Part shown: piece after piece, positions 1 through 64,000 of the stretch
How the letters are laid out: each line of letters begins with the position of its first letter
Position numbering within the stretch: position 1 is the stretch's first letter
NCBI GenBank assembly: GCA_938015445.1
Contig: CALLPE010000003.1
Location: 1 to 64,000, forward strand
Direction: 5' to 3'
From: an uncultured Pirellulales bacterium
Lineage (GTDB): Bacteria; Planctomycetota; Planctomycetia; Pirellulales; Thermoguttaceae
Length of the DNA: 64,000 nucleotides
The notes under the pieces: generated by a model
Told to the model about the DNA's origin: nothing
Databases searched by the model: none
What the model saw: only the letters and a program-made list of their open reading frames with translations
Made by a program: the position numbers and the translations under genes

Positions 1-15
1 TGCCGTCACCATTGC

Positions 16-76
16 GTAAGATTGTGGTGTTCGTAAGATTGTGGTGTTTGTAAGATTGTGGTGTTTGTAAGATTGT
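16..76. repeat. 17-bp tandem repeat, 3.6 copies
   Basis: The unit gtaagattgtggtgttt (first copy ending in c) starts at 16, 33, 50 and 67; the last copy is cut after 10 bases. It lies upstream of the first gene. There are no spacers, so it is not a CRISPR array. It is one of many short tandem repeats in this window. Confidence 0.95.
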
Positions 77-134
77 CGCGGCCGCAGCAGCCAGAATCGC
101 ACAACGTTATTTATGCCACAGAGAATCACTACTG

Positions 135-671
135 ATGGCACAACATGGAACTTCTAAGCCGGATCAAGTCGTGCACGGGATGGTAGCGAGATTCGCCGTC
201 CGCATAGCGGGCGATGATCTGGTTTTCAGCGCGGCCCATTTCTTGGCCATTGCTCCCGACCAATGCGAACCCCTGCACGGGCACAACTATCGAGTGTCTG
301 CCGAACTGTTCGGTGCATTGGGACAGGAACAATATGTTGTCGACTTTGCGGTCGCCAAGGACGCCTTGCGCAGCATAATTCTCGAACTGGACCATCGGGT
401 GTTGCTGCCCGCTGAAAACTCCGCATTGATCGTCAACCGGTGGCAAAAGGAAATCGAGGTTTCCTTTGCCGGCCGCCGTTGGGTCTTTCCCGCCGACGAT
501 TGCCTGCTGCTGCCGTTGTCCAGTACCACAGCGGAGTTGTTGGCACGCTACATCGGCTCCCGATTGGTACAGGCTCTGGTCAATCAGTGCCGGGTTGTCT
601 TTTCCCATGCTCGAGTGACTGTAGAAGAATCCCCCGGACTTACGGCCGTGTGCGTGTTAGAACCGTCATGA
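135..671 (+). CDS. 6-pyruvoyl-tetrahydropterin synthase / QueD-like protein (178 aa)
   Basis: This is a member of the PTPS/QueD T-fold family, which acts on dihydroneopterin triphosphate to make pyruvoyl- or carboxy-tetrahydropterin. Visible zinc ligands are H35 (FSAAHF) and H48/H50 (LHGH), with a catalytic Cys at 44 giving the usual C-x3-H-x-H spacing. D86-H87 (ELDHR) and the Glu in VTVEESPG complete the relay, so the active site looks intact. It is longer than the common ~120-residue QueD because of an insertion at roughly residues 95-130, before the SSTTAELLARYI helix. A second, shorter PTPS paralogue lies at 36993 next to queC, so that one is the better queuosine candidate and this one may serve a different pterin reaction (inference). 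An ATG at 180 is an alternative start. Confidence 0.85.
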   Translation: MAQHGTSKPDQVVHGMVARFAVRIAGDDLVFSAAHFLAIAPDQCEPLHGHNYRVSAELFGALGQEQYVVDFAVAKDALRSIILELDHRVLLPAENSALIVNRWQKEIEVSFAGRRWVFPADDCLLLPLSSTTAELLARYIGSRLVQALVNQCRVVFSHARVTVEESPGLTAVCVLEPS

Positions 672-1065
672 ACGGTAAAATCGGCCGCCCGCTCCAGCAA
701 CCGATTTTCGACTAAGTGGAGAAGGTGTCGGTATCGCTCGGCTTACTGCGTTAACAAAAGCTATCTATTGGGTGCGAGTCGACCCGCGGCCACAGTGGCA
801 ATGCGATGTCATGAGCACGCATGGTTTATACCACGTGTGCCGTTGAATGCCCGGTGTGCCGTTGGCTGCGCGTGGGGCTGGGGGAAACATGGGTCCATGC
901 GGCAGCAATCGGTCGGCCCAGCTCCTTGCGCTGGTGTGCAGGCAAATCGCTTGTGCTGGTGCGCAAACAGCCCGCGCCGGCGCAATTAGCTGAATCCGGT
1001 GGTTGCGTGTATGGCCAGTAAGTATCCCCTTTTTGTATCAACGACGATTAGGCCGGGCTTGAACC
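672..1065. other. intergenic, no gene seen
   Basis: About 390 bases between the PTPS-like gene and the CheX-like gene. I see no convincing coding region, RNA gene or terminator. It contains imperfect near-tandem repeats (gtgtgccgttg twice, 19 bases apart near 835-865, and gctggtg/ggcgcaa variants near 930-985). Confidence 0.6.
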
Positions 1066-1566
1066 ATGCGCGTTGAATACATCAATCCGTTCATCGCGTC
1101 GCTGACCAACGCCTTTCGCACGATGCTAAATTGCGAGGTGAAACGCAATGCCGTTTTTCTTAAGAGCAATAATGCGCCAAAATACGATCCCCCGCATGAA
1201 GTCAGCGGCGTAATTGGCTTGTCGGGCACGGCAGTAGGCACGGTAGTGCTGAGCCTGTCGCGCAACGTGGCTCTTCAGGCGGCTTCGGTCATGCTGGCGT
1301 CCGAGGTCGACGAGGTCAACGCCGATGTAATCGACGCCGTGGGCGAGCTGACCAACGTGGTGGCCGGAGCCGCCAAGGCCCAACTGGAGCAGCACAAGTT
1401 GATGGTCAGCCTGCCCAGCGTGATCACCGGCACGGGGCACGAGGTGCGTTTCCCCTCCGATGTAACACCCATTTGCGTGCAGTTCGAGACGCCTTGGGGG
1501 CCGCTGGCGCTGGAGGTGGGGCTGACTCCGGTCAAAAGCGAGCTGCCTGCGGCATGTGCGACTTGA
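1066..1566 (+). CDS. CheX/CheC-family chemotaxis phosphatase-like protein (166 aa)
   Basis: The fold and length match CheX, a cytoplasmic phosphatase that removes phosphate from CheY-P. The family's active helix motif E-x2-N is present as E94-L-T-N97 in the segment AVGELTNVVAGAAK, which follows a variable helix (VIDAV). The conserved core GVIGLSGTAVGTVVLSLS at about residues 48-65 is also typical. Only one E-x2-N helix is seen, as in CheX rather than the two of CheC. It is followed 74 bp downstream by fliG on the same strand, which fits a role at the flagellar motor or in chemotaxis. No CheY or receptor gene is present in the window. Confidence 0.8.
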   Translation: MRVEYINPFIASLTNAFRTMLNCEVKRNAVFLKSNNAPKYDPPHEVSGVIGLSGTAVGTVVLSLSRNVALQAASVMLASEVDEVNADVIDAVGELTNVVAGAAKAQLEQHKLMVSLPSVITGTGHEVRFPSDVTPICVQFETPWGPLALEVGLTPVKSELPAACAT

Positions 1567-1640
1567 CAGCCGGGGCTTGTATCGGTGCGAATCACCAACA
1601 AACAGTGTAAAGCAAGCGGCGATAATCGGCGTTAACCAGC

Positions 1641-2639
1641 ATGGCGCTATCGGAAGTTCGCAAAGCGGCGATTCTGCTGATGAGCCTCCCGGAGGACGTG
1701 GCGGCTCAATTGCTAGCCCGCCTGGAGCCCAAACAGGTCGAAGCCGTCTCGATCGAGATCGCCAAAATTACTAATGTCACCGGCGAAGAGCAGGAATCGG
1801 TAATCCAGGAGTTTGCCAACGCCAATCCTAACGCGCTGACGGGTCGCTCCGGGGGGCTCGATCTGGCCAAGGCCTTGGTCACGCAGGCGCTGGGAAAGGG
1901 CGCTAATGCCACCCTAGAGACCGTCCGGCAGTCGATCGAAGCCCTGCCTTTCGGCTTCCTCCAAAAGGTCGATAGTCAGAACCTGCTAACCTTCATCATC
2001 GACGAACACCCGCAGACCATCGCCTTGGTGCTGTGCCATGTTCCACCTGCTCAGGCGGCCGCCATCATCGCTGGTTTGCCGCCCGACAGGCAATTGGCAG
2101 TGATTCGCCGCATTGCCAACATGGGGCAAACCAGCCCGGAAATAATCAAGGAGGTGGAAAAAGGGTTGGAAAGCCGCATGTCGAGCGTGATGAGCCAGCA
2201 GTTCGAGAACGCCGGTGGCGTGGAGTCGGTGGCCGAGATACTCAACGTCATCGACCGCGCAACCGAGCGAAACATCCTCGAAAACCTCGCCCAGGAAGCG
2301 CCGGACCTGGTGGAGGAAATCCGCCGGCTGATGTTCGTCTTCGAGGATATCGCCAAGCTCACCGACCGCGACATCCAAACACTGCTCAAGAACGTGGAAA
2401 GTTCGCAATGGGCTATGGCCCTCAAGGGGGCCAGCGAGGAACTGAAGGAGAAGATTTTCAAGAATATGTCCAAGCGGGCCGCCGATCTGCTGCGCGAGGA
2501 AATGGAGTACCTGGGAGCGGTGCGGCTGTCAAACGTCGAGCAGACGCAGCAGCAGATCGTGGACATCGTGCGCCGCTTGGAAGATGCCGGCGAAATCACT
2601 ACTCATTCCAACGAAGAAGAAGAACAGTTCGTCCAGTAG
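1641..2639 (+). CDS. fliG: flagellar motor switch protein FliG (332 aa)
   Basis: FliG is part of the rotor C-ring and passes torque from the stator to the flagellar rotor. The protein has the usual ~330-residue length. The N-terminal domain begins RKAAILLMSLPEDVAAQLL. The middle domain carries the EHPQT motif (FIIDEHPQTIALVL) that binds FliM. The C-terminal domain (about residues 200-332) holds the charged torque helix region FEDIAKLTDRDIQTLLKNV. It starts with ATG and follows the CheX-like gene by 74 bp. No other flagellar structural genes are in the window, so this pair is split off from the main flagellar clusters. Confidence 0.97.
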   Translation: MALSEVRKAAILLMSLPEDVAAQLLARLEPKQVEAVSIEIAKITNVTGEEQESVIQEFANANPNALTGRSGGLDLAKALVTQALGKGANATLETVRQSIEALPFGFLQKVDSQNLLTFIIDEHPQTIALVLCHVPPAQAAAIIAGLPPDRQLAVIRRIANMGQTSPEIIKEVEKGLESRMSSVMSQQFENAGGVESVAEILNVIDRATERNILENLAQEAPDLVEEIRRLMFVFEDIAKLTDRDIQTLLKNVESSQWAMALKGASEELKEKIFKNMSKRAADLLREEMEYLGAVRLSNVEQTQQQIVDIVRRLEDAGEITTHSNEEEEQFVQ

Positions 2640-3032
2640 TTCGGTGTGATTTGGTGCGTTATTCTCTTCGCCCGCGCCCTCCAGCGCCTTGATCTGATCA
2701 CGAAACGGCTCCCTTGCATTGCCTTGGCTTGTTGTCCTACTAGCAAGCAGCAAACGCGCCGCCGACGTTCGCCTGCGTGCCGCCTGTTGCAGCGGAAGAT
2801 GCGGGGGTGTACGATTGCCACGAAGCATTGGACTAACAGCATGTAACTAGCAGCTTGCGCGCGGCTGACGTTTTCCCGCCGGCTTCGGTGTCCTTCCTAT
2901 CGGCATTTCCGCAGCTTGTTGGTGTGTGGTGCTTGGTAGCATTGTGATTGTGCGATTGTTAGCTTTGCCACAAGACGCTCTTATGCGATGATAGCTGTGC
3001 CGCCAGAGGCTCAATCGAAGGAATTCCCAACC
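2640..3032. other. intergenic, no gene seen
   Basis: About 390 bases between fliG and the PQQ beta-propeller gene. I see no supported coding region or RNA. A plausible ribosome binding site (gaagga) lies at 3017-3022, just upstream of the next gene. Confidence 0.6.
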
Positions 3033-4262
3033 ATGCGAAGAACGCTATTCTCTGTGCGCTCGGGGATGGTTTGCTTATTGGTGGTGGCCACTGCGACTTG
3101 TCAAGCTTCGGCCCAATGGCCCGGCTGGCGCGGCCCCAACCGCGATGGCAAATCGCTCGATACCGGGCTTCTAAAACAATGGCCGGAGGGTGGCCCCCGA
3201 TTGCTGTGGAAGGCCGAGGACATTGGGGCAGGCTTTTCTAGCGTCGCGGTAGCCGACGGCAAGGTCTTCATTTCCGGCGACCAAGATGGGAAGCTGATGA
3301 TCTTCGCTTTCGATCTGGACGGCAAGCGGCTGTGGAAAGTCGAGCACGGCCAGGCCCGCGGTGGACCAGAAGGTTCCCGCTCTTCCCCGGTCATTGACGA
3401 CGGCAAACTGTATCTGGTCAACGGCCACGGACTGATCGGCTGTTTCGACGCCGCTACAGGACAACTCAAGTGGTCGCACTCGGCCAAGGAGTTCGGCGGC
3501 TCACCGGGCGGTTGGGGCTATGCAGAATCCGTGTTGATCTACAAGAACATGGCTATCTACAAGCCCGGCCGCAAAAACTGCATCGTGGCCTTCGACAAAA
3601 ACACCGGCGAGGTGATTTGGAAAAGCACAGGCTTCGAGGCCGGGCCCGAGTACAGCTCCTGCATCCTGGTGGAATTCGAAGGGCAACCAATGGTCGTCAC
3701 CGGTACAAATCGGGGCATAGTGGCCGTGGATGCCCACACCGGGAATCTGCTGTGGTCCAACGATTGGTCGGCCGGTAATGTGGCCAACTGTCCCACACCT
3801 GTGTACGCCGATGGCTACATATTCTGGTCTAACGGCTACGGCAAAGGTGGCATCTGTTTGAAGCTGAAGAAGACCGATGGCAAAATCACCGCCGAGACGG
3901 CCTGGACCACCAAGGAGCTGGTTTGCCACCACGGCGGATACATCGTCCATGAAGGACACATCTACGGCAACCACGATGGCGGCTGGGCCTGCCTGGAACT
4001 GAAGACCGGCCAGCGAAAGTGGTTCGAGCGGGCCGTGGGCAAAGGTTCGCTGTGCTTCGCCGACGGAATGCTGTACCTGTACGGCGAACGCGGTGGCGTT
4101 TGCGCATTGGCAACTTGTTCTCCCGATGGCCTGGAAATCAAAGGCCAGGTTAAGGTGGAAGGCAAAGGGCCGAGTTGGGCGCATCCGGTTGTTGCCGGCG
4201 GCAGATTATATCTTCGTTATGATACCAACCTGTATTGCTTCGACGTTGAAAATTCGCCGTAG
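3033..4262 (+). CDS. secreted PQQ-like beta-propeller repeat protein (409 aa)
   Basis: The protein begins with a signal peptide (MRRTLFSVRSGMVCLLVVA, then an AQA-type region near residue 25) and continues WPGWRGPNRDGKS, a start very typical of planctomycete exported PQQ/BamB-like propellers. Propeller blades follow, with repeated patterns such as LYLVNGHGLIGCFDAATG and VAVDAHTGNLLWSN. These proteins are extracytoplasmic; the specific partner or ligand is not known, and no quinoprotein dehydrogenase residues can be asserted. The ATG at 3033 is chosen over an upstream in-frame start at 2988 because the signal peptide begins here and gaagga lies about 10 bases upstream. Confidence 0.85.
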   Translation: MRRTLFSVRSGMVCLLVVATATCQASAQWPGWRGPNRDGKSLDTGLLKQWPEGGPRLLWKAEDIGAGFSSVAVADGKVFISGDQDGKLMIFAFDLDGKRLWKVEHGQARGGPEGSRSSPVIDDGKLYLVNGHGLIGCFDAATGQLKWSHSAKEFGGSPGGWGYAESVLIYKNMAIYKPGRKNCIVAFDKNTGEVIWKSTGFEAGPEYSSCILVEFEGQPMVVTGTNRGIVAVDAHTGNLLWSNDWSAGNVANCPTPVYADGYIFWSNGYGKGGICLKLKKTDGKITAETAWTTKELVCHHGGYIVHEGHIYGNHDGGWACLELKTGQRKWFERAVGKGSLCFADGMLYLYGERGGVCALATCSPDGLEIKGQVKVEGKGPSWAHPVVAGGRLYLRYDTNLYCFDVENSP

Positions 4263-4409
4263 CTTCGAGGCTTGCAGCCTCTGAGCCCCAAGAGCGGCCC
4301 GGAGTCGCCACGCCCGACCGAGGCCGCCGCAGCGTGTCGCCGTCGTGCAGCCTACGCCCTATACTATCGCCCGGCATGTAATACAGCAAATGCCTTGGTT
4401 TTGTCCGAT

Positions 4410-5126
4410 ATGGCCGGCCACAATTCCATCCGCGATCGGCTTTCCTGCAATCTTGCCGCAGTGCGCCAGCAAATTGCCGAGGCGGCTTTACGTTGCCAAC
4501 GGCGTCCGGAAGAAATCACGTTGGTAGCGGTCACCAAGTACGTCGGCTCGGAAGTGATACGGCATTTGGTGGCCGTCGGTTGCCACGATCTGGGCGAAAG
4601 CCGTCCCCAAGACCTGTGGCAGAAGGCTGCGGATATGACCGACTTGCCTGTCCGCTGGCATCTGGTCGGTCATTTGCAGCGGAACAAGGTGCGTCGCACT
4701 TTGCCGCTGATCGCCCTGCTCCATTCGCTGGACAGCCTCCGCCTGGCCGAAGAAATCGACAAGCACTCTGCCGCCCTCCGACGCCGCACCGCGGTGCTGC
4801 TAGAGGTTAACATCTCGGGCGAGCCAGCCAAGCACGGCTTCGCTCCCCGAGAAATGCCGGAACTTCTGCCCCGGCTGGCAGCCCTGGAAAACATCGAAAT
4901 CCGCGGACTGATGTGCATGGCTGCTCTGGAAGGAGGGCCCCAAGCCGCCCGCGCCAATTTTGCTGCCCTACGGGAGCTGCGCGACCGGCTACAGGCAGTT
5001 TGTCCGCCGGGCGTGCGTCTGGATGAGCTATCGATGGGCATGAGCGGCGACTTCCAGGCGGCCATCGCCGAGGGAGCAACCATCGTGCGCATCGGCTCGG
5101 CGCTATTCGAGGGGATCGCACAATGA
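4410..5126 (+). CDS. YggS-family pyridoxal-phosphate homeostasis protein (238 aa)
   Basis: This family (YggS/PLPBP) has an alanine-racemase-like TIM barrel that binds PLP and affects vitamin B6 and amino acid balance; no catalytic reaction is established. The PLP lysine is in the strand ITLVAVTKYVG. Other family signatures are the HLVGHLQRNKVR segment, LLEVNISGEPAKHGF, the MCMAALEGG region and the C-terminal LSMGMSGDFQAAIAEGATIVRIGSALFEG. The ATG at 4410 gives the normal family length; an upstream in-frame start at 4272 would add 46 residues unlike the family. Confidence 0.93.
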   Translation: MAGHNSIRDRLSCNLAAVRQQIAEAALRCQRRPEEITLVAVTKYVGSEVIRHLVAVGCHDLGESRPQDLWQKAADMTDLPVRWHLVGHLQRNKVRRTLPLIALLHSLDSLRLAEEIDKHSAALRRRTAVLLEVNISGEPAKHGFAPREMPELLPRLAALENIEIRGLMCMAALEGGPQAARANFAALRELRDRLQAVCPPGVRLDELSMGMSGDFQAAIAEGATIVRIGSALFEGIAQ

Positions 5127-5191
5127 GGGTGCGCTGTTCGGAACAAAACCTTTTACAAGGCGCCGGCTGCGCGATCGGAAACCGATTCAGT

Positions 5192-5935
5192 TCAATGTTG
5201 TCGCAACATAGAGGCTGAATGGGGGTCCAAATAAATGGTGGCCGCAGGGTGTTGTTGGAGCACCGAGGCAGGCACATCCGGGGTAACCGGACCGGTTAGG
5301 GCAGCCGCCACGGCCTTAGCTTTTCGCAGTTCTGGCACGCTGCAAATTATGTTGCGCGACTTCATAATCTGGCGGATGGACATTGAGATGGCCTGCTTCG
5401 GCACATCATCGATGCTGGCGTACCAGCCCTCGCCCACCTGTTGGCGGCGGCAAGCCTCGTCGAGCTGCACGACGATGTACGCCTGCTCGGTTTGGAAGTC
5501 TGCTGGCGGGTCGTTGAAGGCCAAGTGGCCATTCTCGCCGATACCGATGAACGCCACGTCGATCGGATGCCGGGCGATCAACTCGCCTAGCCGCTGGCAT
5601 TCGGCCTGAGGATCAGCTTCTCCGTCGACCAAATGGAAGGCTGCCAGCGGCTGAGAAAGCCGGGCCACGAAACGTTCTTTGAGGAAGCGGCGAAAGGAAC
5701 CGGGATGGGTTTCGGGCAAGCCGATGTACTCATCCAGATGGAAGGCTACCACCCGCCCCCAGTCGATGTCGGTCTTAGCCGTCAGCTCGGCGAGCATCTC
5801 TAATTGCGACGCGCCTGTGGCCAGCACGATATTGGCCCCACCGCGGGCTCCGATCGCCTGCCGGATGATCTGCGCGCCATCGGTCGCCGCGCGCCGCCCC
5901 AATTCCTCTTTGCTGTTGCAGATTACTACTTGCAT
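5192..5935 (-). CDS. nagB: glucosamine-6-phosphate deaminase (247 aa)
   Basis: NagB converts glucosamine 6-phosphate to fructose 6-phosphate and ammonia, feeding amino sugars into glycolysis. Visible motifs are the phosphate-binding LATGASQLEM, the active-site strand VVAFHLDEYIGL, and the catalytic-relay segment GIGENGHLAFNDPP. The start at 5935 (MQVVICNSKEELGRRA) matches the family start and has an aaaggg-like site upstream; further upstream the frame has no family similarity. A Gfo/Idh/MocA oxidoreductase lies just upstream on the same strand, so the two may be co-transcribed for sugar metabolism (inference). No nagA is in the window. Confidence 0.93.
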   Translation of the reverse strand: MQVVICNSKEELGRRAATDGAQIIRQAIGARGGANIVLATGASQLEMLAELTAKTDIDWGRVVAFHLDEYIGLPETHPGSFRRFLKERFVARLSQPLAAFHLVDGEADPQAECQRLGELIARHPIDVAFIGIGENGHLAFNDPPADFQTEQAYIVVQLDEACRRQQVGEGWYASIDDVPKQAISMSIRQIMKSRNIICSVPELRKAKAVAAALTGPVTPDVPASVLQQHPAATIYLDPHSASMLRQH

Positions 5936-6060
5936 CGTGGCTTGACCCTTTCGACTAGAACTGCTGACGTACACACGTAGCCAAGAGCGTCTGCTTTTTA
6001 TCCCCGAAACGACCAACTGTGCTGCGAAGCGCGTTGCACCGCAGCTTTTTTGCAAAAACT

Positions 6061-7086
6061 TCACAGAACAGCGATGCGCCGGCCTTCGACATGGCTGCGC
6101 CGGGCTTGTTGGACAATGTGCAATGCACGGCACAGGTCGTCCAAGTCGCTGGAGTGGGCCTTGCCCTCGACCACCGCCCGATGGAACTCGGCCAGTAACA
6201 GCTCGCCAAGCGGACGTTCGCTCTCCAGCGATTCCTGGTGCCGTCCGGCTTCATCGAACCAAACTACGCTCGATGGCAAATCGGCAAAGGCTACACCCCG
6301 CTGGCACGAAACCTGTAAGGCCGCAGCGGCCCGATAACTGATGGCCTCGTGCCAATGAGCCGGAATATAACGGCTGCAACTGATTTGTGCCAATTGGCCT
6401 GTGCCCGGCGCAGCAGGCTCCGAAAAGTCGAGACTGATCATGTAGTAGTCTTCGTCGCTGGTACGGCCACCATCGGCCGGACTGGTATGAATCAGCCCCA
6501 TAACCGCGCTGGGTTGTTTGCCCACCAAATAACAGCACCAGTCGATCGCCTCGACCATTTCTCGCAAGGCAGAGTATTCGGCAAGGCGGTTGGCAGGGCA
6601 CACTGTGGCCGCTCGGCTAGATGCGCACTGGTGGCACAGCAATAGCCGCGGTTGGCCCAACTGCGCAGCGATCAATTGCTTAAGCCTGACGGTAGCCGGG
6701 GCTTTTCGGCGCGGAAACTCCACCCGGAAAACCACGCCCGACTGCTCCACCCAGCGCTTGATCTGCTCGGCCTCTTCCGGCTGGAGTTCTACGCCGGCCG
6801 TGCAATAGACGGCCTTGCCTCCCTCGGCGGCTACCATCAGCGGCAAGGCACCGAACCACTGATGGGCCAACACCAGCACTGCGTCGATGTCCTCGCGGCG
6901 CGCCACAGTGCGAAAGCTCTCGACGGCCGATGCGTCAAACTCGGCGGCGGCCTGTTCGGCCCGATGCCCCACTTGCTCGCAAATCGCGCGAACCTCGAAC
7001 CGGTCAGCCAAGGCGCGCAAGGCTGGGGCGTGCCGCTGCTGCCAGGCGTCCCCCAGTCCGATCACTCCGACTCGCAACCTTATCAC
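6061..7086 (-). CDS. Gfo/Idh/MocA-family NAD(P)-dependent oxidoreductase (341 aa)
   Basis: The N-terminal Rossmann fold is clear (LRVGVIGLGDAWQQRHAPAL), followed by DIDAVLVLAHQWFGALPLMVAAEGGKAVYCTAG, where the usual E-K-P catalytic motif of the family is replaced by VYCTAG. The substrate cannot be told, and loss of the EKP lysine makes classical dehydrogenase activity uncertain. The GTG at 7086 is chosen because the Rossmann strand starts two residues later and a gcgagg-type site lies upstream; an in-frame TTG at 7146 is possible but unlikely. nagB follows about 125 bp downstream on the same strand. Confidence 0.8.
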   Translation of the reverse strand: MIRLRVGVIGLGDAWQQRHAPALRALADRFEVRAICEQVGHRAEQAAAEFDASAVESFRTVARREDIDAVLVLAHQWFGALPLMVAAEGGKAVYCTAGVELQPEEAEQIKRWVEQSGVVFRVEFPRRKAPATVRLKQLIAAQLGQPRLLLCHQCASSRAATVCPANRLAEYSALREMVEAIDWCCYLVGKQPSAVMGLIHTSPADGGRTSDEDYYMISLDFSEPAAPGTGQLAQISCSRYIPAHWHEAISYRAAAALQVSCQRGVAFADLPSSVVWFDEAGRHQESLESERPLGELLLAEFHRAVVEGKAHSSDLDDLCRALHIVQQARRSHVEGRRIAVL

Positions 7087-7719
7087 TACCGCCTCGCTCT
7101 CTCGCTCAAAATCGCCGAGATTATATCGGAACCCTCCGCCGCACAAAAGCCTGCCTAAGCGGGCGAACCCCGATTGAGGCTGGTGCCGGCCTCACGCCCC
7201 GTGCGGCGACTGAGCCACCCTGGCGCTGCGGAACTTTTCCTTGCCACCAAAAACAGGAAATGGCTAGCTTTGTCCGTAACCCTACGGTACATCAAGGTGT
7301 CGCCCAGCGATGATAGTCGCGTCAGTTCGTCCCGCACGTCTTGTGTACTTCAGTTCACACAATGTCACAGTGGCCAAGGGGACGAACTGGGGTCTTGGAC
7401 AAACAGGGGCCTCCTCAACTGCCCGGCGAGCGGTTGCTTGGCCCGAACCTGGCACAACTAGATAGGCGTCTTGGGCAGGAGCAATCGGTGGCCGACGAAG
7501 GCCTGGCTGAATGCTCCGTAGCCATCTTCGCCCCGCAGCATGCGACACAACAACCCCGACGCCCCAAGCATTTCACAACAATTTAGGATAGTTTAGGGGA
7601 ACCAAGCCTATAGAACGATCGATAAGCCTAAACTACGGCAAGTGACAATACATAAGGGTAGTTGTGGGCAGGACAAGCCTAGATAATGTTATACAAAAGC
7701 CAGACGCCGGCAGGCGACG

Positions 7720-7751
7720 GTAGATACGGGTAGATGTAGATACGGGTAGAT
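7720..7751. repeat. 16-bp perfect tandem duplication
   Basis: gtagatacgggtagat occurs at 7720-7735 and again at 7736-7751 with no mismatch. It is followed directly by a second, 23-bp-spaced repeat. Confidence 0.97.
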
Positions 7752-7783
7752 AAGGACAGAGGTGGCTAATAGATAAGGACAGA
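7747..7783. repeat. direct repeat at 23-bp spacing
   Basis: tagataaggacaga is found at 7747-7760 and 7770-7783, partly overlapping the 16-bp duplication before it. It is non-coding. Confidence 0.9.
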
Positions 7784-7955
7784 TGTTACTAAATGAGGTA
7801 GTTGAGGCCGCCGATGTGCCACCAATCGTGAAACGAGAACCGTTCCCGACGACACTGCTATTTCCATGCCCATGTTGTGCCTTCCACCTCTAGTTACGGC
7901 CGACTGCCCGCACGAACAATGCTCCCGATAGACCAGCCCGCCGTGGCTGAACGGT

Positions 7956-7981
7956 TACCAACAGCCTCTACCAACAGCCTT
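7956..7981. repeat. 13-bp tandem duplication
   Basis: taccaacagcctc (7956-7968) is followed at once by taccaacagcctt (7969-7981), differing only in the last base. Confidence 0.9.
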
Positions 7982-8793
7982 GGAAGATTGCACCCTGTGT
8001 CCCAAAAAAGAATACCGACGCAACCGCCTGTTGCGGAGCTTAGGAAAGGGACGCTATTGCCCTGTATTTCCACGTGTCAAGTCATTAACTTCCTGGAGTT
8101 TACCCAGTGTCGAGTCGGCCACGATTTGTCAGTGGCTTTGGATTTGCGGCAATTTACGGTGCGCCGAGCCACTGGTCGAGGTGTTTAAGCTGATAGCCAA
8201 AACGCAATGGTGCTATCAACGCTTGCAGTGCCCACCGAAGCACACGGACTCGAAGTACTTTCAGCAGTAACACTTATTCGTGGTAGCGCGACACTGGGTA
8301 AACCTCAGATTAACTTCGAAGTACGTCCACGCGTTAGGGCATTAATGCGCCGTCGGCGTTGGCGGTCGAGCTAAGCCTGCCGCACCGGGTATGCCAACTT
8401 CTACAACCTGCGACGGTATTCTAACGTAAAAAGGATTGCCTCGCGCAATTTACCGCGTGGCACCGTCGGGGCTTGCCTTCTGGGGATTTCCCTAACTTCA
8501 AGGAATCGGAGGCAGTGTTTGGCCTCTTGTGACAACAACCGTCTGCGCATGCCAGATGTTCTGGCAAATTAGCGAAACCATTATTTCCCTCTTGGTTCGC
8601 AACTAGAGATGGGCGAGCTGCACCGCGTCGCAACACGCTGCACATGCCGGTGTCCGCGCCGCAAACCAAAATGCCGCGCAAGAACCGACGCTATCAAACA
8701 CCGACCTTCAGCAAGCGGGTGTGGAATTTGTTGAAGCGTTTCGCTTTGTATAGGCTATTCTGCGTCATAACCCCTTTTACTGTAAGTACTTAA

Positions 8794-8866
8794 TGGAGCC
8801 GAGCGGACTCGAACCGCCGACACCCTGGTTGCAAACCAGGTGCTCTCCCAACTGAGCTACGGCCCC
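8794..8866 (-). tRNA. tRNA-Ala (anticodon TGC)
   Basis: Read on the minus strand from 8866 to 8794, the 73 bases fold as a cloverleaf. The acceptor GGGGCCG pairs with CGGCTCC (one G-U); the D-arm is GCTC/GAGC; the anticodon stem CCTGG/CCAGG encloses the loop TTTGCAA (anticodon TGC); the variable loop is GTGTC; and the T-arm has loop TTCGAGT. The discriminator base is A and the 3' CCA is not encoded. A perfect TTGACA lies upstream (minus strand of 8909-8914), but no good -10 box is seen at the normal spacing. Confidence 0.97.
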
Positions 8867-9743
8867 GCTTAAAGGCGACTTGTACCGAGCCGCGACATCA
8901 CAATGCACTGTCAAGCAGCCGTTGTGAAGGCATATTTAAAACACTATCGGCACGGATCGCCCCTCCATGTCGTTAAGCTTATAAGATTTTAGGATGCCGG
9001 GAAATCCATTCTTGCGGTGTTGCCATATTCTCGGCAAGCGTGCAAGGTTGCTCACCGGATGGGTGAACGGTAGCTTCGCCGTGGTTCTGCTGCTTTCTGG
9101 TTTATCGATGCCTGGTGCTGATGTCGGCTTAACTGTAACCTGCCGGTATTTACGCTGTGTTCTCGGTGCCTACAGGAATAAAACCGACCGGCCAGACGAC
9201 GCAATACCGCAACATCTAAGCTCAATTGACTTTACGCAATTGATGGTACAACAAGGCGTTTATCAACTCCTTCGCGGGTTTCGGCTTGGTTGCGATACGC
9301 AAAACCAGGTGAGCATTTGCCGGAATGCCGCGCTGCCCGCTATTCAAAAAAGTATTCTATTTCCTTGCCCACTTCCTGCAAGCCCGGTCGTAAGTGGCTA
9401 AACCGAAGCAGTACGCAGAACGGTTGGTACGGTGCTGTAAATCGGCCTCTTGCGCAAAGCCGTAAGAACCGTGATTATCGTCAGCTAAGTTAAGCGCCGG
9501 GCCAACCAGCGCCATCCTGGCGGTATCAACGCAGTACTGGGTTAGGGCCATTTTCAAACCCTTTACGCGAAGAATCTAGCTTTGCTGTTGTGAGGGTAGC
9601 TCCAGGAGAGTTTTTTGCCTGCCTGCCAATCGGATGCTAGCGTTCAGAAGAGGGAAGGATGCGATTCCACAGCAGGAGCTTTGTTATCGGATGCCGGGGC
9701 GCCCCAGGCGGCCCGAACTGAACTTTGGTCACCGTGTTTCGCT
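8867..9743. other. gene-poor region right of tRNA-Ala
   Basis: About 880 bases between tRNA-Ala and the small membrane protein gene. An open frame of 135 codons at 8994-9401 has no recognisable domain and atypical composition, so I do not call it. I see no RNA, repeat or mobile-element end. Confidence 0.55.
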
Positions 9744-10007
9744 ATGGCCCAGCAAACTAAACCTGAAGCTCCGCAAGAACCGGCCGGTAGCCGCGACTCG
9801 ACCGACAGTCTGGTGCGCACCGTCGCCTCGAAGCTGTTTCATTTTCAGCTTCAGCGCGAGCGGCGCCGCACTTCGAGAGAGATCGTGCTAATTGTGGCAG
9901 GGGTGTTATTGGTCGCAATGGTTGTTGCGGCGGTGTGGTACAACTGGTCGGCTATCGTGTCGCTGCTAGATACGGTCATCGCGCCTTCAAGTTCTCCCGG
10001 CATTTGA
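9744..10007 (+). CDS. hypothetical single-pass membrane protein (87 aa)
   Basis: A short protein with a charged, proline/glutamine-rich N-terminus (MAQQTKPEAPQEPAGS), a basic stretch (LQRERRRTSR) and one strong hydrophobic helix (IVLIVAGVLLVAMVVAAVWYNW) at about residues 50-71, then a short tail. The pattern suggests an inner-membrane protein with a cytoplasmic N-terminus. I do not recognise the family. The ATG at 9744 is preferred; the frame is open to 9615 but the upstream part looks non-coding. No clear ribosome binding site is seen. Confidence 0.5.
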   Translation: MAQQTKPEAPQEPAGSRDSTDSLVRTVASKLFHFQLQRERRRTSREIVLIVAGVLLVAMVVAAVWYNWSAIVSLLDTVIAPSSSPGI

Positions 10008-10236
10008 CGATTGTCGGGGCGTTGGGTTCCCTGGGTTTGGGACGGTTGGGCCGAACCGGGCCGAAGATCATAGGCTTTCCCCGGATTGCCCGGCACTAGC
10101 CTTGCCTACTTTTCTCGGATGACTTGTCTGCTTATGGCAGAAAGAAAAGGGCCGGGCTTGGCATAGCACACCGATAGGACGAGGCAACGGTTACGAAAGC
10201 CTCGATCATCTGTCTTCCCGTGCCTGTGGCCGGGGG

Positions 10237-11112
10237 TTAAAAAAGCCCATCGTGCTGCGTTTGCGCTAGCCGGACGACGAGAATTTTCTGCTGCGGCGGC
10301 CCATTGCAAATAGTGAAGAAGTGATGGCCGAGGCTGCCGGGTTTATTGGGCAGATGACCCACGACCAACATTTCGCCAGGCGCCAGCTTTGCGGCGATGG
10401 CCATCTCGTCGAATGCTTTTTTCGGGCGGCACGATTCCAGCCTCAATACCCCTTGGTCGCCGACCCAGCGCTGTCGAGGCATATCGTGGTGCAGCTCCGG
10501 GGTGAGTTCCAACCTCACCGAGCCGTCGGGCTGAGCCAGCCCCACCACTGCGAACACAGCTTGTGCTTGCCAATATGTTTGACCGCACAGGTCGCCAGGG
10601 CGGCTGATGAGCACCGACAGTTCGGGATATACCTCGGAGGCCACTATTTCCCCACGTACTGCATTGCGTAGCGGCATGTGGCGGCGCTGGACGCGCGGCT
10701 CGGCTGCCATTTGCCCCAATTCCACTGTAGTGGTGCCATCCCCAGGCGGTGGCCGTTCGTTCAGTTCGAGCAATTGCGACAGCACAACCGGAATCTGGTT
10801 GCCTACCTTGCCGGCGCGAAAGCCGTTCAGCGCCAGCATTCGGCGGACGTCGGCCGGGATGTGCTGTTCGTCGATCTCGGCCCAAAGTTTTTCGTTAGCT
10901 TCCGGGGCGCCAAGCGGACATCGCACCGTGAACACATCGAGGACGATCGTGTCGGGCGAGAGCTGCGGACGCACCAGTGGTGAACGGGTCTTAGTCTGAA
11001 GCGGCGCGGTGCAGCCGACTGCTGCTAGCAGTGCTAGCAACATGGCAGCCTGGCGCGGAGGCGAGCTTTTTCCGCACGCAGCAAGGCGAAATTGCCGCAT
11101 TGTTGCCTGCAT
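10237..11112 (-). CDS. conserved hypothetical lipoprotein (291 aa)
   Basis: The N-terminus has a basic region followed by a hydrophobic stretch and a lipobox (LLALLAAVGC), so the mature protein should be a lipid-anchored periplasmic or outer-membrane protein beginning at the Cys. The mature part (SPDTIVLDVFTVRCPLGAPE...) is rich in beta-strand-like segments and contains PELHHDMPRQRWVG, but I cannot assign a known domain. Starts at 11112 and 11100 are both reasonable; the frame opens earlier at 11184 without signal-like sequence. It lies alone on the minus strand. Confidence 0.65.
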   Translation of the reverse strand: MQATMRQFRLAACGKSSPPRQAAMLLALLAAVGCTAPLQTKTRSPLVRPQLSPDTIVLDVFTVRCPLGAPEANEKLWAEIDEQHIPADVRRMLALNGFRAGKVGNQIPVVLSQLLELNERPPPGDGTTTVELGQMAAEPRVQRRHMPLRNAVRGEIVASEVYPELSVLISRPGDLCGQTYWQAQAVFAVVGLAQPDGSVRLELTPELHHDMPRQRWVGDQGVLRLESCRPKKAFDEMAIAAKLAPGEMLVVGHLPNKPGSLGHHFFTICNGPPQQKILVVRLAQTQHDGLF

Positions 11113-11524
11113 TGCCAGACACGGCGAGTACCCTCGCCGCGATTGACCTTGTGGCGAAACATGTGCCCCTGTGGCGACACACAACCAGCCGAGAGGCTAC
11201 CGGTATGGTCGTAGCCAGTCAAGGGAAATTGCCCAAGGGAGCTTTTTTGCCTTTTTGCCGCCCAGGCGCGGCACGCTACGCCGCGGGGCGAAACTGCGGC
11301 TGTTTGCGGCCCCATTCGACATCACGGGGCAATTGCCGGACTGTGGCTGGAACAGCAGGCCATCCGGATGACTGTTGATTCGGAAACCTTTACCCGGCTT
11401 TGATACCGTCTCATTGTCACACTGCCGCCAGCGCACCGGTCCACCGGGCCACCGGTAGATCAGGCTTGGTAAGAGAACTGGACCAGTGAATCAGGGCTTT
11501 TTTGGAAAGCTTACCCAGTCGGCG
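11113..11524. other. intergenic, no gene seen
   Basis: About 410 bases upstream of the lipoprotein gene and downstream of the broken glycosidase-like gene. It contains an 8-bp triple repeat (listed separately) and no supported gene. Confidence 0.55.
11434..11457. repeat. 8-bp tandem repeat, 3 copies
   Basis: caccggtc, caccgggc and caccggta follow one another at 11434, 11442 and 11450. The last two bases of the unit vary. Confidence 0.9.
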
Positions 11525-11559
11525 CTATCGGGCCGGAGCTTGCAGGACACCTTCCGGCC

Positions 11560-11591
11560 ATCGTCCAGGGAAAAAATCGTCCAGGGAAGAA
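11560..11591. repeat. 16-bp tandem duplication inside pseudogene
   Basis: atcgtccagggaaaaa (11560-11575) is followed by atcgtccagggaagaa (11576-11591), 15 of 16 identical. It changes the reading frame of the remnant gene. Confidence 0.95.
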
Positions 11592-11788
11592 AGTGACCGA
11601 GGCGGGCTGGATGCCGGTCGGGTCGGTCAGAAACTTGTCGGCCGGAAGATAGGCGAAGATGTAGCAGTTTCCGTCGGCAAGACGGGCGCGCCAGCAAACG
11701 CGTGGATCGGAGACGGATTTGACGAGCGGCGGTGCTTCCGGGGCGAGCAGCGCCGGTTCCAGCGCCTGAAGCTGCTTTGTTGCTTTGG

Positions 11789-11820
11789 CCAGTCGTTGCC
11801 AGGACCAGTCGTTGCCAGTA
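11789..11820. repeat. 16-bp tandem duplication inside pseudogene
   Basis: ccagtcgttgccagga (11789-11804) is followed by ccagtcgttgccagta (11805-11820), 15 of 16 identical. It is the first frame-breaking event in the glycosidase-like remnant. Confidence 0.95.
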
Positions 11821-12024
11821 CTGTTCTTGCTGCTGGGGGGCGCCGACGGACATCAGCCCGCGATTGCCGAAACTCCAGTAGAACGATCCCCGCGGACCCT
11901 CGACGATTGCCATCAGAGTTATTGTCCGCAGGTCCTCTGCTGTGGGCCAGCGGTCGGTGCTCCATCTCTGAAAGAACTGGATGAAGGCCCACACCGGGCG
12001 GCTGCCGTGGGTTAGGCTGGGCGG

Positions 12025-13318
<1,294 letters not shown>

Positions 13319-14215
13319 ATGCAGCAGGCAACAGCGCGACAGGGAATCTCGGCGGAGCTGGCAGAAAAACGCGACCGATTGCTGGAGCTGTTGCGCAGCT
13401 TCGGAAGCTGCGTGGTGGCTTTCTCGGGCGGACTGGATAGCACGGTGCTAGCCAAGGCGGCTCACCTGGCTTTGGGCGATCGGGCGGTGGCCGTCACAGG
13501 CGTCAGCGAGAGCCTGGCGGCAGGCGAATTGGACGAGGCCGCTGAGCTGGCTCGCCTGATAGGTATTCGCTACGAGGTGATCCGCACCGAAGAGCTGGCT
13601 GATCCGCGCTATCGGGCGAATGTCGGCGACCGCTGCTTCTTCTGCAAGACGGAACTTTTCGTGAAAGTGGAACAACTTGCCCAGCGGCTCGGGGTAGCTG
13701 TGGTCTGCGACGGCAGCAACCGGGATGACCAAAGCGATTATCGGCCCGGGCTGGAAGCGGCTCGCCAGCGCAAAGTCCGCAGCCCACTTGCAGAGTGCGA
13801 GCTGGGCAAGGCAGAGCTGCGCGAGCTGGCGCGGTATTGGGGCCTGCCAGTGCACGACAAACCAGCCACCCCCTGCCTTAGCAGCCGCATCGCGTACGGC
13901 GAACAGGTCACGCCGGAGCGTTTGGCGATGATCGACCAAGCCGAAAGATTCTTGAGGGAGGCAGGTTTCCAGCCATTGCGGGTACGGTATCACCGGGGCG
14001 ACGTGGCCCGAATCGAAGTCGATCCACACCAAATAGCCCGTTTTGCCGACGTCGATTTCCGCCGCTCGGTGGTCGCCGCGCTGAAGGCGGCGGGCTTCAA
14101 GTTCGTATCGCTGGACTTAGAAGGCTTTCGCAGCGGCAGCCTCAACGCAATGCTGGGCCAGCAAGTGGTTCAACTATCGGGCGGCGATGGCAAAACGCAC
14201 AATGACCAGCAATAA
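13319..14215 (+). CDS. larE: ATP-dependent sacrificial sulfur transferase LarE (298 aa)
   Basis: LarE adenylates a carboxylated nicotinate precursor and donates sulfur from its own cysteine to build the nickel-pincer nucleotide cofactor of lactate racemase and related racemases. The PP-loop is SGGLDS at 36-41. The family motif GDRCFFCK follows at about 103-110, and the candidate sacrificial cysteine is C186 in TPCLSSRIAYGE. The rest (GSNRDDQSDYRPG, FREAGF-like and RVRYHRGDVARIEV regions) fits the family throughout. LarA, LarB and LarC are not in the window. The divergent ldh neighbour supports a lactate context, although NPN cofactors also serve other epimerases. Confidence 0.92.
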   Translation: MQQATARQGISAELAEKRDRLLELLRSFGSCVVAFSGGLDSTVLAKAAHLALGDRAVAVTGVSESLAAGELDEAAELARLIGIRYEVIRTEELADPRYRANVGDRCFFCKTELFVKVEQLAQRLGVAVVCDGSNRDDQSDYRPGLEAARQRKVRSPLAECELGKAELRELARYWGLPVHDKPATPCLSSRIAYGEQVTPERLAMIDQAERFLREAGFQPLRVRYHRGDVARIEVDPHQIARFADVDFRRSVVAALKAAGFKFVSLDLEGFRSGSLNAMLGQQVVQLSGGDGKTHNDQQ

Positions 14216-14253
14216 GCCCGCTGGCGCCGAAACGTCTTCCGGCGCAAAATAAG

Positions 14254-14305
14254 CGCTGCTGACCACAGCGCTAAACAACCGCTGCTGACCACAGCCCTCG
14301 GGGCA
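14254..14305. repeat. direct repeat at 26-bp spacing
   Basis: cgctgctgaccacagc occurs at 14254-14269 and 14280-14295, each followed by a partly similar tail, just downstream of larE. The 26-bp period equals that of the array at 15408-15563, but the sequences differ. Confidence 0.9.
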
Positions 14306-14355
14306 GCGATGGGTTTTCTTCAGGCGGTCGGTGCGGGGTGCGCGGCAGCGGGTTG

Positions 14356-15321
14356 TTACTTGGCGGCCTTGGGTTTGGGTGTAGCATCGGCCTTCAGGTC
14401 GCCCAGCACGAATTGCAGACCGGCGACCATGTGCTGCAAGACGGCTGGGTTGCGGAAGGCCCGCTCGTCGTGCCCGAAAGCGCAATAGAACGTACGGCCC
14501 TTGCCATAGGTTTTGATCCACGACAAGCCATAGTCGTTATCGGCGCGGGGGCCTTTGGCGATGTTGGACTTCTGGATATTGACGCTCAGCAGCACGCGGT
14601 TGACATCTCGGCTGTAAGCGTCCCACTTGAGCACTCGCGACGGGCCGAAGGTGTAAATCTCGTCGGTTATCTGGAAATCCTGGCCGCCGAAAGCGGCGTT
14701 GATCGGGTGGGTCGGATCATCGTTGGTAACCCAAATGGTCGCCCAAGGGTGCCCGATGAAGTAGCCGCCGATCATCTCGCCCCATTCTCGCCATCCGTAG
14801 GAGCAGTCCGCTGCGCCGTGGTTGCCCATGATCCCCTTGCCGCCCTTAACGAACTCGACCAGGTTGCTGCGGAGCCGGGCGGTGATGGCGGCCTGTTCCT
14901 CCTTGGGAGGCACCGTGGCGCATTTGTCGAACGCCTTGCCGGTGAAAAGCTCGCCGGTGGTGTTGTTGAAATAGATGGCATCGAACTGGTCGATGGCCGG
15001 TTTCTCGAAATTGGCCAGATCGTCGCTGATGACGCACTCGAAAGCGCCGGTCTTCTTGCCGATGGCCGTAAAGGCCGCTTTGGCCGCTTCGATCCCCTGA
15101 CCGTGTACGAACCCGTTGCAGTGGCTGTAGATCAGTACTTTGCGCGCCTTTGCGGGCTTGACGGTCTTGAACTCGGTTTTTTCCACTGCTTCCTGAACCG
15201 AGGCGGCCAGGGCGGGTTTCTGCTTGGCTTTCGACTCGGATTCGGCTGCGTCGGCGGAAATCGCAGCAGTTAGGAACAGAGTAGTCGAAACAACGCCGCT
15301 GATGCACAACTTGCTAAACAT
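14356..15321 (-). CDS. secreted ThuA-domain protein (321 aa)
   Basis: The protein has a signal peptide (MFSKLCISGVVSTTLFLTAA, cleavage after ADA) and a class I glutamine-amidotransferase-like fold of the ThuA/trehalose-utilisation type. Family signatures are RKVLIYSHCNGFVHGQ, FDAIYFNNTTGE, LVEFVKGGKGIMGNHGAADC, GGYFIGHPW and GRTFYCAFGHDERAF. Planctomycetes carry many exported ThuA proteins, often beside oxidoreductases and sugar genes; the exact substrate is unknown. It is convergent with larE. The C-terminus ends in a lysine-rich tail (DATPKPKAAK). Confidence 0.88.
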   Translation of the reverse strand: MFSKLCISGVVSTTLFLTAAISADAAESESKAKQKPALAASVQEAVEKTEFKTVKPAKARKVLIYSHCNGFVHGQGIEAAKAAFTAIGKKTGAFECVISDDLANFEKPAIDQFDAIYFNNTTGELFTGKAFDKCATVPPKEEQAAITARLRSNLVEFVKGGKGIMGNHGAADCSYGWREWGEMIGGYFIGHPWATIWVTNDDPTHPINAAFGGQDFQITDEIYTFGPSRVLKWDAYSRDVNRVLLSVNIQKSNIAKGPRADNDYGLSWIKTYGKGRTFYCAFGHDERAFRNPAVLQHMVAGLQFVLGDLKADATPKPKAAK

Positions 15322-15407
15322 GGTGGGACCCTTTCAAAACAGGTGTGACTCATTACGTCAGAAGCTGTTGTTCGGCATGTTCACAGACGGCGGCAGGTGC
15401 TGCCCAG

Positions 15408-15563
15408 CGTCAATGGCACCGATTACATCGCACGACCATTGTGCCGGTACAAGTACCGCGTAAATTGCGCTGATAAATATATCCGGCCAATTGTGCTTGA
15501 AAACATATGGCGCCAAGTGCGCTGATGGGCATTTGACGCCAATTGCGCTTGTAAGCATATCGC
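15408..15563. repeat. degenerate 26-bp tandem array, 5-6 copies
   Basis: Five adjacent units of exactly 26 bases start at 15434, 15460, 15486, 15512 and 15538, and a weaker one at 15408. The common pattern is g-c-c-a-a-t-t-g-(c/t)-g-c-t-t followed by a-rich sequence ending in catat-(c/g)-(c/g)-(g/c). The copies have diverged but keep length perfectly, with no spacer sequence between them. It is non-coding and lies upstream of the WXG/FtsK genes. Confidence 0.8.
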
Positions 15564-15630
15564 GACCCTGAGGGCATAGCAACAATTTTCAAGCGCTGGG
15601 CAAATGGACACAGCGGCTGCTCGCCAGGCG

Positions 15631-15717
15631 GCTGCGTTGCAGGTGCCAGAGCCGAGCGGAGCGGGGTGTCCTACCGGAGCGGGGGGCCTCCCGGAGAGCC
15701 GGTTGCGTTGCAGGCGG
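15631..15717. repeat. dispersed repeat, locus A
   Basis: The core (tgcgttg, about 10 bases, gagccgagc, cgg-tg-cc, ggag) is followed by a second ttgcgttgca at 15703. The same order of blocks is found at 55285-55375. It is non-coding, GC-rich and lies just after the 26-bp array. Confidence 0.7.
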
Positions 15718-15905
15718 AAGAAGGCGGGGGAGGCAAGGGGGTAGGAGTTGCGTAGCAAGGGCGGGACCAACTTTCCTCCAGCCGTCGGATGTAAGACGAC
15801 CCCGGCCGCGCCTGCGCAGCCCGGCCAGTTTGATTGCCCGCTGCGATGGCTTACAATTGTTTAGGTGTATATCCAGAGACTCGTCCGGCCTTTGCGAGGC
15901 CCGTT

Positions 15906-16178
15906 ATGCCGCAAGCCATCGTCGATCCCGAGGAACTCCGCCGCTTCGCCCAGAACCTCAAGAAATTCAGCAGCGACGTGCGGCAGAGAATCACCATGCT
16001 CAGTGGCCAGATGGCCGCCTTGGGGAAAACTTGGCGCGACCAGGAACATCAGAAGTTCGCCGAGCAGTTCGAGCAGCAGATGAAGCTCATTCTGCGCTTC
16101 CTAGAGGTAAGCGATCAGCATGTGCCTTATCTGGTTCGCAAGGCCGAGATCATCGAAGAATACCTGCACCAGAGATAG
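15906..16178 (+). CDS. WXG100-like small helical protein, W-x-D variant (90 aa)
   Basis: A 90-residue, all-helical protein of ESAT-6/WXG100 size. The turn between its two predicted helices carries W43-R-D45 instead of W-x-G, followed by F51 (spacing W-x-D-x5-F). The helices run from DPEELRRFAQNLKKFSSDVRQRI and from EHQKFAEQFEQQMKLILRFL. It has no signal peptide, and no clear C-terminal YxxxD/E secretion tag is seen. It starts a tight four-gene operon ending in an FtsK/SpoIIIE-type ATPase, the arrangement expected of a type VII secretion substrate or chaperone. The ATG at 15906 is preferred over upstream starts at 15834 because the helix begins there. Confidence 0.8.
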   Translation: MPQAIVDPEELRRFAQNLKKFSSDVRQRITMLSGQMAALGKTWRDQEHQKFAEQFEQQMKLILRFLEVSDQHVPYLVRKAEIIEEYLHQR

Positions 16179-16180
16179 CG

Positions 16181-16948
16181 ATGGCCCGACAAGCCCGCGT
16201 CATCTCCATCGACGCCCTGACGATGATGCAAGCCGCCCTGGCGCGGTTCGAGCGCGATTTGCGGGCTGCGCTGGACGACCTGGAGATGGAAGTCCGCCGG
16301 GCACTGGAGTGGATTCAACACGATGCCCCGCAGTACTGGGAACATGAAGTGCGTGTAGGCTGGGAGCGGGTGTCGGAGGCCAGGGTGCAGCTTCAGCAAG
16401 CCATGACCATGCGCCGCGTGGCCGAGCACGATCCGTCTTGCGTGGAAGAAAAAAAGGCTCTGGAAAAGGCTCGCCGGCGGCTGCAACTGGCCCAGGAGAA
16501 AGCCGAAGCCGTGAGGCAGTGGCGGCACGCAGTGGAGAAGGCAGTCAACGATTACCTGGCCGCGCGGGGCCAAATGACTGGTTGGCTCGAAGCGGACCTT
16601 CCCCAGGCGCGCACCGCGCTGAAGCACATGCTGGCGGCACTGGAAACTTACGTGGCCATCGAAACGCCCGCCGACGCACAGGCGCCGCCGGCCGGGGGCG
16701 AAGCGGCCGCTGGGCACCAACAGCAGGTTCCGCTGGGCAGTACCGAACCCAGCCAGAGCACAATTGCGGTTAAGCAGGGTGGTGATTCCATCGCGCAAGA
16801 CCCGCCGGATGCCGCGGGGCAGCAATCTCAGGATGTGGCTCATAGCCGCGCTACAAGCCGAGAGGATGTAGCGCATGTGCGCACTGCCAGCGGAACTGCC
16901 CCGCAGCAATTGCCCCTCGGCGGTACAAGTGAGGAGTCGGCACGATGA
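16181..16948 (+). CDS. coiled-coil protein of the WXG/FtsK module (255 aa)
   Basis: It starts two bases after the previous stop codon. Residues 1 to about 165 are strongly helical and heptad-like (for example LARFERDLRAALDDLEMEVRR and EEKKALEKARRRLQLAQEKAE), with two Trp in WIQHDAPQYW near 47-56. The remaining ~90 residues are low-complexity and Q/A/S-rich, with internal repeats: QQxPLGxT appears twice and DVAHxRxxS twice. There is no signal peptide or membrane segment. I do not recognise the family; by position it could be a larger LXG/WXG-type substrate or an adaptor for the ATPase. The frame is open further upstream, but the ATG at 16181 is the only start consistent with the operon. Confidence 0.75.
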   Translation: MARQARVISIDALTMMQAALARFERDLRAALDDLEMEVRRALEWIQHDAPQYWEHEVRVGWERVSEARVQLQQAMTMRRVAEHDPSCVEEKKALEKARRRLQLAQEKAEAVRQWRHAVEKAVNDYLAARGQMTGWLEADLPQARTALKHMLAALETYVAIETPADAQAPPAGGEAAAGHQQQVPLGSTEPSQSTIAVKQGGDSIAQDPPDAAGQQSQDVAHSRATSREDVAHVRTASGTAPQQLPLGGTSEESAR

Positions 16949-17172
16949 GGCCCTGGGACCTTGCCGGCGGAATGGCCAGGATCGACTTGGCCCTTAAGAC
17001 GTTGACAGCCGAGACGGCCACGGTGTCGCAACTGTGGAGCGACGATGCCAACCGGGCATTTGTGGACAAGTACGTGAAGGCTGCGCAGATGCGAGTGCGC
17101 AACCTGTTGGATGCCTTGCGGCGGCTCAGCGAAGTGCTGGCCGAGGCGGAAAGAAATTGCGGCCAGATGTGA
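16945..17172 (+). CDS. second WXG100-like small protein, W-x-D variant (75 aa)
   Basis: Its ATG overlaps the previous stop (ATGA), which implies translational coupling. The protein is short and helical, with W31-S-D33 and F39 in QLWSDDANRAFVDKYV, the same W-x-D-x5-F spacing as the 90-residue protein two genes upstream. Helix 1 is about residues 10-28 and helix 2 about 36-70 (KAAQMRVRNLLDALRRLSEVLAEAE). It lacks a signal peptide. The two W-x-D proteins could form a heterodimer, as EsxA/EsxB do (inference). The FtsK-like ATPase starts 14 bp downstream. Confidence 0.75.
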   Translation: MRPWDLAGGMARIDLALKTLTAETATVSQLWSDDANRAFVDKYVKAAQMRVRNLLDALRRLSEVLAEAERNCGQM

Positions 17173-17186
17173 TATTGCGGCCAAAT

Positions 17187-20100
17187 ATGAGCGATACGAC
17201 AAGCAGCGAAACGGCCCGCTACGACAAGTCCTCTCAACTGCTGACCGAACTGTGTCTGTTGGTGCGCGAACGAGCCGAGTCCGAGGCGGCCATCAAACAG
17301 CAGGCCGCGGCGGCCAGCCAGCAGGCCGAGCAAAGCTACCAGCAACGCCGGCGCGAGCTGGAGAACTGGTATCAGCACGAAAAGCAAGCGGCGCAACAAG
17401 GGTACATTTCAGCCCGCGAGAAGTCGCTAGCCGAATTTCAAAGCCAGTACGAGGCGACCCTTCGACAGTACGAAGCCGAGCTGGCCGCCGCCCAGGAAGA
17501 GTTCGACTCCCAGCGCGAGGCCGCCAAAACCGCCTACGAAGAAGCCCGCTGGGAAATAACAGCTATGTCCGAGGCCGCCCGGGGCGGCTCGAACCTGGAA
17601 CTGAAAGACATCCTGGCTGGTTTGGAAGCTCGGTGGGAAGAATTGCATCAGATACATAGCCGGGCGACCGAGCTGCTTCAGCAGTGGGGGCAGTGGTACG
17701 ACATTCCCCCTGCTGAACCGGTGCAAACGCTGCTGGAGCAACATCCGGCGCATCGGTTCGAGCGCGCCGTGGACACGGCACGGAAGCAGATGTTATCGCT
17801 TTCGGGGCTGATGTTGCCCCGGCTTACGCAGGGTCTGCGCCCGCTGATGGCGCTGGCCGGCGCACTGGCGATCCTCATATACCCAGTCGGCAGTGCCATT
17901 GGCTGGCATAACTGGCCGTGGCTGGCCGGTGGCGTGGTGGTGGTGCTGGGGATCTATTTGGTAGTGATCTCCTGGCTGAATCGGCTGGCCCGGCAGCAGG
18001 CCATCGAGGGCTACGTGGCGCTGCGCCGCACGCTGCTCGAGGCAGGCTTCGACAAGCCGGCAGTGCTTCAGCACGCCAAGTTGCAGTGCGAGAAGTTGTA
18101 TCAGGGGATTTACGAGCGGCAGAATGCCGAGTCGCAGCGGGCGCTGGAGAAATTCACCGCGACGATGAAGCGGCTCAAGCGCCGCTACGAGCAGCGGGTG
18201 CAGGATGCCGAAAAGACCTTTCCCCCCCGCTTGAAAGAGCTGGAAGCTCAGCGCGATCGACTATTGGCGGAGCTGGACGCAGGGTATCCGCAGCGCGTTG
18301 AGCAGCTCGAGCAAACTTACCGCGCACGAAGCCAGGAGCTGTCTGAAGCGCACGAGCAAGCCTGCCGGCAGAACCAGTTGCGTTTCGAGCGCCAGTGGCA
18401 GGAGATGGCCGAGCGATGGCGCCGCGGAATGGAGCGCTTCGACCAGCAAGTGGCCGAACTTGCCGAGTCTTGCCGACAATGGTGCCCAAATTTTCAATCG
18501 CTCGAAGAACACCATCTCGCCGGTCGGCGGGAATTACCGCCGGTGGTCAGTTTCGGGCAAGCTACCATCCGGCTGGCGGATATTCCCAACGGTGTGCCGG
18601 AAGACGAGCGTCTGATGCCGCCGCGACAGGAGTACTCCTTGCCGCTGGTGTTGCCGTTTCCGCAACGGTCTTTGGTGCTGTTCAAGGTAGATGGGCCCGG
18701 CCGCAACAAGGCCATCGAGGCGATGCAGGCGGTAATGCTCCGCTTGCTGGTGGCGGCGCCGCCAGGAAGAATCCGCTTGACGGTGATCGACCCGGTGGGG
18801 CTTGGGGAGGATTTTTCCACCTTTATGCACTTGGCCGACTACGACGAGCAGCTCATCGCCAGCCGCATTTGGACCGAGTCGACGCACATCGAGCAGCGCC
18901 TGGCCGACATCACCAAGCACATGGAGGACGTGATCCAGGTCTATCTGCGCAAGGAGTTCTCCTCTATTGCCGAGTACAACGCATTTGCCGGCGAAATGGC
19001 CGAGCCGTACCGGGTGTTGGCGGTGGCGAACTTCCCCACTAATTTCTCCGAGGCGGCCGCCAACCGGCTGAAGAGCATCGTGGCCAGCGGCGCCCGCTGC
19101 GGTGTGTTCGCACTGGTAAGTGTCGACGTCAATATGCCCATGCCCCCGCACTTCCACCTGCCGGATGTGGAACAAGAGGCTTTGGTGCTGCGTTGGAAGG
19201 GGGAGGGGTTCGTGTGGGAGCATCCGTTGTACGGGCAGGCGGCGGTAAGTTTGGAACAGCCGCCGCCGACCGAACGCTTTCGCGAGCTGGTGCGGGCCGT
19301 GGGCAGCCAGGCGAAGGATGTGGGCCGGGTAGAAGTGCCTTTCGCTTGCACGGTGCCCCCGTCGCAGCAATGGTGGACTGCCGACAGCACTAACGGCATC
19401 GACGTGCCTCTGGGGCGCGTCGGGGCGATGAAGCTCCAGCATCTGGACCTGGGCAAGGGAACATCGCAGCACGTGCTGGTGGCCGGAAAGACCGGTTCCG
19501 GAAAATCTACCCTGTTGCACGTGCTGATCACTAACCTGTCGATCCGCTACAGTCCCGACCAGGTGGAACTATATCTAGTCGACTTCAAGAAGGGTGTGGA
19601 ATTCAAAGCCTACTCGCGTTACCAGTTGCCTCACGCGCGGGTAGTGGCCATCGAAAGCGAGCGCGAGTTCGGGCTAAGTGTGTTGCAGCGACTCGACGGC
19701 GAGCTGCGTCAACGCGGCGACCTGTTCCGCAAACACGGTGTGCAGGATATCCGCGCGTTCCGCGCTGCCCAACCGCAAACCCGAATGCCACGCATTCTTC
19801 TGATCATCGACGAGTTCCAGGAGTTCTTCGTCGAAGACGACCGCATCGCGCAGGAAGCCGCTTTGCTGCTGGATCGCTTGGTTCGCCAGGGCCGGGCGTT
19901 CGGGATTCACGTGCTGCTGGGATCACAGACTTTGGGCGGGGCGTACACGCTGGCACGCAGCACCATCGGACAAATGGCTGTGCGGATCGCGCTACAATGC
20001 AGTGAGTCGGACGCCCATCTGATCCTCAGCGAAGACAACACCGCCGCCCGATTGCTCACGCGCCCTGGCGAGGCGATCTACAACGACGCCAACGGGCTGT

Positions 20101-21116
20101 ACGAGGGGAACCATCCGTTCCAGGTGGTTTGGCTGCCGGACCACGAGCGCGACGAGTATCTGCAACAGATTTTGCACTTGGCCACCGAGCGCGGCGTGGC
20201 GGCGCCGAAGCAGATCGTCTTCGAGGGCAACGCCTTGGCCGACCTGCACGATAATCCGGCTCTGCAAGAGTTATTGGAGCTGCCCGCTTGGCCGTCGGCT
20301 TGTACGACGCCGCAAGCGTGGTTGGGGGCGGCAGTGGCTATCAAGGAACCGACGGCTGCCGGGTTTGTGCGCCACAACGGCAGCAATCTGCTGGTGGTAG
20401 GCCATCGAGACGAAAGCGCGCTGGGCGTGCTGGCCGCCAGTCTGCTGAGCTTAGCGCTACAGCATCCGGCCGATGGAAACTCCGTCGGTCAGCCTGGCGC
20501 GAGGTTCTACCTGCTGGACGGCACGCGCCCCGACGCCCCGGAAGTCGGCTATCTGAACCGCTTGGCGGCAGCGGTCCCCCACGAAACCAAGATTTGCGGT
20601 CCGCGCGGTGCTTCTGCACTGGTGGCCGAAGTCGCTGCGGAACTAGAGCGCAGGCAAACGGCCGGCCAGGAAGCCGAGTTCCCGGTGTATCTGTTCATCT
20701 ACAATCTTGGCCGCTTCCGCGATTTGCGGAAAGAAGACAGCTTCGGGTTTTCCGGCTACGACGATTCGCAGTCGAACAGCCCCGCGGCGCAGTTTTCCCG
20801 CATCCTCCGCGACGGCCCTGCCCACGGCATCCACACCATCGCTTGGTGCGATACGTACGTGAATCTTCAGCGGATGGTGGACCGGCAGGGCCTTCAGGAG
20901 TTCGAGATGCGCGTGCTGTTCCAGATGAACGCCACCGACTCCAGTTGCCTGATGGACTCGCCGGATGCCAGCCGGCTGGGCGTATACCGAGCGATTTTCG
21001 TGGAAGAAGGGCAAGGGCGAATCGAGAAGTTCCGGCCCTATGCTCCGCCAGGCGCCGATTTCCTGGCGCTAGTGCGCCAGAAACTTCATTCGCGTCTGCC
21101 TGCCCGAAAAGCTTGA
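17187..21116 (+). CDS. membrane-anchored FtsK/SpoIIIE-type ATPase with coiled coils, EccC/EssC-like (1309 aa)
   Basis: Likely motor of a type VII-like secretion module. Order of parts: a long Q/A/E-rich coiled coil (about 20-200), two adjacent membrane helices (about 220-265), a second coiled coil (about 285-430), then three ATPase-like domains. The first has a pseudo-P-loop (D502-GPGRNK). The second is intact, with Walker A GKTGSGKS at 767-774 and Walker B ILLIIDEF with D875-E876. The third is degenerate (G1072-HRDES in place of a P-loop). Three tandem domains are the layout of EccC/EssC, but here only the middle one keeps its motifs. There is no gamma (DNA-reading) domain as in chromosomal FtsK. 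The ATG at 17187 is chosen; the upstream in-frame part overlaps the previous gene. It ends a tight operon with two W-x-D proteins. Confidence 0.85.
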   Translation: MSDTTSSETARYDKSSQLLTELCLLVRERAESEAAIKQQAAAASQQAEQSYQQRRRELENWYQHEKQAAQQGYISAREKSLAEFQSQYEATLRQYEAELAAAQEEFDSQREAAKTAYEEARWEITAMSEAARGGSNLELKDILAGLEARWEELHQIHSRATELLQQWGQWYDIPPAEPVQTLLEQHPAHRFERAVDTARKQMLSLSGLMLPRLTQGLRPLMALAGALAILIYPVGSAIGWHNWPWLAGGVVVVLGIYLVVISWLNRLARQQAIEGYVALRRTLLEAGFDKPAVLQHAKLQCEKLYQGIYERQNAESQRALEKFTATMKRLKRRYEQRVQDAEKTFPPRLKELEAQRDRLLAELDAGYPQRVEQLEQTYRARSQELSEAHEQACRQNQLRFERQWQEMAERWRRGMERFDQQVAELAESCRQWCPNFQSLEEHHLAGRRELPPVVSFGQATIRLADIPNGVPEDERLMPPRQEYSLPLVLPFPQRSLVLFKVDGPGRNKAIEAMQAVMLRLLVAAPPGRIRLTVIDPVGLGEDFSTFMHLADYDEQLIASRIWTESTHIEQRLADITKHMEDVIQVYLRKEFSSIAEYNAFAGEMAEPYRVLAVANFPTNFSEAAANRLKSIVASGARCGVFALVSVDVNMPMPPHFHLPDVEQEALVLRWKGEGFVWEHPLYGQAAVSLEQPPPTERFRELVRAVGSQAKDVGRVEVPFACTVPPSQQWWTADSTNGIDVPLGRVGAMKLQHLDLGKGTSQHVLVAGKTGSGKSTLLHVLITNLSIRYSPDQVELYLVDFKKGVEFKAYSRYQLPHARVVAIESEREFGLSVLQRLDGELRQRGDLFRKHGVQDIRAFRAAQPQTRMPRILLIIDEFQEFFVEDDRIAQEAALLLDRLVRQGRAFGIHVLLGSQTLGGAYTLARSTIGQMAVRIALQCSESDAHLILSEDNTAARLLTRPGEAIYNDANGLYEGNHPFQVVWLPDHERDEYLQQILHLATERGVAAPKQIVFEGNALADLHDNPALQELLELPAWPSACTTPQAWLGAAVAIKEPTAAGFVRHNGSNLLVVGHRDESALGVLAASLLSLALQHPADGNSVGQPGARFYLLDGTRPDAPEVGYLNRLAAAVPHETKICGPRGASALVAEVAAELERRQTAGQEAEFPVYLFIYNLGRFRDLRKEDSFGFSGYDDSQSNSPAAQFSRILRDGPAHGIHTIAWCDTYVNLQRMVDRQGLQEFEMRVLFQMNATDSSCLMDSPDASRLGVYRAIFVEEGQGRIEKFRPYAPPGADFLALVRQKLHSRLPARKA

Positions 21117-21258
21117 GCCGCCGCCCTCAACCAAGTAAAACACTCTGGTGTTCGGCAGTATTCGGTTGGTGCGGCGGGCGGAAGCCGCTGGCTGTTGCCG
21201 CCGCTGCGGAAGCGCAGGTTGTGTCGTGCTAACAAGCCTGCCTTGGGAGGGTCATGCT

Positions 21259-24153
21259 ATGTACCATGCGCGTCGCACGCTGTGGGCCTTGCACTTTGGC
21301 GGTTTATCTTTTTTTGCCGGTTCATCGTGCAATGCGGCCTCGATTCCAGCAAGGCTCATCGCCGGATTGCTATTGCTGGTGATTGCAAGCTTCGCCGGGA
21401 TTGTACCGGCAGGCGAGCCAGCCGGCGATTTGGTGCCGGTCGGTGTGGCCATAGTCGATATCACCCCGCAGATTCCCGTGCGGATGTACGGCTACGGCGC
21501 ACGCACGGGAGAGTCGGAAGGCATAGCCGGGCCGTTGAGGGCTGCGGCGTTGGCCATCGGAGACGACTCGGGCGAGGGACCGGCGGTGCTGGTGACGGTC
21601 GATTGCGGTGCCATCCCGGCGGAATTGCGCGACGAGTTGCTCGGCCGCTTGAAGTCGAAGCTCAACTTGCGTGCCGAAAGATTCGTGCTCTCGCATTCGC
21701 ACTGCCACTCTGGCCCGGACGTCAAGCACATGCGCTTCTTCAGTGGCCAGCAGCGCCAGCATCTGGAGCAGTACGCCCGACTGTTGGTTGATCGCTTGGA
21801 GAAAGTCGTCGTCGACGCCCTGGCTGCCCGGCGTCCCGGCCGGCTGGCCTGGACGTGCGGTGCAGTGGGCTTTGCCGCCAACCGCCGGGTGCTGAAGGAG
21901 GGCAAATGGTCAGGTTTCGGATCGGTTCCCGGCGCGCCGGTCGATCACACGCTTCCGCTGCTGCGCGCCACCGATCAAGAAGGGAAACTGCTGGCGGTGT
22001 TGATCAACTACGCCTGCCATGCCACCACACTGCGTGGAAACTTCAAACAGATACACGGCGACTGGCCCGCCAGCGCCAAGGAGTATATCGAGGCCGACCA
22101 TCCCGGTGTTGTGGCTATGGTGACCATCGGGTGCGGGGCCGACGCTGACCCCAGCCCGCACGGCACTGTCGAGTTGTGCCAGCGCCACGGCCGCGCTGTA
22201 GCCGACGAGGTCAAACGTCTGCTGGCCGGCCAGCTCAAGCCGGTCTCCGGACACATCGCGGCGCAAGCGAAGGTGTTGCGCATCCCATACAATCCGCTAC
22301 CCCCGATGGACGAGTTGCGCAAGCTGGCCCAGGGTTCCTATCCGGCCGCAGCGCTGCTCAAGCGGATAGAAGCCGGCGAAAAACCGCCAGAAGCGAAAGA
22401 CTATCAAGCGACCGTGTGGGCGTTCGGCGAAGATCTGGCGATGGTCTTTCTGGCCGATGAAGTGGTGGTCGATTATGCCCTGCGGATGAAGCGCCAGTTC
22501 GATGGCGAGCGTCTGTGGATCAGCGCCTATTGCCACGACGTATCGCATTACATCGTCTCCAAGCGACTGATACGCGAAGGCGGCTACGAGGTAAACAACT
22601 CGCTAAGTGCGGCCATCTCTTACGGCCAGCCGCAAACCGTTGATCCCCCGGTGGAAGACCGCATAATCGATCACATCGCACAGTTGTTGCCCGAGCGCTT
22701 TCGCACTCCGCCGCGCGTTGCATCTTCTGGCCCACCGCTGCCCACTGCACAACCGCCCTTTACGACTGTTGACTTGAAGCTGGGCGAGGCGCAGCAGGTC
22801 GAGCTTCCGGGCAAGCGCGTGACCGTCAGGTTGCTGGAAATGCAACACCAGCGATGTTCGCTGCGCGACGCGATTCGTCAGGCGCGGGTGCGGGTTGAAG
22901 TCGACGGACAGCAGTTGTGGCTGACCGCGGCCAATTACCATCTTCCCGTCACCGTGGGCGACGTGCAGATCGACTGCCCGATTACCAAAGAGTATCTGAC
23001 TAACAGTAGCCGCGACGCCTGGGGGCTGGAGGCCGACGCCCGGTTGAGGTTGTGGCCTGCCGGCTCGTCATGGTTCGGACCGGAGCAAATGACCTATCCT
23101 ATCCGCCAGCGATGGTTCGCCAGTTCCAGCCAGATGGCTAACGAACCGTGCTACGTCGATGCCGGCGAACGCCCGCAAAACCGGAAGATTTATTATCACT
23201 GGGGACTGGACTTCGGCGGCTGCGAAGCCCTGGACGAAGTAGTGGCTGCTACCGATGGTTTGGTGGTTTCCGCTGGGACTGAACGTCTGCCGGGCTACGA
23301 AGGCACGCCAGTCAGCCCACGCTACGACGTGGTGTACATCCTGGACCGCCGCGGCTGGTATTACCGCTACAGTCATTTGTACGTGATCGATGCAGCAGTG
23401 CGGCCGGGCAAACAGGTGCGCGCGGGGCAGCGCATCGGGCTGCTGGGCAAAGAGGGCGGAAGCGGCGGATGGACCCACCTGCACTTCGACATAACCTCGC
23501 GTCAGCCGTCGGGCAAATGGGGGTGCCAGGAAGCGTACGCCTTCGCTTGGGAAGCATATCTGCGCCAGTACAAACCCAAGGTATTGGCCATCGCCCGACC
23601 CCACCATGTGGCCTACTTGGGCGAGCAAGTCACGCTCGACGGCAGTCGTTCCTACAGCGCCGTTGGTAAGATCGCGCAGTACCAGTGGACGTTCTGCGAC
23701 GGCTCGACAGCCCAAGGCGCGAAGCAGCAGCGAAGCTACGACAAGCCGGGCTACTATAGCGAAGTGCTAAAGGTTGTCGATGAGGCCGGGAACGTGGACT
23801 ACGATTTTGCCATCGTCCATGTTCACGACCGCCAGCAGCCGGATCGCTTCCCGCCGACCATACACGTGGCGTACCATCCAACTTTTGGCGTGAAGCCTGG
23901 CGACGAGGTGACGTTCAAAGCGCGCACGTTCGCTACCACCGACGGCGAAGAAACCTGGGACTTCGGCGACGGCAGCCCACCGGCTACCACCCGCTCCGAC
24001 GGAAATGTGGTCGCGCTTGCCCGCGATGGTTACGCGATTATCAAGCACCGCTACCAGAAACCGGGCCATTACTTGGTGCGAGTGGAGCGCAGCGATCGGT
24101 TCGGCCACCGGGCTGTCGGCCATGTGCACGTTCGCGTCGGTCAGGACGATTAG
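21259..24153 (+). CDS. secreted neutral-ceramidase-like / M23 peptidase-like / PKD fusion protein (964 aa)
   Basis: After a signal segment (hydrophobic LIAGLLLLVIASFAG, about 32-46) comes a neutral/alkaline ceramidase-like N-terminal domain. It has metal-site His in HSHCHSGP (H146, H148, H150), a second His in NYACHATTL, and GCGADADP; this family hydrolyses amide bonds of ceramides or other small substrates. About residues 600-790 form an M23/LytM-like domain with the full zinc set H647-x3-D651 and H740-L-H742. Two PKD-like beta domains follow (WTFCDGS and WDFGDGS). The ATG at 21259 has gggagg 8 bases upstream. It lies 142 bp after the FtsK-like gene but has its own Sec signal, so a link is uncertain. 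Confidence 0.8.
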   Translation: MYHARRTLWALHFGGLSFFAGSSCNAASIPARLIAGLLLLVIASFAGIVPAGEPAGDLVPVGVAIVDITPQIPVRMYGYGARTGESEGIAGPLRAAALAIGDDSGEGPAVLVTVDCGAIPAELRDELLGRLKSKLNLRAERFVLSHSHCHSGPDVKHMRFFSGQQRQHLEQYARLLVDRLEKVVVDALAARRPGRLAWTCGAVGFAANRRVLKEGKWSGFGSVPGAPVDHTLPLLRATDQEGKLLAVLINYACHATTLRGNFKQIHGDWPASAKEYIEADHPGVVAMVTIGCGADADPSPHGTVELCQRHGRAVADEVKRLLAGQLKPVSGHIAAQAKVLRIPYNPLPPMDELRKLAQGSYPAAALLKRIEAGEKPPEAKDYQATVWAFGEDLAMVFLADEVVVDYALRMKRQFDGERLWISAYCHDVSHYIVSKRLIREGGYEVNNSLSAAISYGQPQTVDPPVEDRIIDHIAQLLPERFRTPPRVASSGPPLPTAQPPFTTVDLKLGEAQQVELPGKRVTVRLLEMQHQRCSLRDAIRQARVRVEVDGQQLWLTAANYHLPVTVGDVQIDCPITKEYLTNSSRDAWGLEADARLRLWPAGSSWFGPEQMTYPIRQRWFASSSQMANEPCYVDAGERPQNRKIYYHWGLDFGGCEALDEVVAATDGLVVSAGTERLPGYEGTPVSPRYDVVYILDRRGWYYRYSHLYVIDAAVRPGKQVRAGQRIGLLGKEGGSGGWTHLHFDITSRQPSGKWGCQEAYAFAWEAYLRQYKPKVLAIARPHHVAYLGEQVTLDGSRSYSAVGKIAQYQWTFCDGSTAQGAKQQRSYDKPGYYSEVLKVVDEAGNVDYDFAIVHVHDRQQPDRFPPTIHVAYHPTFGVKPGDEVTFKARTFATTDGEETWDFGDGSPPATTRSDGNVVALARDGYAIIKHRYQKPGHYLVRVERSDRFGHRAVGHVHVRVGQDD

Positions 24154-24248
24154 CCCGGCCGAGCGTGGCCCCTGCTCGCCTGGCACCAACAATACGCGGC
24201 GATAAGGAAGAGACTTGTTTGCCTCGGCTTGGGCTGCATGGCGCCTTG

Positions 24249-24902
24249 TTAACCTATCAGCTCCAACGTAGCCCAAAGGCTCGGGTCTTCCTGATACGGC
24301 AAGGGGCTGCCCACCGAAAACGTCTGCTCCCCCAATTCGCGGTCAAGCACAGCGTAAGTGAAACCTAGTCGGGGATGCTCCGCCGGGTCGTAGCCGGTCA
24401 TAGTTTTGGCCGGAAGAAAGCATTCCAGTAGGTATCCGTCGCTTCGCACCTGGCTGCGCACGCCCAGATGGCGCGGATCGATATGCTTAGGGTGCTCCCT
24501 GGCGCGATTTATCGCCAGCAACTCGGCATGAGGAGCGTTGAGTAACCCTCCTAGTCCCGTCGGCAAAAAAACGAATCGGTGGCAAAACCGGCTGGCGCGG
24601 TGCGAGTTGTGGACATCGCGGGTATCGATCCACAGGTGAAGGCCGTCGCTTTCTTCCGGCTGCCCCGTGCGGCACCACAACGAACGCCGTTTGCCGGTCA
24701 CCTGCACCCTGAAAGCCAGTCCCTGCTCGCTCCAGCCTGCGTACACTTCGGCGAACAGCGGTCTGCCCTCCAGTTCTGCCAAGCCGACCAGCCGATGCTG
24801 GTCCGACAGACCCGTTCCCTGGGCGGTCCACAACTGCTCGCACCGGTAGCACGGCACGGCAAAACGGAACAACAACCGTTGTGGTACAAGCTGTTCGCTC
24901 AT
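24249..24902 (-). CDS. CBM9-like carbohydrate-binding domain protein (217 aa)
   Basis: The whole protein looks like a single family-9-type carbohydrate-binding (DOMON-like) beta sandwich, common in planctomycete proteins of unknown role. Supporting segments are LAELEGRPLFAEVYAGWSE, then the characteristic SDGLHLWIDTRDVHNSHRAS, HRFVFLP and DGYLLECFLPA. It has no signal peptide, so it appears cytoplasmic, which is unusual for a CBM. It ends close to the end of the ceramidase-like gene (convergent). The precise ligand is unknown. Confidence 0.65.
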   Translation of the reverse strand: MSEQLVPQRLLFRFAVPCYRCEQLWTAQGTGLSDQHRLVGLAELEGRPLFAEVYAGWSEQGLAFRVQVTGKRRSLWCRTGQPEESDGLHLWIDTRDVHNSHRASRFCHRFVFLPTGLGGLLNAPHAELLAINRAREHPKHIDPRHLGVRSQVRSDGYLLECFLPAKTMTGYDPAEHPRLGFTYAVLDRELGEQTFSVGSPLPYQEDPSLWATLELIG

Positions 24903-25095
24903 CGACTCAAATGTGTGGCGCCGCTGGGGAAGGCCTGGATTTCGAATCGGAATGGCAAGCAGAGCAACACTCTCAATCTAGCAGCCGGCGAAGCGGACCG
25001 ACAAGTGGACTGAGCGGTTGTGCTTCAAAAACCGACGGGCGCCACGGGGGATTTGATTTCCGCCGTGCATGGCCGATGGTATCGGTAGCAGCGAT

Positions 25096-27108
25096 TTACG
25101 CGGCCAGCGACTCGGGCCGGTCCTCGAAAGTGATGGTGTATAACCGCCGATAGAAGTCGCAGCGGGCCAGCAGCTCGGCGTGGGTGCCCATGTCCAGTAT
25201 GCGTCCGTCGCGCATCACCACTAGCCAGTCGGCAAGCGCCAGCGTGGCGACGCGATGCGTGACAATGATCGCCGTGCGATTGCGGACAAACTGCTCCAGG
25301 GCCTGTTGGATGGCTTGTTCGCTCTCCAGGTCTACCTGGCTGGTGGCTTCGTCGAGCAGGATTATAGCCGGGTCGCGCAGTATCGCCCGGGCCAAAGCGA
25401 TCCGCTGCCGCTGACCGCCCGACAGCCGACTGCCCAATGGCCCGACGACGGTCTGGTAGCCGTCGGGTAGTTCTTCGGTAATGAAGCGATGGGCGTGGGC
25501 CTGCTGGGCGGCGCGGATCACCTCTTCGCGAGTAGCGTCGGGACGGCCAAAACGGATGTTGTTCAGCACCGTGTCGTCGAACAGCACGGTCTCTTGCGTG
25601 ACTAGTCCGATCTGCCCGCGCAGGTCCCGCAAGCGTATTTCGGTCAACGGCACCCCATCGAGCAGAATGCGGCCTGAGGTAGGATCGTAAAACCGCGGCA
25701 CCATGCTGATCAGCGTGCTCTTGCCGCATCCGTTGGGACCGACAATGGCCACCGTTTGCCCGAAAGGGATTCGCAAATTGATGTCTTCTAGCACGGGCTG
25801 TCCGGGTCGATAGGCGAAATGGACGTGCTCGAACACCAATTCCCGACAGTGCCTGCCGATGTTCGCCGGACGGGCCGGGTCGCGCACCATCGGCTCGCGG
25901 TCCAGCCGGTCGAAAATCCGATCGGCAGCCGCCATTGCCCGTTGCAACCGGCTGAAGACATCGGAAAACTTCCGCAGCGGATCGGCCGTGCCGGCCAGCA
26001 GCCCGTAGAACAACAGCAGCGACGAAAGCCCCATCGACCGTTCGCACATACGGATTCCCAGCAGGTGCGTCTGCCCTTTAAGCACCAGATAAGCTCCGGC
26101 CAGCAGCGCGAGCGAAATCGCCAGGATGCCCAGAATTTCGGTCATCGGATGGACTAGCGCATCGTAGCGGGCGATTTTCATCGCCCGGCGATAGTACGCC
26201 TTACTGCCATCGTGAAAACGCTTACGATGGTGCCGCTCGCTGGTGAAGGCTTTTACGATTTTGATGCCGCGGAACGTTTCCTCCAGCACGCCGTATAGCC
26301 GGGCCATTTCCTCCATCGCCTTGCGATTGGCCCGCTTGAGCATCTTCGCCAACCAATGCACCGCGTAGCCGGCCACCGGTGCAATCAGCAGCGACAACAC
26401 CAGCAGTCGCCAGGAGATCAGCGCAGCGCCGATCAGACACACGAACATCTTCAGTGGCTCGCGGACCATTTTGCCGAACAATACCGCCAAGCCGTTGGCC
26501 ACGTTTTCCATGTCGTGCGTGAAGCGGCTCATCAGGTCCGCGGTGCCTTGATCGTCGAAGCCGGCCAAATCCATCCGCAGGGTGCGCCGGTAGAACAGCT
26601 TTCGCAACTCGAGTGTCGAAAGCTGCGCAAGCCGTTCCACCAGCACATTGTGGGTCACAAGGAAAACCGCCTTCAGCAATGTGCCGGCCAACAGCAACGC
26701 GGTTATCAGCAGTACTGTTTGGAACGGATCGTCCGGCAGGTAACGGTCGATGTACGGTTGCACCCAGCGGAAACGCTGGCAGGCTTTCTGGTCGGCGGCG
26801 ACACGCGAACGGGCCAACTCGATCCTGGCGGCGATGGGCGGCCGATCGTCCGCCGCGGCCGTTTGCAAAAGCCGTTCCAAGTGGGCAATCTCGGCCTGCC
26901 CCTGAGCGGCAGCTTGTTCCGACCTGGCGATCTCGGCGCGCACCCACTGCTGCAACGATGCATTCTTGAACACTACTTCCACGAACGGGTAAACCGTGCC
27001 GATGTTCGCTCCCCACAGCACGGCTACTACCATGGCGCTGACGGCCGAGAAGACGAACGTCCAGCGGTAGCGCAATGCTAGCCGCAATACCCTGCCGAAG
27101 TTTCTCAT
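25096..27108 (-). CDS. ABC transporter, fused permease and ATPase, MsbA-like (670 aa)
   Basis: A half-transporter exporter: an N-terminal six-helix membrane domain and a C-terminal nucleotide-binding domain, acting as a homodimer to export lipids, drugs or peptides. Motifs are Walker A GPNGCGKST (K463), signature LSGGQRQRIALARAI, Walker B AIILLDEATSQVD and the H-loop His in VTHRVATLA. Between the first and second membrane helices there is an extra helical insertion of about 85 residues (QWVRAEIARSEQAAAQGQAE and on). This lengthens the protein beyond the ~580 residues of MsbA and would sit in the periplasm. The substrate cannot be told. Confidence 0.9.
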   Translation of the reverse strand: MRNFGRVLRLALRYRWTFVFSAVSAMVVAVLWGANIGTVYPFVEVVFKNASLQQWVRAEIARSEQAAAQGQAEIAHLERLLQTAAADDRPPIAARIELARSRVAADQKACQRFRWVQPYIDRYLPDDPFQTVLLITALLLAGTLLKAVFLVTHNVLVERLAQLSTLELRKLFYRRTLRMDLAGFDDQGTADLMSRFTHDMENVANGLAVLFGKMVREPLKMFVCLIGAALISWRLLVLSLLIAPVAGYAVHWLAKMLKRANRKAMEEMARLYGVLEETFRGIKIVKAFTSERHHRKRFHDGSKAYYRRAMKIARYDALVHPMTEILGILAISLALLAGAYLVLKGQTHLLGIRMCERSMGLSSLLLFYGLLAGTADPLRKFSDVFSRLQRAMAAADRIFDRLDREPMVRDPARPANIGRHCRELVFEHVHFAYRPGQPVLEDINLRIPFGQTVAIVGPNGCGKSTLISMVPRFYDPTSGRILLDGVPLTEIRLRDLRGQIGLVTQETVLFDDTVLNNIRFGRPDATREEVIRAAQQAHAHRFITEELPDGYQTVVGPLGSRLSGGQRQRIALARAILRDPAIILLDEATSQVDLESEQAIQQALEQFVRNRTAIIVTHRVATLALADWLVVMRDGRILDMGTHAELLARCDFYRRLYTITFEDRPESLAA

Positions 27109-27569
27109 TGCTTGCTGGGCCTCGGATGTTGCTGGTGCGATGTGGAGCGACTTTTAGCACATTCCCGGCAGCAGTCCAATACCGGAATCATTGCGCGGCC
27201 TGATGCTGACGCGCCGTGTGCAGACGTTGGCTATTGAATATGGGCAATATAGGCAATCAGAGAACACCGCATATTCTGCGTGGTGGGCGCAACTAAGATA
27301 ACTTAGCAATTGTGCGTCGCTTGGGCGGCTCGATATAGCGCACCGGGTACTTGACCAACGCCGCTTCCCAGCGCAGTATGAGGCCACTGCTAGCAGGCGG
27401 CCGCATGGTGACAAACGCCAGACGCACTGACCGCACCGTCCTACGTCGGCAATAGCTCAACTTTGCGACCGAGTAAACGACTGGTGCGGAGGCAGCAATT
27501 CGGCCCGATGCCGCTCGGCAGAATCCAGCAAACCATTTCAGCCAAAGTTACAGAAAGGTTCTCGGCAAC
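27109..27569. other. intergenic between divergent genes, no gene seen
   Basis: About 460 bases between the ABC transporter and rhamnulokinase starts, relatively AT-rich around 27230-27310. No supported gene or RNA; promoters for both genes are expected here but are not identifiable by eye. Confidence 0.55.
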
Positions 27570-29060
27570 ATGGCACAGCGCGCGTACTTGGCCATCGACA
27601 TAGGTGCTTCCAGCGGCCGTCATTTGTTGGGACTATTGGACGGCCAGCGGCTGGCGTTGGAAGAACTGTATCGCTTCGACAACGGCGGCATCGAGATGGC
27701 GGGCCGGTTGTACTGGGATTTGCCCCGGCTGTTCTGGCATGTGAAGGAGGGTTTGCGGGCGGCTGGTGCGGCCACCGACGGGCAGCTCGTCAGCGTGGGT
27801 GTGGATACCTGGGGTGTGGACTTCGGACTGCTCGGCCGCGGCGACGAACTGCTCGGCAATCCGTACCATTATCGCGACGCACGTACCAACGGCATGATGG
27901 AGCGGGCCTTCCAGATCGTCCCCCGCGACCAAATCTTCCGCCATAGCGGCCTGCAATTCATGCAGTTCAATACCCTGTATCAATTGCTGGCGATGAAGCT
28001 TGGCGGATCGCCACTGCTGGACGTGGCCCAGTCGCTGCTGATGATGCCCGACCTGTTCCACTGGCTGCTGACCGGTGTAAAGTGCAACGAAATGACCGAC
28101 GCCAGCACTACCCAGTTCTATAATCCCCTCAAGGGAGACTGGGCCGTGGAGCTGCTGGAGCGGTTGGAGTTACCCACGCACATTTTGGGTAAAATCGTCC
28201 AGCCAGGCACAGTGCTGGGACCGCTGCGGCCAACGATCGGCGCCGAGTGCAATCTGCCGCGCACGCGCGTGGTATTGCCTGGTACACACGATACAGCCAG
28301 CGCCGTGCTAGCCGTGCCGGCTCACAGCAATCCCGGAGCACAGCCCGAGTGGTGCTACATTAGCCTGGGCACCTGGGCGCTGATGGGCATCGAAGCGCCT
28401 CAGCCAGTGGTCACCGAGCAGGTGTTGCGGCTGAACTTCACCAATGAGGGCGGGGTGGGAAATACGATCCGGCTGCTGAAGAACATTTGCGGGCTGTGGC
28501 TGGTGCAGGAGTGCCGACGAGTGTGGAGCTTGGCCGGACGGAACTACACTTGGGAGGACTTGAACAAACTGGCCGCGGCCGCAGAGCCGTTGCGGGCGCT
28601 AATTGACCCAGACGCACCCGAGTTCCTGGCCCCAGACGACATGCCCGAGGCCATCCGCTCCTTCTGTCGCCGCACGGGCCAACCGGTGCCGGACAATGAG
28701 GGCCAGGTGATCCGCTGCGCCTTGGACAGCATCGCCCTGAAGTTCCGACATGTGCTAGGCATGTGCGAGCAATTGGCCGGCGGTCGGATCGAAGTGATCC
28801 ACATCGTGGGCGGGGGCACGCAAAACAAGCAGCTTTGTCAGGCGGCCGCCGACGCTTGCGCGCGACGCGTCCTGGCCGGCCCGGTGGAAGCTACGGCCAC
28901 TGGCAACGTAATGATGCAGGCGATTGCCGCTGGCGACGTTGGCTCGATCGCCGAGGCGCGCGAAGTGGTTCGCCGCAGCTTTGCTGTGGAAGAATACTTT
29001 CCCCGCAACACGGCCGCCTGGGACGAAGCGTATGGGCGGTTCGTCGCTTTGCTTGGCTAA
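27570..29060 (+). CDS. rhaB: rhamnulokinase (496 aa)
   Basis: RhaB phosphorylates L-rhamnulose to L-rhamnulose 1-phosphate in rhamnose catabolism. The FGGY-kinase fold is clear: phosphate-1 motif LAIDIGASSGRHLLG, the sugar-site segment VGVDTWGVDFGLL, GTHDTASAVLAVP, ISLGTWALMGIE and the adenosine motif HIVGGGTQNKQLCQAAADA. Length is normal. An agaaagg site lies upstream of the ATG. No rhamnose isomerase or aldolase is adjacent; the next gene on the strand is a Gfo/Idh/MocA oxidoreductase about 320 bp downstream. Rhamnose is a major sugar of marine polysaccharides degraded by planctomycetes. Confidence 0.92.
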   Translation: MAQRAYLAIDIGASSGRHLLGLLDGQRLALEELYRFDNGGIEMAGRLYWDLPRLFWHVKEGLRAAGAATDGQLVSVGVDTWGVDFGLLGRGDELLGNPYHYRDARTNGMMERAFQIVPRDQIFRHSGLQFMQFNTLYQLLAMKLGGSPLLDVAQSLLMMPDLFHWLLTGVKCNEMTDASTTQFYNPLKGDWAVELLERLELPTHILGKIVQPGTVLGPLRPTIGAECNLPRTRVVLPGTHDTASAVLAVPAHSNPGAQPEWCYISLGTWALMGIEAPQPVVTEQVLRLNFTNEGGVGNTIRLLKNICGLWLVQECRRVWSLAGRNYTWEDLNKLAAAAEPLRALIDPDAPEFLAPDDMPEAIRSFCRRTGQPVPDNEGQVIRCALDSIALKFRHVLGMCEQLAGGRIEVIHIVGGGTQNKQLCQAAADACARRVLAGPVEATATGNVMMQAIAAGDVGSIAEAREVVRRSFAVEEYFPRNTAAWDEAYGRFVALLG

Positions 29061-29379
29061 GTGATGATCTGCGGAAATTGCCAGAAATTGAAGGCCACAT
29101 TTTCCTATGTTCCCAGCTTGCTCGCATAGGCAGAACGGCGCAGCCAAAGGGCACCATGCCATCGCAACCAAGGGTACCAAAAGACGCAGGTAGGATGCTT
29201 CGATTCCCAAGCAGCCTCGGCTAACTGTCAGTACGGTTGTGCATCGTTGGGGAGATTGTGTCGTCAGCCCGGCTAGCCGCAGCACTGCCGATTGACTGCT
29301 GTGCGTGCCGGCTGGAAACAACAATCGCCGCAGAACCTGGAAAGCACCACATCCATTTTCGCCACAAGGAGAACCAAAG
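29061..29379. other. intergenic, no gene seen
   Basis: About 320 bases between rhaB and the oxidoreductase gene. No supported gene; an aaggag ribosome binding site at 29366-29371 serves the downstream ATG. Confidence 0.6.
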
Positions 29380-30423
29380 ATGATTCGCGTGGGCATTGCC
29401 GGCATTGGCTTCATGGGGATGATCCACTACTTGGCGTACCAGAAGGTCCAGGGCGCGAAAGTGGTGGCCATGTGCGAGAAAGACCCTGTGCGTCTTTCGG
29501 GCGATTGGCGGTCGATCAAGGGGAACTTCGGGCCGCGGGGAGAAGTGATGGACCTTACCGGCATCGCCAAGTATTCCGAACTGGCCGATCTGGCGGCCGA
29601 CCCCAACGTGGACCTGATCGACGTGTGTCTGCCCCCCTCGCTGCACGCGCCGGCGACTATCGACGCGCTGAACCACGGCAAACACGTGTTTTGCGAGAAG
29701 CCTATTACCCTGAAGGTCGCCGACGCCGAGAAGATGGTCGATACTGCCACTAGCGCCGGCAAGCTGCTGATGATTGGGCACGTGCTGCCGTTCTTTCCCG
29801 AGTATCAGTTCGCCTACAAAACGATCGTCGAGGGTCGGTATGGCCGCATGTTAGGCGGACACTTCAAGCGGATCATATCCGACCCTCTGTGGCTGCCCGA
29901 CTTCTACGACCCCGAGAAAGTCGGCGGCCCGATGATCGACCTGCACGTTCACGACGCCCATTTCATCCGTCTGCTGTGCGGCATGCCCAAGCTGGTACAC
30001 AGCGTGGGCCGGATGCGCGGCGAGGTAGTCGAGCAGTTCTCTACCCAGTTCGTTTTCGACGACCCCACGTTGGTTGTCACTGCCGCCAGTGGCGTGATTT
30101 ACCAACAGGGGCGCGAGTTCACGCACGGCTTCGAGATTTATCTAGAGAAGGCTACGCTGCTATACGATTTTTCGGTGCTGGGCGGACAGGGTGTTCTTTC
30201 CATGCCTCTGACGGTGTTGACCGCCGACGGACAGGTGGAGCGTCCGACGCTGGGCAGCGGCGATCCGGTCGATGCCTTCGTGGCCGAGTTGCAGGAGGTG
30301 GTGGCCGCGGTAAGCCAGAACCGTCCTTCAGCCCTGCTCGATGGCAAACTGGCCCGCGACGCTTTGATCCTTTGTCACCGACAGACCGAATCGGTCCGCC
30401 AGCGGCGCGCTGTGCAAGTGTGA
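29380..30423 (+). CDS. Gfo/Idh/MocA-family oxidoreductase (347 aa)
   Basis: The N-terminal NAD(P)-binding motif is MIRVGIAGIGFMGM. The catalytic-type motif is present as CEKPITL in GKHVFCEKPITLKVADAE, so this member looks active, unlike the one at 6061-7086. The C-terminal alpha/beta domain contains GGPMIDLHVHDAHFIRLLCG, typical of sugar or inositol dehydrogenases and related sugar oxidoreductases. The substrate is not determinable. The ATG at 29380 has aaggag 8 bases upstream. It follows rhaB and could take part in deoxy-sugar metabolism (inference). Confidence 0.88.
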   Translation: MIRVGIAGIGFMGMIHYLAYQKVQGAKVVAMCEKDPVRLSGDWRSIKGNFGPRGEVMDLTGIAKYSELADLAADPNVDLIDVCLPPSLHAPATIDALNHGKHVFCEKPITLKVADAEKMVDTATSAGKLLMIGHVLPFFPEYQFAYKTIVEGRYGRMLGGHFKRIISDPLWLPDFYDPEKVGGPMIDLHVHDAHFIRLLCGMPKLVHSVGRMRGEVVEQFSTQFVFDDPTLVVTAASGVIYQQGREFTHGFEIYLEKATLLYDFSVLGGQGVLSMPLTVLTADGQVERPTLGSGDPVDAFVAELQEVVAAVSQNRPSALLDGKLARDALILCHRQTESVRQRRAVQV

Positions 30424-31047
30424 CCGGTGGGCGTCTTGGGGATTAACCGCGGATTCAGCCACTGAGGAAGCGGCAACCGGTAGTTGGCAGCGCGGATCGG
30501 GCGCCCCAGCGGAAAGCCGTGGCGTCCCGGCGAACAGTCCCGCGTTTCTGCTTTTCCGCTTTTGCGCGTTTCCGCGTTTCCGCGTTGGCTGGCTGTGGCG
30601 GTCATAGCGGCCGCGGCGTTATCGTACCGGCTGCGGGGCTGCGGCCAGCCGCTTTGCCGCCTAGCTACAGCGCTGCCGATTCTCCTGCCGCACGACCGCT
30701 AGTATCGCCAAAAGAAATACTCTTGCCACTATCGGTCTTCAGGCGCAAAAACGGAGCGCTACTGTTCGGTTTCTACGGGTTTCTCCAGCAGTAGCGGAGA
30801 GAATTTGCGCCGAGTTTTTGACGCGCTAGAAAACGTAATCTATGTTTTCTGGGCCAATGGTGCAGACCGAGGGCGGCGGCTCGACGACCGGCCGGCAGGC
30901 TGCTAGGGCTGGAAGTCTGGCCACGGCAAGCCGCCCATGCGAATCGAAGCACCTGTCAGGGCAGCCTTCCGCGCGCCGGACAAAATTGCCCCAGACAAGA
31001 TTTGTCCGGCTCGCCGCCCGAGGACCCCTGCAACCATCCCAGGAACA
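30424..31047. other. intergenic, no gene seen
   Basis: About 620 bases between the oxidoreductase and the S41 protease. It holds GC-rich low-complexity sequence around 30540-30670, including an 8-bp tandem repeat, but no convincing gene. Confidence 0.55.
30566..30586. repeat. 8-bp tandem repeat, about 2.6 copies
   Basis: gcgtttcc is repeated at 30566 and 30574, followed by gcgtt at 30582. Confidence 0.9.
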
Positions 31048-32703
31048 ATGGATTACACCATGGGTAGCGGTCATCTGAGACGGGCTGCGGCAACGGTCGG
31101 GGCGATCATAATTGCGGGTTTGCTGAGCGTTTCGTCGCCTGCGCAGAACGGGGTGACGATTGTTTTTCCCAACCGGCCCCCAGAACTGCTGGAACTGCTT
31201 GATCGCGGCCGGCAGATGGAATTGCGGCAGCGCTGGGGAGACGCCCTGTCGCACTACGAAGACGCCCTGCGGCTGTTCCCCGACGACAGAGCGCTGCAAC
31301 AACGCTTCGCCGTGGCTCGGGCACATTACGACTTGGCCCGCCGTTATGCCGACGCGAGCTTTCACCGCTCGGTAGAGCAACTCTCCGCCGCGCAGGCGCT
31401 AGACTTGTACGCCCAGGTGCTGCTGAAAATCCAGACGCACTACGTGGATTCTCCTGAGTGGAAAACTTTGGTCGACTCGGGAACGGCTAACCTTGAGATC
31501 GCTCTTAACGCCCCGGTTTTTGTACAACGGAACGTGCCCGATTCTCGCATCGCAACCATCGATGGGTTCCTGACAGAGTTGCGGCGCACCATGGCCGGCC
31601 TGGCTGTTACTAATCGCGGCGAAGCCCGGCAGGCTGTGGCCGTCGCCGCCCGACTGGCCCAGGAAAAATTGGCGATCGTCCCCACGGCGGTGGTGTTCGA
31701 GTATTTGTGTGGGGCCACCAACGCGCTTGACCCCTACTCGGCCTACCTGACGCCCGATCAGCTCAACGAGGTATACGCCCAGATCGAAGGCAATTTCGTC
31801 GGTCTGGGGGTGGAATTGAAAGCGCACAACTCAGCCCTGCGTATCGTGCGTGTAATACCGGGCAGTCCTGCCGAACAGTCGGGCATAAAGGCCGGCGACC
31901 TGATCGTGGCCGTCGATGGTCGCCCGCTCCAGCCGCTGAGCACCGAAGAAGCTGCCAACCTGCTGCGTGGCGAAGAAGGCACCCTGGTGCAGGTAAGCGT
32001 GGTCACACCCGGCCAAAAGCCGCGCGAGGTAATCGTCCGCCGCCGTCGCGTGGAAGTGCCCAGCATCGACCAAGCCAGCATCATCGACCCGCAACATGGC
32101 ATAGCTTACCTGCGGCTGGTGTGTTTCCAAAAGGGCACGGGGCGCGATTTGGACGCCGCACTGTGGCGATTGCACCGCGCCGGCATGAGAATACTGATTG
32201 TGGACGTGCGCAACAATCCCGGCGGTGTGCTTACCAGCGCCGTGGAGGCCGCCGATCGATTCATCGACCGAGGGCTCATCGTCTCCACACGCGGACGCAG
32301 TCTACAGGAAGACTACACGTACTCGGCGCACAGCGAGGGCACATGGCGCGTGCCCCTGGTGGTGCTCATCGACCAGAACAGCGCCAGCGCGGCGGAAATC
32401 TTCGCCGGAGCCATTCGGGACCATCGCCGCGGAACAGTCGTGGGAGTGCGCAGCTTCGGCAAAGGCTCGGTGCAGGGTATTTTCCCGTTGGAAGGTTGCG
32501 CTGCGGGCCTGCGACTGACCACGGCCAAGTTCTACTCGCCAAGCGGCCGTCCGTACAGCGGGTCGGGCGTCGAGCCAGACATCGCGGTTCACTTTGCCGC
32601 CAAGCCGTCCCAGGCAGCAATCGAACCAACGGGCGATGCGGATGCCATTCTGGCGGCTGGTCTACAGGCCGCTCGCAGCCAACTTCAGCTCGGCCGACGC
32701 TAG
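31048..32703 (+). CDS. S41-family C-terminal processing peptidase (551 aa)
   Basis: A CtpA/Prc-type periplasmic serine protease. A signal peptide opens the protein (RRAAATVGAIIIAGLLSVSS). A TPR-like helical region follows (about 35-120). The PDZ domain (about 245-330) has FVGLGVELKAHNSALRIVRV and GSPAEQSGIKAGD. The peptidase domain contains NPGGVL, then the catalytic serine S447 in NSASAAEIFAGA and lysine K472 in SFGKGSVQ. The 25-residue spacing is exactly that of the Ser-Lys dyad in Prc-type enzymes. Starts at 31048 and 31060 are both possible. It stands alone between a dehydrogenase and a histidine kinase. Confidence 0.9.
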   Translation: MDYTMGSGHLRRAAATVGAIIIAGLLSVSSPAQNGVTIVFPNRPPELLELLDRGRQMELRQRWGDALSHYEDALRLFPDDRALQQRFAVARAHYDLARRYADASFHRSVEQLSAAQALDLYAQVLLKIQTHYVDSPEWKTLVDSGTANLEIALNAPVFVQRNVPDSRIATIDGFLTELRRTMAGLAVTNRGEARQAVAVAARLAQEKLAIVPTAVVFEYLCGATNALDPYSAYLTPDQLNEVYAQIEGNFVGLGVELKAHNSALRIVRVIPGSPAEQSGIKAGDLIVAVDGRPLQPLSTEEAANLLRGEEGTLVQVSVVTPGQKPREVIVRRRRVEVPSIDQASIIDPQHGIAYLRLVCFQKGTGRDLDAALWRLHRAGMRILIVDVRNNPGGVLTSAVEAADRFIDRGLIVSTRGRSLQEDYTYSAHSEGTWRVPLVVLIDQNSASAAEIFAGAIRDHRRGTVVGVRSFGKGSVQGIFPLEGCAAGLRLTTAKFYSPSGRPYSGSGVEPDIAVHFAAKPSQAAIEPTGDADAILAAGLQAARSQLQLGRR

Positions 32704-33078
32704 CGTCGATATCGAACTTTTGCGCCCGGCGCCAACGCGGCCGGTAAATCGCTTGCCGGCGGCGGCAGGTTCGTCAAAACGGTTAGCTTCGTACCCACCG
32801 TAGGTTAGATTTCCTAAAAACCCAAGGCTACTACTGCGCGAAGCCGAGCTATTTGGCGCTATTTTTGGGTATCAGCAGTGGATGAATTTTTGGCCATCAG
32901 CAGAGGATGAACACGCGGTGCTTGTTGTCGTTGAGGTGAGCGTGCAAGTTTGAAGACGGCGCGATGCGGTGTTTGCGGTTGACTAGCCACTTCCTCGACG
33001 CTTGTTTGCCCTTTGGTTTGTCATTTGCGCTCCGCAGCACGCTACACTCCGCAGCGCGCTAAAGATTTTGGGATAACG
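32704..33078. other. intergenic, no gene seen
   Basis: About 375 bases between the S41 protease and the histidine kinase. It contains an imperfect 25-bp-spaced repeat (atcagcagtggatga at 32871 and atcagcagaggatga at 32896) and a 17-bp duplication at its end. No gene is supported. Confidence 0.6.
33030..33063. repeat. 17-bp tandem duplication
   Basis: ctccgcagcacgctaca (33030-33046) is followed by ctccgcagcgcgctaaa (33047-33063), 15 of 17 identical. It lies just upstream of the histidine kinase start. Confidence 0.9.
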
Positions 33079-34764
<1,686 letters not shown>

Positions 34765-34799
34765 TTGTACAGGTCGGTCATCGCCAGCGGTGGTGATGC

Positions 34800-35753
34800 T
34801 CAAGGTTGCCCAGGCGGGCGGCGTGCGATGTAACTGCGAACCACAGGGTCGCCGTTTGTTGCGGCCGCGCCTTCGAGTGTCAAGAGTTGCTCGACGAGCA
34901 ATTGGGCGTCGTCGGCTGCGTTGGCCAGCCGCAGAAGCCACACCGAGCTGAACAGGCTGTTGGAGTCGAGCAGTTCGGGGGGAAAGCAAGCCAGGATCGA
35001 GGCGGCGAGCTGCTGATTCAGATCGGCATTGGGCGCTACAAGACTGAGACTTTGGCCAAACGCCGAGCGCAACGAGGCTATCAATACGGCCCAGCGTCCG
35101 TCCCCGGCCGCGCCGCTGCGACGCTGTTGGAACGTGGCCGCGAAGTCTTTGGCCCGCGACGGATCGATGGCCCACTGGCTCACATCGGTTACGGTGCAAA
35201 GCGGCCCTAGCAGTAAGTCTGTCCAACGCTCGCTTTTTCGGCGAAGGCAGTCAATCTCAAAGGCCTCTTGCGGCGAGAAGCCCGTGCCGCTGGTCAGCAA
35301 TGTCAGCACGCGGCGACGGGCTTCCAAGTGTCCGACGAGCACGCTCCGGGCAATGGGTTCGGCTTGGTCGTCGTTGTGATAACGGTCGAAGGCGCACAGC
35401 ACGGCTGTCCACACCCGGGTGAGTATCTCCCCAGTAAGAATTTCCTCCAGCACGCCCCGGAAGTTGCCGCGCGGCGTAATACGACCTGCGGAACTACCCG
35501 CCGTGTGTCGATCCGAAAACCACTTGATGCCTCGTTGCCAGCGGTCCAGGCGGCATTTCGAGGCCGTCCAATACTGCTCTAGGGCCGTGGGCGAGAGCTG
35601 GGAGCGGCTGTGTATCAGCCCAGGGCCATAGGCGGATACGACGGCGGCCAGTTCGACCAGCTCTCTGGCGTGCATCGCTTCGCCTTCGCAAAACTTGTCG
35701 GATTCGTACAACGTGCAACGGCTTCGGCCGGCGATCGGCACCGAATGCCCCAT
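34800..35753 (-). CDS. conserved hypothetical protein (up to 317 aa)
   Basis: A soluble, mostly helical protein that I do not recognise. Notable segments are GNFRGVLEEILTGEILTRVW, a HNDDQAEPIARSVLVGHLEA stretch, and a Leu-rich C-terminal part (LLRLANAADDAQLLVEQLLT). There is no signal peptide or membrane helix. An internal ATG at 35675 (MHARELVELAAVV) with an aaggcga site upstream is at least as good a start as 35753, giving 291 residues; the part before it looks less conserved in character. It is convergent with the histidine kinase gene. Confidence 0.65.
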   Translation of the reverse strand: MGHSVPIAGRSRCTLYESDKFCEGEAMHARELVELAAVVSAYGPGLIHSRSQLSPTALEQYWTASKCRLDRWQRGIKWFSDRHTAGSSAGRITPRGNFRGVLEEILTGEILTRVWTAVLCAFDRYHNDDQAEPIARSVLVGHLEARRRVLTLLTSGTGFSPQEAFEIDCLRRKSERWTDLLLGPLCTVTDVSQWAIDPSRAKDFAATFQQRRSGAAGDGRWAVLIASLRSAFGQSLSLVAPNADLNQQLAASILACFPPELLDSNSLFSSVWLLRLANAADDAQLLVEQLLTLEGAAATNGDPVVRSYIARRPPGQP

Positions 35754-36152
35754 TCGACACCGGCCGTTGGAGGTTCCCGCTCGATAGCGGTGCTCATCGA
35801 GCTGTTACTGCAAATGCCGCGCCGGAGCGACGCACGCCGGCACCACGCTTCGCCCAAACCGTTGGGAAACCCTTTTATTAGCCAAGCTGCACCTTTTTAT
35901 CCGTCGAGCTGCGCCTCCTAGGTTTGCCGCCGGAAATGTTCTCGTGGTAAACACCGCACGTTGTTTATTGGCAACAGGTGTAAATTTACCGCATCTTGGC
36001 AGGGCTGCCGGTGGTTAGGTGAAGGTGGTTTTGCGGTACTCGGCCTAGCGCCGTGCGGGTGATTGTCGGGGGGCGTACAATTTGCAGTAGCCAAAATGTT
36101 CGGTTCAAGCTGACGGGATATTGCCGTCGGACGCCTGATCCTCATCCGCAGC
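35754..36152. other. intergenic between divergent genes, no gene seen
   Basis: About 400 bases between the hypothetical gene and queC. I see no supported gene and no clear preQ1-type riboswitch. Confidence 0.5.
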
Positions 36153-36842
36153 ATGCTACCACTGCCCGACCACCCCCCACCAACCCACGAAAGCCCTGTC
36201 GGCCTGTTGCTGAGCGGCGGGCTGGACAGTGCCATATTGCTTGACCACTTACTGCGACAAGGGCGTCGGGTGCAGCCGTTGTACGTCGATTGCAGTTTGG
36301 TTTGGCAAGAAGCAGAACTGCGCTGCGCCCGCCGCTTCGCTGCGGCTGTGGCCACACCCAAGCTGTTGCCGATCAAAGTCTTTACCATGCCGCTGGCCGA
36401 TGTGTACGAGGAGCACTGGAGCATTACCGGTCGAAACGTCCCCGACGCCGCCAGCGCAGACGAGGCCGTTTACTTGCCCGGCCGAAACCTCCTGCTGTTG
36501 GTCAAACCGGCGCTGTGGTGCCAGTCGAACGGAATCGTGGAGCTGGCGCTGGCGGTGCTGAGATCGAATCCTTTCGCCGATGCCACCGAGCAGTTCTTTG
36601 CACAATTGGAAAGCGTCTTGAACGGTGCAACCGGGCAAGCGGTCCGCATCGTGGCGCCGTTTCGGCATCTGGACAAAAAAGAAGTGATGGCCTTGGGAGC
36701 GGATTTGCCGCTGGAACTGACTTTTTCCTGCATCGCACCTGCGCACGACGGCCGACATTGCGGCCTGTGCAACAAGTGCGCTGAACGAAAGAACGCATTC
36801 CGGCACTCCGGAATAGAGGATCGAACTAACTATGCAGCGTAG
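36153..36842 (+). CDS. queC: 7-cyano-7-deazaguanine synthase (229 aa)
   Basis: QueC converts 7-carboxy-7-deazaguanine to preQ0 using ATP and ammonia, in the queuosine pathway. The PP-loop is LLSGGLDSAILL near residue 17. The C-terminal zinc knuckle has four cysteines, C193, C203, C206 and C209 (CIAPAHDGRHCGLCNKC), as in the family. The LPGRNLLLLVKPALWC region also fits. The first part of the protein is somewhat proline-rich. A queD paralogue follows 150 bp downstream, so the two probably serve the same pathway. queE is not in the window. Confidence 0.92.
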   Translation: MLPLPDHPPPTHESPVGLLLSGGLDSAILLDHLLRQGRRVQPLYVDCSLVWQEAELRCARRFAAAVATPKLLPIKVFTMPLADVYEEHWSITGRNVPDAASADEAVYLPGRNLLLLVKPALWCQSNGIVELALAVLRSNPFADATEQFFAQLESVLNGATGQAVRIVAPFRHLDKKEVMALGADLPLELTFSCIAPAHDGRHCGLCNKCAERKNAFRHSGIEDRTNYAA

Positions 36843-36936
36843 AAGAGCGGCGGATGCGGAACAACGAATGCTGCGCGTGGGCAAACGCGCTGCGTGCATT
36901 TATTGCCGCTGAAAAAACTCACACGATAGGTAATTG

Positions 36937-36980
36937 CCATCTAGCTCTGGAAAACTCTCCATCTAGCTCTGGAAAACTCT
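36937..36980. repeat. 22-bp perfect tandem duplication between queC and queD
   Basis: The unit beginning ccatctagctctgg and ending aaaactct occurs at 36937-36958 and again at 36959-36980 with no mismatch. It lies 12 bases upstream of the queD start and so includes or abuts its ribosome binding region. Confidence 0.97.
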
Positions 36981-36992
36981 TTAGGATTCCCC

Positions 36993-37460
36993 ATGTTCAC
37001 CATCTCACGTCAAATCGACTTCTGTTACGGTCACCGGCTGATTGGCTATGCGGGCAAATGCCGCCATCTGCACGGGCATAACGGTCGGGTGGTAATAACG
37101 CTTGCCGCCCAATCGCTCGACCACCGCGGCATGGTGGTCGACTTCGGCGACATCAAGCACATCGTCAGTTCCTGGATCGACCAACACCTAGACCATCGCA
37201 TGATACTTCACCAAGACGATCCGGCTGTGCCGTATCTGAAACAACTTGGCGAACCGCTGGTGCTGTTGGATGTAAATCCGACGGCCGAAAACATAGCGAT
37301 TCTTATCGCCCAGTATGCGCAATCCAAGGGGCTACCGGTTCGCCAAGTCCAGTTGTGGGAAACGCCGCACTGCGTGGCCAGTTACTGCCCTGGCGACAAA
37401 CCCATCGAGACGATAAACATGCTCGAGGTCAACCGCGCCGACGGCGCGCCGAGCAAGTAG
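36993..37460 (+). CDS. queD: 6-carboxy-5,6,7,8-tetrahydropterin synthase QueD (155 aa)
   Basis: QueD makes 6-carboxytetrahydropterin from dihydroneopterin triphosphate at the start of queuosine synthesis. Zinc ligands are H14 and H27/H29, with catalytic C23, in KCRHLHGHN (C-x3-H-x-H). HRGMVVDFGDIKHIV and DHRMIL give the conserved Asp-His pair, and VQLWETP supplies the catalytic Glu. At 155 residues it is slightly longer than E. coli QueD. It follows queC by 150 bp. The paralogue at 135-671 is more diverged. Confidence 0.88.
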   Translation: MFTISRQIDFCYGHRLIGYAGKCRHLHGHNGRVVITLAAQSLDHRGMVVDFGDIKHIVSSWIDQHLDHRMILHQDDPAVPYLKQLGEPLVLLDVNPTAENIAILIAQYAQSKGLPVRQVQLWETPHCVASYCPGDKPIETINMLEVNRADGAPSK

Positions 37461-37635
37461 CGCACCTTTCCGGTTCCGACACCGCAATGGTTTGCACCCC
37501 AGCCGCGGAACAAACCCGGTGCTATTGCAGTGGCATGCCTTGTCAATCGTGGGCAAACATGTTCTCATAGTGGTTCAATTCCGGCTGGGGAAGGTGACCG
37601 GCCGGGTATGAGCACCGATAAACTTGGGGTGTCTG

Positions 37636-38727
37636 ATGGACCATCACAAACAGCGGCTCGACCGCGTCCGCCTAGCGTTGAAGAAGGCGGAAGTAGATGC
37701 CTTGCTGGTGACCGATTTCACAAATGTCACTTATCTGACAGGATTCACCGGCGACGATAGTTACCTACTTGTGCGCCGCCAGGGCGAAGTGCTGCTGAGC
37801 GACCCGCGCTACACCACCCAGTTGGAAGAGGAATGTCCGGGTCTCGAATTGCACATCCGGCGTCCCGGCGTTCCCATGTGGCAAGCAGTCGTCAAAGTGC
37901 TGCGGCAATCGAAGGTGGTCCGGCTGGGTGTGGAGTCGGACTCGATGACTGTAGGGTTGCAGGAAAAGATATTGCAGCGGGTGAAGAATCTACAGATCGC
38001 TTTGCTCAACGGTACGGTAGAGGAACTACGTCAGATCAAAGACAAGCACGAGATAGCCGCGATACGGCGTGCAGCGTGGGAAGCCGAAAAAGCGTTTGCA
38101 GCGATTCGCGCCACCCTGCGGCCAGATAAGACCGAGAAACAAATCGCCGACGAATTGGAATACCAAATGCGGGTCTTTGGGGCGCGCAGGGCGGCGTTTC
38201 CCAGTATCGTAGGCGTGGGACCGCGTGCCGCACTGCCGCATGCTACTCCCGGCCAGAACCGCATCGCCGAAAGCGACTTCGTGTTGATTGACTGGGGGGC
38301 GTACAGCGGGCTGTACAATAGCGACTTGACGCGGGTGCTGGTCACCGGTAGAATCACGCCCAAGTTCGAGCGGGTGTACCGGGTGGTGTTGCGCGCCCAA
38401 ACCAGCGCCATTGCGGCCATACGTCCGGGGGTAACGTGCCACGACGTGGACGCGGTGGCACGCAAGATCATCGCCGACGCCGGCTACAACAAGTACTTTG
38501 GCCACGGTCTGGGGCATGGTCTGGGCATGGCAGTCCACGAATCGCCCCGTCTGGCTGTCAAAAGTACCGCGGTGCTTCGGCCCGGCATGGTGGTGACGGT
38601 CGAACCGGGGATATATCTGCCGGGCTGGGGCGGCGTGAGGCTCGAGGACGACGTGCTTGTCACCCGCAACGGCCACGAAGTATTGACCAGCGTCCCTAAA
38701 CAGTTGGAAGACGTGGTCGTGCAATAG
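37636..38727 (+). CDS. M24-family Xaa-Pro peptidase (363 aa)
   Basis: An aminopeptidase P / prolidase-type metallopeptidase of the pita-bread fold, cleaving N-terminal residues before proline. The creatinase-like N-terminal domain contains [21 protein letters not shown]. Metal ligands of the C-terminal domain are visible as Asp in VLIDWGA and NSDLTRV, His in [14 protein letters not shown], and Glu in VVTVEPGIY and GGVRLEDDV. The ATG at 37636 is used rather than an in-frame TTG at 37624. It is followed by accB-accC, a gene order also seen in Firmicutes, where efp lies between; here efp is elsewhere. Confidence 0.92.
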
Positions 38728-38823
38728 CCCGCGCTTTAGCACCTTCCCACCGCCTGGGAGTGCTTCCCTTGGCAATGTGTCGCCCGGCAGTGTTTAAGCC
38801 GCCGGTACGGTTGGAGGATGGGC

Positions 38824-39345
38824 ATGGTCGGCAATGGCCCTGGTAGCGAGAAAGAAGTTTTCGATGTGCGCAAGATCCGCCGCCTGGTGGAGCTGATGAA
38901 GGAACACGACCTGGGCGAGATCGACCTCCGCCAAGGAGACACCCGGATCAAACTTCGCCGCATCGGATCGGCTGCCCCCACCGAGCTGCCCGCCTTAGTC
39001 ACTCCCACCACGCCCGCCGTGGGCCAAAACTCGCCGCCGCCGGTGCCGTCGCCTGTGGCCGAGTCGCTGTCAGCAGAGAAAGTCGAGGCCGACGACGCCA
39101 ATATCGTTGTCATTCGCAGCCCGATGGTCGGGACTTTCTACGCCGCTCCCGACCCGGATTCACCCCCGTATGTCAAGGTCGGCGACCATGTGGGGCCGGA
39201 AACCACAGTGTGCATCATCGAGGCCATGAAGGTGTTCAATCAGATACCAGCCGAAGCATCCGGCAAAATCGTGGCGGTGTTGGTCGATAACGGCGAACCG
39301 GTGGAATACGGCCAGCCACTGTTCAAGCTGGATACGCGGAGGTGA
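38824..39345 (+). CDS. accB: acetyl-CoA carboxylase biotin carboxyl carrier protein (173 aa)
   Basis: AccB carries the biotin that shuttles carboxyl groups in the first step of fatty acid synthesis. The C-terminal biotinyl domain has the EAMKVFNQI motif, whose Lys is biotinylated, and [10 protein letters not shown]-like strand [13 protein letters not shown]. The N-terminus ([21 protein letters not shown]) and a Pro/Ala linker are as usual. The ATG at 38824 is preferred to 38818 because ggagg at 38813-38817 stands at the right distance only from the second. accC follows 4 bases after the stop. Confidence 0.95.
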
Positions 39346-39349
39346 AACG

Positions 39350-40693
39350 GTGTTCAAACGCGTGCTGGTTGCCAACCGGGGCGAAATAGCGCTGCGCGTA
39401 ATCAGGGCGTGCAAAGAGCTGGGCATTGAGACGGTTGCCATCTACAGCGAAGCCGACCGAGGGGCCGCCTACTTGCGACTTGCCGACGAGGCGTATTGCA
39501 TCGGGCCGGCCCGCGCCGCCGATAGTTACCTGCGGATCGACCGGGTCATCAGCGCCGCCGAGATCGGCAACGTGCAGGCCATCCATCCCGGCTACGGATT
39601 CTTGTCCGAGAATCCCCAGTTTGCCGATGTGTGCCGAAGCTGCAACATCGAATTCATCGGCCCCAGCCATGAAGCGATGGCCTTGGTGGGCGACAAGAAC
39701 GCCGCCCGCAAATTAGCTAAGCAAATCGGCGTGCCCACGGTGCCCGGCAGCGACGATGTCATCCAGAGCGAAGCCCACGCTCTGAATTTGGCCCGGCAAA
39801 TCGGCTTTCCGGTGCTAATCAAAGCGGCTGCTGGGGGTGGTGGTAGGGGTATGCGGGTGGCGGTCAACGAACTGGCGTTGCGGTCCGGGCTTCAGCAGGC
39901 CCAAGCCGAGGCCGAGGCCGCTTTCGGCTCTCCCGACGTGTACCTAGAAAAATACATCGAACATCCCCGACATGTGGAAGTGCAGGTACTGGCCGATCTG
40001 CACGGGAACGTAGTGCATTTGTGGGAGCGCGACTGCACTTTGCAGCGCCGGCATCAAAAACTGGTCGAGGAAAGCCCAGCCCCTAACCTCGACCCGGCTA
40101 CTCGCCAGGACCTATGCCAAGCCGCAGTGAAATTGGTAAAAGCGGCAAACTACACCAACGCCGGGACGGTGGAGTTCGTATTGGACCGGCAAGGACATTT
40201 CTACTTCATCGAGGTCAACGCCCGCATCCAGGTCGAGCACCCTGTGACCGAAATGGTTACCGGCATCGACCTGATAAAGGCACAGATTCGCGTTGCGGCG
40301 GGCGAACCGCTGCCGTTCCGACAAGAGGACATTTCGCAGCGCGGGGTAGCCATCGAGTGCCGCATCAATGCCGAAGACCCCGAGAAAAACTTTCGCCCCA
40401 CCCCGGGCGAAATCACTCAACTGTTCACGCCGGGCGGTTTCGGCGTGCGGTTCGACTCCCACATCCACCAAGGGTACGTGGTCTCTCCGTACTACGACTC
40501 GCTGATCGGCAAGCTGATAGTCCATCAGCCTACACGCAGCGAAGCTATCGCCTGTATGCAGCGGGCGCTGGCCGAGTTGCGCATCGAGGGCATCAAGACC
40601 ACGGTACCGCTGCATCAGAAGATTTTAAGCCATTCGGCCTTCGCCGAAGGGCGAGTGGATACCACTTTCATCGAACGTACATGGCCGAGTTGA
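39350..40693 (+). CDS. accC: acetyl-CoA carboxylase biotin carboxylase subunit (447 aa)
   Basis: AccC uses ATP and bicarbonate to carboxylate the biotin on AccB. It begins with GTG ([17 protein letters not shown]), with ggagg at 39338-39342 inside the end of accB, so translation is probably coupled. ATP-grasp signatures include the glycine-rich loop [37 protein letters not shown] and [16 protein letters not shown]. Length and ending match the family. No carboxyltransferase subunits (accA, accD) are in the window. Confidence 0.97.
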
Positions 40694-40924
40694 AATCGGC
40701 GCCGAGATTGTTGATAAAATAAATCGATTGGGCCAATGGCGCAGCGCCGACCGGGCCAGGCGGTAGTGCATCGCCGGGTCGTGATGCGGCCTGCTGCGGT
40801 CTTGTCGCCCGTCGGTGCGATCGTGTAGCAATTGGATTGAGCTTTTGATTACTGGAGTGACAGGATTGAAGCTGAAGGCACAGCTAGCAATGTGAGATGC
40901 CACTGGTTCGTATTGGAGTGACCT

Positions 40925-42238
40925 ATGAGTAATACTCTTGCCCGACCCCCGCAGGTGCCGTCGCACATCCGGCGTGTGGGGATACTTTTTGCTGGCGGAC
41001 CGGCGCCGGCCGCCAACGCGGTAATATCCACGGCCGCCGTGTCTTTTTTGCGTAACAACATCGAGGTGATTGGGATTCTTTACGGATACAGCGGGCTGGT
41101 GAAGTACTCGCCGGAGAATCCCTTGGTAGAAGGCCGCGACTACATCCACATTACCCACAAAATTCTCAAGCGCACCCGCAATAGCCAAGGCATTTTGATC
41201 GGCACCGCGCGCACCAACCCCGGCAAGGACATCTCCGAGCCGGCGCACTTGAAGGACCCCCAGCGTACTGCGCCGTTGCGGGCGGTTTACGATGGTCTGC
41301 GCTCTATCGGGGTAGACGCCCTGATTTCCATCGGCGGCGACGATACGCTAAAGACCGCCAACAAGTTCAAGCTCTTTCAGGAGGAACTTCCCGAGGGCAG
41401 CCCGCGCATCCCTGTGGTCCACTTGCCGAAGACCATCGACAACGACTACATGGGTATCGATTTCACCTTCGGTTACTTCACGGCCGTGGACACCATGGCC
41501 GAAGAAATACGCAATCTGCTAGCCGACGCCGAGGCTAACCGGTCGTACTTTATTGTAGAGTCTATGGGCCGCAGCGCTGGCTGGTTGGCATATGGTGCGG
41601 CGATTGCCGGCGAGGCCAGCTTGGTCATCAGCGTCGAAGACATCCACGGCAAGTACGAGACCAGCGAAGAGTTCGTCAATCCCAAGACCGGCAAGAGGGA
41701 GCTGCGCCGCATTATGGACCTTCAGCAGGTCGTAAACCGTATCGTGGCCACCATGCGCGTCCGCGAAGAGGCCGAAGGAAAAGAGTTCGGCGTGATCGTG
41801 CTGGCTGAAGGTCTGGCCGAGTATCTGCCGTACTCGCACATCGAAGGGGTGCCGCGAGACGAGCATGGCCACATCGCTATCTCGCAACTGAATCTCGCCC
41901 GCACCTTCGCCACTCTGGTGGGCAACGAATACACCAGGCAAACCGGCAAAAAGAAGAAGATCACCGGCTTGCAGCTCGGATACGAGACCCGCTGCGCCCG
42001 GCCGCAAGCCTTCGATGTGATGCTGGGAAGCCAGTTGGGCGTCGGGGCCTATCGGGCGCTAGTCGAAAGGCGGCTGGATGGGGTAATGGTGTCCGTTTCA
42101 GGACAACTGGAACTCAACTACGTGCCGTTCAGCCAGTTGGTCGATCCGCAAACGCTGGTCACGGTGGTGCGGTATATCGAGCCGGGCAGCGACTTCCACC
42201 GCCTGGCACGATTCCTGGAAACTTACGTCAACGAATGA
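40925..42238 (+). CDS. 6-phosphofructokinase, probably pyrophosphate-dependent (437 aa)
   Basis: This enzyme phosphorylates fructose 6-phosphate in glycolysis. The motif ISIGGDDTLK has Asp after GGD where ATP-dependent enzymes have Gly, the mark of pyrophosphate users, and the catalytic loop is PKTIDNDYMGID. Other active-site segments are VESMGRSAGWLA and the C-terminal GYETRCARPQAFDVMLGSQLG. At 437 residues it fits the longer PPi-type clade. A possible 5' untranslated stretch of about 230 bases separates it from accC. The sulfatase gene begins shortly downstream and the first in-frame ATG overlaps this stop. Confidence 0.9.
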   Translation: MSNTLARPPQVPSHIRRVGILFAGGPAPAANAVISTAAVSFLRNNIEVIGILYGYSGLVKYSPENPLVEGRDYIHITHKILKRTRNSQGILIGTARTNPGKDISEPAHLKDPQRTAPLRAVYDGLRSIGVDALISIGGDDTLKTANKFKLFQEELPEGSPRIPVVHLPKTIDNDYMGIDFTFGYFTAVDTMAEEIRNLLADAEANRSYFIVESMGRSAGWLAYGAAIAGEASLVISVEDIHGKYETSEEFVNPKTGKRELRRIMDLQQVVNRIVATMRVREEAEGKEFGVIVLAEGLAEYLPYSHIEGVPRDEHGHIAISQLNLARTFATLVGNEYTRQTGKKKKITGLQLGYETRCARPQAFDVMLGSQLGVGAYRALVERRLDGVMVSVSGQLELNYVPFSQLVDPQTLVTVVRYIEPGSDFHRLARFLETYVNE

Positions 42239-42291
42239 CGTGCCGGCAGCAGCGCTCGGGCGTTGGCGTTATTGCTCAAATGGGAGCAGGA

Positions 42292-43740
42292 ATGCGTACT
42301 ACAGCCGTTTGCTCACGCGGTACGAAACTCGGATCGCCAGAGGCCGACGCCTGGGGCCTGTGGTATTGCGCTGCTGGTGTGATAGCGGCGCTGCTGGTCG
42401 CGACAGTCGGACAGCCGGCCGCTGCCGCCCAAGCAACCGCTGTTGCCGAGAAGCCCAATTTCCTGTTGATAGTAGCCGACGACTTGGGCTGGGCCGACGT
42501 GGGATTCCACGGCGCAAAGATTCGTACCCCAAATCTGGACCAGCTTGCCCGCGAAGGCGTCCGCCTAGACCAGCACTACGTGCAACCGGTATGTACGCCT
42601 ACGCGAGCGGCACTGCTGACTGGCCGGTATCCCAGCCGCTTTGGACCCCACGTGCTAGCGCCGAGCAATCTGCGCGCGCTGCCAAAGGGCACGCTCACGT
42701 TGGCTTCGGCGCTGAAGTCGGTAGGGTACAGTACGTATTTGTCGGGCAAGTGGCACTTAGGCTCGCGGCCTGAATGGGGGCCGAACCATTATGGTTTCGA
42801 TCATAGCTATGGCTCGCTCGCCGGGGCGGCAGACCCATGGACCCATCAGTATCGTCCTGGCCCCTACGCCAAGACGTGGCACCGCGACGGCCAGCCGCTA
42901 GAGGAGGAAGGCAACGCCACCGAACTTGTCGCCCGCCAGGCGGTGGAGTGGATTCGCCAGAAGCGCCAACCCTGGCTGATTTACGTTCCTTTCCAAGCAG
43001 TGCACATTCCCATCGATGCGCCGGACGAGTACAAGAAGGCTTATCAAGACTTGACGTTGTTCAAAGACCCAGTCAAAGACGAATCCTATCGCCGGTTTGC
43101 AGCGTTCGTTACACAAATGGATGCCAAGATTGGCGAACTTATTGCTGCCCTTGAACAAACCGGCCAGCGCGACAACACGCTGGTGATCTTCTTCAGCGAT
43201 AACGGCGGCCTGCCCGGCGGAAAGAACCCTTACATCAGCACCGTGCCCGACACTCCTGTGCTCAGCAGCAATCTGCCATTGCGGGGCCACAAGGGGCAAT
43301 TGTACGAGGGAGGCGTCCGCGTAGTGGCTCTGGTAAACTGGCCGGGCAAACTGCGGCCCGGCGTGATGACCGCTCCTATTCACGCCGTCGATTGGATGCC
43401 TACGCTGGCCGCTTTGGCGGGCTTTAAACCCACGGATGACCCCCGTTGGGACGGCCATAATATCTGGCCACTGCTGACCGGTCAGGCGAAGCAGACCGAG
43501 CCGCGGACGCTGTACATCCCGCTGCGCAACGGTTCTGCCATCCGCCACGGCGATTGGAAGCTGATAATTACGCCCAAAGGGGTGCGCGAGCTGTACAACT
43601 TGAGCAACGATCCTTACGAAAAAAACAACTTGGCCGAAAAGGAGCCGCAGCGCGTCGAACAGCTCGAAAAGCTCCTGGCGCAATTCCAGAAGTACGACGT
43701 AACCACTTTGCCTGCGGATTTGAAAGACCTGGCACCGTAA
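42292..43740 (+). CDS. secreted formylglycine-dependent sulfatase (482 aa)
   Basis: It hydrolyses sulfate esters, probably on polysaccharides, outside the cytoplasm. A signal segment (AAGVIAALLVATVG, then QPAAAAQA) precedes the catalytic domain. The modification motif is C101-T-P-T-R (VCTPTRAALLTGR), whose Cys becomes formylglycine. Metal residues include D63-D64 in LLIVADDLGWADV and the Asp-Asn in VIFFSDNGG; KWHLG carries active-site Lys and His. Planctomycetes have very large sulfatase sets. The ATG at 42292 with ggagcagga upstream is chosen; the frame also opens at 42235, overlapping the pfk stop. No maturase is nearby. Confidence 0.92.
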   Translation: MRTTAVCSRGTKLGSPEADAWGLWYCAAGVIAALLVATVGQPAAAAQATAVAEKPNFLLIVADDLGWADVGFHGAKIRTPNLDQLAREGVRLDQHYVQPVCTPTRAALLTGRYPSRFGPHVLAPSNLRALPKGTLTLASALKSVGYSTYLSGKWHLGSRPEWGPNHYGFDHSYGSLAGAADPWTHQYRPGPYAKTWHRDGQPLEEEGNATELVARQAVEWIRQKRQPWLIYVPFQAVHIPIDAPDEYKKAYQDLTLFKDPVKDESYRRFAAFVTQMDAKIGELIAALEQTGQRDNTLVIFFSDNGGLPGGKNPYISTVPDTPVLSSNLPLRGHKGQLYEGGVRVVALVNWPGKLRPGVMTAPIHAVDWMPTLAALAGFKPTDDPRWDGHNIWPLLTGQAKQTEPRTLYIPLRNGSAIRHGDWKLIITPKGVRELYNLSNDPYEKNNLAEKEPQRVEQLEKLLAQFQKYDVTTLPADLKDLAP

Positions 43741-43763
43741 AGCAGTTTTCCGCTCTGCGGCCC

Positions 43764-43885
43764 TGAGCTTTGCGTTGGATTGCGTGAGCCTGCGCAGTGC
43801 GGGCCATAGACGACGCACTTCGGACCATGTAAGCGGTGGCGGGCCCCTTCGGCTAAGCTCTGGGTTGGACTGCCTGAGCCGACGC
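43764..43885. repeat. imperfect direct repeat, 31 bp at 91-bp spacing
   Basis: Blocks at 43764-43794 and 43855-43885 share 24 of 31 bases (core gttgga-tg-ctgagcc type). They lie in the short space between the convergent sulfatase and hisB genes. Function is unknown. Confidence 0.6.
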
Positions 43886-43910
43886 GCGGTCGCCTGTTGC
43901 AGATGTGTGT

Positions 43911-44498
43911 TTACAGCATGCCTTTGGTACTGGGCACACCGCCGATGCGTGGGTCCGGCTCGACGGCCATCCGTAGCGCGCGGGCGACGGCTTTGAAAAT
44001 CCCTTCGGCAATGTGGTGGCTGTTTCGCCCGTAATGCACAATCACGTGCAGGTTGCACAGCGCGTTGTTGGCCACGGCGTGCCAGAACTCGGCCACAAGT
44101 TCGCTATCGAACTGACCGATTTTCGGGCTGGGAAAATCCGCCTGGAATACTACGTGGGGCCGCCCGCTTAAATCTATTGCGGCGCTGACCAGCGTTTCTT
44201 CCATCGGCAGCAAGAAGTGGCCGTAACGACGGATGCCCGCCCGGTCGCCCAGCGCTTCGGCAATCGCCTTGCCCAAGCAAATTCCAGCGTCTTCGACCGT
44301 GTGATGCTGATCCACCTGCAAGTCGCCTTGGGCCTGAAGCATCAGGTCCACTGCGGCGTGCTTGGCCAACAGCTCTAACATGTGGTTCAGGAAGCCCACG
44401 CCGCTGTCTACCCGTGCCTGACCGGAACCGTCCAGCGACAGTTCCAGCACGATATGGGTTTCGCCAGTTTGTCGTTCGATGCGAGCGGTTCTCGTCAT
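43911..44498 (-). CDS. hisB: imidazoleglycerol-phosphate dehydratase (195 aa)
   Basis: HisB removes water from imidazoleglycerol phosphate in histidine biosynthesis. Both manganese-binding motifs of the family are present: [14 protein letters not shown] and [17 protein letters not shown]. The start at 44498 ([16 protein letters not shown]) matches the single-function bacterial enzyme; there is no fused phosphatase domain. It is the last gene of a leftward his set, hisD-hisC-hisB, about 108 bp after hisC. Confidence 0.96.
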
Positions 44499-44605
44499 GC
44501 CAGCAACCTTGTGGCCTTTGAAATGCTGGGGCATGCCAGTTTGGTTGTCGCCGTGTGCGGTGGGGCGCCGCAAAATCCTTTTCCCCGCTACACGCTGTTG
44601 CGCCG

Positions 44606-45655
44606 CTACATAATTCTGCGCAGTACGTCCAACAGCGTGTCGATTTGCTCGTCGCTGCCGACGGTGATACGCAGGCCGTCGCCCCAGCCCGGATAGTCCA
44701 TGTATCGGACCAGGATGCGCCGACGTTTGAGTTCCTCATACAGCGGCCTCACTGGCCGGTGCGGATGTGTGCTCCAGACGAAGTTTGCCTGCGAATCGAC
44801 CGTTACAAATCCTAAGGCCCTCATCCCCGCTACAAGCCGCCCCCGCGTAGCCAGAATCTTTGCCCTGGTGTCGCGCAGCCACTGCTGATCGTCAATCGCC
44901 GCAGTAGCGGCGGCAATCGATAGCGTGTCGCAGTTGTACGAATCTTTGACCTTTATCATCTGTTCGATCAACGGCGGTTGGGCCACCAGGTAGCCAAACC
45001 GCAGACCCGCCAAAGCATACGACTTGCTCAGCGAACGGGAAACCATCACCTTTTCGTTTTCCGTTACCAAACCGAGGCAATTGGTTTCCGCAAAATCCAC
45101 GTATGCCTCATCGACCAGCAACGGGCATGGCAACTGCTGGGCCAACTCGGCCACCTTCGCCGGTGGAACCACCGTGCCCGAGGGACTATTCGGATTGGCC
45201 AAGAAAACCAGCTTCAGGTCGCCAGTGGCAGAGGCGAATTGCTCCGGAAGAGTCCAATCTGGTTGAAAAAAAACCTCTTCCCAATGTGCGCCTTGCAACT
45301 CGGCCAATGTGCGATAGAGGATGTAGCTGGGATAAGGCAGACGCAAAGTCTGTCCTGCTGCCACTAGTGCGCGGGTGACGATCGTCAGAATATCGTCGCT
45401 GCCGTTTCCGCACAGAATCCAATTCGGCTCGACCGAGAGCACCTCGGCCGCCTTGAGCCGAAACTGCGTAGCCAGCGGATCGGGATACTTCGGCAGTCGG
45501 GCGATGGCAGCGCTGATGGCTTCGGCCACGGCCGGCGATGGAGGATACGGATTCTCGTTGGTGTTGAGCTTTATGTACCCGCCGTCTTGCGGTTGCTCGC
45601 CCGGTGTATACCCGGTCATGCGCACAATTTCTGGACGAAAGTACTGGCTAACCAT
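44606..45655 (-). CDS. hisC: histidinol-phosphate aminotransferase (349 aa)
   Basis: HisC is a PLP enzyme that transaminates imidazole acetol phosphate with glutamate. Family motifs are the N-terminal [46 protein letters not shown] and [14 protein letters not shown] with the PLP lysine. The ATG at 45655 ([16 protein letters not shown]) gives normal length; the frame extends to 45754 without family similarity. It lies between hisD and hisB on the same strand. Confidence 0.95.
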
Positions 45656-45791
45656 GGTCGACTTGCTCGTTGGTAGTGCCCACGGCACGGGCATGACTGT
45701 CTCTGCAACCGAGTTTTCATCTGCTCGGCCGCCGTCGGTGCGCTTCAGCCACATGCACGCACGGCAGCCTACGTAGCTTGGCAGGGCGACC

Positions 45792-47153
45792 TCACTTTTG
45801 GCAGCGTATCTCTACGCTGCGTCGATGGGCCGTCAGCCCTTCTTTCGAGGCCAGCAGGGCCACATCGTCGGCCAGTTGTCGCAGCCCTTCCTCCGCGAAG
45901 CAGATGATGCTTCCAGCCCGAAGAAAATCGTTCGCGCTTAGCCCGCTTGCCCAGCGTGCCGTGCCGCTGGTGGGCAACACGTGCGATGGTCCGGCAGCAT
46001 AGTCCCCCAATGCCACAGGAGTAAAGTTGCCCAGAAAAATTGCCCCGGCACAGCGTATTTTCTGGCTTAACTGCTCAGCGTTTTCGGTAGCGATGTGCAG
46101 GTGTTCCGGTGCTATGTAGTCGGTTATTGCGCACGCTTCCTGGGGATCGCACACCAGGATGGCTGCGCCAAACTGTTCCAGGCTTTCGCGGGCAAGAGTG
46201 CCCCGCTCCAGATCGGCCAGTTGCTTCGCCGCTTCGGCCAGTGTGGCGTCGATCGCCTGTTGGCTCCAGCTTATCAGGATGCTGGCACCGGGAGCGTGCT
46301 CGGCCTGGGCCAGCAAATCGGCGGCAGTGAAGTCCGCCCGTGTAGAGTCATCGACGAGCACCACCACTTCGCTGGGGCCGGCGATCGAGTCGATATCGAC
46401 CGTACCATAAACGTGCTTTTTCGCCAGGGCCACGAACAGGTTGCCCGGCCCGACGATCTTATCCACCGGCGCAATACCCTCGGCTCCATAAGCCAAGGCG
46501 GCGACCGCTTGCGCACCGCCGATGCGGTAGACCTCGGTCACGCCCAACTCGTAGCAGGTGGCCAACAGATCCGCATTGTAAGCCCCGAACCGAGTGGGTG
46601 GAGCGACTAAGGCCAACTGTTCAACACCGGCAACTTGTGCCGGCACTACGGTCATCAGCACCGTCGAAGGGTACGCCGCTGCACCTCCCGGCACGCAAAT
46701 GCCGACCCGACGCAATGGCGTGTACCGCTGCACCAGGTATCCCCCCGGTCGCTCCACACGCACGTCGCGATGCAAAATAGCTTGCTGAAACGAGCAGATG
46801 TTCTGACGGACGCGGCGTACGGCGTCCAGGAACCCCGGCTGGGCTGAAGCATGCGCCCGGCGCAGCTCTTCCAGCGGCACACGGACCGAGTGGGCGTCTA
46901 GCTGCACCTTGTCGATTCGAGCCGTGTAATCCAGTACGGCGGTCAAACCTTTCTCGGCCACATCCCTACAGATGCGCTCCACCACCTGCTGCGGCGCAAG
47001 CGGCTGGCCGAAGACCTCCACCGTGCGTTGGCGTCCCGCCTCGGTCACAACGTCGCCCTGGATGCCAAGCCGCCGCCGCAACTGGTCGAGAGCAGCTTGA
47101 ACGTCGTGTCGGCTAGTATCAATGCGCAGTATGTTTATTGATTCGGTCGTCAT
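45792..47153 (-). CDS. hisD: histidinol dehydrogenase (453 aa)
   Basis: HisD oxidises L-histidinol to L-histidine in two NAD-dependent steps with zinc. Signature segments are RRVGICVPGGAAAYPSTVLM, DKIVGPGNLFVALAK, IAGPSEVVVLVDD, YIAPEHLHI and GPSHVLPTSGTARW. A gaggga ribosome binding site stands before the ATG at 47153. First gene of the leftward hisD-hisC-hisB set, with gaps of about 140 and 110 bp. The other his genes are not in the window. Confidence 0.96.
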   Translation of the reverse strand: MTTESINILRIDTSRHDVQAALDQLRRRLGIQGDVVTEAGRQRTVEVFGQPLAPQQVVERICRDVAEKGLTAVLDYTARIDKVQLDAHSVRVPLEELRRAHASAQPGFLDAVRRVRQNICSFQQAILHRDVRVERPGGYLVQRYTPLRRVGICVPGGAAAYPSTVLMTVVPAQVAGVEQLALVAPPTRFGAYNADLLATCYELGVTEVYRIGGAQAVAALAYGAEGIAPVDKIVGPGNLFVALAKKHVYGTVDIDSIAGPSEVVVLVDDSTRADFTAADLLAQAEHAPGASILISWSQQAIDATLAEAAKQLADLERGTLARESLEQFGAAILVCDPQEACAITDYIAPEHLHIATENAEQLSQKIRCAGAIFLGNFTPVALGDYAAGPSHVLPTSGTARWASGLSANDFLRAGSIICFAEEGLRQLADDVALLASKEGLTAHRRSVEIRCQK

Positions 47154-47478
47154 TGTGGTCCCTCGCTCCGAATACAAACAGCATACATTACACGCCGACG
47201 GAGACAAAGGGAGCCGTTACGGCGCAAACGGGGACAAAGGGAACGGTGACGGCGCAAACGGCCAGGTGAGCAAAATCCCACCAAGCAGGTTCTCTTGTCA
47301 GTGGTGGTGAGACCTTCGACAGCAACGCTTTGCCGACGCCGAGTGTGCTCGTGGCTTGTCCCGTGGCATGCTGGCTTGGTGCCGGAGTATCGTGGGCAGG
47401 GGCCGCCCGGGACGAACAGCGGGCACCGACACTCAGCGCAACCGGCCTGAGCGCGGCGTGAGTCGGTTGCATTCAGAT
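47154..47478. other. intergenic, upstream of hisD
   Basis: About 325 bases between hisD and the end of the PEP-CTERM gene. It contains a 30-bp tandem duplication and no supported gene. No clear histidine-leader attenuator (a run of His codons before a terminator) was found. Confidence 0.5.
47200..47259. repeat. 30-bp tandem duplication upstream of hisD
   Basis: Two adjacent 30-base units (47200-47229 and 47230-47259) share 26 bases, with common blocks gacaaaggga and acggcgcaaac. They lie about 50-100 bases upstream of the hisD start, in its likely promoter or leader region. Confidence 0.9.
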
Positions 47479-50400
47479 TTACCCCGCCATTCGCCTGCGC
47501 AAAGCTAGCATGGCCAATAGTGCCGTCCCGGCCAGCAACAGGGCGGAGGGCTCTGGCACCGCAGCCGTTGGAGCGAGCTGCTCGGCCAGCAGCGACAGAG
47601 CCGCCCCGGCGCCAGGGGGCGCGGCGGATGATAAGAAAACGACCTTGCCGCCGGGTGCCACGTACACGTGTTGCTGTGCGATGCTGATTGCGCGCAATTC
47701 CGCTTCCTCTCCCACCAACAAACCGCCGCTGCCGGTAACACTGCCGAAGTACACCTCCAGCGTGCCTGGGCCGGTGTCGACCGAGCCGTCGTTCACCACG
47801 TCGTTCCAGAAGGTCAGCGGCTGGCCGCCGGCAGCGAAGATGCGCGCCCCAGGGCGATTTGTCACGTGGCCGAAGAAATCGGCTCCGCCGCTGAAATCCA
47901 TCCGACCTTCGTTGACGATGCCTTTTGCAGCCACTGTGCCGGCTTGCAGAATGCCGTGCCCCATCACGCGGGCGGCGGACTTGAAGTTCATGCCGTTGGG
48001 CGCTGCCAGTTTGCCGCCATAGAGAACAACCGTTCCGGAAATGTCGGCCTTGTCGGCATCGCGAAGCGTGACGCTGTTGGCGCCGACGTGCAGCTCGCCC
48101 GCCAGCGACACGCCGGCAGTACTGTCGGCCCGGCCGAGGCTCAACTCGCCGGTAGGACTGATGACCGAGCCGGGCGCTGCCGCGACTTCGGCTTCAACCG
48201 CACCGGCCCCTGTGAACCTTCCGGTGGAGGAGAAGGCGATCCTCGAACCGCTGACTGTGCCGCCCACATTGCGAAGCAATCCGGCAAACGTCAAAGTGCC
48301 GTCCACGGCTTCTATGCGACCTTTGTTGAGGACCTCGCATTTCAGCTCGCCGAAGCCGCGGAGTTCCCCATAAAACCAAGGCTCATAGCTTTGTAAGTCC
48401 AGGCGGACAGCCGTGATAGAGCCACCACGCAATTGCAACGGAGCCCAGATGACAATCGCCGGCGCCGACGAAAAGACGGTCACTGCATCCGCGCCGACGT
48501 CTAATCCCTCGAGATACACACTCGTCGCGGCGGGAGCGCGGGCTGCCGCCGTCACGTCGCCCACGAGTATGCCGTAACCGGAAAGCGTCCCATGCACGTG
48601 CAGAGCACCGCCCTCGGCCCGGAGAGTACCTTCGGCCAACGCCACGTCACTACGGATTTCGCCGAAGCCGGCGATTGTTCGGTCGAACCCTACTTTCAGT
48701 CCATTGGCTGCCACGATGGTGCCGCCGGCCAGCGTCGTTCGCGTGCCCAATATGCCTGGTCCCGCTGAGTAAACTGTCGCGGTCCGATTGCCGACATCGA
48801 TGCCTTCTGAAAGCCATACGGTGCCGGTCGGCTTGGTCAGTTCGTTGACCCAGGCCTGTACATTGCCGATGGTCACTCCGTAGCCAAACAATCGGCCGGC
48901 GACCAACAACGGCGCCTCGGAGTTCTCGCCGTGCAACACTGCGTTCTGTAGCTCGACATCTCCGACGACCGTGCCATGCCCCGCGCATACATCCCCATCG
49001 GCCAGGCGTACGCCGTGAGGCGCAAAAAGCGTGCCGCCGAAAATCTCGGTAAGCGTTCCGAGGTCGGCCGCCCCGTCGCTATACACACGGGCAACCGAGG
49101 GACCCACTCGAAGCGATTGCGTCATTTGCACCCTGCCTGTGGGGGCTGCGACGGCGTGATTGACTGGACCGACGACGATTCCGTAGCCGGCCAGTCCGGG
49201 CGACGCCCCGTCGATTTGCAGACCGTTTCTGGCGACAAGGACGCCGTTTTCCAAGCGGACGGTGTGGTTCCACACAAAGGCCAAGTCTTGGTCGAACAAT
49301 TCGAGCGTGGCGTCGCTTTCGACCTTAACAGGACCTTCGAAGCGGAAGCCATCTGGAGAATCGGGCGTGCCCAGTCGCAACTTCCCGCCTCGGGCGACGA
49401 TTCCTTCTCCCAGCGGCGCAGAGCCTGCCACTTTGCCTTGCACCGTTCCGTAGCCGACTAGCGAGGCCCGCGCCTGCTCGGGTGCGTGGCTCACCAGGTC
49501 AAGTTCTCCGGCCAAGCAGATCGTGGCGTCGGCGAGTTCGATGCGGCTGTTGTCATACACCCAAAGCCAGCCCTCGCCGGGCAGTTCCAGACGGCCGCCG
49601 TCGCGTATCTCCAGCTTGCCGTTGTTGACGGCCATGCTTCCCAGGTCTACCCGATAAACCGATTCCATACCCGTCACGGTCAGCCGGCCGAATGATGTTC
49701 GTGTTTCGCCTAGTGTTACGCTCCACGGAGAAGTGATCAGCCCTCCGTCGCTAACCTTCACCGATCCGTTCCCAGCCCCGCCGATTATCATGCCGCCGTC
49801 AACCGACATTGAGGACTGACTGCCGGTTACGGTGACTTCGCCCACGGCGCTGGAATGCTCGTCGGCCAAGCGCATCGACTGACATTGGACTTGACCGCCG
49901 TCGGTAACCAGCAGTTTTCCTTTGCCTCCGCTAGAAAGTCCCACCTGCAAGCCGGTGGCCGAAAGGAGCGAGCCGGCGCCGCTAACCAGCACCGTGTTGT
50001 TTTGGTTTGACGATCGGCCGACTCGCAAATCGTCGGCGCTCAGCCGTCCGCCGGCGGTGATTCTCACCGAGCCGGCAGCGCCATTATTCATGCCGACCAT
50101 CATCGAAGGGGTATTCAAGCGGGAACCACTGCCCTCGATGCGCAGTTGGCCGATGCCGCCCGCGTAGCAACCAACAATAAAACAATAATGTGATTTGTCG
50201 CCTCGACTTGCCCACCGCCGGCGATCGTCATCGTCCCGTGCCCGCTGGCCCCAATTCGCATCGAGTGTAGTGCGGTCAACTGCGACCCGGTGCCGGCGAC
50301 AAGTGCTGTGCCCATCGAGCCGATTTCGGCGCCTACCGTGATATGGTCCGACGTAATGCCGGCGCCGTTCTGAACAGTCAGCATGCCGCAGCCGTGTTGG

Positions 50401-51585
50401 CCGACCCAAATATCGCGGAGATTCGCAATCGTACTGCCAGTGCCGGTGATGACCATCTGGCCAGCACCGGTGCTGGAGCCGCCCACAACTACATGCCCTC
50501 CATCGCTAAGCTCCACGGTGCCGCCGTCGGCGATCGTCAGCACGCCTGCGCCGTTTTCACCGACGCCGAGTGCGCCGCCAGCAACTGTCAAACGCGAACC
50601 AGGACCTTCAACCAACACGGTACCCCGGCCGAGATACCACTGTGCGATCGCCAGACCAGCCGTTTCCACTTGCCCGCCTGCGAAAATGTTTAACGTCCCC
50701 GTCCCGCTGGCGCCGACCCAGATTGGAGAATTGCTACTCCACTGTGTGCCCGCTCCCGATACGTTCGCGGTGCCGAAACTTCCGAGATTGAAGCCCAGTT
50801 GCGTAATTGGCTCCGTATGCAGTCTGCCGCCGTCGGCAAGGTTGATCGTTCCCGTTCCGTCGTAGCCTGCTATGAGGTTGCCTCCGGGGGATATCAGCAT
50901 CGTCGAAGAAGCGCCCACTATGTTTATCGTGCCGTCACCCCCTGGCGCACGGCCCAATACTGTTGCTTTGGCCGTCACCCGTCCGCCTTGAACATTCAAC
51001 GTGCCGCGGCCATAGTTGGCCACAGTAAGGGGGCCTTCCAGGGACAATAGACCGCCGGACCGGACGCTTATCGTACCAATAGCCCCTGCTTCCTCCCCGA
51101 TGACGCAATAGCCAGCCGGATCGATTCCGTGTACCAAGCCGCCGGATGGGTGCGTGCTGCTGAGCGTCAGCGTGGCATGCTCACCAGGGGCATTAGCCAC
51201 GTACATGTCCACCACGTCATATATCTTGTCATTCAGCTCGAACACTTGGCTGGTAGAAACGACCAGCAAGCGGCTGCTGGCCGAAACGTCGAAGACAATT
51301 GGAGCAGTCGTAGCGCGGTTGAAGAAAGCAGCGTCGTTAGACCCCGGCGGGCCGGACGGGGACCAATTGCCGGGGACGCTGAATTGCCCGCCGGCGGGAT
51401 TGTTCCATTCGTACGGGATTCCATTGGCCGATGACGTAATACATGTGGCAATTATTGGGGTTGAGTCGGCCGGCAATCACGACTGCGCAAGCCAGCTGAG
51501 ACCACAATGCCATAACAACCAACTGGAACGCGCCCAGAATCGGCGCCCAGAACAAGCGAGACTGGTATGTTTGAGACGACCACAT
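47479..51585 (-). pseudogene. large PEP-CTERM beta-strand-repeat surface protein, frameshifted
   Basis: Reading leftward, a signal peptide (MWSSQTYQSRLFWAPILG, from 51585) is followed in another frame by the mature start YEWNNPAGGQFSVPGNWSP. Long runs of autotransporter-type beta repeats then continue to the end, with the pattern G-S/T-L-x-V-G-x-x-G-x-G-x-L-x-I-x-x-G-G. The C-terminus is a PEP-CTERM anchor: VPEPSALLLAGTALLAML then RRR. The frame changes twice: once between signal and mature part (about 51440-51480), and once at 50173-50188, where an 8-bp tandem duplication breaks TNHIIV from GCYAGGIGQL. Removing one copy joins the halves exactly. Intact, it would be about 1,360 residues, cell-surface bound. 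It may be a true pseudogene or a sequencing error. Confidence 0.8.
50173..50188. repeat. 8-bp perfect tandem duplication causing frameshift
   Basis: aacaataa occurs at 50173-50180 and 50181-50188. On the coding (minus) strand this is TTATTGTT twice; deletion of one copy restores the reading frame of the PEP-CTERM gene with unbroken repeat pattern. Confidence 0.95.
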
Positions 51586-51675
51586 AACGCCCCCCGGTTG
51601 CGAAAAGATTTCCACAGGCCGCTCCGTGCGGTGCCTGGCACGCCACGAACGGCGGCAAAACTTTGCGCGCTAAGT

Positions 51676-52650
51676 TTAAGCACGGTCGAAGGGAAACGCA
51701 ATCACTTCGGCCAGTGTGTGTGCGCCGGTGGCCAGCATCACAAGCCGGTCGAAACCCAGGGCAACGCCGGCCGTTTCCGGCAAACCGGCCTGCATGGCCT
51801 CCAGCAGACGGCTATCTTCCGGCAGCGGCGGTTTGCCCTCTGCGCGGCGCTGCGCGTTGACTGCGGCCATCCGCTGCCGCAGTTGTTCGGCGTCGCAAAG
51901 CTCTTGGTATCCGTTGGCCAGTTCTATGCCGGACACGTACAGTTCGAAGCGTTCGGCCACCGCCGGGTCGTCATGGCGGATTTTCGCCAGCGCTGCCTGG
52001 CTGGCCGGGTAGTGGTACAGCAACACCGGTCGCTCAATTCCGAGCTGGGGCGACACACAGCAGCTTAGCAGCAAATCAAGCCATCCGTCGCGGTCTTCGG
52101 CGGAGAGGCTCTCCGGTGCGGGCACGCCCAATTCCGCCGCGCGTCGTGCCAGCTCTGCCACGCTTGCCCTATGCGGGTCGATCCCCACGTACTGCCGGAA
52201 GGCCTCGGCGTATGAGATTGCCGCGGCCGGAGCGCCTCCCAAAATCGCCTGGCAAAGCTCGCTGGTCAGTTGCATGGCTTGGAACAGGTCGTCGCCAGGC
52301 TGGTACCATTCGACGATGGTGAACTCTGGGTTGTGCAACGGCCCGAACTCATCCTGCCGAAAGGCGCGGGTCACCTGAAAGATCGCCCCACTGCCGGCGG
52401 CCAACAGACGCTTCATGCAGAACTCGGGCGAGGTTTGCAGCCACATTCTGCGTGGGGGTTTGCCGGGACCAAGGGGGACATCGACCGCAAATGGCTCCAG
52501 GTGGCGATCGACGACCGTATCGGCCGAAAGCAGGGGCGTCTCGACCTCCAGGAAACCGCGCGCGTGAAAGAACTCGCGCACTGCGCGCAGCAATTCCGCC
52601 CGCAACCGCAGACGCTCGATGCTGGCCGCTGGGCCAAAATCTTTTGCCAT
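51676..52650 (-). CDS. epmA: elongation factor P lysine--(R)-beta-lysine ligase EpmA (324 aa)
   Basis: EpmA (PoxA/GenX/YjeA) is a short lysyl-tRNA-synthetase paralogue that attaches (R)-beta-lysine to Lys34 of EF-P. It has class II synthetase motifs (FLEVETPLLS, TSPEFCMKRLLAAGSG, FRQDEFGPLHNPEFTIVEWY, GVALGFDRLVMLATGA) and lacks the tRNA-binding N-terminal domain. The ending TLAEVIAFPFDRA is nearly identical to E. coli EpmA. The ATG at 52650 fits the family; a further ATG at 52707 would add 19 residues. efp and epmB lie next to it, completing the pathway. Confidence 0.95.
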   Translation of the reverse strand: MAKDFGPAASIERLRLRAELLRAVREFFHARGFLEVETPLLSADTVVDRHLEPFAVDVPLGPGKPPRRMWLQTSPEFCMKRLLAAGSGAIFQVTRAFRQDEFGPLHNPEFTIVEWYQPGDDLFQAMQLTSELCQAILGGAPAAAISYAEAFRQYVGIDPHRASVAELARRAAELGVPAPESLSAEDRDGWLDLLLSCCVSPQLGIERPVLLYHYPASQAALAKIRHDDPAVAERFELYVSGIELANGYQELCDAEQLRQRMAAVNAQRRAEGKPPLPEDSRLLEAMQAGLPETAGVALGFDRLVMLATGAHTLAEVIAFPFDRA

Positions 52651-52921
52651 GTGCCCGGTGGTCGTCTGGCCGCTGCGCCGGTCGGGATATGTTAAATTGT
52701 CCCGCATGATTGCAGGCTAGTTCATCGAACAGGCAAAAGTACTGCGAAACCGACTATGGCCACTGGCCGGACACATTCTGCCTGAATGGCACGAGTTCCC
52801 AATTGGGATACGGCTCCGGCTGGCTGTAAAATGCGATAGGTCCGCGCGCCCGCTGGGTTTCATCGCTCAAGTGCGGTTCAGCCACAGTAGGTTCTGCCAC
52901 CGGCAGCGGCAGTAGGGCATG

Positions 52922-53491
52922 TCACTCCTTTATACGTTCGATGTACTCGCCGGTACGCGTGTCGATGCGAATCAGATCGCCGATTTCGACGAACACAGGG
53001 CATTCGAATTGGGCGCCGGTTTCCACCGTGACCGGCTTGGTCACATTGGTGGCCGTGTTGCCTCTGGCGCCCGGCTCGCAGTATTCCACGCGCAGCACGA
53101 CGTGGTTGGGCGGCGTGACCGAGATCGGCTGGTTGTTGAACAGAATCATGCTACAAACCATGCCTTCCTTGAGATACTTCCAGGCTTCGTCCACCTGTTG
53201 TTTCGACAGTTCGTATTGCTCGAAAGTCTCGTTGCACATGAAGACGAAGTTGTCGCCTTGGCGATAGAGGAACTGGGCCTGGATTTCTTCGATCTCGGCG
53301 GCTTCGATGGAGTCGCCGCTTTTGTAGGTGCGGTCGATTACAGTGCCGCGTAGCAGGTTCCGCAGCTTGCACTTGTAAAGCGCCTGCCCCTTGCCCGGCT
53401 TGACGAAGTTGCACTCGATCATCAGGTACGGATCGCCGTCGATCTGCACCTTCAACCCCTTGCGAAACTCGCTAGTGTTGTAGCTGGCCAC
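52922..53491 (-). CDS. efp: translation elongation factor P (189 aa)
   Basis: EF-P relieves ribosome stalling at proline runs. The modification loop reads KPGKGQALYKCKLRNLL, and its lysine is residue 34, exactly as in EF-P proteins that are beta-lysylated. Three beta domains of normal length follow, ending VEIGDLIRIDTRTGEYIERIKE. It begins with GTG at 53491 (ASYNTSEFRKGL) and an aaggat site upstream. epmA is downstream on the same strand and epmB is divergent, so substrate and both modifying enzymes are clustered. Confidence 0.97.
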   Translation of the reverse strand: MASYNTSEFRKGLKVQIDGDPYLMIECNFVKPGKGQALYKCKLRNLLRGTVIDRTYKSGDSIEAAEIEEIQAQFLYRQGDNFVFMCNETFEQYELSKQQVDEAWKYLKEGMVCSMILFNNQPISVTPPNHVVLRVEYCEPGARGNTATNVTKPVTVETGAQFECPVFVEIGDLIRIDTRTGEYIERIKE

Positions 53492-53546
53492 GTTGAGTAT
53501 CCTTGCTGAACTTTATGGAACTGACATCTTGTGTTACCATGCGGTT

Positions 53547-54575
53547 ATGCTGAACCGCGATAGCATGCCACTCAGCTCCCCGCGCGCCGACGACTGGCTA
53601 GCTCACTGCGCCGACTCGATTACCGATCCGGCGGAGCTTTGCCGCCTGCTGCGGCTAGGCCCCGAGTTAGCTCAAGCAGCCGAGCAACCGGCGGCGGAAT
53701 ATCCCATGCTTGTACCCCGGGCGTACGCCCAGCGCATACAACGGGCCGACCCCGACGATCCACTGCTGCGCCAAGTTCTCCCCCGGCCGGAAGAGTTGGC
53801 GCCTGCGCCGGGTTTTTCGGCCGATCCGCTAGGAGAGGCGGCCGCGGGAAGTTGTCCGCGCTTATTGCGAAAATATTACGGCAGATCACTTATCCTAGCA
53901 ACCAGCGCCTGTGCCGTCCACTGCCGGTTCTGCTTTCGCAGGCATCTTCTCCGCGCCGCCAATTACAGGGCTGAAGGCGACGCGGCCTCTCTGCTGGCCG
54001 AAGCGCTGGATCGGTTAGCGGCGGATAATAGCGTTGCGGAAGTCATCCTCAGCGGCGGGGACCCATTGTTTCTTTCCGATGCACAACTCGCCGAGCTGCT
54101 GGCCAGAATGGAATCGATACCGCATGTGCGCCGTCTGCGTATTCATAGCCGGATGCCAATCGTGGTGCCGCAAAGGATAACCGGCGAACTGATGGAGTTG
54201 TTGCAAGGCACCCGCCTGCGGACCATAGTGGTGGTACACGTGAACCACCCGGCCGAGATCGACGGAGCGGTGGAAAGAGCGATTGGCCGGTTCGTCGATG
54301 CTGGGATTCCGGTTCTTAGCCAGACGGTGCTTCTTAGGGGGGTAAACGACAACATCGAAGCGCTTGGCGAGCTGTACGAACTACTGGCCGACTTGCGCGT
54401 GGGAGTTTACTATCTGCATCAATTAGACCGCGTGGCCGGCGCGGCCCACTTCGAGGTGCCAATACAGGTCGGTATCAAACTGGTGGCCGAGCTGCGTAAT
54501 AGACTGCCCGGCTACGCCGTACCCCGGTACGTCCGCGAAATACCCGGGGCTACTAGCAAACAGCTTCTGGCTTGA
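53547..54575 (+). CDS. epmB: L-lysine 2,3-aminomutase-type EF-P modification enzyme EpmB (342 aa)
   Basis: EpmB is a radical-SAM, PLP-dependent enzyme that converts L-lysine to (R)-beta-lysine for EF-P modification. The iron-sulfur cluster motif is C122-x3-C126-x2-C129 (CAVHCRFCFRRH). RVPRAYAQRI-like VPRAYAQRIQRADPDDPLLRQVLP and the SGGDPLF motif fit the EpmB group rather than catabolic lysine mutases, which are longer. The ATG at 53547 gives 342 residues, the length of the E. coli protein; an in-frame TTG at 53493 is possible. It is divergent from efp, with the starts only about 55 bp apart. Confidence 0.95.
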   Translation: MLNRDSMPLSSPRADDWLAHCADSITDPAELCRLLRLGPELAQAAEQPAAEYPMLVPRAYAQRIQRADPDDPLLRQVLPRPEELAPAPGFSADPLGEAAAGSCPRLLRKYYGRSLILATSACAVHCRFCFRRHLLRAANYRAEGDAASLLAEALDRLAADNSVAEVILSGGDPLFLSDAQLAELLARMESIPHVRRLRIHSRMPIVVPQRITGELMELLQGTRLRTIVVVHVNHPAEIDGAVERAIGRFVDAGIPVLSQTVLLRGVNDNIEALGELYELLADLRVGVYYLHQLDRVAGAAHFEVPIQVGIKLVAELRNRLPGYAVPRYVREIPGATSKQLLA

Positions 54576-54784
54576 AGGGGTCGGCACGCTCCAGAGGCTG
54601 AGTCAAAGCGGGAGGTGCAAATAAAGGTGGAGGTACAAACATGCACAATGCCAAAATCGATCGCTGACCACAATCGGCTGTAGACAGCGATAGCTGACAG
54701 CCGCTGGCCGGTGCGCTGCCAATGCCACCTGCCCTCAGATGGTAGCGCAAACGTCCCCAGCGGTGCCGATTGGTCAACAGGGGG

Positions 54785-55054
54785 TTACGGAGCCGACTTG
54801 CGCCTCAGTTCGGCATTGTGCTCGGCGATGAACTGCCGGATGCTATCGCCGAACTCCAGTAACCGCTCCCATTGTTCGGCGTACAAGGTTACCGGCATCC
54901 GCTGCAATCCGTACACGCTGACGGCTCCCTTGTTGCTGACTTTGCAGTACAATTTGTTGGGTTTCGCTCCCTCCAATTGGGATAGCATTTGGTCGGCTTG
55001 CTCCACCGTTATCTCCCCTGCGGCTAGCTTCTTGAGAATTTCCGAGCGCGTCAC
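54785..55054 (-). CDS. conserved small hypothetical protein (89 aa)
   Basis: A small soluble protein starting with GTG, with gggaga upstream. The N-terminal helix pair (MTRSEILKKLAAGEITVEQADQML) resembles SHOCT-like short domains, and the middle part KLYCKVSNKGAVSVYGLQRMPVTLY is a compact beta segment that I recall as widespread in planctomycetes and some other bacteria. The function is unknown. It stands alone on the minus strand between epmB and a membrane protein gene. Confidence 0.7.
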   Translation of the reverse strand: MTRSEILKKLAAGEITVEQADQMLSQLEGAKPNKLYCKVSNKGAVSVYGLQRMPVTLYAEQWERLLEFGDSIRQFIAEHNAELRRKSAP

Positions 55055-55188
55055 TGCATAGTCTCCCGCGTTGTGTACTTTCGGCCCCCTTAATAGGATA
55101 GCTCATGGGCCGTGGTTTTCCAATGGACATTGTGGTTGGGTATACTTCATATTTCGCTGCTAGGCAAACTTTTGCGACGCGACTGCGT

Positions 55189-55220
55189 TGTTAAAAGGCG
55201 GGGGTGTTAAAAGGCGGGGG
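55189..55220. repeat. 16-bp perfect tandem duplication
   Basis: tgttaaaaggcggggg occurs at 55189-55204 and 55205-55220 with no mismatch. Confidence 0.97.
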
Positions 55221-55284
55221 TGACGGATGTACGGGATTTGTCGTTGAGAGGTCGGTTGCTTTGGCCGGGCCAGCCTACCAGAAC

Positions 55285-55450
55285 CGGACATACCCCGTTA
55301 GGAGCCAGTTGCGTTGTGGGCGCTGGAGCCGAGCAGGTCGGATGACCCGTTAGGAGGCGTTTGCGTTGCAAATTTTGGCGACCGCCCGAGGTGGCATAAT
55401 GCAAAATAGGCAAGGCGGACAGGCACCCGTTAGGCCCACCGCTTGCAAAC
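55285..55450. repeat. dispersed repeat, locus B, about 3 degenerate units
   Basis: Units begin near 55285, 55339 and 55415, with shared block cccgttagga and then ttgcgttg. The first two units contain ttgcgttg, gagccgagc and cgg-tg-ccc-gg-g blocks in the same order as at 15631-15717. It is non-coding. The unit length is about 54-76 bases. Confidence 0.65.
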
Positions 55451-55547
55451 AAAAGTTGCGCGGGTATAGTTGTTACGCCAGAGCACAGGCCGAATCCGCC
55501 TCAGGTGGTGGCTGATTATCCGCCACTAGGCGACCAGGGCCACCTTC

Positions 55548-56861
55548 ATGCGACACATACTTTTCGAGTGGCACCTGCACCCGACCACGTGGGTCTATCT
55601 GTCTTCGCTGATGACCATAGGCATCTACTTGAAGTTCAACCGCCTATGGAGTGTGCGAAATGTGGACCTGCTGGGGCTGATCGCCTTCGCCCCAGGGCTG
55701 CTGTTGATCGAACACCGCCAGTACCAATTGGGTTTTAGCTGGCTGTTTGCGGTTGGGGGCTTCTTTCTGGTCCGGTTGCTGTTGGACGCCGTGATGGTTC
55801 GCCGGCCCCTGCTGGAACCGAATCTTTCTTCTGGTGGTCTGACCTTTACACTAGTTTGCCTGTTACTTTTCCTGATGGGCAATGTGGTCGCCTACCAGCC
55901 GAGCGAAGACGATGTAGCCGGTCCACGCCGTCTGGAATGCATGTTGGCACGCCAGCAGCCACCAATCGGACAGGAAGACCTGTTGCAACATGGGCCGGGA
56001 TACCCGCTGTTCTTTATCTTCGCCAGCTTTGCCAATCGGGCCTTTATATCGTGGGATGGGGCTGACGCCGAGCAGGCATCCCGGGCGGCATTGGAAGACG
56101 CTGCTGCTAAGATCACGGCCATCTTGGGGCACCTGGCCTTGATCGCAGGAATGGTGGTGATCGGATACAAGCACTTCGATAACCTACAGACTGGCTTTGC
56201 CGCTTCTGCCCTGTACTTGCTATTGCCCTATACCGCCCAAATGACCGGCCGTCTGGACCACATATTGCCGGCGGCCTTGCTGGTTTGGACTGTAGCCGCG
56301 TACCGGCGGCCGCTTATCGCCGGAGTGCTGCTGGGGCTGGCCGCCGGGGCAATCTATTATCCGCTTTTTCTGCTGCCGTTGTGGTGCAGTTTTTATTGGC
56401 GGCGGGGCTTGGTAAGGTTCTGTTTGGGCATAGCATCGGCCCTGATTGCCCTGGTAGCCACGCTGGCGCTGACGGCCACCAGCCTGCCATCGTTCCTCGA
56501 CCAGTTGCGTCAAATGTTCGGTATCCTTAACCCGCTGCAAGCGAACGTGGCCGGTTTTTGGGAGTATCACGAACCGGCTTATCGGCTGCCAGTGATTGCC
56601 GCTTTTGTGGCCATGTGTCTGAGCATGGCCTTGTGGCCGGCGCAGAAGAACCTCGGCACCCTGCTGAGCTGCTCGGCAGCGGTTATGCTGGGGGTGCAGT
56701 TCTGGCACGCACGCTTTGGGGGTATTTACATGGCTTGGTATCTGCCCCTGCTGGTGCTGACGGTCTTCCGCCCAAATCTCGAAGACCGAGTCGCTTACAC
56801 AGCCGTATTTGATTTCCCCATGCGCTGGCGGCGGTGGTGGGCCAAGAGACCCAATAGTTAG
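55548..56861 (+). CDS. polytopic membrane protein, glycosyltransferase-C-like (437 aa)
   Basis: A multi-pass inner-membrane protein with about ten hydrophobic helices. The first large loop contains YQPSEDDVAGPRRLE, with paired acidic residues near the membrane, and later LLLPYTAQMTGRLDHILPAALLVW; this pattern (acidic loop 1, Arg/His-bearing loops) recalls GT-C or PMT/ArnT-type glycosyltransferases and GT-87-like proteins. No firm family match can be given. The C-terminus is basic (RWRRWWAKRPNS), consistent with a cytoplasmic tail. It stands alone between the repeat region and a large non-coding gap. Confidence 0.7.
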   Translation: MRHILFEWHLHPTTWVYLSSLMTIGIYLKFNRLWSVRNVDLLGLIAFAPGLLLIEHRQYQLGFSWLFAVGGFFLVRLLLDAVMVRRPLLEPNLSSGGLTFTLVCLLLFLMGNVVAYQPSEDDVAGPRRLECMLARQQPPIGQEDLLQHGPGYPLFFIFASFANRAFISWDGADAEQASRAALEDAAAKITAILGHLALIAGMVVIGYKHFDNLQTGFAASALYLLLPYTAQMTGRLDHILPAALLVWTVAAYRRPLIAGVLLGLAAGAIYYPLFLLPLWCSFYWRRGLVRFCLGIASALIALVATLALTATSLPSFLDQLRQMFGILNPLQANVAGFWEYHEPAYRLPVIAAFVAMCLSMALWPAQKNLGTLLSCSAAVMLGVQFWHARFGGIYMAWYLPLLVLTVFRPNLEDRVAYTAVFDFPMRWRRWWAKRPNS

Positions 56862-57636
56862 GGAAACACAATTAAAAGGCACCCTGCCGGGCGCTGTACT
56901 TGTGCGCGGTTATCTGGGTAGTTCTTCCGGCGAAGCTCGGTTTATCCAGCGCCGCTTGGCCCATCTACCACTGCTTGTCACCGCCAGCGACGGCCGACCT
57001 CTCCAGCAAAGCTCGAACCTTCCAACGATGATACGCCATGTCGAGTGGAACCGCCCGGTGGCGGAGGCGCGCTAGAAATATCAACGGGCGGTGACAATGA
57101 GAGGGGCGAAAACCGCGTTCTCAGCAATCGCCAAAGTGTCCAGTGGCTAGGCTGAAGGTCCCGACCAAACTCTGTAAGTGTTGTGCCGGTAACTACATAC
57201 GATTTCCGCACTGTTTGTCTCAGTGCGGTTGTAAAGCGTTTTTTCGACTACAGGAGTTGTCAAAATGTTGCAGCAAGCGAAAATTGTAATGCATCGCCGC
57301 TAATTACAGTCGGCGATGTGGGGAATACGCCGGTTCTCTGTTTCCGCGCGTTGTTCCCCAAGTTGCCACTGCTCCCCCGGTAGCTGCTGTACCCCGGCAC
57401 GAGGCCGGGGTACGGCGTTTCTTGGCACCCGCTGTTTTATCTGGCGTTTCCTCGGCCCCCGCTGTTATCCAGCGGTTGTGCGACCCGCTTTTATCTGCCG
57501 GATTGAAAACTGCTGCTTCGCCTTTTCGGGACGTGGTCTATCTCGGGCTATCTCGGCGGCTGAGCACCGGCTAGTTGTCGGAACCGTTGCCGGAACCTCG
57601 CTTCGACAGTCACCCAAGCGCGAGTTGTCGGAACCG
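56862..57636. other. intergenic, no gene seen
   Basis: About 775 bases without a supported gene. Near 57400-57520 it has imperfect ~29-bp repeats with the block cccgctgtt-ttat-c. At its right end is one copy of a 50-bp duplication of the 3' end of the next gene. Confidence 0.6.
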
Positions 57637-57672
57637 TTACTGGAACCTCGCTTCGACGGTCACCCAAGCATA
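57573..57672. repeat. 50-bp tandem duplication spanning the 3' end of the GH38-like gene
   Basis: 57573-57622 and 57623-57672 share 44 of 50 bases (common blocks agttgtcggaaccgtt and ggaacctcgcttcgac). The right copy contains the last codons and the stop of the GH38-like gene; the left copy is non-coding and lacks the stop because of a base change. Confidence 0.93.
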
Positions 57673-60504
57673 AGGGCCTATTTCCACCTCCAGCCGATCA
57701 CCCTCGACTGTTAACTCCACCGGCGGCGTTTCTCCCGGAAGCAACCGCTCGGCGCTGCGGAGCGGACGCACCGCGCGCAGTCCCAGTTTGGCGCGCTTGC
57801 CTTCGGTCTCTAGCAACCGGACGCGAAACCCCTCCAGTTGTTGGCCCTTGAGCAACGGTTCCCAACTGGTAGCCAGTACGCTGGGCACGTCCAAGTGAAA
57901 CAGCCAACCGCAATCCGCCCTCGGCGGCGACACATCTTCCAAAACACACGGCGGCGACAACAGGGCGATGGCCTCGTGCAACGGATGACGCAGGTCTATG
58001 CCAATGCCCAGCCGAAACCGCCGAGCGCTTTCCCCGCGTACGACCAACAGCGTGTCAATCTTCCGCAATCCCAGGCGACGGTGGAATGGCAATCCGCCGG
58101 TCAACAGCGTGGTGCGTGCCTTGCCGCTGCGGATTTCGATGAAATGCGGGGCTTCTAAGCGGTCCACGTCGGTGGGCACTGCCGCCATACTGACGCTGCG
58201 GTACAAGTTGGCCGTCTCGTCGTTCCAGGCGAAGCGCGCGGCGTAATACGACCGCCAGGGGTTTTCGCCGGGCGGATGATCGATGTCGAGCGATATGTCT
58301 AGCTCCACCACCCGGCTGCCCCGGCAAACACGCACCGTCTGTTCGAAGCCCGACAGCCGTCGACCTTTGCGGTCTAGCAGGCGGCCGCTCGAAAGGATTT
58401 CCGCTACCACCGGACCGGAGCTACGAACCGTTATTTGTTCGCAGACCATTCGGGAGTAGTGCGAGTCGTCGGCCGGGTCCGACTCGTCGCCTCCCGGCAG
58501 ACGCATGGCCAGTTGCTGCGCCAATCGTGGCCCGCGCGTGTTGTAGGCCACAATCGAGCGGATGCCACCGGTGCGCTCGTCTATACGGACGGCGAAGAAC
58601 TCGTTGCGAAGGGTATTTTCTTCGACCATCGGCGGCTGTTGCGCGGTGGTGTTGCGGCGGAAAAACCATCCGCGACGCTGCGGTTCGGGCGGCGACGGCT
58701 CGGCCGACCCGGGGCCTATCCAGGCAAAGCCCATGGCGGGCAGGTCCACGACGGCTGCGGCGCCCTCGTGGTGTGCACCGGCTTCACGTACCACGCCGGC
58801 GACTTCCGGCGGGGCCGGGAATCGCGGCAACTCCACCACCCGCCGCTGGGTGAAACTCCAGGGATTAAGCAGCAACTGGCCTTGTGGCTGATGGCCGTCT
58901 TGGCTGCCCAACGCTGTGGCAAAAGCAGTGGTAGCCTCGGCGAGCGATTTATCCAATTGAGTGTCCAGAGCGTCATCTTTATCTGAAGCAGCACAAAGCA
59001 GTTGGTCTGCTGCGGCAAACATGTGGTCGTCGTCTGAACCTGCTTTCCAGCAATGATTTACAGCTCCGCAGGCCAGGGCCAATAGCCATAAATTGGCGGC
59101 CGCCTCAAGCCGCGCCCGCCGCATGTAATAGCGGACCCAGCGCGAAATGGGGTCCCGTTGCCCGCCAGCTACCGCCTGTGTTAAGTAGGGCGACCGGTAC
59201 TGGTCGGCGGTATATCGGTTGCGCTGCCCGGAATAGCTCGTCCGCTGGAAATACTCGGCAATGGTGGTAAACGTGCCGGTGACGGTGGTGTACTTCGAGG
59301 TGCGACGAAGCAGTTCGTACCAGGGGCTGAATTGCCCGGGCCAGTGCGCTAGCACCACCGTTGCGGCGTAATCCACGTCCATGAAGCTCCCTAGCCGTTC
59401 CGGAAGGCGCAGAAATGCGTCGGCGCTGGAGATGTCGATGGGGACGCGCGCGAGGCTTTCGATCACCGTGCCGTCTAGCCCTTCCCATTGGATGCGGCTT
59501 TGGTTGCCGGTGGGAAAACGCCCGTCGTCCAATGTGCTGTGCATTGCGGCACTGAAGCCGGTGATTTGCAATATTTGGGGCAACACCGGCGTCAGCCCGA
59601 AGCGCCGCCGAGCGTAAACCGTCGGCCGAGCACCCAAAAGCTGCTCGTATACGCGTATGCCCCGAAGCAACCGGGTGCGAATGGCCTCCGGTGGGAGCAA
59701 CGGCAGCGGTCCTTCGTCCAGCTCTCCGCCGATGATCGTCGCGGAACCTTTTTCCACCGCCAGTCTCAGGGTGGCAAGCGCCTGCGGGTCGGCGGCAGCC
59801 ATCTGCTGGAGCGTGCGGCCATCGACCAAATAATTGCACGGCCAGCGACCGGCCAACTGCTGGCGCAATGGCTCCCCCAGCGTGGTGGGCGCAAGCAGAG
59901 TCAGGTCGATCAGATGGGCTTCGACCGGATAGTAGTATTCCCGCGAATCCCGCAGCCGATCGAATGCTGATTGCAGATTATCGCGTGCCGCCTCGGCATT
60001 GCCTTCCACCGCTGCCGTCGCCGCGCGCAACGCCGACGCCCGAAACGACGCTTCGTCCAGGCTGCTCATGTAGCGCAATTGCCGCGTGAGCATCTCTACC
60101 ATGAAATGGCAGAATCCCAACGCCAGAAAATCCCACACCAGGTCCTGATCGAGCGCGTCGGGCCGCTGCGCATCTGCGGCGCTTACGCAGGCCTCGACCG
60201 CTTGCTGCAAACCGGCTGGGCGACGCACGATAGCTGCCCCGCACTGCTGGGCTTGCTGGAACCAATCGGGCGGGACCAACGGCTCGGATATGCCCGGGCA
60301 AGCGATCAGATGTTCGGCAGGCTCTGCCGGCGGTTCATCGGCGGGCACGAATTGAGGGATTTCCTGAGCGACGTGCAACAGCAACGGATGCCACAGCGCA
60401 CACAGGCAACTGAGGAACTCTTCAGCCTCCGACGCACTGCGCTGAAGCGAAAAGTCGTCCAAACTCTTGCACGGAATCAGAACGGCTAAGCGAGTAAGCT
60501 TCAT
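57637..60504 (-). CDS. GH38-like alpha-mannosidase-fold protein lacking the usual nucleophile (955 aa)
   Basis: A large soluble protein with the layout of family 38 glycosidases: an alpha/beta barrel in the N-terminal half, a helical bundle, and a C-terminal beta region (NEFFAVRIDERTGGIRSIVAYN onward to the end). The barrel segment GGELDEGPLPLLPPEAI corresponds to the GGW-x-x-DE region. Where catalytic GH38 enzymes have an Asp before the FG motif (W-x-D-x-FG-x-S), this protein reads YARRRFGLTP, so the nucleophile seems to be lost. It may be non-catalytic or use different chemistry. The start at 60504 (MKLTRLAVLIPC) is chosen; there is no signal peptide. Confidence 0.65.
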   Translation of the reverse strand: MKLTRLAVLIPCKSLDDFSLQRSASEAEEFLSCLCALWHPLLLHVAQEIPQFVPADEPPAEPAEHLIACPGISEPLVPPDWFQQAQQCGAAIVRRPAGLQQAVEACVSAADAQRPDALDQDLVWDFLALGFCHFMVEMLTRQLRYMSSLDEASFRASALRAATAAVEGNAEAARDNLQSAFDRLRDSREYYYPVEAHLIDLTLLAPTTLGEPLRQQLAGRWPCNYLVDGRTLQQMAAADPQALATLRLAVEKGSATIIGGELDEGPLPLLPPEAIRTRLLRGIRVYEQLLGARPTVYARRRFGLTPVLPQILQITGFSAAMHSTLDDGRFPTGNQSRIQWEGLDGTVIESLARVPIDISSADAFLRLPERLGSFMDVDYAATVVLAHWPGQFSPWYELLRRTSKYTTVTGTFTTIAEYFQRTSYSGQRNRYTADQYRSPYLTQAVAGGQRDPISRWVRYYMRRARLEAAANLWLLALACGAVNHCWKAGSDDDHMFAAADQLLCAASDKDDALDTQLDKSLAEATTAFATALGSQDGHQPQGQLLLNPWSFTQRRVVELPRFPAPPEVAGVVREAGAHHEGAAAVVDLPAMGFAWIGPGSAEPSPPEPQRRGWFFRRNTTAQQPPMVEENTLRNEFFAVRIDERTGGIRSIVAYNTRGPRLAQQLAMRLPGGDESDPADDSHYSRMVCEQITVRSSGPVVAEILSSGRLLDRKGRRLSGFEQTVRVCRGSRVVELDISLDIDHPPGENPWRSYYAARFAWNDETANLYRSVSMAAVPTDVDRLEAPHFIEIRSGKARTTLLTGGLPFHRRLGLRKIDTLLVVRGESARRFRLGIGIDLRHPLHEAIALLSPPCVLEDVSPPRADCGWLFHLDVPSVLATSWEPLLKGQQLEGFRVRLLETEGKRAKLGLRAVRPLRSAERLLPGETPPVELTVEGDRLEVEIGPYAWVTVEARFQ

Positions 60505-61023
60505 TTGAACCGAACGTCGACCCAAACTGCGGGGCAAACCGGGAACATCGGCCTTTCGCCCGGCGCCGAACAACTAGGCACGAGGGCAGAACGACGCCGC
60601 AACGCATCAATTTAATCGGTCGGGCTGGCGATGGCGAGCCGCTGAAAGGCGCAGTAACCATTAACACATATAGACCGCAAAGCTGCGACACTCAGTGGCT
60701 CGAATAAAAGGTCTTGGACGCTCGGATGCTCTAACAAACGATCTTTGCTGGTACTATGCGTTCGGAAAAAGGGGCTGGCTGAATCTTTGGGGTGCTATTG
60801 GGTGTTAGGGCGTCTTACAGATTTCCCTATTTAATGGCACTGCCGGCTTTTGCGACGGTGTCGTTATTATCTGAGCTATGTAGCTTACCGCCGACCAATT
60901 AGCCAATTAGATGCACGGCTGAACAAGCTAGCCATGCCACCGTGTTGACATCGTAACGGCGCTGTTATTGGAGCGGCCTTCAGAATGCGATCGCGCTTGA
61001 CGACCAGCTAGTCGCTGGCCGCT
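60505..61023. other. intergenic, no gene seen
   Basis: About 520 bases between two leftward genes, visibly less GC-rich than the surroundings. I see no supported gene, RNA or clear terminator. Confidence 0.55.
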
Positions 61024-62487
61024 TCAATCGATCTGCTCTTCGACCAAATATATCTTGTCTTGCTTGACACCCAGGTAGCGGAAGGTCTTGCGGTCTTCAA
61101 ACATCAGCCGGGCCTCGGGCACGGTCCAGATCGAATCGTAGCGATGCATACCCTGTTGCTGGTTTACTACCGTCAGCGCGCGGCCCTCAGCGATGGCCGC
61201 ATAGACGTAATTGCGGCTGTCGGGACTGAAAGTCAGGTAGCCAACCATGTCGTAGCGGGGATTGCGTTTGCCGTCGACTACCACAAAGCTGGCCCGGCCT
61301 ACCCGCGCTACGTAACCTAAGCGCGAGCTGTCTGGACTGAAGGCCAGCGTGCCGTCGCCGATGCGGTCGAAAATACGTTGCGGACGCTGATCGAGGATGA
61401 CCATTTCGGCCGATGCGTCACGGGCCACATACGCCAGGTGCTTACCGTTAGGGCTGAAGGCGATTTGGCCTATGCTGTCGAAACCGCGTCCCGGCTGACC
61501 ATCGGCAACGACCATCCACTTGCCTTCTTTTTGGGCCACATAGACCAACCGTTCGCCTTTGGGGCTGAACAACAGTGTCCCTTCGCCGATGGCGTCGTAA
61601 GCCTCGTGCGGTTTGCCGTCCACGATCACCCGCCACTTGCCGCCATCCTGGGCGGAGTAGGCTATCCGTTTGCCGTCGGCGCTGAAAGCCACCTCGCCGA
61701 TGTTGTCGTGCGCTTGTTGCGGCTTTCCGTCGACCACCACACGCCATTTATTGTCCATTAGCGCGGCGTAGGCCAGCCGTGCTCCGTCCGGGCTGAACTG
61801 TATCCCCGTGGCCGAACCAAGGAAATCATATAGCGGCGACTCCTGGCCGTCGACCACTACCAGCCATTTGTCTTGTTGGCGGGCGCCGTATGCCAACCGG
61901 GAGCCGTCGGGGCTGAAAACCAGCCGGCCCTCGAAAATCCGTTCGTATTGTTTGCCCGGGCCGCCGGGAAGTTCAATCACGCAGACGTGTTCCCCGTCGG
62001 GCATCAGCGCGGTATAGGCCAGTCGTTTGCTGTTTGGGCTGAAAATAGGCGGGCCCAGGCGCAACTGTGGCGGCTGCGCGCGCCCGTTGACCACGATCGA
62101 CCACTGCTTGCCGTCCCGAGCGGCGTATGCCCGATGGCGGCTGTCTGGGCTGAATGTCAACTCGGCAACTTGGTCGAAGGGCTGCTCGCGCTGGCCGTCG
62201 AACACCGCCGCTTGCTTGTTATCGACCGTCTCGATATAGCCGATCCGTCGGCAGTCGGGGCTGATTACCACCGAGTCGCGCACCGCGGCCGGAAACGGCG
62301 CCAGCAGTTTCTCGGAGTACTTACGATTGACTTGAGTTTGGGCGGTCGCTTGTCCGACTAGGCCGATAAGCGTGCCACCCAATGCAAGTCCGGCAGCCAA
62401 CAACCTACCGGCAATCGCCCGCCTCCGACCACGATGGGCAGCGCAACACGGCTGGCGTGAAGCCCAGTGGAAGTCAGTTTCCGCCAT
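61024..62487 (-). CDS. secreted WD40/TolB-like beta-propeller protein (487 aa)
   Basis: A signal peptide (RRAIAGRLLAAGLALGGTLIG, cleavage near TAQA) precedes a chain of about ten propeller-type repeats of ~40 residues. Each carries the F-S-P-D/N-(G/S)-x-R/K-(L/H)-(A/G)-Y motif, followed by a KW-x-V-V-V-D-G-(K/Q) strand (for example FSPDGARLAYAALMDNKWRV). This is a PD40/TolB-like propeller acting outside the cytoplasm; the partner is unknown. The start overlaps the end of the nitroreductase gene by 14 bp, so the two are probably co-transcribed. Confidence 0.85.
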   Translation of the reverse strand: MAETDFHWASRQPCCAAHRGRRRAIAGRLLAAGLALGGTLIGLVGQATAQTQVNRKYSEKLLAPFPAAVRDSVVISPDCRRIGYIETVDNKQAAVFDGQREQPFDQVAELTFSPDSRHRAYAARDGKQWSIVVNGRAQPPQLRLGPPIFSPNSKRLAYTALMPDGEHVCVIELPGGPGKQYERIFEGRLVFSPDGSRLAYGARQQDKWLVVVDGQESPLYDFLGSATGIQFSPDGARLAYAALMDNKWRVVVDGKPQQAHDNIGEVAFSADGKRIAYSAQDGGKWRVIVDGKPHEAYDAIGEGTLLFSPKGERLVYVAQKEGKWMVVADGQPGRGFDSIGQIAFSPNGKHLAYVARDASAEMVILDQRPQRIFDRIGDGTLAFSPDSSRLGYVARVGRASFVVVDGKRNPRYDMVGYLTFSPDSRNYVYAAIAEGRALTVVNQQQGMHRYDSIWTVPEARLMFEDRKTFRYLGVKQDKIYLVEEQID

Positions 62488-63001
62488 AGCGATTAAACCA
62501 TGCCCGCTGCTCGAACGGCAGCCTTTCTTTTTGCGCAACCTTTACCGCCGGCACGCCTACCGGCAGCACCACTCGTACTTGCTTGCCTTGGGGAATTCCC
62601 AGCAATTGGGCGATCCGCTGCGCGCGGTTCTCGAAGCGCAGCACACCGTCCATCCATACGCTGGCATATCCCAGGGCCGTGATAGCCAGCAGCATGTTTT
62701 CCACAGCCGCCGCGCAATCTTCCGCAGCGAAGGAAATGTCTTCCAGCACCGGTCGGGGATCGACCACGCAAACGATCATCGCCTTGGCGGTGTTGCAGAC
62801 CGGCCGGTCGATGATCTGTTTGAGTTGCTCCAGCAGCAGCGGATCATCCACAATGACAAACGACACCACCTGCTCGTTCTTGGCCGACGGCGCGCGGATG
62901 CCCGCTTCGACTATTTTGCGCAAGTCATCCCGGCTCACCGGGGCGTCGGTGAAACCTTCTCGATAGCTGTGACGCTTTTCAATCGCCTCGAACAGTTCCA
63001 T
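62474..63001 (-). CDS. nitroreductase-family protein (175 aa)
   Basis: A flavin-dependent oxidoreductase of the nitroreductase fold (FMN, dimeric, cytoplasmic). The FMN-binding start is AIEKRHSYREGFTDAPV, then IVEAGIRAPSAKNEQVVSFVIV, and the C-terminal part LLAITALGYASVWMDGVL and PVGVP as in the family. The physiological substrate is unknown. It is upstream of the propeller gene, overlapping by 14 bp, and about 100 bp downstream of groES on the same strand. Confidence 0.88.
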   Translation of the reverse strand: MELFEAIEKRHSYREGFTDAPVSRDDLRKIVEAGIRAPSAKNEQVVSFVIVDDPLLLEQLKQIIDRPVCNTAKAMIVCVVDPRPVLEDISFAAEDCAAAVENMLLAITALGYASVWMDGVLRFENRAQRIAQLLGIPQGKQVRVVLPVGVPAVKVAQKERLPFEQRAWFNRYGGN

Positions 63002-63103
63002 AGTGTTGCCTCCGCTGCCGATTGGTAACGTTGCCCCTGGAAGTCTGACCGGGAACGGGCGGTGTGCGATGTCTGCCGGATTAGCTCTATCACGGGCGGG
63101 CGA

Positions 63104-63394
63104 CTACTGAATGACGGCCATGATCTCGCTTTCGTCGAGGATTAGCAGTTTCTGGCCATCCACGACGACTTCGGTGCCGGCCCAGCGGCTGTACAGCACC
63201 TTGTCGCCTTCGCTGACCTGGTGAGCCGCCCGAGTGCCGTCGGCCAGCAACCGCCCGTCGCCCACCGACAGTACACGCCCTTGCTGGGGTCTGTCTTGGG
63301 CTACGTCCGGCAGGACGATACCGCCGGCGGTGACGCTCTCCGACTCCAAGGGCTTGACCACCACCTTGTCGCCGATGGGAACAAGTTTCATCAT
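63104..63394 (-). CDS. groES: co-chaperonin GroES (96 aa)
   Basis: GroES caps GroEL during ATP-driven folding. The family start (KLVPIGDKVVVKPLE), the mobile loop ESVTAGGIVLPDVAQ with its IVLP contact motif, and the ending LLILDESEIMAVIQ are all present. Two adjacent ATGs (63394, 63391) share an aggag site. groEL does not follow; the next gene downstream is the nitroreductase. Planctomycetes often have several groES/groEL copies, so a partner is probably elsewhere. A short palindrome upstream (listed) may be regulatory. Confidence 0.96.
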   Translation of the reverse strand: MMKLVPIGDKVVVKPLESESVTAGGIVLPDVAQDRPQQGRVLSVGDGRLLADGTRAAHQVSEGDKVLYSRWAGTEVVVDGQKLLILDESEIMAVIQ

Positions 63395-63433
63395 GCTCTC
63401 CTACTGCCGCCCAAGACTCGGGTTGAACGAGCC

Positions 63434-63451
63434 ACCCCACTGTAATGGGGT
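63434..63451. promoter_or_regulatory. inverted repeat upstream of groES, possible operator
   Basis: accccactgtaatggggt has perfect 6-bp arms (ACCCCA/TGGGGT) around a 6-base centre, about 40 bases upstream of the groES ATG. It could be a repressor site or a leader hairpin; it does not resemble CIRCE. Confidence 0.35.
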
Positions 63452-63695
63452 AAACGGCGGACAACATCAAGATTTTCCCGCGCGGCGCTGCAAAAGGCAA
63501 GCATTGGCCGGAAAATGGTGCGACTACTGCAACTGACGGCCTTACGAGCAGTCACTGCCTTACTGCATGCGATTTTAGACGAGGCAAAAAACTGGGGATA
63601 AGTCAGCCGGCTCTCCCGCGCCACCCAAGCACGCCATCGAATCTCATCCGCAGCCTCCTTCCCAGCCCGAGCCGGCACCGCCGCGCTGTGGCAGC

Positions 63696-63741
63696 GTTTG
63701 TGTCGCTTGTTGCACCTGGTTTGTGTCGCTTGTTGCACCTG
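63696..63741. repeat. 23-bp perfect tandem duplication
   Basis: The unit starting gtttgtgtcgcttgt and ending tgcacctg occurs at 63696-63718 and 63719-63741 with no mismatch. It is intergenic. Confidence 0.97.
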
Positions 63742-63828
63742 CGCCGGCTGTGGGCTTATCATGTTAGCCAAGGTGGTCCTACTGTGGATGTCAAACTTGT
63801 TTTAGCAAACGGCGATAGATGGTCCGTT

Positions 63829-64000
63829 ATGTACGAGCTTTGTTGCCTTGCTGCGATCTTGATCGGCGCCGCTGGCCCTGTGATTGCTTCCCAGCGATGC
63901 GCGCCGACGGAGGGGAAATACGCTGATTCCGAAGAAATCAGGGCAGCTCGAGGAACCGCGGCAGCTCGGGCCGAGCACAGCCCGCCTCCGGCATTCGCCA
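63829..64000 (+). CDS. partial CDS, probable secreted protein cut by the window edge
   Basis: From an ATG at 63829 the frame stays open to the end of the window (57 codons seen). The N-terminus looks like a signal peptide (MYELCCLAAILIGAAGPVIA, cleavage near IAS-Q). The following part is Ala/Glu/Arg-rich without a recognisable domain. It could be a real gene start, but with so little sequence this is tentative. Confidence 0.4.
   Translation, partial: MYELCCLAAILIGAAGPVIASQRCAPTEGKYADSEEIRAARGTAAARAEHSPPPAFA

Follow-up and report, generated by a model that had tools for sequence, protein, structure and literature searches.

The ATPases of described type VII secretion systems, EccC (T7SSa) and EssC (T7SSb), have two membrane helices, an active D1 domain followed by D2, and a WXG100 partner. 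The distribution of WXG100 systems was reportedly dealt with by Sutcliffe in 2011, as cited in PMC3935865. In a recent survey (PMC11217815), type VII subtypes were described for Gram-positive phyla only. A combination of a WXG protein with a YueA-like ATPase, which contains three HerA/FtsK domains with the middle one alone active, was reported with planctomycetes named (Zhang et al. 2012, PMC3482391, Table 1 footnote 6), and these solo-WXG systems were called mobile in the same work. An LXG effector was shown to form a heterotrimer with two WXG-like targeting factors, Lap1 and Lap2 (PMC9600955). HP0062 from Helicobacter pylori, a homodimer of unknown function, carries a WRD motif in the hairpin bend, and its gene clusters with an FtsK/SpoIIIE gene (PMC3397514).

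Four adjacent genes, to which these systems are the closest ones known, were analyzed in an uncultured Pirellulales bacterium. They lie in the first 64,000 nucleotides of contig CALLPE010000003.1 (assembly GCA_938015445.1), a stretch designated here as the window. The genome (contig 3 of 63; 88% complete) has its nearest named relatives among Pirellulales and other Planctomycetota MAGs. The genes are designated as A, B, C, and the ATPase gene, and their features are listed in Table 1. A preliminary description of the locus reported four tightly packed genes at 15906-21116 with products of 90, 255, 75, and 1309 aa. All four gene models were reproduced by an independent codon-usage gene caller, with gaps of 2, -4, and 14 bp for A/B, B/C, and C/ATPase, respectively. 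At 142 bp downstream from the ATPase gene, a 964-aa protein (21259-24153, forward strand) combines a ceramidase-like part, an M23 peptidase, and two PKD domains, which is an unusual combination.

Table 1. Positions of the genes and protein features of the A-B-C-ATPase locus in the window.
Feature	Position	Strand	Description	Basis
Gene A	15906..16178	+	90 aa; WXG100, W-R-D in the hairpin bend	
Gene B	16181..16948	+	255 aa; conserved two-helix hairpin and disordered tail	
Conserved hairpin of B	about 16202-16663	+	residues 8-161; tail after the hairpin disordered	AlphaFold model
Gene C	16945..17172	+	75 aa; second WXG-like protein (W-x-D); 4 bp overlap with gene B	
ATPase gene	17187..21116	+	1309 aa; membrane FtsK/SpoIIIE ATPase	
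Pair of membrane helices joined by a short loop	17832..17993	+	residues 216-235 and 242-269	hydropathy scan
First alpha/beta domain	18543..19256	+	residues about 453-690; inactive; probable position of EccC D0/DUF	domain order
Active domain	19362..20081	+	residues about 726-965; EccC D1 equivalent	hhalign score 222
Walker A	19485-19508	+	residues 767-774	motif conservation
Walker B	19809-19814	+	D875-E876	motif conservation
Last alpha/beta domain	20319..21056	+	residues about 1045-1290; degenerate, nearest to EccC D2; no domain after it	

Similarity to the solo-WXG systems is seen in the three FtsK-like domains with an active middle one and in the WXG protein without a fused toxin. The pairing of such an ATPase with a WXG protein in planctomycetes and the activity of the middle domain alone have thus been known since 2012. 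The footnote in PMC3482391 mentions neither B, C, and the gene order nor the missing D3 domain. No description of the four-gene unit was found in a limited search of open-licence literature. What is new is the association of the four genes in a fixed unit, the co-occurrence, the loss of D3, and the presence of relatives on plasmids from four other phyla.

The ATPase matched FtsK_SpoIIIE (PF01580) with the e-value 8e-35, while its matches to the EccC/EssC equivalog profiles were far below the cut-offs: 120 bits against 509 for EccCa, 96 against 778 for EssC, and 88 against 347 for EccCb. Judged by these scores, the protein is related to EccC/EssC, but it is not an equivalog. The hydrophobic stretch in the region of residues 216-269 is kept in 14/14 aligned planctomycete orthologues, and long helical regions flank the membrane hairpin on both sides, which is a difference from EccC/EssC. 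Weak matches in Pfam and PADLOC searches (NACHT, AAA_16, SspH, ZorA coiled coils, MHC_I, and Cmr6) were rejected as generic P-loop or coiled-coil similarity. In the locus L042, an in-frame stop precedes the ATPase start, and the gene itself is not broken.

The preliminary description recognized three FtsK/SpoIIIE-like domains with Walker A and B in the middle one alone, and this was confirmed. An AlphaFold model of residues 430-1309 contains three alpha/beta domains (mean pLDDT 87). The Walker A residues 767-774 and D875-E876 are kept in 55/55 relatives, except that K768 is replaced by R in five, while the P-loop positions are degenerate in the first and the last domains. The position of the active domain was also described as unusual, and this view has to be revised. 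Structural alignment with 4nh0 spanned all three domains with an rmsd of 14, at which the registers D0-D1-D2 and D1-D2-D3 are indistinguishable; therefore, profiles were compared with hhalign against five EccC-type sequences from actinobacterial plasmids. The middle domain scored 222 to D1, 138 to D2, and 99 to D3, and the last domain scored 82 to D2, 56 to D1, and 55 to D3. The whole three-domain stretch aligned best through D0-D1-D2 (score 291; a register shift by one domain gave 164). The first domain by itself had no good match among the EccC domains (28.7 to D1, against the best shuffled score of 22.6 for any slice), and its assignment to D0 comes from the domain order only. With the middle domain mapped to D1, the last one to D2, and nothing after it, this profile comparison indicates that activity resides in D1, the domain active in EccC as well, and that the signal-binding domain D3 is missing. 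The real anomaly is thus the loss of D3. The signal peptide in the structure 4n1a presumably sits on domain 3. The title of that structure names ATPases 2 and 3 of T. curvata EccC and a signal peptide.

Protein A matched WXG100 (PF06013) with 38.4 bits (Pfam cut-off 27.3; e-value 1.5e-9), and so did 15/15 of its orthologues; the assignment to the WXG type, which had been proposed from the W-x-D motif, is therefore clear. The best solved structure for the A profile was HP0062 (e-value 2.2e-9), and EsxB structures were matched as well. While HP0062 was reported as a homodimer, A is accompanied by B and the WXG-like C in the intact loci. Neither a signal peptide nor a membrane segment was found in A, which is 90 aa long in the window, and the aligned orthologues carry no fused domain. 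In 15/16 genomes checked, exactly one WXG100 protein exceeded the cut-off, and it was A.

Protein C matched WXG100 only weakly (20.3 bits, e-value 7e-4), under the Pfam cut-off, and 6/13 of its family members matched at the threshold of 0.01. The C profile matched EsxA structures with the e-value 0.0015 and recognized A weakly in many loci. The residues W31, D33, and F39 of C are invariant. By these comparisons, C appears as a more distant WXG-like protein than A. The TAL-effector matches of the C profile are artefacts that arise from repeated matches of 18 residues. The secretion signal in its YxxxD/E form was found in 0/15 A and 0/13 C proteins.

Protein B was called a coiled-coil protein in the preliminary description. 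Its helical nature is supported, but it is not a mere coiled coil: in the AlphaFold model from 51 sequences, helices 8-80 and 88-161 of the conserved part pair in antiparallel orientation as a long hairpin (pLDDT about 98), and the tail is disordered. The residues W53 and Y157 are invariant. Although the Tyr at the end of the helix does not vary, only 4/47 B proteins contain a YxxxD/E motif. The window protein matched no Pfam family, including LXG (PF04740). Foldseek search with the model returned only generic long-helix matches (best e-value 0.026), and therefore, no family is claimed. Most of the 75 planctomycete B proteins compared consist of the hairpin and a short low-complexity tail, while three (L077, L102, and L121) have a longer, more ordered-looking tail. 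In L077 from Phycisphaerales (6551-7576), this C-terminal tail is an Imm33-like domain (e-value 2e-14). No toxin domain was found by a Pfam scan of 16 planctomycete B proteins and L077. The locus shares with the LXG-Lap1-Lap2 system a long helical protein with two small WXG-like partners encoded alongside. It differs in that B is not LXG by Pfam and lacks a toxin domain, and that YxxxD/E is absent from A and C.

In a gene-neighbourhood survey of planctomycetes, the order A-B-C-ATPase was found in 59/67 non-duplicate loci in which 1.9 kb or more of sequence precedes the ATPase gene. Among the eight exceptions, A is encoded elsewhere in the genome in seven, and it was not found in one, G041. Apart from G041, which came from this survey of loci, the planctomycete ATPase was not found in genomes without A: A and the ATPase were present in the identical 24/199 genomes sampled across the phylum, neither was found alone, and each of these genomes has one A. 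This co-occurrence includes genomes in which the two genes lie far apart. Kinship inflates the agreement, yet genomes of the same families lacking one also lack the other. Chance is excluded, as the operon is conserved across the phylum, and A-B-C-ATPase is a real unit that is inherited together in planctomycetes.

A search for a conserved flanking partner was negative, since each family of flanking genes is limited to 10/92 loci or fewer, and DNA-transfer genes do not recur either. These results bear on a DNA translocase or conjugation ATPase that lies beside the WXG genes by coincidence. The FtsK-like core of the ATPase, which matches FtsK and TcpA structures as well, agrees with such a function, but this explanation is strongly disfavoured and highly improbable given the strict co-occurrence with A, the best profile match to EccC D1, and the finding that DNA-transfer genes are absent also from the neighbours scanned within the window.

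In an exploratory quick tree with long branches, the planctomycete ATPases formed one clade apart from the EccC, plasmid, and Ter-associated forms. Sequences from Phycisphaerae and Gemmataceae tended to cluster, broadly following taxonomy. The single clade and the taxonomy-like grouping suggest that the module evolved in planctomycetes mostly by vertical descent with losses rather than by recent mobility. The solo-WXG systems were called mobile. The module here is patchy (24/199) and has plasmid-borne relatives elsewhere, but there is one A per genome, one clade of planctomycete ATPases, and no recurrent flanking gene. A planctomycete-type ATPase is also encoded on a contig of an Anaerolineae MAG binned as Chloroflexota (L120), by transfer or binning error. 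In a planctomycete of the same family (L049 and L238, G008:C280), another, Caballeronia-like ATPase adjoins proteins resembling TerD and TerB.

A membrane-bound, planctomycete-specific scaffold that organizes the envelope, built from A, B, C, and the coiled coils of the ATPase, would agree with the strong conservation of A (27/90 residues invariant among the aligned orthologues; one A per genome), the lack of toxin cargo, and the long helices that precede and follow the membrane hairpin. The conserved Walker A and B motifs imply that ATP hydrolysis matters, the module is missing from 175/199 of the planctomycete genomes sampled, and one relative holds a toxin in the position of B, as described below. 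A scaffold is thus considered rather improbable.

Close relatives of the ATPase were found on 5/72,556 plasmid records with a Helicobacter or Caballeronia query (e-value 1e-20), and similar modules are encoded on plasmids of four other phyla, from Caballeronia, Helicobacter, Deinococcus, and Rhodococcus. On the plasmid pSBC2-5 of Caballeronia sp. SBC2 (L145, 9023-19006), A is followed by a B-like protein (436 aa), a protein of 113 aa, a C-like protein (76 aa), and, last, the ATPase. The same cluster contains genes for a CARF protein (DUF1887), a pair of VWA proteins, a PP2C phosphatase, and a protein kinase. The plasmid pNHP190012_1 of Helicobacter sp. NHP19-012 (L146, 7137-11539) encodes A (89 aa), a 340-aa WHH protein, SMI1/KNR4, a 77-aa C-like protein, and the ATPase. 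The slot of B is thus occupied by a WHH nuclease (e-value 1.1e-11) followed by SMI1/KNR4 (e-value 1.6e-6), and it is the only firm case of a toxin and an immunity gene in this slot.

In the plasmids from Rhodococcus and Deinococcus and the IMG/VR contigs L158 and L159, the parts are present in a different order. A TerD gene lies in the cluster of the Rhodococcus relative. Protein A is recognized by its profile in the plasmid and IMG/VR relatives, while C is recognized only by size, position, and in some cases the W-x-D motif. The B profile matched the Rhodococcus protein (21 bits) and, marginally, those of L158 and L159. Similarity by eye of the Caballeronia B to PD-(D/E)XK nucleases and of the Rhodococcus B to ParB-type toxins was not found by Pfam, and neither assignment is relied on here. 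The contig L158, labelled viral, encodes at 5029-10880 an FtsK ATPase, several WXG-like proteins, and a B-like protein. A coiled-coil protein of 376 aa, encoded separately on it, has a membrane segment at its C-terminus, so that the planctomycete ATPase looks as if divided into its parts. Scans of viral contigs with one query at a time, the Helicobacter or the Caballeronia ATPase, gave no match.

The gene content of these relatives bears on an intracellular module for conflict or stress response, in which A, B, and C would serve as adaptors of an ATPase that remodels or senses something at the membrane, without any export. This is the main rival explanation. It is consistent with the CARF, VWA, PP2C, and protein kinase genes (Caballeronia) or TerD (Rhodococcus) in the clusters of relatives, the TerD- and TerB-like proteins beside a planctomycete relative, and the Imm33-like domain on one Phycisphaerales B. 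The membrane hairpin is, moreover, unclear in the ATPases of several relatives. Such partners do not recur, however, beside the planctomycete module, where the hydrophobic stretch of the ATPase is always kept in the aligned orthologues, and the hairpin-less ATPases often adjoin a small protein with a membrane segment (Deinococcus, Rhodococcus pseudokoreensis, and L158). This explanation is regarded as unlikely.

Known parts of type VII systems were searched for in nine genomes. The search took in EssB/YukC, EccB, YukD, and LXG. Genome-wide, EssB/YukC and EccB were found in 0/9 genomes, with positive controls. The ubiquitin-like protein YukD/EsaB was absent from the window genome and was found in 1/9 genomes overall, and LXG was found in 0/9 genomes, with a positive Bacillus subtilis control. 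For the parts searched, this agrees with the preliminary description of a type VII-like WXG/FtsK module that lacks the other known membrane components. Of its proposal of a reduced or distinct secretion machine, the reduced type VII-like module is retained, but the argument for an oddity from the position of the active domain is not.

The module is probably a reduced type VII-like protein exporter, in which B would be the substrate or a carrier and would be targeted by its partners A and C. The formation of an A-B-C complex, its export, and the direction and destination of export are inferred from the gene order, the co-occurrence of A and the ATPase, the D1/D2 mapping, the matches of A to WXG100, HP0062, and EsxB, and the hairpin of B. 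Modules of the same kind on plasmids and an IMG/VR contig, the toxin in the B slot of Helicobacter, and the precedent of the LXG heterotrimer point in the same direction. The ATPase would be anchored in the inner membrane through the two-helix hairpin and would act as a motor of the FtsK type, in which D1 alone is active and the domain on either side is inactive. In the way that Lap1 and Lap2 bind an LXG domain, A and C may associate with the long helical hairpin in B and bring B to the motor. The motor would then push B across the inner membrane, together with A, C, or both. The role of B as substrate or carrier is probable from the WHH-nuclease protein and the SMI1/KNR4 immunity gene in the Helicobacter slot, and that of A and C as targeting partners from the analogy with the LXG-Lap1-Lap2 heterotrimer. 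In relatives from other phyla, the slot can hold a toxin domain with an adjoining immunity gene, while in most planctomycetes B may have lost its passenger or never had one, and the hairpin complex itself would be delivered.

Several observations count against export. The ATPase lacks D3, A and C lack the YxxxD/E signal, and a clear membrane hairpin is missing from the ATPases of several relatives. The Helicobacter B-slot protein shows no sequence similarity to planctomycete B, which among the plasmid relatives matches only that of Rhodococcus. No outer-membrane part that would serve a diderm host is known, which also speaks against this reading.

Beyond a reduced exporter, the module may tentatively be viewed as an undescribed, self-contained type VII-like subtype of diderm bacteria, a less secure proposal. 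Its four genes would provide a D3-less motor and the hairpin carrier B, with A and C replacing the usual signal and the EccB/EssB-type parts, and the slot would be loaded with a toxin in mobile relatives and empty in planctomycetes.

The module offers a very small system for asking which genes make up the minimum for type VII-like export and by what means a D3-less motor recognizes its substrate. In its counterpart on the Helicobacter plasmid, the same order of genes includes a toxin-immunity pair, and HP0062, a solved Helicobacter protein, gains a plausible context.
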